Below, piece after piece: positions 1 to 31,778 of a stretch of 31,778 bases of DNA. Under the pieces are notes generated by a model. It was not told the DNA's origin. It saw only the letters and a program-made list of their open reading frames with translations, and did not search any database. The stretch is taken from IMG/VR virus record IMGVR_UViG_3300032304_000746, positions 1 through 31,778 of that record; one strand, 5' to 3'. The position numbers were made by a program, and so were the translations under genes. Origin of the DNA: a virus. Every line of letters starts with the position of its first letter. The stretch's first letter is position 1.

Positions 1-1617
1 AGTGACACTGGGTTTGTGCTCACACCAATGCCGCTGGAACGTAAGCCAGAGCTCAAGATGTTGTATAGGAGTGACATCTGATCGAGTGATTCCGGCGGGT
101 GCTTTTTGAGGAAAGCTAAACACAACCGTCTGATCCGGTTTATAAACGCATGCTTCATTTGGAACTCCTTGTTCAACTAAGAATGTTGTGAGAGGGTCTT
201 TCTTATCTCCTCTAACTCGGCGGATGTAGAATTTAGAGTGTCTAGGGTGGATTCCAGAAGCACTATCAACGAGTTGGCTGACGGTGCCTGATGGCTTGAC
301 GCAAGTAATTGAAGCACTCTTAGGTATTCCAAGCAATCCTGCAAACTCTTCGTTGGTCCTTCTAGCTTCCTCTCGAAGCTCGGTAAGTAAGGCATTTAAT
401 TCGTCTCCTTGAGTTGTGAGTAAGGGGTTGTCGTAGATTCCAGTGAGTGATACACCAAGTAATCGCTCTTCCTCCGTATTGCGTTGCCAGACTTTACGGA
501 GGTATGGAAATTTGGTGAATGTACTTTGGATAGTGCCCAGTATTGAAGCCAAACGTACCTTACGTAAAAGCGTTTCTTTGGTGTCGTCATGTCTTACCAC
601 CACTTCAGAGAGGTTACAAAATTGGTATGGACGAAGAACAATTTCAGAGCAAGGATTGGTACCAAAATCATAATTAGTGTCTCGATTACCGTATTTGGCC
701 ACAGTTTTCTTTGCAGCGTCTCTGTTAAAGATTCCACGCTCTCCAGAGTGCGAGTTGTAAAGCGACAACCACTCTTCCATAAACTTACCAACTGTAGGCG
801 TTTCGTTATATACAGCCGAATTATTTGCAAGCGCACGATGCGGCGCAGTGTCCCACCATGGGCCCGCTTTGGCATGACGAATCCTTTCATCATCAAGATC
901 AGATAACGAGATCATTGCAGAGCGACGTACACCGCCAACTACAACCACCTCACCAATTTTACACATCAAGTCATGGCACTCTAACGAATGTAGGCGACGA
1001 CCCTTAGCGTTTTTAAATGTAGCTACAGTAAAGTTAAACAGGTCAACTAATGGTTGCGGCCCGGAAGCTCTTCCACCAAACGTTTTGAGTCGTGCTCCGG
1101 CTGGGCGGACTGCGCTGACGTCCCACTTTGGGATTTCTCCGGCCCAGAGGTTTGCCAAGAGTAGACGTAGTGATTTGGCCCATCCTTCTTTACTGTCGTG
1201 GACGGCAATCGTATGTTCGGAATCGAATAGACGGTCTGGCACTTCCGGCAACTGACTAATATACTTTGACTCGACTGAGAAACCAACTCCAGTGCCGCAC
1301 AGGAGGATAAACATCGCTTCGTCAAACGACTTCGGATCATCAACTGGGAGATAACTGCAGTTATAGACGCAAGTATTGTCACGATCGGCACTCTTTCCTG
1401 CTGTCATCATGGCGCGCATGGACGGCATAAGTTCTAGGTTTTTGATTGCGGAGAATAATTCCTCTTTCACCGCAGAATTTGCGGAGATTACGGGGGTGCG
1501 ACTAAAGATATAGTCTACATACCGTTGCACAGTCTCATCCCAGGACTCACGACGACCCTTGTCGTCTTGGAAGCGGGCGTATCGACTTGCTGCAATGTAT
1601 TCTTGGTATTGATCCAT
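1..1617 (-). CDS. nrdJ: Adenosylcobalamin-dependent ribonucleoside-triphosphate reductase (class II), 3' end outside the window
   Basis: Converts ribonucleoside triphosphates to deoxyribonucleotides for phage DNA synthesis, using coenzyme B12 to make the active-site thiyl radical. The frame is open from ATG at 1617 to the window edge: about 539 residues of a family of ~740. Seen: NPCSE at residues 321-325 (Cys323 the expected radical cysteine, Glu325 its partner), a first redox cysteine in the NTCVYNCS stretch near residue 83, GVRRSA near 229-234, and the class II signature KPSGTVSQL followed by SGIHPRH. These match the monomeric Lactobacillus leichmannii-type enzyme rather than NrdA. The gene lies at the far end of the leftward DNA-metabolism block, downstream of the ssDNA-binding gene. 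A terminator sits between the two, so it probably has its own promoter or relies on read-through. The C-terminal redox cysteines are not visible. Confidence 0.93.
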   Translation of the reverse strand, partial: MDQYQEYIAASRYARFQDDKGRRESWDETVQRYVDYIFSRTPVISANSAVKEELFSAIKNLELMPSMRAMMTAGKSADRDNTCVYNCSYLPVDDPKSFDEAMFILLCGTGVGFSVESKYISQLPEVPDRLFDSEHTIAVHDSKEGWAKSLRLLLANLWAGEIPKWDVSAVRPAGARLKTFGGRASGPQPLVDLFNFTVATFKNAKGRRLHSLECHDLMCKIGEVVVVGGVRRSAMISLSDLDDERIRHAKAGPWWDTAPHRALANNSAVYNETPTVGKFMEEWLSLYNSHSGERGIFNRDAAKKTVAKYGNRDTNYDFGTNPCSEIVLRPYQFCNLSEVVVRHDDTKETLLRKVRLASILGTIQSTFTKFPYLRKVWQRNTEEERLLGVSLTGIYDNPLLTTQGDELNALLTELREEARRTNEEFAGLLGIPKSASITCVKPSGTVSQLVDSASGIHPRHSKFYIRRVRGDKKDPLTTFLVEQGVPNEACVYKPDQTVVFSFPQKAPAGITRSDVTPIQHLELWLTFQRHWCEHKPSVT

Positions 1618-1651
1618 GGTTTCTTTCTTGTTGTTATAAGTTTATGAGGAT

Positions 1652-1682
1652 AAAAAAGCCCGACGCAGTTTCTACGCCGGGC
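1652..1682 (-). terminator. Rho-independent terminator after the ssDNA-binding gene
   Basis: On the minus strand GCCCGGCG (1682-1675) pairs with CGTCGGGC (1665-1658), an 8-bp stem with one G-U pair and a 9-nt loop, followed at once by six T. It lies 20 bases past the stop of the ssDNA-binding gene and before the reductase start. Confidence 0.85.
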
Positions 1683-1702
1683 CACCCAATACTGGGTACT
1701 AC

Positions 1703-2224
1703 TTAGTCGAAGTCGGAGGCGGATGCTGTAGCACCACCTAACTTCTCACCGTCTTCTACTTTCTTAACGGATGTTAAACCGTATGCAATTCCTTTTGTGC
1801 CACTAACATCATACGGGTACATTGTAATCGATGCACGACCATAACAGCCGCTGTAAAACTCGTTCTTGTCAATAATGGTATTTGAGTTCTCATCAAACAC
1901 CGCAGGTGGATAGTCCTCGTTGGCACTAGCATTAAAGAAATAATGACCTGCATATACTGCGTCATCTTTCTCTAAGTCACCGTCACGCAAAGCACCTTTT
2001 AGATTCTTTGGAACTGCACCACCAAAGTATCCAGCGTTAGCTGTCTTAGTTGCTTCAAATGCCTTGTTAAACCTAGCTACGCCTTCCTTGTCCGTTTTTG
2101 GAATCAGAATGGATACAGAATACTTCATCTGACCGTTGAGCGTCTTTGCTGGCTCAAATACATGGACGAATGAGAAACGTACTTTGTCTGTTACGAACTT
2201 GGTTTTGATTGAGTTACTTGGCAT
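1703..2224 (-). CDS. Phage single-stranded DNA-binding protein, DUF2815 type
   Basis: A 173-residue protein resembling the DUF2815 family, which replaces SSB in many phages and coats ssDNA at the fork. Seen: a lysine-rich beta-type N-terminus (KFVTDKVRFSFVHVFEP), the family-like stretch KYSVSILIPKTDKE near residues 34-47, aromatic residues spaced through the middle (YAGHYFFNA; FYSGCYGRASITMYPYD at about 124-140), and an acidic tail ending ASASDFD, as in many SSBs whose C-terminus recruits partners. The ATG follows a duplicated AAAAAGG ribosome-binding site. A strong promoter at 2290-2318 and a terminator at 1652-1682 suggest it is made as its own abundant transcript. Confidence 0.85.
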   Translation of the reverse strand: MPSNSIKTKFVTDKVRFSFVHVFEPAKTLNGQMKYSVSILIPKTDKEGVARFNKAFEATKTANAGYFGGAVPKNLKGALRDGDLEKDDAVYAGHYFFNASANEDYPPAVFDENSNTIIDKNEFYSGCYGRASITMYPYDVSGTKGIAYGLTSVKKVEDGEKLGGATASASDFD

Positions 2225-2225
2225 A

Positions 2226-2248
2226 ATTTTTACCTTTTTACCTTTTTA
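2226..2248 (-). promoter_or_regulatory. Duplicated AAAAAGGT ribosome-binding leader
   Basis: Directly upstream of the ssDNA-binding gene the minus strand carries AAAAAGGT twice in tandem and then AAAAATT before ATG. The DUF2800 gene start has the same AAAAAGGTAAAAATTATG box (about 3819-3833). The shared leader suggests common translational control of these two genes. Confidence 0.6.
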
Positions 2249-2289
2249 ATTAATCCGATTTAAAAGGGCCAGATCGTTCCCTTACTGCA

Positions 2290-2318
2290 ATTATACACCG
2301 CTTTTACGCGTCGTACAA
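2290..2318 (-). promoter_or_regulatory. Sigma70-type promoter for the ssDNA-binding gene
   Basis: Minus strand: TTGTAC (2318-2313), 17 bases, then a perfect TATAAT (2295-2290). The start codon is about 66 bases downstream. The promoter overlaps the 3' end of the preceding 85-aa gene, so ssDNA-binding protein synthesis can be uncoupled from the operon upstream. Confidence 0.75.
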
Positions 2319-2561
2319 TATTCCATGATTTGCTAGGGCTTGCTGCATTGCTAATGCCCTAACAAAGTCTAACATATATTCTTTTTCATCAAGCAGCTCC
2401 GGATCTTCTTCAACTAAATCAAGCACTTCGTAAATAGATGACCTTAACTGCATTACCGAATCATAGTGCCCCTTACCAGGCAATCCATCAAAATCTTTTG
2501 TAAACTTAGTTACCAGTGTATCCGGCACATCAATCTTCATGTCATAAAATTGTACTATCAT
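2304..2561 (-). CDS. Hypothetical acidic protein, 85 aa
   Basis: Not recognised. The 85-residue product is acidic (EEDPELLDEKEY near residues 56-67) and predicted mostly helical, with no cysteine and no membrane segment. The ATG overlaps the stop of the 47-aa membrane gene in an ATGA junction, so the DUF2800 gene, the membrane gene and this one are probably translationally coupled. Its last codons contain the promoter for the ssDNA-binding gene. Confidence 0.75.
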   Translation of the reverse strand: MIVQFYDMKIDVPDTLVTKFTKDFDGLPGKGHYDSVMQLRSSIYEVLDLVEEDPELLDEKEYMLDFVRALAMQQALANHGILYDA

Positions 2562-2701
2562 TTTGCTACCATGACAAGGCCCACATTACCCAGTGCGTAG
2601 CCCATGAACATAATGCCTTGGCCCACGCCGCCTTTCATAAATTGGTCTACGGCAACAGCGAAGTATACCACGCCTATTACCCCTATTAACCATGAGCTCA
2701 T
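2558..2701 (-). CDS. Small membrane protein, 47 aa
   Basis: A 47-residue protein starting MSSWLIGVIGVVYFAVAVDQ. It has one clear hydrophobic segment (about residues 4-18), a short polar loop (DQFMKGG), and a second glycine-rich hydrophobic stretch (GIMFMGYALGNVGLVMV, about 29-45) with small-residue packing motifs. Both ends form ATGA overlaps: with DUF2800 upstream and the 85-aa gene downstream. It probably sits in the inner membrane; function unknown. Confidence 0.7.
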   Translation of the reverse strand: MSSWLIGVIGVVYFAVAVDQFMKGGVGQGIMFMGYALGNVGLVMVAK

Positions 2702-3819
2702 TCGTAATCGTCCTTTGCTTTATCTTTAACTAGTTTAGGTTGTCCTTCTGGGCGCACTACTAAGTTGCCAAGGTACGCCGCTACCTGCTTGTTAATCTTT
2801 TCTAAGGCGGAGATACTTTTTAGTTTGCGCGGTTCCCAAATTTGCGCCTCAGAAATACCTTTGTCTACCAAAACAATCGCAGCCATTTCTTGATCGTTTA
2901 TTTTACGGTGCGTTGAAGTTGTGCTTAGCTTGTAGCCTGGCGGAATGATGTTGGCATCAACAGCTTGGGCCAATGCGTACTCCTCCACATCGTTAACCCA
3001 GGTGCGCAAGTCTTGCGCTCGGCTAAGTACGAAACTAACTTCTTCGCTGTCTAATAATGGTGGATCTTTAAATTCTAGTTTAGCTACTTCACTATTAAAA
3101 TCAGAGCGGGCGCGGCAGGTTGCCTTAGCTCGGCAAAACTGGCAATGCTCACCAGGTAAGAACTCTCCTGATCCGGACCATGCCTTCTTGGCTTTGGGTT
3201 TTACGAAGTAATTTGCCCAATCGACCAGCTTAGTGATTGTCGTTCCGTCAGATGATATGCTGTCCAAGCGAGGCTGGTGGATCGTGTAGGATACCTCTTT
3301 GATGTCCGGATATTCTTCTTTAAATTTTGAATAAGCGCCAAGAGCATATAATCGCAGTTGCGGGTTGTCTTGTGCATGCACGGGAATTCCCTTCCCGAAC
3401 TTGAGATCGAAAACGCGAATGGCGTGCTTAGAAAGTATAACCACATCGGCTGTACCAAAGCCATCAGGAACCCAGTCAGAGAAGTCCACGCGCTGCTCAA
3501 AAAGCGGGGTATCACCTTCACCGATTTGAGAGCGGACATATAGAACGTAATTATCAACGTTAGCCTCGAAATCGTCGTTGTAGTAGGGTGTGTTTTTAAT
3601 GATTTCATATTCTGTTTGATACTCCTCAATTCCTATTTGTCCGTAGTAGTGGCGCAACTTAATTTCAGCCAGTGAATGGGCCATGGTGCCTTCTTGACTG
3701 AAGTCAAACGCACCTTGTTTTCTTTTTTGCTCTGGGAGGGTTGCTTCTAGTCTGGCGCTGGGTGTGCACGTTAACCACCGTTTTGCACCCGATGCGCTGA
3801 GGAGGGCGTGAGCCGTCAT
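2698..3819 (-). CDS. DUF2800 family PD-(D/E)XK nuclease, Cas4/RecB-like
   Basis: 373 residues. The N-terminus (HALLSASGAKRWLTCTPSARLE) is typical of RecB/Cas4-type nucleases of the DUF2800 family, in which an early cysteine and a C-terminal cluster can hold an iron-sulfur cluster. Seen: an early Cys near residue 18; GTADVVIL (about 122-129) followed by RVFDLKFGKG, matching the D...(D/E)xK core; QLRLYALGAY, the usual helix after the core; and HCQFCRAKATC near 228-238 supplying three cysteines. The expected role is ssDNA exonuclease work in phage recombination or replication. Neighbours are an ssDNA-binding protein and a reductase. The start has the AAAAAGGTAAAAATTATG leader and lies about 30 bases below a copy of the phage promoter motif. 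Confidence 0.85.
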   Translation of the reverse strand: MTAHALLSASGAKRWLTCTPSARLEATLPEQKRKQGAFDFSQEGTMAHSLAEIKLRHYYGQIGIEEYQTEYEIIKNTPYYNDDFEANVDNYVLYVRSQIGEGDTPLFEQRVDFSDWVPDGFGTADVVILSKHAIRVFDLKFGKGIPVHAQDNPQLRLYALGAYSKFKEEYPDIKEVSYTIHQPRLDSISSDGTTITKLVDWANYFVKPKAKKAWSGSGEFLPGEHCQFCRAKATCRARSDFNSEVAKLEFKDPPLLDSEEVSFVLSRAQDLRTWVNDVEEYALAQAVDANIIPPGYKLSTTSTHRKINDQEMAAIVLVDKGISEAQIWEPRKLKSISALEKINKQVAAYLGNLVVRPEGQPKLVKDKAKDDYE

Positions 3820-3846
3820 AATTTTTACCTTTTTAGCGTTTTATAT

Positions 3847-3869
3847 TGTATATATACTAATGCAAAAAA
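3847..3869 (-). promoter_or_regulatory. Recurrent phage promoter motif, copy 1
   Basis: Minus strand TTTTTTGCATTAGTA followed by TATATACAA, just upstream of the DUF2800 operon and directly after a terminator hairpin. The core TTTGCATTAGT also occurs upstream of genes at 5521-5543 (-), 21248-21264 (+), 23981-24003 (+), 27079-27097 (+) and 31025-31047 (+). This copy lacks the GG after TATA. Confidence 0.6.
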
Positions 3870-3892
3870 GGGACTTTTGCAAGCCCCTTTTT
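3864..3892 (-). terminator. Terminator after the small-terminase-like gene
   Basis: Minus strand AAAAAGGGGCTT / GCAA / AAGTCCCTTTTTT: a 12-bp stem with a GNRA-type tetraloop ending in a T run. The single G-U pair becomes an A-C mismatch on the plus strand, so it is built for leftward transcripts. Its T run is the first part of promoter motif copy 1. Confidence 0.8.
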
Positions 3893-3917
3893 AGAGTGTA
3901 CCACAAAAAATAAAAAG

Positions 3918-4304
3918 CTAGGATTTCAGGGCGGAAATTAGATCGGAAATTTCTTTATTAAAATCAATTTTTGCCTCTACTTTTACATCCAATTTGGTGT
4001 CGCGGGTCTCGCGGTAGTCTTGCTGAAACTGGCCCCTAAGAGCTATTTCGACAAGCCGGCTATTGAAGTTCTTGTTTTCCACATTGGCGAGCAGCTGTGT
4101 CTCCCAATAGGACTGAGCGTGTACTAGCGCGATGTCCAGCGCCTCAGCAAACTCAGGGTGCTTCTTTCTCCAGGTCTCTGCTGTCTGTTTGGAGATCCCT
4201 ATTTTGGACCACATCATTTTCTGTGACGCGCCCTCTGTGCCCATAGCAATAATGGTATCGCACATTTTAGGATCAAATTTAGGGACCAGTTTATTATTTG
4301 CCAC
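3918..4304 (-). CDS. Putative terminase small subunit (HTH DNA-binding)
   Basis: 128 residues. An N-terminal helix-turn-helix is visible (ASQKMMWSKIGISKQTAETWRKKHPEF, about 26-52), followed by a helical segment with the EALDIALVHAQSYWE pattern typical of small terminase or phage HTH proteins, then RGQFQQDYRETRD and an acidic-basic tail. Known role of such proteins: recognise the packaging site and recruit the large subunit. Oddly, it is on the opposite strand and about 18 kb from the large terminase, whereas the two usually adjoin. It overlaps the DUF6321 gene by 11 bases. Alternative: a transcriptional regulator with a similar HTH. Confidence 0.5.
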   Translation of the reverse strand: MANNKLVPKFDPKMCDTIIAMGTEGASQKMMWSKIGISKQTAETWRKKHPEFAEALDIALVHAQSYWETQLLANVENKNFNSRLVEIALRGQFQQDYRETRDTKLDVKVEAKIDFNKEISDLISALKS

Positions 4305-4557
4305 ACTTCCACCTTTTCAAAGCTGCTGCTTTACGTGTTGGTTTACCGTTCTCGTCTTTCATTGGGCCTTTTACGCCGCTCATACGAGCGCAGAATGAGT
4401 CTTTACGAGCACCGCCTTCAGGTTGTGGTGCCTTGAGGTTGCTGCCAGTGGCTGCGTTGTACTTAGCACGACCCTTGGCTGTTAGTCCAGCACCTTGAGA
4501 CACTGGTAGCTTCTCGCCACGGCCAATAGCTAGGGATGGTGTCTTTTTAGTTGCCAT
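4294..4557 (-). CDS. Conserved phage protein, DUF6321-like
   Basis: 87 residues, strongly basic, no membrane segment. It carries the highly conserved pattern SLAIGRGEKLPVSQGAGL then TAKGRAKYNAATGSNLKAPQ and a C-terminal FCARM...RWKCGK, which I recognise from many environmental phages as DUF6321. The two C-terminal cysteines and many lysines suggest nucleic-acid binding or metal binding, but no function is known. It starts in a TAATG junction with the 48-aa gene upstream. Confidence 0.8.
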   Translation of the reverse strand: MATKKTPSLAIGRGEKLPVSQGAGLTAKGRAKYNAATGSNLKAPQPEGGARKDSFCARMSGVKGPMKDENGKPTRKAAALKRWKCGK

Positions 4558-4703
4558 TATTTTTTCTTAGCTGAAAGTAATTTCTCAACCATGGATATGC
4601 GTTGAGGTTTAGTTGTAACCTTGCTCACAATCTTTTCCCGCTCAGGCTTGGTCTTACCCTTGTCGTAAAACCCAGCCTTTTCTAATGCTTTTTTGGTTGC
4701 CAT
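4557..4703 (-). CDS. Small basic protein, 48 aa
   Basis: 48 residues beginning MATKKALEKAGFYDKGKTKP and ending LLSAKKK. Very lysine-rich, probably helical, not recognised. It is joined by TAATG overlaps to the genes on both sides, a sign of a translationally coupled unit of basic proteins. A nucleic-acid-associated or minor virion role is possible but not shown. Confidence 0.75.
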   Translation of the reverse strand: MATKKALEKAGFYDKGKTKPEREKIVSKVTTKPQRISMVEKLLSAKKK

Positions 4704-5032
4704 TATTTCTTCGCCTTGCCGCCTTTTTTAAGGAGCTCTAAGTTGCCGCGGGGGCGTGTTGGCGTAGGATTTACTGGAACATTTTCACCGTCCATATTCC
4801 TTGTTCTTGGCTTGGAAGAACCAAAACGATTTGGCATTTCAACTGAACTTATTGGAACATCTTTACCGTCAAAATTCATTGTTTTTGTCTTGGGTGTTCT
4901 TATCATGCCGGAGTCTAAATCTTTACCAGCGCGAGTGGCCTTTCGTGCTTCTGCAACAATATCGCCGCCCTCAGACATCTTCTTAACGCCACCGCCACAT
5001 GCCATCTTAGGCATCTTTTTAAAGTCTTTCAT
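4703..5032 (-). CDS. Lys/Gly-rich basic phage protein, 109 aa
   Basis: 109 residues beginning MKDFKKMPKMACGGGVKKMS and ending KKGGKAKK. The MACGGGVKKM start and Gly-Lys tail are seen in many environmental phages without known function. The middle contains an internal imperfect repeat: TMNFDGKDVPISSVEMPNRF and TRNMDGENVPVNPTPT share the pattern (N/M)-D-G-(K/E)-(D/N)-V-P. It overlaps the upstream 51-aa gene (ATGA) and the downstream 48-aa gene (TAATG). Confidence 0.75.
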   Translation of the reverse strand: MKDFKKMPKMACGGGVKKMSEGGDIVAEARKATRAGKDLDSGMIRTPKTKTMNFDGKDVPISSVEMPNRFGSSKPRTRNMDGENVPVNPTPTRPRGNLELLKKGGKAKK

Positions 5033-5184
5033 TTCTTTACCTTTGCTGTTTTAGCGGATTGTTTAAATGCCTTGGCTGTGGGTGCGCCGGCAGCGCCAGG
5101 TTTTCTCATTTTTTCCCCGCTACCAGCCTTAATGCGTTCTTGTTTAGCGTGAATGTTTGCGTATAAACCTGGTTTAGCTGCCAT
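5029..5184 (-). CDS. Conserved small basic phage protein (LYANIHAK...GEKMRKPG type), 51 aa
   Basis: 51 residues beginning MAAKPGLYANIHAKQERIKA and containing GSGEKMRKPGAAGAPTAKAF. I recognise this as a very widespread small protein in aquatic phages; its function is unknown. The strong conservation of GSGEKMRKPG suggests a fixed binding role. It is short, basic and soluble, and is joined to the 109-aa gene by ATGA. Confidence 0.8.
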   Translation of the reverse strand: MAAKPGLYANIHAKQERIKAGSGEKMRKPGAAGAPTAKAFKQSAKTAKVKK

Positions 5185-5193
5185 TGCGGTTCC

Positions 5194-5451
5194 TTAAAAT
5201 GTAATGCCGATACCGTTAACACGTTTAACGACACGGGTTAGCTCGCGCTCGTTGGCGTCGCTAACAAATTTGTTAATCTCGACTGCCTTCTCGATCACCT
5301 CTTCCACGGTTGGGAACTTAGGTGCCAATTCAGCGGCGTCTTTGGCTGCCTTGTCTAGCGCGTCAAACGCGGCTAGGTTGGCCTTGTATTGCTGCTCTAA
5401 AAACTCTTTAGCAGTCTGGAATACGGAATATCTGAGCTCAAAAGGGTTCAT
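5194..5451 (-). CDS. Hypothetical helical protein, 85 aa
   Basis: I place the start at ATG 5451 (MNPFELRYSVFQTAKEFLEQ) because it has an AGGAGAT site 7 bases upstream; a longer frame to 5532 would run back into the promoter motif. The 85-residue product is almost entirely helical with heptad-like spacing (KDAAELAPKFPTVEEVIEKAVEINKFV), suggesting a small coiled-coil or phasin-like shape. MNPFELRY-type starts recur in phages, function unknown. First gene of the 3.9-5.5 kb unit and directly downstream of promoter motif copy 2. Confidence 0.75.
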   Translation of the reverse strand: MNPFELRYSVFQTAKEFLEQQYKANLAAFDALDKAAKDAAELAPKFPTVEEVIEKAVEINKFVSDANERELTRVVKRVNGIGITF

Positions 5452-5520
5452 TGTAAATCTCCTGTGTAATGTGATGTGTGTGAGTGGGTGGTCGGAGCGC
5501 CTCCCGGCGAGTCCTACTGT

Positions 5521-5543
5521 CCCTATATACACTAATGCAAAAA
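5521..5543 (-). promoter_or_regulatory. Recurrent phage promoter motif, copy 2
   Basis: Minus strand TTTTTGCATTAGTG then TATATAGGGACAG. It follows a GGGCGGAAATTAGCC weak hairpin that starts at the stop codon of the 80-aa gene (5560). Downstream is a ~70-base leader with a CGCC-GGGA-GGCG hairpin before the 85-aa gene. The TATAGGGA end resembles initiation sites of T7-type RNA polymerases. Confidence 0.6.
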
Positions 5544-5559
5544 CAGGCTAATTTCCGCC

Positions 5560-5802
5560 CTAGTCTGGAATGATAATCTTTTTGACTGGTTTTTCCTTGG
5601 CTTTTTCCTCCGCCTCCATCATTTTACGGAAGGTGGGCATCATTTCGTTGACAATCAGCTTGGTCATTGCTTCCGCCTCTAGGCGGTGTTGCATCTCCTG
5701 TTCCGCTGTGGTTTTCTTGGTCTTTTTATCGACCTCCTCCACAATGTTATTGCCAAACTTGCGATGCTTTAAAAACATGCGAATAAAATTATCTTCACTC
5801 AT
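5560..5802 (-). CDS. Hypothetical protein, 80 aa
   Basis: Start chosen at ATG 5802 (MSEDNFIRMFLKHRKFGNNI); a longer TTG start at 5823 would deepen the overlap with the preceding gene. The product is highly charged, with repeated Lys/Glu (EEVDKKTKKTTAEQEMQHRL), predicted helical, and ends KKIIIPD. The start lies inside the end of the 68-aa gene (8-base overlap). The stop lies at the edge of the GGGCGGAAATTAGCC element, so this is the last gene of the leftward operon above. Confidence 0.7.
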   Translation of the reverse strand: MSEDNFIRMFLKHRKFGNNIVEEVDKKTKKTTAEQEMQHRLEAEAMTKLIVNEMMPTFRKMMEAEEKAKEKPVKKIIIPD

Positions 5803-6001
5803 CTTTTTTCTGTGTTTCCTCAATGGATTTTAAGGTAGCCTGTGCCTTCTCAACTTGTGGTCCAGCTTGCATCTGTAGAAGCTGAATAAATGCCACCAAA
5901 GACACCGCATTAATGGGCAGCGGGTTGTTCAGAATGTTGAGCAGAGCGTTTACTTCTTTGACTGTCAACTCAATGGTTACTGCAAAATCATCTATGTTCA
6001 T
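5795..6001 (-). CDS. Conserved phage protein, 68 aa
   Basis: 68 residues: MNIDDFAVTIELTVKEVNAL, then LLNILNNPLPINAVSLVAFI and a Gln-rich helix (QLLQMQAGPQVEKAQATLKS). The sequence looks like a compact helical domain of a kind I have seen in several aquatic phages, with no known role. ATGA overlap with the 93-aa gene upstream. Confidence 0.75.
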   Translation of the reverse strand: MNIDDFAVTIELTVKEVNALLNILNNPLPINAVSLVAFIQLLQMQAGPQVEKAQATLKSIEETQKKDE

Positions 6002-6279
6002 TTTTTCTTGCCTTTCTTTGGTTTAAATAGTGCCTCTCGTGCTGCTAACTTAATTGGGTCGGTGCAGTACTGATTTAGTTCAAACTTACGACAGTAGGTG
6101 TCCATTAGTTTTTCCATGCGCATGTCATGTAGAACTTTAATGCCTAACAACACATTGCCAACTTCATCTTCCGTCATTGGTATCGGGTGGTCGCCGTGAT
6201 GTTTGAATAGCAGGTCAATATCTTCACTGGTTTGCCACGCCAGCATAATGGCCGATTCTAAATCTATGGTGTTGTTCAT
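5998..6279 (-). CDS. Conserved phage protein, 93 aa
   Basis: 93 residues, acidic N-terminal half (DLESAIMLAWQTSEDIDLLF) and a basic tail (LFKPKKGKKK). HHGDHPIP at about residues 27-34 gives three close histidines plus Asp, a possible metal site. One Cys pair sits at YCRKFELNQYC. It is flanked by ATGA junctions. Function unknown; the first half is the kind of sequence conserved in phage early operons. Confidence 0.75.
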   Translation of the reverse strand: MNNTIDLESAIMLAWQTSEDIDLLFKHHGDHPIPMTEDEVGNVLLGIKVLHDMRMEKLMDTYCRKFELNQYCTDPIKLAAREALFKPKKGKKK

Positions 6280-6476
6280 TTCACTTTCTTCTTCCAGTCG
6301 TGTACAAAGAACGGACCGACAACATCAAGAGCCTCGAACACTTCTTGAAACGCCGCTAAATCCTCTGGGTGCCACTGTTTAGGATTCTTTAAATCCTTTC
6401 TAAGACTTTTGTAAGTGCTAATTAACTCTCCCGCTATAAGTGCGTCTAAGCAGTCGTCATCTACTTCGATCATCAT
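6276..6476 (-). CDS. Hypothetical protein, 66 aa
   Basis: 66 residues, starting MMIEVDDDCLDALIAGELIS and ending FFVHDWKKKVK. The ATG-ATG start overlaps the stop of the signal-peptide gene upstream. Acidic first half, mostly helical, no membrane segment. I do not recognise it. It sits in the run of small co-transcribed genes between DUF3310 and the 80-aa gene. Confidence 0.7.
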   Translation of the reverse strand: MMIEVDDDCLDALIAGELISTYKSLRKDLKNPKQWHPEDLAAFQEVFEALDVVGPFFVHDWKKKVK

Positions 6477-6661
6477 ATTTGCATCCCCTTTTTAAATTCC
6501 ATACACTGTGATGTTGCTAGAGTTACCTCTGGTTTAAATGGTAGTGCCTCAAATTGCTTTCTCATTTTTTGGCACTGCTCTTGCGGCATAGCTTGCGTAC
6601 TTGTCATAAAGTCACAAGTCATGCCAATACAAACTACTGATACAAAAATAAATGACATCAT
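6473..6661 (-). CDS. Small exported protein with signal peptide, 62 aa
   Basis: 62 residues. The first ~24 (MSFIFVSVVCIGMTCDFMTS, then TQA) look like a Sec signal peptide with a short hydrophobic core and an A-x-A-like end (TQAM). The mature part has two cysteines (EQCQKM and SQCMEF), about 28 residues apart, so one disulfide is likely in the periplasm. It could act on the envelope or in superinfection exclusion, but nothing in the sequence proves a role. ATGA overlap with the next gene. Confidence 0.65.
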   Translation of the reverse strand: MMSFIFVSVVCIGMTCDFMTSTQAMPQEQCQKMRKQFEALPFKPEVTLATSQCMEFKKGMQI

Positions 6662-6867
6662 TTTTCCCGCTCCCGTTTAGCTAATTCACGTTCAATGTAC
6701 CACTTCGCTTTTTTAAGATCCTCAATGGCGTCTTTCTTTAGATCGCAGCGCCAGATGTACTTGAGCGCGTTGCCTAAGTTAAACCCCATGTGCTCCGTGA
6801 TCTGTATGCACTCGATGCCACTGGGGTGGTCGGTGTAATGCTTAGGATGGTTGACTGGATCGTTCAT
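6658..6867 (-). CDS. DUF3310 family protein, 69 aa
   Basis: I start it at ATG 6867 (MNDPVNHPKHYTDHPSGIEC) with a CGGAAG site upstream. The sequence is a full match to the DUF3310 pattern: VNHPxHY near the N-terminus, then GIECIQITEHMGFNLGNALK and YIWRCDLKKDAIEDLKKAKW. The family is common in phages and is sometimes annotated as a nucleotide kinase, on weak evidence. It overlaps the 64-aa gene by 26 bases. Confidence 0.9.
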   Translation of the reverse strand: MNDPVNHPKHYTDHPSGIECIQITEHMGFNLGNALKYIWRCDLKKDAIEDLKKAKWYIERELAKREREK

Positions 6868-7036
6868 TGCGCATCTTCCGTAATTCGTTTTCCATAATAT
6901 GCGCCTCTTGTTCTGAAGCGCACACCCATAAGCCAATAAGCGGCTGGTAATAATTTGTATCGATATCCTCAACGCCGGTCACAATGTCTATACAATGAGG
7001 GCCGTTGCGCTCATGTTCCACAACAAAATACGTCAT
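6842..7036 (-). CDS. Hypothetical protein, 64 aa
   Basis: 64 residues, MTYFVVEHERNGPHCIDIVT with an alternating strand pattern and a helical, charged C-terminus (QEAHIMENELRKMRNE). Not recognised. ATGA overlap with the sigma-region-4-like gene upstream and a 26-base overlap with DUF3310 downstream. Confidence 0.7.
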   Translation of the reverse strand: MTYFVVEHERNGPHCIDIVTGVEDIDTNYYQPLIGLWVCASEQEAHIMENELRKMRNERSSQPS

Positions 7037-7338
7037 AGCTCTAGCTCCTTTTTAATAAACTCAATGCCCTTAGCAAAGTGATACCGCCAATACTTTTCAC
7101 TAACTCCAATGTCATAGTACGTATTACCATTGAGAAACGCCTCCAAAACAAACCGCTGCTTTGTTGGCATCTTAGTATCAATTATTTTACGAATATCAAT
7201 TATATCATCGGCATCCCAAATAAGCCAGCCCTCTTGTAATAAATGGTAGCCGTCTGGCGCGTCGTCCTGCTCTAATGGATCTGGATCCTCATCCGAGAGA
7301 CGTGGGGTTACTGCTTTTATTTTATGTATAGTTGTCAT
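7033..7338 (-). CDS. Small HTH protein resembling sigma-70 region 4, 101 aa
   Basis: The first ~50 residues are acidic (DEDPDPLEQDDAPDG). The C-terminal 50 read IDTKMPTKQRFVLEAFLNGN-TYYDIGVSEKYWRYHFAKGI-EFIKKELEL, which follows sigma region 4.2 / LuxR-type HTH spacing (Rxx-VLxxF-xxG-xTYxDI-xVSExxxRYHxxxGixxikxxL) but is about four residues short inside the first HTH helix. A region-4-like protein binds the beta flap or -35 DNA; T4 gp33 is a known phage example. The separate phage sigma factor here lacks region 4, so the pair may work together; that is inference. Overlaps the helicase gene by 4 bases. Confidence 0.5.
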   Translation of the reverse strand: MTTIHKIKAVTPRLSDEDPDPLEQDDAPDGYHLLQEGWLIWDADDIIDIRKIIDTKMPTKQRFVLEAFLNGNTYYDIGVSEKYWRYHFAKGIEFIKKELEL

Positions 7339-8669
7339 ATTACTAGCGAGTCCAACAAGGCTTCCTGTATGTTAATTTTACCTTCCAATACTTTTACTAC
7401 GTGCTCATCTATACTCTTGGCCACCGTTAGATGGTGTATGATAACCGGTTTTTCTTGCCCTTGGCGGTAAATCCTGGCGTTGGCCTGGATGTAGTTCTCT
7501 GAGCTCCAGGGTAGGTCATACCACACGGTTTGTGCCGTGTCTCCAACGTTGCACTGGAGATTAAGCCCGATGCCCCCAGATTGTGGGTGTGCGAGTAGCA
7601 TACGAATCTCACCACGACGCCACGCTTCAAGGTTGTCATCGTCCAAGACCACGGCGTACGGGAAAGCGAGCCGAAGCCTTTGCAAACTGTGCTTGAAGTG
7701 GTAGAAAACAAGCGCTGGGGAGGAGGATTCTTCCATGATCGACTCAAGACGTTCCAGTTTAGAACGGTGTACTTCGTGTGTTTCGCCTTGTTCGTCGTAC
7801 ACCGCGCCTGATGTGAACTGGAGAAGTTTCCCCGCCAATGCCGCCGCTGTCGGAGCTGTAATCCTTTCCCCCTTGATGTCAGCGACCATGTCTTTTCTAA
7901 GCTCTTCATATTGATCCCTTACCTTTTTATCTAACTCAATACTGTGGTATAGCTTGGTGCACTCCGGCAGCTGCAGGTAATCCTCGGCCTTGAGGCTATA
8001 GCAGATATCGGATATTTTTTGATTCAATATCAGATCAGCCCCTGGCTGCAACTTCCATGAGTAAACTACCCGGGTGTGTCGGTTCATCTGGTCTGGAGTC
8101 ATGTACTTGTCACGGAACTTGGTCAAAGATGTCTCCAAACGCTGTCCTAAGTCCAATATACCCACCTGTGACCAGAGATCTTGCATGCCTTGAGGGGTGG
8201 GTGTACCTGTGAGAATGATGCGCCTATCGAACGTTTTAAGGTGCTTCTTGAGCGCTTTAAACCGCTTGGTGCTAGAGTCCTTAAACCGGCTGCTCTCATC
8301 TATCACTAAGTTAGTGAACACTAACTTAGGCTGGGCCTCACAAAGCCATGCTACATTCTCTAAGTTAATCAAGTAGATATCCGCCTCCGCATTAAGGCCA
8401 GATAGCCGGGCTTGGGGGGTCCCCATTATCTTGCTGACTCTCAGGTGTTTCAGATGCTCCCACTTCTTGACCTCCGCGTCCCACACTGTCTCCGCTACTC
8501 GTTTGGGCGCGATGATCAGTGTCTTGCCCTGCATCTGCTCCGCAATGATGGTGAGGGTGGTCGTCGTCTTGCCAAGTCCAGGGGGTAGAAACAGACCCAA
8601 GTTCGGCACCGACAGCGCCCGGGATATAATCTCCTGTTGATACTGGTGCAGCTGGTTGCGCTTTAGCAC
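7335..8669 (-). CDS. SNF2-like superfamily 2 helicase/ATPase
   Basis: 444 residues; a double-stranded-DNA translocase or helicase. Seen: Q-like motif HQYQQEII (8-15), Walker A PPGLGKTT (29-36), Walker B IDESS (123-127), motif III TGTP (154-157), and in the second RecA fold motif V/VI as SGGIGLNLQ and QANARIYRQGQ (near 400). These are the hallmarks of phage SNF2-like helicases in replication or recombination blocks. It starts at GTG 8669, preceded by AAAGGAAT 7 bases upstream. The first 278 bases also lie within the open frame of the HNH-like gene. Confidence 0.92.
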   Translation of the reverse strand: MLKRNQLHQYQQEIISRALSVPNLGLFLPPGLGKTTTTLTIIAEQMQGKTLIIAPKRVAETVWDAEVKKWEHLKHLRVSKIMGTPQARLSGLNAEADIYLINLENVAWLCEAQPKLVFTNLVIDESSRFKDSSTKRFKALKKHLKTFDRRIILTGTPTPQGMQDLWSQVGILDLGQRLETSLTKFRDKYMTPDQMNRHTRVVYSWKLQPGADLILNQKISDICYSLKAEDYLQLPECTKLYHSIELDKKVRDQYEELRKDMVADIKGERITAPTAAALAGKLLQFTSGAVYDEQGETHEVHRSKLERLESIMEESSSPALVFYHFKHSLQRLRLAFPYAVVLDDDNLEAWRRGEIRMLLAHPQSGGIGLNLQCNVGDTAQTVWYDLPWSSENYIQANARIYRQGQEKPVIIHHLTVAKSIDEHVVKVLEGKINIQEALLDSLVI

Positions 8670-9027
8670 TTTCTATTCCTTTAATCATTGCTTTTAGTAT
8701 TGGTAACATAATTTCTGTACCGTATTCTGATAGCGCACAATTCACTGCCCATAGTATAACCCGAGTGTTGTCTTCAGTGTACGGCTTGTCTTTATCAATA
8801 CGATCCAATGACGGTGCATCCCAGCGACGGGTTGCCTTTTGGTCTGGCGGCTCAAAACAAAAATGAAGCCCAGTGATCTCACAAGTTCCACGGAATAGGT
8901 GCTCTTCTACCCACGCTTGTGTAATAGAGAGTTCAATACCTTTTTCCTTACACCGCTTTCTTGCGTTACCCATAAGCGACACCGCTCGACCAACAATGGT
9001 TCTTTTGTAATCGTCACTGTACGCCAT
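8392..9027 (-). CDS. HNH-like endonuclease with long tail overlapping the helicase
   Basis: 211 residues open. The first ~120 form the domain: an N-terminal helical part, CEITGLHF near residues 49-56 (half of a zinc knuckle or core strand), then APSLDRIDKDKPYTEDNTRV and the terminal VILWAVNCALSEYG. This is the phage 'PSLDRID...YTxDNxRVV...N' family usually annotated as HNH endonuclease, with Asp where classic HNH has the first His. Residues ~120-211 are Ser/His/Gln-rich and lie entirely in another frame of the helicase gene; they look like a by-product of overlapping frames. It may act in packaging or DNA nicking. Overlaps VRR-NUC by 14 bases. Confidence 0.65.
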   Translation of the reverse strand: MAYSDDYKRTIVGRAVSLMGNARKRCKEKGIELSITQAWVEEHLFRGTCEITGLHFCFEPPDQKATRRWDAPSLDRIDKDKPYTEDNTRVILWAVNCALSEYGTEIMLPILKAMIKGIESAKAQPAAPVSTGDYIPGAVGAELGSVSTPWTWQDDDHPHHHCGADAGQDTDHRAQTSSGDSVGRGGQEVGASETPESQQDNGDPPSPAIWP

Positions 9028-9289
9028 TTATAAAATCCTCGACGTCTTCTTTGCTTCGTAGAATGTGCACTGGGAAGCCTTGCTCACCCAGTTCGTCGAA
9101 CACGACCACTTGTCTTGGACTTAGAACTCCGGTTGCTGTTTTTAGTTCGACCAGGTACACTTTCTGATTCAAGAATACTATCCGATCCGGCACCCCTGTC
9201 ACGCTGCTCTGCCATTTGAATGAGAGCCCCGATGACTGCTTGATTTTCTTTGTCAGGTGACTTTCTATTTCTTTCTCTAGTACGCTCAC
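9014..9289 (-). CDS. VRR-NUC domain nuclease, 91 aa
   Basis: VRR-NUC is a PD-(D/E)XK fold that cuts branched or flapped DNA. Seen: VPDRIVFLNQKVYLVELKTA, i.e. PD followed ~12 residues later by ExK, then the conserved LSPRQ and a helix-strand end. It is a stand-alone domain of standard size. I favour GTG 9289, which has AGAGGAAG 6 bases upstream; ATG 9310 and GTG 9343 lack a good site. About 206 bases overlap the tail of the HExxH gene in another frame. Together with the HNH-like protein and SNF2 helicase it suggests junction processing during replication. Confidence 0.88.
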   Translation of the reverse strand: MSVLEKEIESHLTKKIKQSSGLSFKWQSSVTGVPDRIVFLNQKVYLVELKTATGVLSPRQVVVFDELGEQGFPVHILRSKEDVEDFINGVQ

Positions 9290-9689
9290 GTTTGTCTTCC
9301 TCTGTTGCATAGATCGAAAATACTTGCTTGAAAATGTGTTCACCTAAGTACGAACGTGACTCATCGCCAATCTTGGTTTCTTCTTCGCCAATGTACTCAA
9401 ACACATGGGTGACGGTGTGCGAGACCTCATGGTAGATAACGCCCATGCGCTCTAACGCGTCGCACTTTTCCATTTCCTCGTAGTTAAACACGATGGCTAG
9501 CATGGCGTGCATGGTGCCCTCTTGTTCAATGAAGTGCGATTCAGCCAGGCCAATGTCAAGGGACTGGTGGCGGGTTGTTATCTTGGAGTCGCGCACAGCC
9601 TGCTGGAATGACGCGTCATCAAAGCACACCTTGATCTTGATACCAAAGTGCCCGGTGTCTGCAATGTAGTACGGTAGCTTTTTCTTCAT
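9084..9689 (-). CDS. HExxH-motif protein (putative metallopeptidase-like), 201 aa
   Basis: 201 residues, ATG in an ATGA junction with the 81-aa gene. An HEVSH motif sits in RMGVIYHEVSHTVTHVFEY near residue 87-91, followed ~15 residues later by a conserved-looking DESRSYLGEHIFKQV helix, which could supply the third ligand. Similar phage proteins have HExxH and no known substrate. Domain content ends near residue 130; the Arg/Lys/Ser-rich remainder lies in the overlap with VRR-NUC in another frame and may be an unstructured tail. A zinc enzyme is inferred from the motif only. Confidence 0.6.
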   Translation of the reverse strand: MKKKLPYYIADTGHFGIKIKVCFDDASFQQAVRDSKITTRHQSLDIGLAESHFIEQEGTMHAMLAIVFNYEEMEKCDALERMGVIYHEVSHTVTHVFEYIGEEETKIGDESRSYLGEHIFKQVFSIYATEEDKRERTRERNRKSPDKENQAVIGALIQMAEQRDRGAGSDSILESESVPGRTKNSNRSSKSKTSGRVRRTG

Positions 9690-9931
9690 GATAGAAACAC
9701 GGGAGTTGTTTCACCAACCCACGCACCCTTCATGTTGAACTCCATGTATTCAATGGCTTCCTCTTCGGTCATTTTATCGTGGGTCATTAAAAGTCTGATC
9801 ACCTTGTTCTCGTCGTAGCAAACCGCCTCCAGGCCAATACGTGTTACAACGCCGAGTATTGCGGCGTCTAAATATTCCGGATCCATTACCAGCAAGTCGG
9901 GGTACATCTCTGCTATTTCGTCTCTAATCAT
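9686..9931 (-). CDS. Conserved phage protein (GAWVGExTP type), 81 aa
   Basis: 81 residues; the C-terminal pattern MTEEEAIEYMEFNMKGAWVG-E-TPVFL is very conserved across phages and some prophages, always as a stand-alone small protein without assigned function. Helical, acidic, no Cys pair. The start overlaps the end of the 39-aa gene; the stop overlaps the HExxH gene (ATGA). It is probably an early protein given its neighbours. Confidence 0.8.
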   Translation of the reverse strand: MIRDEIAEMYPDLLVMDPEYLDAAILGVVTRIGLEAVCYDENKVIRLLMTHDKMTEEEAIEYMEFNMKGAWVGETTPVFLS

Positions 9932-10043
9932 TTCTATGGTACCTATCGTTAGAATTTTTAATCATGTGGGCTATCAAGCTGTCTATAGTCGGGAACCACT
10001 GAATGCAGCGAAGGCCGTTTGCTTGGTAGATGGTGAAGCTCAT
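9924..10043 (-). CDS. Micro-protein, 39 aa
   Basis: 39 residues: MSFTIYQANGLRCIQWFPTI then DSLIAHMIKNSNDRYHRND. ATG 10043 follows the stop of the 89-aa gene by one base, with AGGAGAT close upstream, and the end overlaps the start of the 81-aa gene by 8 bases. The tight junctions at both ends support a real gene. Not recognised. Confidence 0.65.
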   Translation of the reverse strand: MSFTIYQANGLRCIQWFPTIDSLIAHMIKNSNDRYHRND

Positions 10044-10044
10044 A

Positions 10045-10314
10045 TCATCTCCTAAACTGTGGAATCTTTTTAAAGCGGCCAAACATTAGTCGCATCTTAA
10101 GCGCGTTGAGGCGCCCGAATATCTTGTTGCGAAAGCCTTGGCTTGCACGTCGTATGCGCTGGATCAGTGAGCGGCGGGCGCGTGGGTTGCGGCATACAAT
10201 CTTCATGTGCTTGTAGTCGGTGACAAGCCGGCGACCACCAAAACCCCTAAATACTTGGGTAAAGGTATTGCGCCGTATCGTTTTCCTAAACCGGAAGTTT
10301 GTCACTTGTACCAT
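10045..10314 (-). CDS. Strongly basic protein, 89 aa
   Basis: 89 residues with about 24 arginines and lysines (FRKTIRRNTF; RNPRARRSLIQRIRRASQGF; MFGRFKKIPQFRR). No membrane segment. The composition fits a nucleic-acid-binding or ribosome-interacting protein; no family recognised. Its start overlaps the glycosyltransferase-like gene by 13 bases. Confidence 0.65.
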   Translation of the reverse strand: MVQVTNFRFRKTIRRNTFTQVFRGFGGRRLVTDYKHMKIVCRNPRARRSLIQRIRRASQGFRNKIFGRLNALKMRLMFGRFKKIPQFRR

Positions 10315-10958
10315 TCTTGATGTAGTTCTGGCCTATTATCCTTGATCCACTGCTCAGAGTCAAGGTGGTTCTTTTGGTTATCTAGGCCAATTGTTTGACT
10401 GCCTGCATGGTGCACGTACGACCGGGATACAAAGTGCTGGCACCCCTTGCTGATCATGTCGATGCACTGGATGTCGTCTGAGTACCAGTTGATCGGTGCG
10501 TAGTCCACCCATGCCTTAACGTTGACATAACCAAACAGTGGCGCGCATCGTTGGGTGTGTGCAATACGGTGCGGATCCATACGGAATGCTTGCTGCTGTG
10601 GCCGCACATAGTCTGATCGCGCCGCCACCCAGCCAACCTTGGCAAACTCTTTTTTAAGTTGTGCCACGTCTTCGGACAATAGGATGTAGCTTGTTGGTGT
10701 TAGTACGATGTCGTCGTTGGCTACAATGATGTCATCATGGTTTAAGAATGCGCGCTCCACCACCGAGTTGTACGCGTCGCCGTAGTTGTTCGCTACGTTT
10801 GGCACCACGACCCACTGGTGTTTTTTAGGGAGCATGTCTGGTTTAGTAACCAATGATCCAATGTAAACCACCACATCTTCCGGCACATACGCGTCAATCG
10901 AGGCAGACAGCACACTCAGTGCCTCCGCGCCCTTGGTTGCAATAACGATGGCTTTCAT
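10302..10958 (-). CDS. Glycosyltransferase-like protein
   Basis: 218 residues. A Rossmann-type start (MKAIVIATKGAEALSVLSAS) is followed by NNYGDAYNSVVERA and IIVANDDIVLTPTSYILL (about 77-94): an NDD motif at the end of a strand as in family 2 (GT-A) enzymes that hold the nucleotide-sugar metal. The C-terminus has YSDDIQCIDMISKGC and HHAGSQTIG, typical for the acceptor side. In phages such enzymes glucosylate modified DNA bases or alter host surface sugars. No hydroxymethylating enzyme is visible here, so the target is open. ATGA overlap with the 50-aa gene. Confidence 0.65.
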   Translation of the reverse strand: MKAIVIATKGAEALSVLSASIDAYVPEDVVVYIGSLVTKPDMLPKKHQWVVVPNVANNYGDAYNSVVERAFLNHDDIIVANDDIVLTPTSYILLSEDVAQLKKEFAKVGWVAARSDYVRPQQQAFRMDPHRIAHTQRCAPLFGYVNVKAWVDYAPINWYSDDIQCIDMISKGCQHFVSRSYVHHAGSQTIGLDNQKNHLDSEQWIKDNRPELHQEWYK

Positions 10959-11107
10959 TTTGTATCTTCACATACTGGCTTACCCAGCATCGCAAACTGT
11001 GCATACACCCAGGCCATGTCGCGCACCTCTGCTGGCGTTGCTCCCCTAGCCACTAAACCCATTACGGCGGCTAGTGCAAATGCAAACTCTTGTTCTTGAT
11101 CCGTCAT
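10955..11107 (-). CDS. Hypothetical protein, 50 aa
   Basis: Start chosen at ATG 11107 (MTDQEQEFAFALAAVMGLVA) with GGAG upstream, one base after the primase stop. A short alanine-rich helical stretch (AFALAAVMGLVARGATPAEV) is followed by a tail with one Cys. It may be amphipathic or weakly membrane-associated. Not recognised. Confidence 0.65.
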   Translation of the reverse strand: MTDQEQEFAFALAAVMGLVARGATPAEVRDMAWVYAQFAMLGKPVCEDTK

Positions 11108-11108
11108 T

Positions 11109-13415
11109 TTAAAATACTCCTTCGTCAAATGTAATGTTGTCATCAATGTATTTCTGCGCTTTCTGATTCAGTTTTACTCCGCGGTAAATGTGGGTACGAT
11201 TACCTGACGTACGATCTAATCCCGATTCAATAAAATGCTCTTGTGCTGCTGCCAAGAAACGGCGCTTGAATGCAAGCTCGGTGCCTGGCACGATGTTCTT
11301 CTTGACTGCCCAGTGTTTATAACATAAAAACACATCGTACTTCGATACCTCTGCCTCGGGTTCAAACACCAGCGCATCTTCGATGAATGATCCAATCGGG
11401 TTACCTAACTGCGCCATGAGTTCAATTAACTCAACGCCTGTCTTAGGCTGGATGAAGTGACCGCCGCGAGCCAAACGACGCTTGAGGCCTTCCATTGACC
11501 AGTTAAAGATACCCGACAGCTCCGCAGAGAGCTTGTGTGATAAGTCGGTGTCTTCTTGGCCATAAAACGATCTAGTCATCTTGAGCACCAGCATACGGCC
11601 GGTAAGCGCATTACTGTTCTCAGTCAGTTGCAGCGCCTCGTTGGAGTAAATTACGATTCGCGTTGGGAGGTAGCCGTTCCATGCGTCTTTGTTTTTACGA
11701 TTGACTGTAACCGTATCGCCACCCACAATGCGCAGTAACTGAGACACCACAGCACTACGATTGCGCTCAGGAGCGCGAGCGTCGGTAAAAGAAGCAAGTA
11801 GTTTACCCAGCCATGGTTGTAATCCGAATGTGTCACAGAGCTCCTCCAGTTGTGGTGCGACGGTATTGTGCTGGCCAAGGATGTCAACGAGCACCTTGTT
11901 GATCGTGCCCTTACCTGACCTGCGTGGTCCAATTAGGTTAAAGAACTTCTGCTGCCTTGTATCGCCTGAGATGATGTAACCGAACATCTCTTGCAGGCAG
12001 TCAATCGACTCAGGATCATTCGGCCACACCGACTGCAAGAACTTAATCCATGTCGGGCAGTCTGCGCCTTGGTTGTACGCAAACGGCAGTGAGTTCTGTG
12101 TAAAGAATCCTAGTGAGTGCGGTATCAGTAGCGAATCCTCCAAGTGAAACAATCCATTCTTAAGTGAGATTAACTTAGCGGCGTCGGGCTTGTTTGCTGC
12201 GTACTGATCTAGCCAAATGGGCGGCTTGGTGTTGGCGTGGTTTGGTAAGTGCGTGATCGACTTGATTGCGTCGAGTGCCGCGCTGACTGTAGCCGGTGCG
12301 GGGTTGAATGGTGTTAACGCGCCCTGCTTGCCAGCCTTCTTGCACTTGTCTAAGAACGCATACAGTTTGGCACGGATGGTGGCCTCTTCGATGATCTCGT
12401 AATGCGTCGTGCAGTGCAGATAGAACTCCTGCGCATAGTGCACCAGCTTGTACCCTTCCTCAGAAGAGAAGAAATTATCTAGGAATGTACGGGCATGGTT
12501 CATTGCCCCGTTGTCTAGGATAATCTCACCGCGATCTAGCGACTCCTGGCGGTCTTGTTGGTTGATAACGAATATCAGTGAGCGCAGAGTAGCACCCGAC
12601 CCTTTAAATGTCTTCCACTTGGCCTCGCAGGAGTAGTCGCCGCTATCGGTGTACGATGAGCCCTGAGATGACCATCTATCCCATGCTTCGAGCATCTCTA
12701 CGTCACCGTTAGACTGGTGGTGCAGGATCGCCCCGATGCGTAGCCACTCATGGTAACCACACTCGGGATCTAGCTTGGCTAGTATCTCGGTCTCGATGCG
12801 GTGGATGTCGTATCCGGCAACAGGTGGGTTGTAGTCCTCAAACGCGTCACCAGTCTGCCGCATGGTTCGCGCGGGTATGATACTGGTCAAATCTTGGGCT
12901 TGGTCTGGAATGCTGCCCGAGATGTACTGGCCGGTGACGGTAAAGAAACGCCCTTTGGAATATGCCTCGAATCCAATGGCATGGTCTGCATGCGATGCGA
13001 ATGGCTGTGAGCGGGTGAATATCTTAACGCCAGTGCCGGATGGGCTGACCTCCATGTAGCCTTGGACGTTTTGGGCTAATTGCTGCATTGCAGCATTTAT
13101 GAAACGGTTGGTGGGGTGATCATACACATCGTCTAAGTCGATGCCTACTAAATCGTCGTCTTCGGAAAACACAAAGCCCACGCCAGAGAAGCGCTCTGGA
13201 TTGGCCTGATAGGCAGCTTGGACGGTCAAGAAGTCTGACCATGTTGCTGGGTTGGTTGAGGAGGCAGATTGGCCTGTTACTTGTGTGGGCAGCTTTGACC
13301 ATCGTTGGTTGCCCTCACTGCCGACTTGCACAAATTGCCACAGTACCCACCTTGGCACGCGCTTGAGCTCCATGGGTATATTTTCAAACAGGACTGGTAG
13401 TGTTGTTGGTTTCAT
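11109..13415 (-). CDS. Primase-helicase, P4-alpha/D5-like
   Basis: 768 residues combining an N-terminal AEP-like primase with a C-terminal superfamily 3 helicase, as in phage P4 alpha. Seen: metal-type GIDLDDV (91-97), SPSGTGVKIF (124-133), RFFTVTG (156-162); a PriCT-like linker with YHEWLRIGAILHHQSNG (221-237) and AWDRWSS; D5-like region near 300-480; Walker A GPRRSGKGT (496-504) and downstream TVTVNRKNKDAW...TRIVIYSNE typical of D5/P4 helicases. It probably melts the origin, primes and unwinds. It lies directly beside repeat R1, whose CCTGACA boxes could be its binding sites (inference from P4). It starts at ATG 13415. Confidence 0.9.
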   Translation of the reverse strand: MKPTTLPVLFENIPMELKRVPRWVLWQFVQVGSEGNQRWSKLPTQVTGQSASSTNPATWSDFLTVQAAYQANPERFSGVGFVFSEDDDLVGIDLDDVYDHPTNRFINAAMQQLAQNVQGYMEVSPSGTGVKIFTRSQPFASHADHAIGFEAYSKGRFFTVTGQYISGSIPDQAQDLTSIIPARTMRQTGDAFEDYNPPVAGYDIHRIETEILAKLDPECGYHEWLRIGAILHHQSNGDVEMLEAWDRWSSQGSSYTDSGDYSCEAKWKTFKGSGATLRSLIFVINQQDRQESLDRGEIILDNGAMNHARTFLDNFFSSEEGYKLVHYAQEFYLHCTTHYEIIEEATIRAKLYAFLDKCKKAGKQGALTPFNPAPATVSAALDAIKSITHLPNHANTKPPIWLDQYAANKPDAAKLISLKNGLFHLEDSLLIPHSLGFFTQNSLPFAYNQGADCPTWIKFLQSVWPNDPESIDCLQEMFGYIISGDTRQQKFFNLIGPRRSGKGTINKVLVDILGQHNTVAPQLEELCDTFGLQPWLGKLLASFTDARAPERNRSAVVSQLLRIVGGDTVTVNRKNKDAWNGYLPTRIVIYSNEALQLTENSNALTGRMLVLKMTRSFYGQEDTDLSHKLSAELSGIFNWSMEGLKRRLARGGHFIQPKTGVELIELMAQLGNPIGSFIEDALVFEPEAEVSKYDVFLCYKHWAVKKNIVPGTELAFKRRFLAAAQEHFIESGLDRTSGNRTHIYRGVKLNQKAQKYIDDNITFDEGVF

Positions 13416-13442
13416 AGGTGTATTGTATATTGGTTTTTATAT

Positions 13443-13647
13443 GTTGCAGTGCATCCATACTATCCTGACACAGTTAATGAGAATGATTCTCATTTGGCGA
13501 ACCAAAAATCAAGCACTTAGATTGTGTGTGTCAGGGTAGTACTAGTAGTACGGGTCTATCTCTCTTTTTTATTTTTATTTTAAAAAATAAAAAACGTAAG
13601 GGAGGCCTAAACTGGAATTAACCCGTACTACCCTGACAATCCTGACA
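13443..13647 (+). repeat. 205-bp repeat R1 (candidate replication site), copy next to primase
   Basis: R1 matches R2 (20990-21192) in the same orientation at roughly 80% identity by eye, over the whole length. It holds CCTGACA at 13464, 13632 and 13641 and the inverted TGTCAGG at 13529. TGTCAGGGTAGTAC (13529-13542) and GTAGTACGGGT (13545-13555) are the inverted complement of ACCCGTACTACCCTGACA (13621-13638). Between these arms lies a T-rich then A-rich stretch (13561-13594). It occupies the non-coding gap (13416-13695) upstream of the primase gene and probably carries its promoter. No second function such as transposase ends is visible. Confidence 0.85.
13476..13494. promoter_or_regulatory. 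Perfect 19-bp palindrome resembling a Fur box
   Basis: AATGAGAATGATTCTCATT, 9-1-9 symmetry. Its 15-bp core agrees with the Fur 7-1-7 consensus TGATAATNATTATCA at all but two symmetric positions. It lies inside R1; R2 has an imperfect counterpart at 21022-21040. Confidence 0.4.
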
Positions 13648-13695
13648 ATGATGCTGTAAGTCCTTGATTCTTGGTACTCCAAATGCGAATGATTC

Positions 13696-13830
13696 TTAAT
13701 AGCAAGTAACGAAGCCTCCTTGCACTATGCATACTGTCTGTCCACCCCCAGGTTGGTTAATGATTACGGTCTGGCTTGCTGTCACGCTAATTGGTAGTAA
13801 TACCATACAAATCAATAGGATACGCTTCAT
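13696..13830 (-). CDS. Small secreted cysteine-pair peptide, 44 aa
   Basis: 44 residues: MKRILLICMVLLPISVTASQ is a Sec signal peptide with cleavage likely after TAS or nearby, leaving ~25 residues with two cysteines (TVCIVQGGFVTCY). The ATG has GAGGTGAAG upstream and an ATGA overlap with the preceding gene. Similar signal-peptide-plus-C...TCY peptides are found in aquatic bacteria and phages without known role. It would act in the periplasm. Confidence 0.7.
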   Translation of the reverse strand: MKRILLICMVLLPISVTASQTVIINQPGGGQTVCIVQGGFVTCY

Positions 13831-14033
13831 GTCTTCACCTCATAGTCTTTTTGTTTAATTAAACGGTATGCCCATTCCCTGAACTTCACTCTATTTTCAC
13901 TGGTCTGTTCCTCCCGATCATCCCATACGGCGTCTATAATATGCTCGCCGGACGTGGTATTGAACTCGATCTTGACCAATTGGCCTTCTTTGTTGTATAT
14001 ATCTACTGGTACTGCTACTTTACTATTCTGCAA
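13827..14033 (-). CDS. Hypothetical protein, 68 aa
   Basis: 68 residues with a beta-rich first half (KVAVPVDIYNKEGQLVKIEF) and a helical basic second half (RVKFREWAYRLIKQKDYEVK). Not recognised. It overlaps the upstream gene by 11 bases and the signal-peptide gene by ATGA. Confidence 0.7.
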   Translation of the reverse strand: MQNSKVAVPVDIYNKEGQLVKIEFNTTSGEHIIDAVWDDREEQTSENRVKFREWAYRLIKQKDYEVKT

Positions 14034-14307
14034 TTGGTTTCTCCCATGTATCTGCTACTCCATAATCACCCCGTATAGCACTCATGCGCTCTGTTTTACG
14101 GTACTCTGGCTCTACCGCTAGCCAATCCCGAAATGCCTCTTGATATTCCAAGTACAAATCATTCATCTCAAAAAGCGGATGGTTCATTCCGACTACATCT
14201 ACCGTCCTGAGCACATCCTTGGCCGGTATCCATTCATTCGAGTCCCGTATCTGATTGCGAATCCGAATAAACCGGTCATATGCTCTCTTTTGTACATCAG
14301 TCATCAT
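14023..14307 (-). CDS. Hypothetical protein, 94 aa
   Basis: Start placed at ATG 14307 (MMTDVQKRAYDRFIRIRNQI) because GAGGAGAAGC lies just upstream; ATG 14304 is nearly as good. 94 residues, helical, with aromatic clusters (EMNDLYLEYQEAFRDWLAVE). Follows the sigma factor with an 11-base overlap, so the two are likely co-translated. Not recognised; an accessory to the sigma factor is possible but only by position. Confidence 0.7.
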   Translation of the reverse strand: MMTDVQKRAYDRFIRIRNQIRDSNEWIPAKDVLRTVDVVGMNHPLFEMNDLYLEYQEAFRDWLAVEPEYRKTERMSAIRGDYGVADTWEKPIAE

Positions 14308-14872
14308 GCTTCTCCTCAAAATGCTCTTCGTTTTTAACTTCATTGCGAAATATGGGTTCTCTAGCCATATGATTTTTCAATTCATTGATGCGGCCTTCAG
14401 AAAACCCCGTAGCGGCTGACAATTCCGCATCGGTCGGTTGCCGGCATAGTTTTTGGGATAGCACCCGCTCTCTATACTTTAGCGTCTTGATGTTTAGCAT
14501 AATGTTGACTGGCAAACGAATTAAGTTTTCCGTATTGTTCAGCTCTCGCTTTACGCCGCGTAGGATATAGGGCTTGGCATAGGTAACGAAACTGGAATTA
14601 TTGGCTGGCGTCCATGATCTAGCCGCCATGAATAAGGCCTCGTTGCCCATGCTAAGTATATCCTCCACCGGCACTTTACTGTATTGCCATGCCGACAGTT
14701 TACGCACTAAGTAAATCACAAACCGTAAATTATGCTTTACCAGTTTGTTTAGTGCCGCTCTGTCACCCTTGGCAATCTGCTTGGCAAGCGCGTGCTCCTG
14801 TTCTACGCTCAATGGTTCTGTACCATATAGCGCAAGCAGATAGTCACTTAGTATGTCGTTTTCCTTGGTCAA
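14297..14872 (-). CDS. Phage sigma-70-like factor without region 4
   Basis: 191 residues. Region 1.2 is visible as LSVEQEHALAKQIAKGDRAA then LNKLVKHNLRFVIYLVRKL; region 2 as VPVEDILSMGNEALFMAARS, FVTYAKPYILRGVKREL and IRLPVNI; region 3 as QKLCRQPTDAELSAATGFSE then GRINELK. It stops after ~15 charged residues where sigma-70 would enter region 4, so it cannot bind a -35 box in the usual way. The likely role is to direct host RNA polymerase to phage promoters that depend on the -10 element. Starts at TTG 14872, preceded by an AGGGGTAGG-type site; no ATG is available upstream. Overlaps the membrane gene by 29 bases. Confidence 0.85.
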   Translation of the reverse strand: MTKENDILSDYLLALYGTEPLSVEQEHALAKQIAKGDRAALNKLVKHNLRFVIYLVRKLSAWQYSKVPVEDILSMGNEALFMAARSWTPANNSSFVTYAKPYILRGVKRELNNTENLIRLPVNIMLNIKTLKYRERVLSQKLCRQPTDAELSAATGFSEGRINELKNHMAREPIFRNEVKNEEHFEEKHDD

Positions 14873-15029
14873 TTTTTAGCCTACCCCTATTGTACAAAAA
14901 TTCAAAAATTTCTTTTGCGAAGGCAATGGCAAATCCGACTATAAAATGAAATACAGATTCAAAATTAAATCCCTTAGCCATCCAAAACCAACTTATAAAC
15001 ATAATACCAAATCCAATTAATTTTAGCAT
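14844..15029 (-). CDS. Two-helix membrane protein, 61 aa
   Basis: 61 residues with two hydrophobic segments (LIGFGIMFISWFWMA, about 4-18; VFHFIVGFAIAFAKEIFEFL, about 26-45) and a basic tail (NRGRLKIDQGKRHTK), so the C-terminus is probably cytoplasmic. Holin-like in size, but its place with the sigma factor among early-type genes argues against assigning lysis. Function unknown. Confidence 0.7.
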   Translation of the reverse strand: MLKLIGFGIMFISWFWMAKGFNFESVFHFIVGFAIAFAKEIFEFLYNRGRLKIDQGKRHTK

Positions 15030-15037
15030 ACTTTTCT

Positions 15038-15217
15038 TTAAAATGGTGCTTGTTGTAATATTGACGCGGCCAAAGCGTAAGGGTCTTTCTTTGGTTGTTT
15101 GGGTAATGGAACTAGCCTCGCGCCTGTAGTCAGGTAAGGTTGCGCTTCTATCTTAGATGCGAACTTACGCATCATACCGCCGAACTCATCGATTACGGCA
15201 TATCGGTAATTAGACAA
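15038..15217 (-). CDS. Conserved phage protein (DEFGG...A-F-type), 59 aa, TTG start
   Basis: Starts at TTG 15217 with GAGG 6 bases upstream; no ATG precedes the domain. The 59 residues begin MSNYRYAVIDEFGGMMRKFA and continue SKIEAQPYLTTGARLVPLPK; this short beta-hairpin-helix pattern is common in phages and has no assigned role. Its start lies within the end of the 57-aa gene upstream. Confidence 0.75.
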   Translation of the reverse strand: MSNYRYAVIDEFGGMMRKFASKIEAQPYLTTGARLVPLPKQPKKDPYALAASILQQAPF

Positions 15218-15383
15218 TTTTGGCCTCTTGCTTTAGCTTATTGCCTAATTGGTTGCGTAGCCATATGACATTATCCCATTCAAACGGGTTGCGGTGATCG
15301 TCTGCCGTATTGGTTAGCTTGTCCTCGTACCAGTACAGGGCACGCAATACAATCAATAGGTCTTCGGTTTCTAATTGGTACAT
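15210..15383 (-). CDS. Hypothetical protein, 57 aa
   Basis: 57 residues, MYQLETEDLLIVLRALYWYE then NPFEWDNVIWLRNQLGNKLK. Tryptophan- and tyrosine-rich amphipathic helices. GAGGAGAA precedes the ATG and the start forms a TAATG junction with the 48-aa gene. Not recognised. Confidence 0.7.
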   Translation of the reverse strand: MYQLETEDLLIVLRALYWYEDKLTNTADDHRNPFEWDNVIWLRNQLGNKLKQEAKIV

Positions 15384-15529
15384 TATGTGTTCTCCTCAAT
15401 GTCTAAGGTCGTTGTGCTGATTAGATCTTCTTTTTCAGATTCATCTAATTGAACATATATTGCCTCTTCAATCCACTCGCGTGGGTTTCTGTTAGCCTGT
15501 ATTTTTATTTCAATGGTATACGTTTTCAT
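15383..15529 (-). CDS. Hypothetical protein, 48 aa
   Basis: 48 residues beginning MKTYTIEIKIQANRNPREWI and ending TLDIEENT; a first beta strand then an acidic helix. A TGGAGG site lies just upstream of the ATG. The first residues (MKTYTIEIKIQA) resemble those of several small genes in this cluster, suggesting a shared small fold. Confidence 0.7.
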   Translation of the reverse strand: MKTYTIEIKIQANRNPREWIEEAIYVQLDESEKEDLISTTTLDIEENT

Positions 15530-15543
15530 TGTGCCTCCAATAT

Positions 15544-15711
15544 TTAAGAGTAATCAAAAGAATTTTTAATATTTATTTGAACTGTACCATTATAAAAATC
15601 AAGACAATCAATGCCTTCATGCAGTTCATGTACATCGCCGTCATGCCAAGCAGTTACCTCGGTATCTTTTGGTATTTGTTTAAGTAATTCAATTAACTGA
15701 TAAACTTTCAT
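15544..15711 (-). CDS. Hypothetical protein, 55 aa
   Basis: 55 residues: MKVYQLIELLKQIPKDTEVT, AWHDGDVHELHEGIDCLDFY and a C-terminal strand. The start resembles small proteins with an N-terminal helix 'V..LI..L..IP.DAEV', recurrent in phages. Starts one base after the preceding stop, with GGAGG in the end of that gene. Unknown function. Confidence 0.7.
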   Translation of the reverse strand: MKVYQLIELLKQIPKDTEVTAWHDGDVHELHEGIDCLDFYNGTVQINIKNSFDYS

Positions 15712-15712
15712 A

Positions 15713-16021
15713 TTACACCTCCAATGGTTTGACCACTACGGCCTTGACGTGCTGTACGGTTGTTACTGCCTTGATGAAGGCCTCATCACTCAACTGGCGT
15801 ACCAATGGCGCGCTGATATTCTCGCGGTCGTACTCTTGCACCTCTGCAACGTATTGCATGCCCTTGTGAAAGCCTGTGCCGCGCTCTAGCAGTTTGGCCT
15901 TGAGCTTGGCCTTAACTGCATCTAGCTCTTTGATTTGCTGGTCAATTGCGCCCAGCTCGTCCACTATATCGGTAGCCGGTTTAAAAAAGGCCTCGACTTG
16001 ATCTAATGTGAGACTAATCAT
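15713..16021 (-). CDS. Coiled-coil hypothetical protein, 102 aa
   Basis: Start set at ATG 16021 (MISLTLDQVEAFFKPATDIV), an ATGA junction with the 38-aa gene. Residues ~18-50 form a clear coiled coil (DELGAIDQQIKELDAVKAKL, then KAKLLERGTG), followed by a beta segment VAEVQEYDRENIS and a helix-strand end. The layout faintly recalls small phage nucleic-acid proteins of the Gp157 kind, but not enough to name it. Confidence 0.7.
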   Translation of the reverse strand: MISLTLDQVEAFFKPATDIVDELGAIDQQIKELDAVKAKLKAKLLERGTGFHKGMQYVAEVQEYDRENISAPLVRQLSDEAFIKAVTTVQHVKAVVVKPLEV

Positions 16022-16134
16022 TTTGTTTCTCCTAGGTGAATGGTCAAATCTACTGGTAATGCGTCGTATAATTTGTTCTCTACAATCCACGCTAGCATAT
16101 CGTGAATCGTTTTGAATTTAATGGTGTGATTCAT
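16018..16134 (-). CDS. Micro-protein, 38 aa
   Basis: 38 residues: MNHTIKFKTIHDMLAWIVEN then KLYDALPVDLTIHLGETK. ATG 16134 overlaps the preceding gene's stop (ATGA); a longer frame upstream would sit inside that gene. Strand-helix-strand pattern; not recognised. Confidence 0.6.
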   Translation of the reverse strand: MNHTIKFKTIHDMLAWIVENKLYDALPVDLTIHLGETK

Positions 16135-16367
16135 TCTGCTACCTCGTCTTTGAATAATTGTATAAAATAGCTTACTGAATCTGCCACATTGTTTGCTAAC
16201 TCTTTGCCTTCCATTGTTTCGAAGGGCTCCCATGGTGCCGCAATATCCCAGTCCTCGTCAGCAATACCCTCGAGGATTTTTGAGAATGGCAGGTCACCGT
16301 TCCAGTCTGATAAGTATGTGCTGAGTACAAAATGCTCTGCCTTGTTGCGTAATTGTTCTTTGTTCAT
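16131..16367 (-). CDS. Hypothetical acidic protein, 78 aa
   Basis: Starts at ATG 16367 (MNKEQLRNKAEHFVLSTYLS) with ACGGAGG upstream. 78 residues, acidic (GIADEDWDIAAPWEPFETME), helical. Acidic small phage proteins sometimes mimic DNA or block host enzymes, but no such link is demonstrated here. ATGA at both ends. Confidence 0.7.
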   Translation of the reverse strand: MNKEQLRNKAEHFVLSTYLSDWNGDLPFSKILEGIADEDWDIAAPWEPFETMEGKELANNVADSVSYFIQLFKDEVAE

Positions 16368-16525
16368 AAAACCTCCGTAAAAATTAAAGTAATCACAATT
16401 GTGGCAAATAACATGCCGGCTATTAGAAACCAATTGACTGCATACAATTGGGTTTGGCCATAAAAACAAGTAAGAAAAATTAGGCCGGATAAAAATAATA
16501 GGAATAGGTTCATTGTCTTATCCAT
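16364..16525 (-). CDS. Two-helix membrane protein, 53 aa
   Basis: 53 residues: MDKTMNLFLLFLSGLIFLTC, a polar turn (FYGQTQLYAV) and NWFLIAGMLFATIVITLIFT. Two transmembrane helices in a hairpin with both ends likely on the same side. Joined by TAATG to the Cys-rich gene and by ATGA to the 78-aa gene. Holin or antiholin size, but the location among early-type genes leaves the role open. Confidence 0.7.
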   Translation of the reverse strand: MDKTMNLFLLFLSGLIFLTCFYGQTQLYAVNWFLIAGMLFATIVITLIFTEVL

Positions 16526-16785
16526 TAGAGCTCAGTCTCGGCGCGCAATTGAGTACGTAATACTTTTTCTGTAAACTCTTCGTCTGCGTAAAATACATCA
16601 TTAAACATAACGCGGGTAGGCATACGTGACAGGCCGGCATTAATTGATCCAGTCACTACGTAATGCTGGAACGTACGGCATGCCTTCAAATCGAGCGCGC
16701 ACTTGGTATTATTGGGGCAATTGTCGCATGGTGCTGGTCGTGCTAGCAATGCTCTAGCGTATTCGTTTCTCATTCTGTTATCCAT
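16525..16785 (-). CDS. Cys-rich (zinc-finger-like) protein, 86 aa
   Basis: 86 residues with four cysteines, C-x2-C-x5-C-x6-C, in PCDNCPNNTKCALDLKACRT at about residues 19-38; this spacing suits a zinc or iron-sulfur site. The rest is soluble with an acidic-basic C-terminus. The family is found in aquatic phages; function unknown. A TAATG-like junction links it to the next gene. Confidence 0.7.
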   Translation of the reverse strand: MDNRMRNEYARALLARPAPCDNCPNNTKCALDLKACRTFQHYVVTGSINAGLSRMPTRVMFNDVFYADEEFTEKVLRTQLRAETEL

Positions 16786-16973
16786 TATTTAATCCCCACT
16801 ATTCTGTAATTATCAAAATCGCCGTCGTCTTCCATATAACCCAATTTGCACGCACGCTCGCACTCGGCCATCTCATCAATCAATGCTTGCTCTGCGTCTT
16901 TTTCTGTTGCATAGGTCATCTCTATACCGTCTTGAAACCATATGGGCTGATTACTTAGTCTGATTGCGTACAT
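16785..16973 (-). CDS. Hypothetical protein, 62 aa
   Basis: Starts at ATG 16973 (MYAIRLSNQPIWFQDGIEMT) with GAGGTGAAAT upstream. The pattern of an initial strand followed by TEKDAEQALIDEMAECERAC resembles small proteins that track across phage early regions. Not recognised; two cysteines in the helix. Confidence 0.7.
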   Translation of the reverse strand: MYAIRLSNQPIWFQDGIEMTYATEKDAEQALIDEMAECERACKLGYMEDDGDFDNYRIVGIK

Positions 16974-17143
16974 TATTTCACCTCTTCCACTTCGTAAACT
17001 TTCCATTCCCCTGTGCCGTCCAATTCCTTAAAATCCCCACCATCTAGGTCTTTGGCATGAGCCCATTCGTCCGCATCGTCCTCAATCTCAAACTCGCAAA
17101 CTAGGTCAATGCTCATCGTTGCATATGCTCTATATGTTTTCAT
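16973..17143 (-). CDS. Hypothetical acidic protein, 56 aa
   Basis: Starts at ATG 17143 (MKTYRAYATMSIDLVCEFEI) with GAGGTGAAGT upstream. 56 residues, very acidic (EIEDDADEWAHAKDLDGGDF). The beta start plus acidic helix matches the shape of neighbouring small genes. Unknown function. Confidence 0.7.
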   Translation of the reverse strand: MKTYRAYATMSIDLVCEFEIEDDADEWAHAKDLDGGDFKELDGTGEWKVYEVEEVK

Positions 17144-17448
17144 TACTTCACCTCGTTCATGTGTTGTGCCCATTCGTTGCCGCTCTCGGCCTCTACGTAC
17201 TCGAATGATCCCTTAGTGCCGGCCTGTACTTGGTCACGGCTTGGTATTGGATTACCGTAATAATCGCGCGCTTCATTGTGGCCAAGTAAGCACTTGCCGG
17301 ACGTGATAGCGTCCATCATGGTGCGGCCATATGAGCCCTGCATGCCCCACATGCCGCTATTGATGGCGCGCTGAATAGCCTCGTAATACTCTTGCATGGT
17401 GCAGGTTGTTTCACCTTCAATTAGGTTTATATCGTTTAATGTAATCAT
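17143..17448 (-). CDS. Hypothetical protein, 101 aa
   Basis: 101 residues: MITLNDINLIEGETTCTMQE, AIQRAINSGMWGMQGSYGRT, GKCLLGHNEARDYYGNPIPS. Glycine-rich loop in the middle, two cysteines, no membrane segment. Conserved-looking but not recognised. ATGA overlap with the 76-aa gene; GAGGTGAAG at its end serves the next gene. Confidence 0.7.
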   Translation of the reverse strand: MITLNDINLIEGETTCTMQEYYEAIQRAINSGMWGMQGSYGRTMMDAITSGKCLLGHNEARDYYGNPIPSRDQVQAGTKGSFEYVEAESGNEWAQHMNEVK

Positions 17449-17675
17449 AGTAAATCTTCCTTTTCTCTAATTGTGTTTATTTGCTCATTGATACTATGAA
17501 AATTAGCGTCTTCCAACGCGTACTGCATGGCGTTTAGTATCTGAATGCCATCCCATTTAAAATAACTCGCTATCATCGCGCCTAAAGCCTCTGCGTCTGA
17601 TATACCGGCCTGATATTCAGGCACGTATCTCTCTTTTATTGTGGCATTGATTAGTGGTTTTAATTCGGTCATCAT
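17445..17675 (-). CDS. Hypothetical protein, 76 aa
   Basis: 76 residues, starting MMTELKPLINATIKERYVPE, helical throughout, with YFKWDGIQILNAMQYALEDA. No cysteine, no membrane segment. ATGA junctions on both sides. Not recognised. Confidence 0.7.
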   Translation of the reverse strand: MMTELKPLINATIKERYVPEYQAGISDAEALGAMIASYFKWDGIQILNAMQYALEDANFHSINEQINTIREKEDLL

Positions 17676-17983
17676 TTCACCTCATATATGGATTGATCTA
17701 GGGCGGCCAGTACTTCGGCCGGTGTTGCTGTTAATTCTCTGCCGGTGATACTGGCCACTTCATTGTCGAATATGCGGCGGCCTGTGGCGCGCTCGGTTAC
17801 GCGTACCAGCTCCCATGCATTCCAATTGTTGATAGTGCCGTACTTGGCGCGGATAACGTCGCCTTCGCTTTGATATCTATTAGTTATATGCATAGGGTCA
17901 CAATAAACATACTCGCCGCATGGCAGGCCGTTTATATCGTTTTGGCGGCGCGCTTGTGCCGCTAATTGCTGTATTGTTCTCAT
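17672..17983 (-). CDS. Hypothetical protein, 103 aa
   Basis: 103 residues, N-terminal RTIQQLAAQARRQNDINGLP then CGEYVYCDPMHITNRYQSEG; later NNWNAWELVRVTERATGRRI and a helical tail. Two cysteines near residues 22 and 28 in a loop. From here upstream the DNA becomes rich in GGCC and GCGC. Not recognised. ATGA overlap with the 51-aa gene. Confidence 0.7.
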   Translation of the reverse strand: MRTIQQLAAQARRQNDINGLPCGEYVYCDPMHITNRYQSEGDVIRAKYGTINNWNAWELVRVTERATGRRIFDNEVASITGRELTATPAEVLAALDQSIYEVK

Positions 17984-18135
17984 TGTGTTAATTCCTTGGT
18001 TGATAAGTTAATAAGGTCTAGCCATATTGCGTAAAGTGCTTCGTCGGTCATGGCCTCTAGTACATCAATGCGGGCGGGGTTCCAATTGCCCATGGCCACA
18101 ATATCTTGGATCATAAATAGGCGGCTTTGGTTCAT
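17980..18135 (-). CDS. Hypothetical protein, 51 aa
   Basis: 51 residues: MNQSRLFMIQDIVAMGNWNP then ARIDVLEAMTDEALYAIWLD. Mostly helical. GAGGTGATAGC precedes the ATG, which overlaps the end of the 49-aa gene; the stop overlaps the 103-aa start (ATGA). Not recognised. Confidence 0.65.
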   Translation of the reverse strand: MNQSRLFMIQDIVAMGNWNPARIDVLEAMTDEALYAIWLDLINLSTKELTQ

Positions 18136-18281
18136 GCTATCACCTCGGCCGCGTGTGCCTCAATTTCAGAGCGGGTATAGATGGCCTTATACACGCGCAA
18201 TTGGATTAGTAATATATCGGCGTATAGTCTAGCGTCATCATATGTCGCAAACCAAAAACCGTTGCAGTAATAATTTAGCAT
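18132..18281 (-). CDS. Hypothetical protein, 49 aa
   Basis: 49 residues: MLNYYCNGFWFATYDDARLY then ADILLIQLRVYKAIYTRSEI. Its first part has the aromatic short-strand pattern 'YYCNGFWFATYDDA' of small phage proteins. AAAGGAAT precedes the ATG. Not recognised. Confidence 0.65.
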   Translation of the reverse strand: MLNYYCNGFWFATYDDARLYADILLIQLRVYKAIYTRSEIEAHAAEVIA

Positions 18282-18355
18282 TTTAAAAATTCCTTTTAAC
18301 GTTGGTACAATTCATTATTGATCTAGCCTCGCGCGTAGTAAATAGGTGTTTACCC

Positions 18356-18457
18356 TTATAGCGCATCTAGCAATGCCAATACTACCGCGCACCATATGCC
18401 GGCCAAAATCATACTACCCACTACGTGAGTAAGATAAGATAAAAATAATTTAAACAT
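18356..18457 (-). CDS. Micro membrane protein, 33 aa
   Basis: 33 residues: MFKLFLSYLTHVVGSMILAG then IWCAVVLALLDAL. One long hydrophobic helix. The ATG overlaps the end of the 98-aa gene by 8 bases and has GGAGA upstream. The 74 bases between its stop and the 49-aa gene start hold no further gene that I can see. Confidence 0.5.
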   Translation of the reverse strand: MFKLFLSYLTHVVGSMILAGIWCAVVLALLDAL

Positions 18458-18746
18458 GTTTATTGTCTCCAATGGTGATAATTTGAAAATGATCTAATAC
18501 AAACCGCCGGATCTCATTCAATTGGCGCGCTATGGTTTGCGCGCTGTCATGGTTTATCGCGCCTTGGCCGTACCATAGGCCGGCGTTATCGCTAAAGGTC
18601 AACTCTATACTTTCGTTATTCCATTTTATATCTATGGCCTTATAACCCGCGGCCAGTGACGCGCCGGCCATGCGCATAATGAGCGCATGGGACGGCGGCC
18701 GCTTAGGGTTTAATATAATATGGTCAATTTTATGTAATGCGCTCAT
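18450..18746 (-). CDS. Hypothetical protein, 98 aa
   Basis: 98 residues: MSALHKIDHIILNPKRPPSH, ASLAAGYKAIDIKWNNESIE and a long helical end (SAQTIARQLNEIRRFVLDHF). Mixed alpha/beta, not recognised. Its leader AAAGGATTAACACCATG belongs to the common leader type of the 18.7-20.2 kb genes. Confidence 0.7.
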   Translation of the reverse strand: MSALHKIDHIILNPKRPPSHALIMRMAGASLAAGYKAIDIKWNNESIELTFSDNAGLWYGQGAINHDSAQTIARQLNEIRRFVLDHFQIITIGDNKHV

Positions 18747-18750
18747 GGTG

Positions 18751-18903
18751 TTAATCCTTTATAAATATATTAGACAATTGAGTCTCTACGCGGCCGCCGG
18801 TTAAACGTGCGAAGGCCTTGGCCTTGCGCATTCCTTGGAATACCGCGCTATAGTCTTCACCATGGTGACGGTAAAAAACGATAAAAACATAATGGCCGCT
18901 CAT
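18751..18903 (-). CDS. Hypothetical basic protein, 50 aa
   Basis: 50 residues: MSGHYVFIVFYRHHGEDYSA then VFQGMRKAKAFARLTGGRVE. One edge strand, then a basic helix; Ala-Lys codons use GCC-AAG with GGCC in the DNA. ATGA overlap with the 82-aa gene. Not recognised. Confidence 0.65.
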   Translation of the reverse strand: MSGHYVFIVFYRHHGEDYSAVFQGMRKAKAFARLTGGRVETQLSNIFIKD

Positions 18904-19148
18904 AGTAATGCTTTCAATTCGGCTTTTAAGGCCTTGGCCGTATCACCTTTAAATTGAGCGGCATTGGCCAAAAAATACCGCACAATGCCGCGGCCGTCAT
19001 CATAAAGGTATTTATCATTGATTGAATTGAGCGCGCTCATGGCGTCAAGATATGGTACGGCGGCGTAATTTACTTTAGGCCATGCGCGCTGAATATCGCG
19101 GGCAATTGTATAGAGCGGCCGCGCCGCGTTGATTGTGTTATTTTCCAT
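18900..19148 (-). CDS. Conserved phage/plasmid protein (PYLDAM...YFLANA type), 82 aa
   Basis: Starts at ATG 19148 (MENNTINAARPLYTIARDIQ) with GAAAGGGTTTACCATC upstream. 82 residues following a recurrent pattern: RDIQRAWPKVNYAAVPYLDA, then IVRYFLANAAQFKGDTAKAL and an ELKALL end. I have seen this small helical family in phages and plasmids of diverse bacteria, always without function. Confidence 0.75.
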   Translation of the reverse strand: MENNTINAARPLYTIARDIQRAWPKVNYAAVPYLDAMSALNSINDKYLYDDGRGIVRYFLANAAQFKGDTAKALKAELKALL

Positions 19149-19236
19149 GATGGTAAACCCTTTCAATAGTTTAATGGCCTGCAAAATGCAAACCCCTAGG
19201 CCGCCGCAATATGAAGCGGCCTAGAGAATGCACTAA

Positions 19237-19974
19237 TTAAGCGGCAAATTGAATGGGAATAATACGGCGCGGCGTATCCACTACAAACCCGCTATTATCG
19301 CGGCGCGCTTTACCCTTAGCGTATAGCGCGACGATAACGCCGGCCGCGTCAATATGCCGGATATCGCTATCGTCACCGTCAACGCATTGAAGGCCTAAAA
19401 ATGATTCAGGAATGGCGGCGCGGGTACGAAAAACCACGGCCACGCGCATACCCTTAGTGATGGCCTGCTTTACATATTGCTGGTATTGCGGCACGCCACT
19501 ATATGAGAAAGTCAAATCATAATTGGCCGGTAAATTGTCACGGTTTGCTATTTTGGTATAGTCATAAAATTGGATATCAGGAAAAGCGGCCATGATATTG
19601 ACGTGGCCTTGATATGGCACATTTTCCCATTTAATATCGCTTGTTCCATTAAGCCGCACAAGCGGCACAAGGCCACGCGCGGCGGCCTTTTTGGCCAGTA
19701 ATCGGATATCGGCGGCCAAATTATCCATAAAGCCGGCGCGATCGTCAAAATAGTATTGCGTTTTGGTAATGCGTGCGCGCTGTACGTTATTAAACGCGCC
19801 GCGGCCGGCGGTATTTAAACAGGCCGCCGCGCATGCGGCTTTTTCGGCCATTGCGCACGTATTGCGGCCGGATAACGTGGCCGGTGCTAGATATAGCACG
19901 CCAGTCATAAAGCCATATTTTTGCCCCTTGATTGTTTTTGGGTTTTGGTCAATGTTTAATAGTGATTTTCTCAT
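19237..19974 (-). CDS. Cys-rich protein of the phage gp88-like family, 245 aa
   Basis: Start set at ATG 19974 (MRKSLLNIDQNPKTIKGQKY) with GAAAGGAATTACCATC upstream. Early in the protein, CAMAEKAACAAACLNTAGRG gives a C-x6-C-x3-C cluster, followed by R-rich residues, LVPLVRLNGTSDIKWENVPY and PDIQFYDYTK. The order (Cys cluster, then strand-helix units with polar strand ends) suggests a TIM-barrel-like fold and possibly a metal or iron-sulfur site. I recognise the family as a widespread phage protein (gp88-like); its activity is not known. Largest gene of the GGCC-rich block. Confidence 0.7.
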   Translation of the reverse strand: MRKSLLNIDQNPKTIKGQKYGFMTGVLYLAPATLSGRNTCAMAEKAACAAACLNTAGRGAFNNVQRARITKTQYYFDDRAGFMDNLAADIRLLAKKAAARGLVPLVRLNGTSDIKWENVPYQGHVNIMAAFPDIQFYDYTKIANRDNLPANYDLTFSYSGVPQYQQYVKQAITKGMRVAVVFRTRAAIPESFLGLQCVDGDDSDIRHIDAAGVIVALYAKGKARRDNSGFVVDTPRRIIPIQFAA

Positions 19975-20023
19975 GATGGTAATTCCTTTCAATGAATGGC
20001 GGCACAATGGCCGCCGGTTTGGT

Positions 20024-20242
20024 TTATACTAGGTTTTTGCCGCGATATGTGCCAAGGTATGCCGCGCCCTCTACTTGCGGCACATAATTGCTAATGTTAT
20101 ATGTTGCACCCTCGTTTGCCATTGGTACATACCATAGGTTATAAGAACATTTTTGTTTTTCGAACCATTTGATAACGTCATGAATGTTATCTGCTGTCTT
20201 CCATTCTGCAAAATTAGAACCATAAAAATGATGTTGTGACAT
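20024..20242 (-). CDS. Hypothetical protein, 72 aa
   Basis: Starts at ATG 20242 (MSQHHFYGSNFAEWKTADNI) with GAGAGGGTTTAACATC upstream. 72 residues: a helix HDVIKWFEKQKCSYNLWYVP followed by a strand-rich end (YNISNYVPQVEGAAYLGTYR). Looks like a small double-stranded-beta domain. First gene of the leftward block. Not recognised. Confidence 0.65.
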   Translation of the reverse strand: MSQHHFYGSNFAEWKTADNIHDVIKWFEKQKCSYNLWYVPMANEGATYNISNYVPQVEGAAYLGTYRGKNLV

Positions 20243-20318
20243 GATGTTAAACCCTCTCATATAATGGCCGCTTAATTGCGATCCATATATACATAATACG
20301 GCCGCACCATTGATATGT

Positions 20319-20340
20319 ATATTAGGGGAAACCCTAATAT
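20319..20340. other. 9-bp stem with GAAA tetraloop
   Basis: ATATTAGGG / GAAA / CCCTAATAT: a perfect stem with a stable GNRA loop on the plus strand. No T run follows, so it is not a simple terminator. Nearby CTAAGGG / TTTA / CCCTTAG (20373-20390) is a related hairpin. Both lie upstream of the leftward genes. Confidence 0.65.
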
Positions 20341-20580
20341 AACGATAAGATATAAAGCGGCCGCCTTTTATACTAAGGGTTTACCCTTAGAAAATCGAGA
20401 TCTCGGCGCGGTAATACCATAGCACCATATTGGCATAAAACGCCCCAAAACGCCGTTAAACGCGTTTAAATGGATTGTCATATTGCGGCCATGTTTCTTT
20501 GAATTGTGGATAATAAACCCTTTTAATATTAAGGGTATTACGCCGCACCACCACACCGGCCGTCGCATGCGCGTGCCGTT

Positions 20581-20835
20581 ATGTTAGCGCGTCCTAACAT
20601 CACGCCGGCCTGCATGTTAGTGAGCGCTTACTAACACTATGAGCGTGCACCATTGTGGTGCACTGCCTAAGTGAGTGCGCACTAACTTAGTGCCAGTATG
20701 AGCGTGCACCATTGTGGTGCATGGCCTGCATGTTAGTGAGCGCACACTAACGCGCCGGCCTAAGTGAGTGAGCACTCACTAACGTAATGGCCACAATGGC
20801 GGCATGGGTATTATGTTAGTGAGCGCTTACTAACA
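20581..20835. repeat. Palindrome array (at least eight hairpins in 255 bp)
   Basis: Three palindrome families alternate. (a) GTTAGTGAG-type dyads: 20615-20636 and 20814-20835 are identical (core TTAGTGAGCGCTTACTAA); 20581-20600 and 20732-20751 are variants; AGTGAGTGAGCACTCACT lies at 20763-20780. (b) GTGCACCATTGTGGTGCAC at 20645-20663 and a 17-bp copy at 20705-20721, each preceded by TATGAGC. (c) CTAAGT...ACTTAG with inner AGTGCGCACT at 20667-20690. A small GCCACAATGGC lies at 20790-20800. They are inverted, not spaced like CRISPR repeats. They may bind a dimeric repressor or initiator, or fold as RNA. Confidence 0.85.
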
Positions 20836-20989
20836 ATGAGGGTCCCTTTTTTATAAACCGATACACCCAAAAAATAGTACCGGGGGTGTCGGGTCGGGGG
20901 GCCCACTCAGAACCCAAGCTGCTATAAAACCCGGCGTTCTAAATTTTTTTTTATAATTTTTTACAATATTCATTCCGCATTATGAAATG

Positions 20990-21192
20990 CTGCACTGCAT
21001 CCATACTACCCTGACACAGTTAATGAGAATCATTTTCATTTGCGGCTAAACAAAACAACGACTTAGAATACGATTGTCAGGGTAGTACTAGTAGTACGGG
21101 TCTATTCTTCTTTTTATTTTAATTTTAAAAAATAAAAAACGTAGTGGCGGTCATAACTGGAATAGACCCGTACTACCCTGACAATCCTGACA
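20990..21192 (+). repeat. Repeat R2 (second copy, next to virion genes)
   Basis: Same orientation and same order of elements as R1 (13443-13647): CCTGACA at 21010, inverted TGTCAGG at 21075, CCTGACA at 21177 and 21186. The dyad arms are TGTCAGGGTAGTAC plus GTAGTACGGGTCTAT (21075-21105) and ATAGACCCGTACTACCCTGACA spread over 21162-21183, flanking a T/A-rich stretch. Here the first CCTGACA is also preceded by TACTAC, extending the match to the dyad arms. Two such sites 7.5 kb apart suit a paired replication origin. Confidence 0.85.
21022..21040. promoter_or_regulatory. Imperfect Fur-box-like palindrome in R2
   Basis: AATGAGAATCATTTTCATT, 9-1-9 arrangement with one broken pair; the equivalent in R1 is perfect. 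Confidence 0.35.
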
Positions 21193-21247
21193 AAAGGGGA
21201 CAGAGTCAACTTATATTTTTACAATGTGGGACGCTTTACTGGGATTG

Positions 21248-21264
21248 TTTGCATTAGTTAAAGT
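21248..21264 (+). promoter_or_regulatory. Recurrent phage promoter motif, degenerate copy 3
   Basis: TTTGCATTAGTTAAAGT directly before ATG 21265. The TATAGGA part is replaced by GTATGAG, with the start codon inside it. No hairpin lies just upstream. If it initiates at the usual place the message would be almost leaderless. Confidence 0.4.
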
Positions 21265-21573
21265 ATGAGCAAGTACGTATATCAAATTCAAGGAGCGCTA
21301 GAAAGCGCTAGTGGACAGTTCCAAGGATTGCGGGTATTGGTATGCGACTTATACAATTTCGATTCGGTAGACGTACCCATGGAAATCCTAGACAAAGAGA
21401 CGGCTCGGTACATTGAGTTCCGTTTAAGAGTCACCACGGAAACCATGAATATCCAAAAGCTACCCATATCGGTTCAAAACAAAATACGAGCGCCGTTAGG
21501 GCGATGGCTGGATGAATGGGTCCTCGAGAATTTTTATGGCGATATTAGCAACAGAAAAAGTACTAACGCTTGA
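21265..21573 (+). CDS. Hypothetical protein, 102 aa
   Basis: First rightward gene. 102 residues: a beta-rich start (KYVYQIQGALESASGQFQGL), RVLVCDLYNFDSVDVPMEIL, and a helical basic end (KIRAPLGRWLDEWVLENFYG). No HTH or ATPase motif, so I do not call it the small terminase despite its position. No clear ribosome site; the ATG sits within the promoter-like motif. Overlaps the intein-like gene by 38 bases. Confidence 0.6.
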   Translation: MSKYVYQIQGALESASGQFQGLRVLVCDLYNFDSVDVPMEILDKETARYIEFRLRVTTETMNIQKLPISVQNKIRAPLGRWLDEWVLENFYGDISNRKSTNA

Positions 21574-22528
21574 CTACTGGAAGCCAGCAGAAAAGATTCA
21601 GGTTGGCGATTATGTATTTAATCAAACTGGCGACCTAGTTAAAGTAACCCTGGTACAAAAGTATCGCGCGGAGAACTGTTATCAAGTTACCTTCAACGAC
21701 CACCTTACCGTTTCGGGCGATGAGAAGCTCAACTTCCCGTTCGAGAACCACAAGTACCGTTCTAGGGTGTCGTTGTATAAGGGTCGGTTTAAGTTTAGGC
21801 GTCCGTTAGGCGACATAACGGTAGAGAAACTAAAAGACAGGCCGCTAAAGAAGGTCCCTGGAATACGATTAATATCGGTTCCTACCGCACATCCGTTAAA
21901 ACTCCCCCATCAAACGCTACCCATCCCTCCATTTGTGTTTGGCTATTGGTTTTTTAATAGAAAATTGCATAATAAAATGATCTTTAGTAAGAATCGGCAG
22001 GAGGAGATCACCCAGCGCTTCAAAGATTGCGGGTACAAAGTCATTGTGGGCAATAAAACACCCAACAACGAGCGGTACTTTACGGTTTCGCCATCGATTG
22101 AGTTGCAATTGGCGCCCAATGTACCCACTCGAATACCAAACAACTACCTCTTGGCGTCCGAAGAGCAGCGTATTGAGCTGCTGCAAGGCATCTTGGCAGC
22201 AAAAAGCCGGCAATATTCCAGAGAAAAGAATATATTTCGGGTTTCCAACAAAAATCTGCGACTTTTGGTGCAGGTTCAGTCTATAATCGAATCACTGGGT
22301 AGTAAAACTACCTTGGAACACAACCAACGTTGTACGAACTACATACTTTTTTTTAAATCAAAGATCGATTTGGTACCCAACCAGGATTTATCAAAAACTA
22401 AAATCCAGCTTGGTAGACGGTACCCTAAATTAATTGAGCCACTTAACCCTCAGTCTTGTGTGTACATCGAAACTGAAGGTAAGTTCAATCACATTCTCGT
22501 AGGAGAAGGGTTTATACCATGTCGTTAA
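21536..22528 (+). CDS. Free-standing decayed intein (Hint plus LAGLIDADG-like), splice-dead
   Basis: 330 residues with intein layout but no extein. Start ATG 21536. Block A: LATEKVLTLDYWKPAEKIQVG then DYVFNQTGDLVKVTLV matches intein N-termini, but Met1 sits where the splicing Cys/Ser1 should be. Block B (LTVSGDEKLNFPFENHK) lacks the usual TxxH. Middle ~130-270: FVFGYWFF and ELLQGILAAK recall LAGLIDADG motifs, both without the catalytic Asp, and a C-terminal SNKNLRLLVQVQSIIESLG helix. Block F: VYIETEGKFNHILVGEGFIP ends CR instead of His-Asn-Cys/Ser. Its end overlaps the TerL start by 10 bases. A domesticated intein working in trans or as a binding protein for TerL is inferred. Confidence 0.75.
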   Translation: MAILATEKVLTLDYWKPAEKIQVGDYVFNQTGDLVKVTLVQKYRAENCYQVTFNDHLTVSGDEKLNFPFENHKYRSRVSLYKGRFKFRRPLGDITVEKLKDRPLKKVPGIRLISVPTAHPLKLPHQTLPIPPFVFGYWFFNRKLHNKMIFSKNRQEEITQRFKDCGYKVIVGNKTPNNERYFTVSPSIELQLAPNVPTRIPNNYLLASEEQRIELLQGILAAKSRQYSREKNIFRVSNKNLRLLVQVQSIIESLGSKTTLEHNQRCTNYILFFKSKIDLVPNQDLSKTKIQLGRRYPKLIEPLNPQSCVYIETEGKFNHILVGEGFIPCR

Positions 22529-23964
22529 CACCTAAACAAGAAGCAATACTTAAAAAATTCGCGGAGTCGCATAAGCACTGGCCCAAACAACAGCTTGAGG
22601 CGGCTATTTGGCAGGTCAAATGGCACTTGCAGGCGCTTCCGCACCAAAGAGAACCAGAGGATGGGCAGTATGATACGTTTCTTATGTTGGCTGGTCGAGG
22701 ATCGGGCAAGACGCACACGGCTAGTCATTGGATTGGCATTCGTGCTTGGATGTACGACAACACTCGTTGGTTGGTCACAGCCCCTACCTCAAATGATATA
22801 CGGGCAACTTGTTTTGAAGGAGACTCCGGACTTCTTAATATCATCCCCTCGTCACTTATCCGAGATTACAACAAGTCCCTCTTTGAGATTACCCTTACCA
22901 ACGGATCCATCATCCAAGGTATTCCAGCATCCGAACCAGAACGGTACCGTGGTAAGCAGTACCATGGCGCTTGGTTCGACGAGCTGTGTGCGTTCGATTA
23001 CATCGATGATGCCTACGACGGCGTACAGTTTACCCTCCGTCTTAAGGACCCGCGAATCCCTCGAGTGCAGCAGATTATTACCACCACCCCCAAACCCAAA
23101 GAGCTCATCGTTGATCTCAACGAGGGAAAGGTAGGCGGGGACGTTTATGTAGCAAACGCCTCATCGTATGACAACCGTTCCAACCTGTCTGAAACGTTTT
23201 TCAAACAGCTTGAGACCTACGACGGCACCGACCTTGGCAGACAAGAGATCTACGGCGAGATCTTGGATCCAGAAGCCGCTGGTATTATAAAACGCAAGCA
23301 GTTTAGAATGTGGCCAGCCAACCGCGCAACCCCAGACCTGGAGTATGTGATTGCATCTTATGATCCGGCCACCAGCGAAAAGACAACCAACGACCCAACG
23401 GCGTGTACGGTATGGGGTGTGTTTGAACAGCTGGACGCGGGCACATCGGTCATACTGCTAGATGCATGGGACGCGCACATGTCCTACCCCGAGCTGCGTC
23501 GTAAGGTCATCGAAGACTTTAAGGAAGTAGTCTACGGCGCAGATAACGAGTTTGGAAAGGGCCGTAAAGCCGACCTGATACTCATGGAAGACAAATCCGC
23601 TGGTATCTCGCTGATCCTAGAACTCCAAGGCGCTGGCGTACCGGTCCGTGGATACAACCCTGGACGCGCAGATAAGGTGCAGCGGGTTAACATTGTGGCA
23701 CCCCTAGTAGCTAAGGGTAAAGTGTACATACCGGAAGACATGAAGCTCAAAGGCGACTTTGCAGACTGGGCCAAACGGTTCATCCGGCAGGTATGTTCGT
23801 TTCCAGAAGCAGGCGGGCACGATGACTATGTTGACTCCCTGTCCCAGGCATTGCGCGTACTGCGGGATTCGGGGTGGGTACGACTTGACCCCCTGCCAGC
23901 CCGCGATTACGACTACGCAGACGAAGATGTGGCAAAAAGATATTCAAATCCCTATGCCCAATAG
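22519..23964 (+). CDS. terL: Terminase large subunit (packaging ATPase-nuclease)
   Basis: 481 residues. ATPase: Walker A GRGSGKT (59-65), adenine-proximal TAPTSNDIRATCFEG, Walker B WFDEL (152-156), and coupling motif TTTPKP. Nuclease: YDPATSEKTTNDPTACTVWG with the first metal Asp, LMEDKSAG with the second, and HDDYVDSLSQAL with the last. The motor pumps DNA into the prohead and cuts it. The gene is uninterrupted; the intein-like gene precedes it with a 10-base overlap. It is followed by a hairpin-like GCCCAATAGGGC at its stop and then a promoter motif. Confidence 0.96.
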   Translation: MSLTPKQEAILKKFAESHKHWPKQQLEAAIWQVKWHLQALPHQREPEDGQYDTFLMLAGRGSGKTHTASHWIGIRAWMYDNTRWLVTAPTSNDIRATCFEGDSGLLNIIPSSLIRDYNKSLFEITLTNGSIIQGIPASEPERYRGKQYHGAWFDELCAFDYIDDAYDGVQFTLRLKDPRIPRVQQIITTTPKPKELIVDLNEGKVGGDVYVANASSYDNRSNLSETFFKQLETYDGTDLGRQEIYGEILDPEAAGIIKRKQFRMWPANRATPDLEYVIASYDPATSEKTTNDPTACTVWGVFEQLDAGTSVILLDAWDAHMSYPELRRKVIEDFKEVVYGADNEFGKGRKADLILMEDKSAGISLILELQGAGVPVRGYNPGRADKVQRVNIVAPLVAKGKVYIPEDMKLKGDFADWAKRFIRQVCSFPEAGGHDDYVDSLSQALRVLRDSGWVRLDPLPARDYDYADEDVAKRYSNPYAQ

Positions 23965-23980
23965 GGCGGAAAGGCTTTTC

Positions 23981-24003
23981 TTTTTGCATTAGTAGGTATA
24001 GGA
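23981..24003 (+). promoter_or_regulatory. Recurrent phage promoter motif, copy 4
   Basis: TTTTTGCATTAGTA, GG, TATAGGA, 28 bases upstream of the portal start. It follows GGGCGGAAAGGC (23964-23975) and a T run, the weakest of the upstream hairpins. Confidence 0.6.
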
Positions 24004-24031
24004 CAAATACATCCACCAAATTTAGAGACAT

Positions 24032-26839
24032 ATGGCACAACCCCAACTACCAATGCAGACCGGCAGTAATCTACCTAGCTTAGATCGGGAAGAAGACGTT
24101 AAGTTAGCGGCTGAGCAAGAAGCCGAAATGGATCATTACGAGGAAGTTTTGGGTTTAGACCCCTCTGAAGTCGAGCAAGAAGTAATCGAGCTTGACGATG
24201 GTTCCGTTGTCATTAACTTCCAAGACAAAAAGGGCCCGCTCAAGGATCCCGAGTTTTATGAAAACCTAGCCGAAGTACTCGACGAAGGGTTTTTAGATAC
24301 GTTGGCAAGCGACTACCTTGATCTGATTGATGAAGATAAAGAAGCCCGTAAAGAACGAGACAAGCAATACGAAGAAGGTCTTCGTAGGACTGGCTTAGGT
24401 AAGGACGCACCTGGAGGCGCGACATTCGATGGGGCTTCTAAAGTCGTCCACCCTATTATGGCTGAAGCGTGCGTTGACTTTGCATCGTCGTCTGCAAAAG
24501 AATTACTACCACCCGATGGTTTGGTTAAGTCCAACATCCGCGGTGAAGTAGACCGCGTTAAACAAGAAACCGCAGACCGTAAGGTTAGTTTCCTTAACTG
24601 GCAGCTTACCGAGCAGGTCCAAGAGTATCGTGATGAGATGGAGCAACTGCTCACTCAGCTACCCCTTGGTGGATCACAGTACCTCAAATGGCGTTTTGAT
24701 CAAGAACAAAAGCGTCCGATCTGTGAGTGGATCCCGATTGACAGTATTCTACTCCCTTACGCGACAACCAACTTCTACACCTCTGCGCGCATTACAGAAG
24801 TGCAAGACATAACGGAAGACATTTACCAGCAACGCATCGAGCAGGGTATCTACCGCGACATCGAAGACAACATTACGTCCGATGCTCCGATCGATGACAT
24901 GACTCGGTCAGAAAAAGCCAACAACAAGATTGAAGGCCGCGAGTCGTCTGGTAAAAACATCGACGGTTTGCGCCGTGTGTATGAGATCACATGCTACATG
25001 CGCATGGATGAGGATGATATTTCTGAAGGTGCGAGAGCGCCATATATTTTAACCATTGATGAGTCGTCAGGCAAAGTATTAGCGCTGTACCGTAACTGGG
25101 AAGCCAATGATGACAAAATGGAAAAACTGGAGTGGTATGTTGAATTTAAATTCATTCCTTGGCGCGGTGCATACGCTATTGGTCTCCCCCATCTTATCGG
25201 CGGTCTATCAGCTGCTCTTACTGGTTCTCTTCGTGCGTTACTTGACGCCGCGCATATTAACAACTCTCAGACAATGCTTAAGCTCAAAGGCGGACGCATT
25301 GGTGGTCAGAGTGACCGGATCGAACCGACCCAAGTAATTGAGATCGAAGGCGCGCCCGGCGTAGACGACGTACGTAAGATTGCAATGCCCATGCCGTTCA
25401 ATCCGCCGTCTGGCGTGTTGTTGGAGCTGATGGGTTGGCTTACTAATGCGGCTAAGGGTGTGGTTAGCACAGCTGAAGAAAAGATTGGCGAAGCAAACAA
25501 CAACATGCCAGTGGGCACAGCCCAAGCTCTGATCGAGCAAGGTGCTAAGGTGTTCTCTGCCATTCATGCACGCCTGCATCGTAGCCAAGCTAAGTCGCTT
25601 AAGATTATTTCGCGCCTCAATCATTGGTACTTGGAAGAGATGGACAACCAGTCCGGCCAAGAAATCAAGGTACGCGACTTTGCATACAACAATGATGTCT
25701 GCCCAGTATCCGATCCTAACATTTTTTCTGAGACACAGCGGGTTGCACAAAACCAAGCTCTGTTACAGATGGCCACATCGGCACCCCCTGGAATGTTTGA
25801 CATCCGCGGCGTGTACCGTAGAGTATTGACACAGCTTAAAGTGCCAAACGTAGATGAGATTCTGCCAAACCCAATGGGTGCTAAAGAGTCTAATCCAGCG
25901 CTTGAGAACGTATCGATGACCATGGGTCGTCCTGCTGCTGCGTACCCAGACCAAGACCACATCGCGCATTTAAAGATTCACCTCGAGTACGCTAAGAACC
26001 CAGCATACGGCGGCAACCCAGTGATTGGTCCGGTGTTTGCTCCCCATGCGTTAGAGCACATCAAGCAGCACTTGACACTACACTATCTGCAGTCCATGCG
26101 CGGGTATGTAGCACAGGCAGCTGGTGGACGCGATACCTTGGAACTGCATCAAGAGAAGCCACTAGATCAAGAAGCCCAGCAAGCATTGGCTCTAGCATCC
26201 AGCCTCGTTGCGCAAGACTCGCAGCAAGAGTTGCAGCCGTTTGTTCAAGAGATCCAGCAACTGGCACAAAAAGTACAACAGGCAAACCAGCAACGTCAAG
26301 AGTCCGCAGCATTGGCAGATCCTACGGCGCAGGTTATCCTTAAAACTCAGATGGCTGAAACAGAACGTAAAGCCAAAGAGTCACAAGCTAAGATGGCAGC
26401 TGAACTGCAACGTTCCCAGCAAGACTACGAACTGCGTATTGCTGACTTGCAACGCGACGTGCAAGAACTGGTTGCTAAGTATCAAACGCAGTCTGACATT
26501 GATCAGCAACAGAACGCTAAAGACATCGCACTGGCCAACATTAACAATGCCGCCAAAGAGCGTGTTGCCATGATCCAAGCTGGCGCGCAGTTAAATGTGC
26601 AACAAGCCCAGCTCGTACATGAGCAGAATTTATCGGCAATTGAGGCTACTAAGGCGGCGGAACAAGACATTCGCCAACATGGAATTACGATGGAACAGCA
26701 GGCGTTTCAAGCGCAGGCAGCGCAACAAAACCATCAACTTGAGCTGGAAAAGCAAGCGCTATTAGCAAACCAGCAATATGAGCAGCAAATGGCGCAACAA
26801 GCAGTACCACCAACAACACCCCCAACAGGAGTAATCTAA
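24032..26839 (+). CDS. Portal protein (P22-like) with long Gln-rich C-terminal extension
   Basis: 935 residues. The portal ring sits at one capsid vertex and is the DNA channel. Core ~90-620: SKVVHPIMAEACVDFASSSA, AKELLPPDG, then the wing/stem region LSAALTGSLRALLDAAHINN and an SGVLLELMGWLTNAAKGVVS helix, which match long portals of P22-type phages. Residues ~690-935 form a Gln/Ala-rich coiled coil (QQLAQKVQQANQQRQESAAL, further repeats to the end), probably the crown or an internal barrel as in P22. Starts at ATG 24032 with a weak AGAGAC site. First gene of the head operon. Confidence 0.9.
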   Translation: MAQPQLPMQTGSNLPSLDREEDVKLAAEQEAEMDHYEEVLGLDPSEVEQEVIELDDGSVVINFQDKKGPLKDPEFYENLAEVLDEGFLDTLASDYLDLIDEDKEARKERDKQYEEGLRRTGLGKDAPGGATFDGASKVVHPIMAEACVDFASSSAKELLPPDGLVKSNIRGEVDRVKQETADRKVSFLNWQLTEQVQEYRDEMEQLLTQLPLGGSQYLKWRFDQEQKRPICEWIPIDSILLPYATTNFYTSARITEVQDITEDIYQQRIEQGIYRDIEDNITSDAPIDDMTRSEKANNKIEGRESSGKNIDGLRRVYEITCYMRMDEDDISEGARAPYILTIDESSGKVLALYRNWEANDDKMEKLEWYVEFKFIPWRGAYAIGLPHLIGGLSAALTGSLRALLDAAHINNSQTMLKLKGGRIGGQSDRIEPTQVIEIEGAPGVDDVRKIAMPMPFNPPSGVLLELMGWLTNAAKGVVSTAEEKIGEANNNMPVGTAQALIEQGAKVFSAIHARLHRSQAKSLKIISRLNHWYLEEMDNQSGQEIKVRDFAYNNDVCPVSDPNIFSETQRVAQNQALLQMATSAPPGMFDIRGVYRRVLTQLKVPNVDEILPNPMGAKESNPALENVSMTMGRPAAAYPDQDHIAHLKIHLEYAKNPAYGGNPVIGPVFAPHALEHIKQHLTLHYLQSMRGYVAQAAGGRDTLELHQEKPLDQEAQQALALASSLVAQDSQQELQPFVQEIQQLAQKVQQANQQRQESAALADPTAQVILKTQMAETERKAKESQAKMAAELQRSQQDYELRIADLQRDVQELVAKYQTQSDIDQQQNAKDIALANINNAAKERVAMIQAGAQLNVQQAQLVHEQNLSAIEATKAAEQDIRQHGITMEQQAFQAQAAQQNHQLELEKQALLANQQYEQQMAQQAVPPTTPPTGVI

Positions 26840-27055
26840 ATGGCAAACGATAAGAACCTACAAGGTTTTAGACAGACATACCAGGAAACTGGTAAGTTAT
26901 CCAGCGGCGGCGGCCCTGACGACAAAACACTTGACACAGGCCCATCTGGTTCCAAGCGTGCAAACAATGCACCAGCAAACAAAAAGAACGTCCGCTCAAG
27001 CAAAGTAGGTCCAGATAAGAACCTCAATGATATCGGCGGCGGTAATTTTTATTGA
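26840..27055 (+). CDS. Hypothetical low-complexity protein, 71 aa
   Basis: 71 residues, Asn/Gly/Lys-rich and probably disordered: DKNLQGFRQTYQETGKLSSG, then GPSGSKRANNAPANKKNVRS. It directly follows the portal stop and ends before a terminator hairpin. Similar short disordered proteins follow portals in environmental phages; role unknown, perhaps a minor virion part. Confidence 0.7.
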   Translation: MANDKNLQGFRQTYQETGKLSSGGGPDDKTLDTGPSGSKRANNAPANKKNVRSSKVGPDKNLNDIGGGNFY

Positions 27056-27062
27056 TGTTTGG

Positions 27063-27097
27063 GGCGGAATCATCCGCCTTTTTGCATTAGTAAGATT
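27063..27097 (+). terminator. Terminator hairpin with degenerate promoter motif (copy 5)
   Basis: GGCGGA / ATCA / TCCGCC is a perfect 6-bp stem followed by TTTTTGCATTAGTA at 27079-27092. The part after AGTA is AGATT and then ATG, not TATAGGA, so termination is better supported than initiation. Confidence 0.65.
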
Positions 27098-27289
27098 ATG
27101 AAGGACTTTATCAGCGAAATTATCGGTCGTGTAAAGACTGAGCGTAGTAACCTAGCGGACACTGTCACCGCGGGCATGAATGTAAATACATTTGAAGACT
27201 ACCAGCGCCTTGTTGGGCGATATGAGGGATTCACAATTGTTTTAGACATGATTAATGAAATTTTGACAGAAGACGACGAAGAAGCATAG
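27098..27289 (+). CDS. Hypothetical acidic protein, 63 aa
   Basis: Start chosen at ATG 27098 (MKDFISEIIGRVKTERSNLA); a longer frame upstream would run into the hairpin. Helical, ends INEILTEDDEEA. Related short helical proteins with this layout (GRVKTERSNLADTV...YQRLVGRYEGF) occur next to phage head genes, role unknown. No clear ribosome site. Confidence 0.65.
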   Translation: MKDFISEIIGRVKTERSNLADTVTAGMNVNTFEDYQRLVGRYEGFTIVLDMINEILTEDDEEA

Positions 27290-27305
27290 AAAGGATTACC
27301 GTACG

Positions 27306-27743
27306 GTGATTGATTTTAAACAGCAAGACGAACCAGATTTACGTAGCGAGCAGGAATGCTTTCCAGAAATAGATCCGGGGGTTGAAATTCTTGGAGACCG
27401 AGTATTGGTGCAATTGCGCCGCGAAAAGGTCACAAGTAAAGGCGGTATCCTTCTTGTAGAGGAAACCAGACAAACATTACGCTTTAATGAAACGGTAGCT
27501 AAAGTAATCAGCATCGGTCCCCTGGCATACAAAAGCCCAGATGACCTATCACAATGGCCTGAAGGCCCTTGGTGCAAAGTTGGTGACTTAGTTCGTACGA
27601 TTAAGTACGGCGGCGATCGGTTTGTAGTGCAGCCAGACGATAACGGCGCCCCAGTGGTATTTATTACACTACAGGCGCGTGAAGTGATCTCTAGGATCAA
27701 GTCATTTGAGGCAGCGCAAAAAATGAAAGCGTTCGTAGATTAA
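27306..27743 (+). CDS. GroES-like co-chaperonin (Cpn10 fold)
   Basis: 145 residues, about 50 longer than GroES. After ~28 acidic residues comes EILGDRVLVQLRREKVTSKG then GILLVEETRQTLRFNETVAK, VISIG; VGDLVRTIKYGGDRFVV; and VFITLQAREVISRI. These are the strands of the GroES fold, with TSKGGILL in the place of the mobile loop that binds GroEL. Phage co-chaperonins (T4 gp31) let host GroEL fold the capsid protein; the gene is near scaffold and capsid. GTG 27306 preceded by AAAGGA is used. N- and C-terminal additions are unusual. Confidence 0.85.
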   Translation: MIDFKQQDEPDLRSEQECFPEIDPGVEILGDRVLVQLRREKVTSKGGILLVEETRQTLRFNETVAKVISIGPLAYKSPDDLSQWPEGPWCKVGDLVRTIKYGGDRFVVQPDDNGAPVVFITLQAREVISRIKSFEAAQKMKAFVD

Positions 27744-27761
27744 CTTTGTAGAAAGTAGAGA

Positions 27762-28748
27762 ATGGCAGATAATGAAAAAGATGTTCCTATCAAGGAACGG
27801 GAAGACGGGTCAATACTTGCCCGCGTCGAACTCCCTGAACAAATCGAAGATGATGAAGTAGAAGTCAAAGTACAAGCGTCAGACGACGGTGAAGACGATC
27901 AGCAAGACGAAGATCAGCCTTCTGATGACCAAGATAATGACGACGAATCAGAAGAAGATCGCGAGAAGATTCGCGAGGCGCGCAGAGAAGAACGGCAGCT
28001 AAAGAAAGCACTTCAAAAGCAACGTGAAGTTTCTGCCAAGCACAAGATTACTGCACTTGAGCGCCGCAACGAAGATTTAGCCAAACGCTTGGCCGCTGTA
28101 GAGAATACAGCAGCATCTTACCAGTTTGCGCAGATCGACAAGGCCGTGGAAGATGAAGCCACCCGTGTTGAGTACGCCAAAATGAAGATGGTACAGGCAG
28201 CGCAGGCTGGAGATGTTGCAGCTCAAATGGAATACTTAGATCAATTAACAGACGCTAAACAACGTCTTAATGAAGCACAGCATTACAAGAAACAACAGCT
28301 CGAAGCTGCGAAGTCACCAAGGCAAAATGTTCCAAACCCAGTCAGTACGGAAGTACAGCAAAATGCAACAGGTTGGTTACGGAAGAATTCTTGGTTTGAT
28401 CCACAAGCTCGAGATACCGATAGTAGAATTGCCAAAGTAGTTGACCAAGAGCTCGTCGCTGATGGTTGGGATCCAGCTGATCCTGAGTATTGGGATGAAT
28501 TAGATAATCGTTTATCTGCTCGTTTGCCACACCGTTATACCGCCAAAGGTGGGAATAACCAACGACGCACAGCAGGCCCAACAGCCTCTAGCCGAGTAGC
28601 AAACACAGCAAGTTCCAAGCCAGGGACCATTACGCTTTCAAGAGAACGCGTAAGTGCAATTAAAGACGCTGGCGCATGGGACGATGTAACTAAACGAAAT
28701 AAAATGATCCGTGCATATGCACAATACGATCGCGACAATAAAGGTTAA
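27762..28748 (+). CDS. Head scaffolding protein
   Basis: 328 residues. The first ~75 are extremely acidic with runs of Asp/Glu (VQASDDGEDDQQDEDQPSDD); then a long coiled coil (EEDREKIREARREERQLKKA to about 160), then linker and WLRKNSWFDPQARDTDS; a basic tail near the end. This composition and place between portal/GroES and the capsid genes fit a scaffold that fills the prohead and leaves before packaging. No protease is seen in the window, so release may not need cleavage. Confidence 0.8.
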   Translation: MADNEKDVPIKEREDGSILARVELPEQIEDDEVEVKVQASDDGEDDQQDEDQPSDDQDNDDESEEDREKIREARREERQLKKALQKQREVSAKHKITALERRNEDLAKRLAAVENTAASYQFAQIDKAVEDEATRVEYAKMKMVQAAQAGDVAAQMEYLDQLTDAKQRLNEAQHYKKQQLEAAKSPRQNVPNPVSTEVQQNATGWLRKNSWFDPQARDTDSRIAKVVDQELVADGWDPADPEYWDELDNRLSARLPHRYTAKGGNNQRRTAGPTASSRVANTASSKPGTITLSRERVSAIKDAGAWDDVTKRNKMIRAYAQYDRDNKG

Positions 28749-28753
28749 TTATC

Positions 28754-29308
28754 ATGGCAAATCCAAGAGTAAAACGTGACATCGAAGATCGCTTAGCGGA
28801 TCGAGTACAAGAAACAAAAGAGCGGATCGCAGCAGAAGATCCTGCAAATAAAACTAAGCGCGAACGTGCAGAAGCGTTCAGGGATAAATGGCAAAATAGC
28901 GCGTTGCCTGACCTACCGGAGGGAATTATTCCGGGTATGCACTTGTGCTGGTTATCCACCACAAATAATTACGACAGTATCGACAAACGCGTAGCATTGG
29001 GATATGAGCCAGTTAAAGCCTCGGATTTAGGAAAAGGCTTTGAAGGACTAGGCAAGATGAGCTCGGGCAAGTTTGAAGGCTGTATTAGTTGTAACGAAAT
29101 GGTTCTTTTTAAGTTACCAGAAGAAATCTACCAAGAAGTGATGCGTATGATGCACCTAGAGGATCCGCTAGCTCATCAACAAAATATTACCGCTAACGTT
29201 CGGAGCTCAGCTCAAGAAGGTAAAGGCGGTCGTTCAATCTTGGAAGGCGGTATTTTGGAGATGGAAAAAGAACAAGCCAAGGCGAATGCTAACATTCGTT
29301 TTGATTAA
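28754..29308 (+). CDS. Conserved phage head-region protein, 184 aa
   Basis: 184 residues. A basic N-terminal helix (VKRDIEDRLADRVQETKERI), then LPEGIIPGMHLCWLSTTNNY and KRVALGYEPVKASDLGKGFE, a Cys pair in EGCISCNEMVLFKLPEE, and a charged end. The pattern is shared by head-region proteins of environmental phages; no function assigned. It probably assists capsid assembly; the Cys-x2-Cys may bind zinc. Confidence 0.7.
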   Translation: MANPRVKRDIEDRLADRVQETKERIAAEDPANKTKRERAEAFRDKWQNSALPDLPEGIIPGMHLCWLSTTNNYDSIDKRVALGYEPVKASDLGKGFEGLGKMSSGKFEGCISCNEMVLFKLPEEIYQEVMRMMHLEDPLAHQQNITANVRSSAQEGKGGRSILEGGILEMEKEQAKANANIRFD

Positions 29309-29340
29309 TAAACTTCAAATATAACAAAGGAAATACAAAT

Positions 29341-30003
29341 ATGTCTACGACATTAAAACCCTTTGGTCTGAAGCCAGCGTTCCACCCAAGTGGTTTGGAT
29401 CGTTCGACACCTTTTGCAGGTACGAACTCCTACGTCACTGGAACTCCAAACTATTCCGCTAACTACACATTGTCAGCTGGTCAAGCATTTTACCAGTTTA
29501 CACCTGTAGCAGTGACTAGTGCGGGCGCTCTGACCTTAGCTGGCGCAGCCACAACTCGCCTCATTGGCTCTTTTGACGGTGTTGAATTTACTGACTCACA
29601 AGGTCGTCGTTCAGTATCCAAATGGGCTTCCAAAGCAACTCTTGACGCATCTACAGAAATCATTTTCTGGCTCTTCACAGATCCACAACTGGTTTATGAG
29701 ATTCAAGCAGTTGGTACTATTGCTAACACAGCAATTGGTAAAGGCTTTGACTTCTCAACTGCAACTGGCTACACCACTGCTGATGGCTTTGCTATCGGTA
29801 ACGGCGGCGCTGGTTTCTCAACCACAGCTTTAGCTAACACTGCCGTTACCGCTGGTACAGGTCAGGGTCAAGTTAAATGCGTTGGTTTGGGTCGTGAAGT
29901 TGCTTACCCAACAGGCGAACTTAATGCATGGGGTGATACAAACACCATCGTTCAAGTTCAGATCGCAAACAGCCAGCTCGTAGCCCCATCGGTCTCGGCA
30001 TAA
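29341..30003 (+). CDS. Probable capsid decoration/stabilising protein
   Basis: 220 residues, Ala/Gly/Thr-rich and almost wholly beta, without cysteine until one near the end: LKPFGLKPAFHPSGLDRSTP, PNYSANYTLSAGQAFYQFTP, GSFDGVEFTDSQGRRSVSKW. Directly upstream of the major capsid gene and of similar size to phage decoration proteins, with CAAAGGAAATACA before ATG. A cement or decoration role is likely but only by place and composition. Confidence 0.65.
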   Translation: MSTTLKPFGLKPAFHPSGLDRSTPFAGTNSYVTGTPNYSANYTLSAGQAFYQFTPVAVTSAGALTLAGAATTRLIGSFDGVEFTDSQGRRSVSKWASKATLDASTEIIFWLFTDPQLVYEIQAVGTIANTAIGKGFDFSTATGYTTADGFAIGNGGAGFSTTALANTAVTAGTGQGQVKCVGLGREVAYPTGELNAWGDTNTIVQVQIANSQLVAPSVSA

Positions 30004-30026
30004 TTAACGAAAGAAAGGACTAAAAC

Positions 30027-30944
30027 ATGGCAACCCCAATGCGTAGTACCGACTTTCGTGCGGTAGTCGAACCGATTATCAACGAAGTCTTTGATGGCGT
30101 TTATGAACAACGCGCCGATGAGTGGAAAGGCTTTGTAGAACAATGCCAAGGTATTCCACGTAACTACCACGAAGAAGTAATGCTTTATGGTATGAATGCA
30201 GCTCCTGCAATGCCTGACGGCACTCCAGTTAGCTACGATCAGGGTGGTACATTGTACATCACCCGCTTCATTTATCAGATCTATGGCTTGGCATATGCCT
30301 TGACCAAAGTTTTGATGGAAGATGGCGATCACATCCGTATCGGCAGCACCTTCGCTAAGCACTTGGCTCAGTCTATGATTGAAACCAAGGAAACCCTCTG
30401 CGCCAACTTGTTGAACTTTGCGTTCACAGCTGGTTATGTAGGCGGCGACGGCGTAACTTTGGTTAACACAGCACACCCTGTAGCTAACGGCTTGACATAC
30501 TCAAACCGTTTATCGACAGCAGCTTCGTTGAGCCAAACTTCCGTTGAGCAAATCTTGATTCAGATCCGCAGCGCCATTGACAACAATGGTAAGCGTATTC
30601 GTCTCAAGGCCGAGCAGTTAGTTGTTCCACCAGCACTCGAGTTCCAAGCAGAAGTAATTCTGAAGTCGGTTCTCCGTTCTGGTACAGCTGACAACGATTT
30701 GAACCCAATCAAGTCAACAGGTATGTTGCCAAAAGGCACACACGTTGTTACTCGTTTGAGCTCATCTAAGGCTTGGTGGGTACAGACTGATGCAGAAAAC
30801 GGCTTGATGCTCGTTATGCGTCGTCCAATGGAGAAATCCATGGAAGGCGATTTCGAGACAGACAGCATGCGCTATAAGGCAACTGAGCGCTATGCAACAG
30901 GCTGGCACGATGCCCGTAACATTTATGGTACACCAGGCGTCTAA
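30027..30944 (+). CDS. Major capsid protein
   Basis: 305 residues. N-terminal FRAVVEPIINEVFDGVYEQR, then YDQGGTLYITRFIYQIYGLA, GSTFAKHLAQSMIETKETLC, NTAHPVANGLTYSNR and KAEQLVVPPALEFQAEVILK: features of HK97-fold capsids related to the gpT-like group (HP near the E-loop side, a P-domain-like core, and VVPPALE...A near the A-domain). GAAAGGAC lies upstream, translation is likely strong. Followed by the strongest terminator in the window, as usual for capsid genes. Confidence 0.88.
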   Translation: MATPMRSTDFRAVVEPIINEVFDGVYEQRADEWKGFVEQCQGIPRNYHEEVMLYGMNAAPAMPDGTPVSYDQGGTLYITRFIYQIYGLAYALTKVLMEDGDHIRIGSTFAKHLAQSMIETKETLCANLLNFAFTAGYVGGDGVTLVNTAHPVANGLTYSNRLSTAASLSQTSVEQILIQIRSAIDNNGKRIRLKAEQLVVPPALEFQAEVILKSVLRSGTADNDLNPIKSTGMLPKGTHVVTRLSSSKAWWVQTDAENGLMLVMRRPMEKSMEGDFETDSMRYKATERYATGWHDARNIYGTPGV

Positions 30945-30970
30945 ACAAACCACCCCATAAGGGTATTTGG

Positions 30971-30999
30971 AACCCCAGGCTAAAAACCTGGGGTTTTTT
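30971..30999 (+). terminator. Strong terminator after major capsid
   Basis: AACCCCAGG (30971-30979), loop of 7, CCTGGGGTT (30987-30995), then T to 30999: a perfect 9-bp stem with a U tract. Confidence 0.93.
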
Positions 31000-31010
31000 G
31001 TTTTATAGGG

Positions 31011-31047
31011 GCGGATTAATCCGCTTTTTTGCATTAGTAGGTATAGG
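31011..31047 (+). promoter_or_regulatory. Hairpin plus recurrent phage promoter motif, copy 6
   Basis: GCGGA / TTAA / TCCGC (31011-31024), six T, then GCATTAGTA, GG, TATAGGA (31031-31047). The clearest copy of the module. It follows the capsid terminator by a few bases and precedes the next virion gene's leader. Confidence 0.7.
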
Positions 31048-31054
31048 AAGAATA

Positions 31055-31109
31055 ATCCCATCTAGACTGCCGACCCTTCCCGGTAGACGACTTAGCGACT
31101 GTTTGGGAT
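31055..31109 (+). other. Possible structured 5' leader RNA
   Basis: ATCCCA (31055-31060) can pair with TGGGAT (31104-31109); inside, CTGCCG (31067-31072) pairs with CGGTAG (31081-31086) with one G-U. The element lies between the TATAGGA start and the ribosome site TTAGGA of the gene at 31134. Structure inferred by eye from one sequence. Confidence 0.4.
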
Positions 31110-31133
31110 ACCCTCTAAGATTAGGAAAACATA

Positions 31134-31580
31134 ATGTCTAGTACTTTTACAGGCCCAATTCGGGTCAACACACGTCAAACCACCAGCAATAACGGCGTTA
31201 TTTCAGCCGACAACACTGGCGCAACCGTATTAACGCAACAGGCCGCTATTGTAGGTACATCGGCAGCTACTGTAGTACTGCCAGCTGGCTCAATCATTTC
31301 TGGTTTCCAAGATTATATTACCCTTGGTAACACAGCAGCTCCCTCAATCACTGTAAACGGCACCACCGTTGGCACTATCTCATTGGGCGTTGGCATAAAT
31401 GCTGCAACATATGCTGCCACCACTGGCGCAGCTTCAGTAATGGCAAACGTTGGTACAGCAGATGCAACTGTTTCAGTATCGGGTGTAACTGGTGTGGCTG
31501 GTGTATTCTCAGTAACTTATACACAACGCAACCCAGATGGCACAATCGCTCCTTACGGTTCTGGTTATACAAATAACTAA
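31134..31580 (+). CDS. Putative virion protein, Ala/Thr/Gly-rich, 148 aa
   Basis: 148 residues of beta-rich, low-charge sequence: SSTFTGPIRVNTRQTTSNNG, GATVLTQQAAIVGTSAATVV, LPAGSIISGFQDYI. Composition resembles head-fibre, decoration or tail proteins exposed on virions, and it lies after the capsid gene. It is conserved in type with the next gene by start and layout. Exact role unknown. Confidence 0.65.
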   Translation: MSSTFTGPIRVNTRQTTSNNGVISADNTGATVLTQQAAIVGTSAATVVLPAGSIISGFQDYITLGNTAAPSITVNGTTVGTISLGVGINAATYAATTGAASVMANVGTADATVSVSGVTGVAGVFSVTYTQRNPDGTIAPYGSGYTNN

Positions 31581-31587
31581 TTAAGAT

Positions 31588-31610
31588 GGCGGGCTAGTCC
31601 CGCCTCTTTT
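31588..31610 (+). terminator. Terminator after the 148-aa virion gene
   Basis: GGCGGG (31588-31593), loop CTAGT, CCCGCC (31599-31604), then TCTTTT. No promoter motif follows; the next gene has a close AGGAGAAATC ribosome site, so partial read-through is likely. Confidence 0.85.
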
Positions 31611-31627
31611 ACCATCTAGGAGAAATC

Positions 31628-31778
31628 ATGGCCGGAACGCCTTCAAACACATTTGTAGCAAACAGAGCATCCTGCGTTACATCCAAGAAAGATATTTCTT
31701 GCACCAGTGGTGTTGTTATAGCCAGCACACGTGCCTGCAAATATGTTAAAACTACCGGTACTGGTATAACGGCCTGCA
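31628..31778 (+). CDS. Partial gene, 5' end of a Cys-containing virion-region protein
   Basis: ATG 31628 with TAGGAGAAATC upstream; open to the window edge. Visible residues MAGTPSNTFVANRASCVTSK then KDISCTSGVVIASTRACKYV show three cysteines in the first ~40 residues and a Thr/Gly-rich run. Too short to identify; its position suggests a head or connector protein. Confidence 0.65.
   Translation, partial: MAGTPSNTFVANRASCVTSKKDISCTSGVVIASTRACKYVKTTGTGITAC

Follow-up and report, generated by a model that had tools for sequence, protein, structure and literature searches.

A free-standing intein-derived gene, predicted to be inactive, fixed upstream of terL in an uncultured phage clade

Genes and sequence features at the locus

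The window is the whole stretch of DNA that was analyzed, positions 1 to 31,778 of the IMG/VR virus record IMGVR_UViG_3300032304_000746. The locus begins with UP (21265–21573, plus strand), an open reading frame for a protein of 102 amino acids whose family is unassigned. UP is followed by HINT (21536–22528, plus strand; 330 amino acids and a stop codon), which was recognized as a free-standing intein-derived gene from its open reading frame, AlphaFold model, Foldseek matches, and family alignment. The next gene is terL (22519–23964, plus strand; Terminase_6N/6C), which is uninterrupted and has an intact Walker A motif, GRGSGKT. In the map of open reading frames, HINT is open throughout its 330 codons and overlaps UP by 38 bases and terL by 10 bases. 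A preliminary description of this DNA had likewise placed a separate, intact frame directly upstream of terL, with the same 10-base overlap. A likely ribosome-binding site for terL, GGAGAAGG (22502–22509, plus strand), lies inside the Gly-Glu-Gly codons of HINT. The GGA codon is favored for the first glycine of this GEG.

UP always precedes HINT in the HINT clade, and no UP homologue was detectable in the sister TerL clade. The predicted fold of UP is beta-beta-beta-alpha-alpha. This model is fairly confident and had no significant match in the PDB. A library of defense systems gave no match for either HINT or UP.

Two copies of a regulatory-looking array are present in the window (13470–13700 and 20990–21190). 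In each, a Fur-box-like palindrome is followed by inverted arms of iterons of about 9 bp around an A+T-rich core. The palindrome, AATGAGAATNATTCTCATT, is exact at 13476 and has one mismatch at 21022, with 0.02 matches expected. Most relatives have this layout upstream of UP as well, with other iteron sequences. The arrays are possibly an origin or an operator.

Fold, residues, and class 3 relatives of HINT

The AlphaFold model of HINT, made from an alignment of 55 family members, has a pLDDT of 90.8 and a pTM of 0.86. Its top PDB matches are the PI-SceI/VMA inteins (Foldseek, E 3.9e-13, TMq 0.70). PI-SceI, the best solved structure found, is an intein with a homing endonuclease. The model has two LAGLIDADG helices and the saddle fold, and Foldseek also matches I-DmoI. 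Thus, the Hint-type protein with a LAGLIDADG-like middle that had been proposed from the sequence is borne out by structure prediction. Among the top viral matches, many are TerL, DnaB, and Cas4 proteins of phages that carry an intein. Pfam gave a single weak LAGLIDADG match for HINT (E 0.023), and weak Hom_end and LAGLIDADG_3 matches were also obtained. A PHROG terL family matches HINT through its intein segment (E 1.2e-11), and the HINT family profile matches intein-bearing TerLs at an E of about 1e-25 in a ten-sequence set. A tblastn search of phage records returned full-length remote matches (about 25% identity), mostly within intein-bearing proteins. No helix-turn-helix (HTH) was matched in the Pfam search of HINT, and the C-terminus of the model consists of Hint beta strands. 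The predicted fold is Hint plus LAGLIDADG and not HNH. Judged by the model and by the fold and profile matches, the Hint/LAGLIDADG nature of HINT is far beyond chance.

Class 3 inteins have no nucleophile at position 1 and carry a Trp-Cys-Thr triplet (PMC5050341). The annotated proteins closest to HINT are class 3 inteins, most of which interrupt the P-loop of a phage TerL or helicase between GK and T/S. In the annotated homologues examined, the intein ends with THN, the next residue is T or S, and the block F Cys is present. Most of them start directly after the Walker A lysine, as in the TerL of TeardropMSU, B23, and FL04 (GK, then ALDVETPILT...), and the helicase inteins of Rabinovish and Papperlapapp are likewise among these. 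HINT matches the class 3 P-loop inteins over its full length, with a size of 329–331 amino acids in most cases. Like class 3 inteins (PMC5050341), it has a non-nucleophilic residue 1, a block F Cys, and two LAGLIDADG helices. Unlike them, it is free-standing and lacks exteins, the block B Trp, the His-Asn, and the catalytic acids.

Residues were counted over 118 distinct full-length HINT members. Block A (21536–21580, plus strand) reads M(-1) A(+1) I L A T E K V L T L D Y W. A2 is found in 118 of 118 and I3 in 117 of 118, and seven of the 118 start with TTG. From A2 to W15, HINT aligns without gaps to the TerL P-loop inteins, with GK followed by ALDVETPILTGNGW in the inteins and M followed by AILATEKVLTLDYW in HINT. 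Met1 is therefore at position -1, in place of the last N-extein residue, and Ala2 is at position +1. This corrects the earlier suggestion that Met1 replaces the first splicing residue. The stop codon stands about where the terminal Asn codon of an intein would stand. With both ends placed in this way, the gene is almost exactly one intein.

The remnant of blocks F/G, LVGEGFIPCR-stop (22496–22528, plus strand), is without His-Asn, and a C-terminal His-Asn is found in none of the 118, in agreement with the preliminary description. Thr at block G:5 occurs in about 9 of the 118 C-termini. The block B:12 Trp is absent from all members, with position 66 never Trp, and the His at the block B position is kept in 48 of 118. 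Cys308 (22457–22459, plus strand), which corresponds to the block F:4 nucleophile of class 3 inteins, is kept in 118 of 118. The other conserved Cys, at the C-terminus, is dictated by the overlapping terL ATG (A TGY). It was ruled out as a catalytic residue, since the terL start codon forces it.

The first LAGLIDADG helix is formed by residues 132–141 (PFVFGYWFFN; 21929–21958, plus strand), where Asp is replaced by N141. The second is formed by residues 209–223 (EEQRIELLQGILAAK; 22160–22204, plus strand), where Asp is replaced by K223. Both were located by the intein alignment and the model, and residues 141 and 223 are called catalytic from that alignment and the established anatomy of LAGLIDADG proteins. 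Both aspartates had been noted as missing from the window protein, and the acids proved to be absent from all 118 members: residue 141 is N in 88 and otherwise A, S, T, or G, while residue 223 is K in 113 and R in five. As read from this alignment, the apparent change of the second catalytic Asp to Lys/Arg in every member is not random decay. A basic stretch at residues 70–91 (E..KYR.R...YKG...FRRPL; 21743–21808, plus strand) is specific to the HINT family, in which it is strongly conserved. It is poorly matched by inteins. Based on these residues, HINT is an intein-derived, free-standing gene that is predicted to be dead for splicing and as a nuclease.

HINT is a free-standing open reading frame in all loci and never lies within the frame of a host protein. 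Among the sequences fetched in three viral scans, which were run with the window protein or with family alignments, no member was still fused to a host gene, and none was fused to TerL with a terminal Asn. The highest profile scores of the HINT family are with TerL inteins (B23, FL04, Minerva), and Cas4 inteins are close behind. In the maximum-likelihood tree, HINT is one clade (100/100) with a long stem, and TerL and other inteins are mixed on the other side. The proposed relationship to inteins thus held up, while a specific tie to terL inteins did not emerge, because the long branch leaves HINT unplaced among the sampled inteins. The class 3 inteins related to it sit in several different host proteins (TerL, Cas4, and helicases). 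It is plausible that HINT came out of terL.

Fixation, selection, and the small terminase

A set of 70 loci was fetched by TerL alone, with 1.2 kb of upstream sequence. HINT lies upstream of terL in all 70, and in 68 the two are adjacent or overlapping. In the other two, a 451-base HNH-type open reading frame parts them. A second set includes loci fetched by HINT itself, and HINT is present in 215 of its 215 loci with enough upstream sequence. One contig (L078, L090, and L333 are the same contig) has a stop at codon 274 of HINT, and the truncated loci L113 and L124 are rearranged. HNH-type homing endonuclease-like open reading frames were seen between HINT and terL in L109 (5550–6001) and L084 (968–1419), and an HNH-type one between UP and HINT in L147 (about 4510–5018).

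The median dN/dS is 0.096 for HINT and 0.035 for TerL. By parts of HINT, it is 0.097 for Hint-N, 0.113 for the endonuclease domain, and 0.045 for the C-terminus, which is the most constrained. These values were obtained by the Nei-Gojobori method from pairs with 0.1 < dS < 1.5, and they are descriptive, as the pairs are not independent. They point to purifying selection and away from the neutral decay that would have undone the earlier proposal. The family has a pI of 9.60 +/- 0.15, and the endonuclease domain of the window protein has a pI of 10.1. The distances of HINT and TerL are weakly correlated (Spearman 0.35). By its sequence record, HINT appears as a fixed, doubly inactive, domesticated intein of an uncultured phage clade. 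Because a gene that looks dead for splicing and cleavage is held under purifying selection, a new job is likely, as was first supposed.

One such job could be that of the small terminase (TerS). The sister TerL clade, with a TerL that is 53% identical, comprises ctpbd312 and 80 viral contigs. Its TerS is encoded in exactly the slot upstream of terL that HINT occupies, and HINT and UP were not found there. This arrangement made a replacement attractive, as did the lack of the Sf6-type TerS family in the HINT clade. However, the window has a separate TerS gene (3918–4304, minus strand; 128 amino acids) that matches phrog_309 at an E of 1.8e-14. Of 17 clade records, 12 have a homologue of it, and the contigs of the remaining five stop so close to HINT that this position is not covered. 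HINT had no match to TerS families in Pfam and PHROG searches. The separate phrog_309 gene contradicts the candidate role. HINT is most likely not the small terminase, and of all the roles considered a TerS replacement has the slimmest chance.

The TerS proteins of the sister clade (L180–L259 and L161) have three N-terminal modules and one common C-terminal tail, GDDxxPVVxEHNxNVFGELLKxIKxxRQ. By sequence, it looks as if a DNA-binding part had been swapped and a TerL-docking tail kept. In L162 (2445–3113; Caulobacter phage RW) and L191 (774–1319), a fragment paralogous to the TerL N-terminus lies between TerS and terL.

Possible roles of HINT

The role that is tentatively preferred, at a probability of roughly 45%, is that of an accessory that binds DNA without cutting it and serves packaging or late expression. 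A class 3-type intein would have become a free-standing gene with ends that lie almost exactly at the splice junctions. Its residues for protein splicing and homing-endonuclease cleavage would then have been lost, and it may have been domesticated as a core gene of the phage clade. The LAGLIDADG saddle, with the acid pair now Asn/Lys, could grip a phage site sequence-specifically without cutting it, and the Hint part and the basic stretch 70–91 could bind to another protein, for example TerL, TerS, or UP. HINT is probably translated from a coupled message that also carries UP and terL. We infer from these features that HINT may bind DNA, may assist packaging or late expression, and may have one of these proteins as its partner.

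The whole-intein fold of the model, including the homing endonuclease domain, counts for such an accessory, together with the loss of the catalytic acids and the His-Asn in every member, the fixed place beside terL, and the purifying selection. An intein stripped of splicing and cutting still has a DNA-binding fold and a Hint body, and binding need not disappear with the acids. The charge of the protein bears on it as well. The active TliVMA intein has a pI of 10.23 and binds its site, and the decayed PhoVMA, with a pI of 5.45, showed no detectable binding (PMC8966425). Set against this VMA pair, the basic charge kept in HINT argues that DNA binding was kept. HK97 gp74, an HNH nuclease encoded beside the terminase, promotes cos cleavage (PMC9410871; discussed in PMC10448857), and it serves as an earlier example of a homing-type gene taken into packaging. 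The weak correlation of HINT and TerL distances counts against the accessory. So does the covariation of HINT columns with iteron type, which is no stronger than in a TerL control that was equally significant; UP columns were also tested. The top covarying HINT columns are mostly in the Hint N-terminal part and not in the DNA-contacting strands. A more specific form of the accessory, in which the dead intein is an obligate part of a packaging or late-switch machine whose saddle recognizes a phage site and passes it on to the terminase, the gene of which overlaps HINT, is possible but has the odds against it.

The DNA-binding accessory is favored over a purely protein-binding role, and that role over a shield against homing. 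In the protein-binding role, the Hint body would bind TerL or UP and hold or time motor assembly, with the saddle as a scaffold only. This is unlikely, although the strict adjacency and overlap with terL and the position of the family-specific stretch 70–91 in the Hint part would suit it. The degenerate LAGLIDADG domain of WhiA does not itself footprint DNA and need not bind it alone (PMC3781837), and the HINT saddle may therefore serve another purpose. Yet the endonuclease domain is strongly basic and has a dN/dS close to that of the Hint part (0.113 vs. 0.097), and the distances of HINT and TerL again correlate only weakly. As a shield, dead HINT would cover an ancestral homing site, in the terL P-loop codons or around them, and keep active class 3 inteins or other homing genes out of terL. 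Its relatives are indeed P-loop inteins of terL-type genes, terL is uninterrupted in the HINT clade, and the HNH-type reading frames of L084, L109, and L147 indicate a locus that attracts homing genes. Those genes insert on both sides of HINT, however, so not all are excluded, and the sister clade, which lacks HINT, also has an uninterrupted terL in nearly all loci. The shield is improbable.

Less probable still is a residual activity, by which HINT would nick or cleave DNA or, via Cys308, cut a peptide bond, with altered chemistry. The invariant block F Cys and the block B-position His of 48 members would be at hand for it, but both catalytic acids are gone in all members, and there is no terminal Asn, no block B Trp, and no exteins worth joining. 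It is even harder to believe that HINT is a passenger, kept only because it carries the terL ribosome-binding site in frame and couples terL translation. The terL overlap, the likely site in the GEG codons, and the highly constrained C-terminal part (0.045) would all follow from this. The constraint nevertheless reaches through all parts of the protein, the middle domain among them, the confident model keeps the fold of a full intein, and HINT is intact in L109 even though an HNH-type reading frame parts it from terL.

Inteins are the textbook selfish protein element. To our knowledge, few have been domesticated, and HO, one such case, kept its nuclease. Like yeast HO/WHO (PMC7282813), HINT is a free-standing intein-derived protein without exteins and without block G. 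WHO is encoded beside a target gene, and HO is also domesticated. Unlike HINT, HO/WHO, although splice-dead, keep nuclease activity and a zinc finger. HINT lacks both catalytic acids and ends at the intein C-terminus with no CxxC in its sequence. Other known systems resemble it in part. WhiA is a domesticated LAGLIDADG fold without catalytic residues, but it has no Hint domain, binds DNA mainly via an added HTH, and is a cellular regulator (PMC3781837). HK97 gp74 and related HNH proteins are encoded by homing-type nuclease genes that are fixed beside terminase genes and aid packaging (PMC9410871, PMC10448857). However, gp74 has an HNH fold, is still a nuclease, and is not an intein. In the PhoVMA intein the endonuclease is inactive, as is predicted for HINT, but it is still in its host gene and its basic charge is lost (PMC8966425). 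The class 3 intein pseudogene Arth_1007 has lost splicing, as HINT appears to have, and has only short exteins (PMC3196547). It differs as a single inactive pseudogene without the block F Cys and without a fixed family. No published description of the HINT family was found in the open-access literature. The apparent loss of both activities, the fixation in a clade, and the seat on the terminase gene together set HINT apart from known domesticated inteins.

The findings suggest that in this clade a selfish element has been put to a new use. Since both activities are apparently lost and the gene is fixed in a large clade, with an intact frame and strong constraint, the Hint-plus-saddle architecture as a whole must be of use on its own. 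HINT makes a concrete question testable, that of what a dead intein can do. Phage packaging also gains a candidate accessory factor, which joins the HNH proteins recruited there.

Other features of the relatives can be noted. A single MAG of an uncultured beta-proteobacterium (Umea2p1_bin-1447) contains three clade contigs (L260–L262), which is a weak host hint only. A GroES-like co-chaperonin and a short sigma-70 region 4-like protein are encoded in relatives (L170, 18131–18571, and L169, 17512–17682; relative G002).
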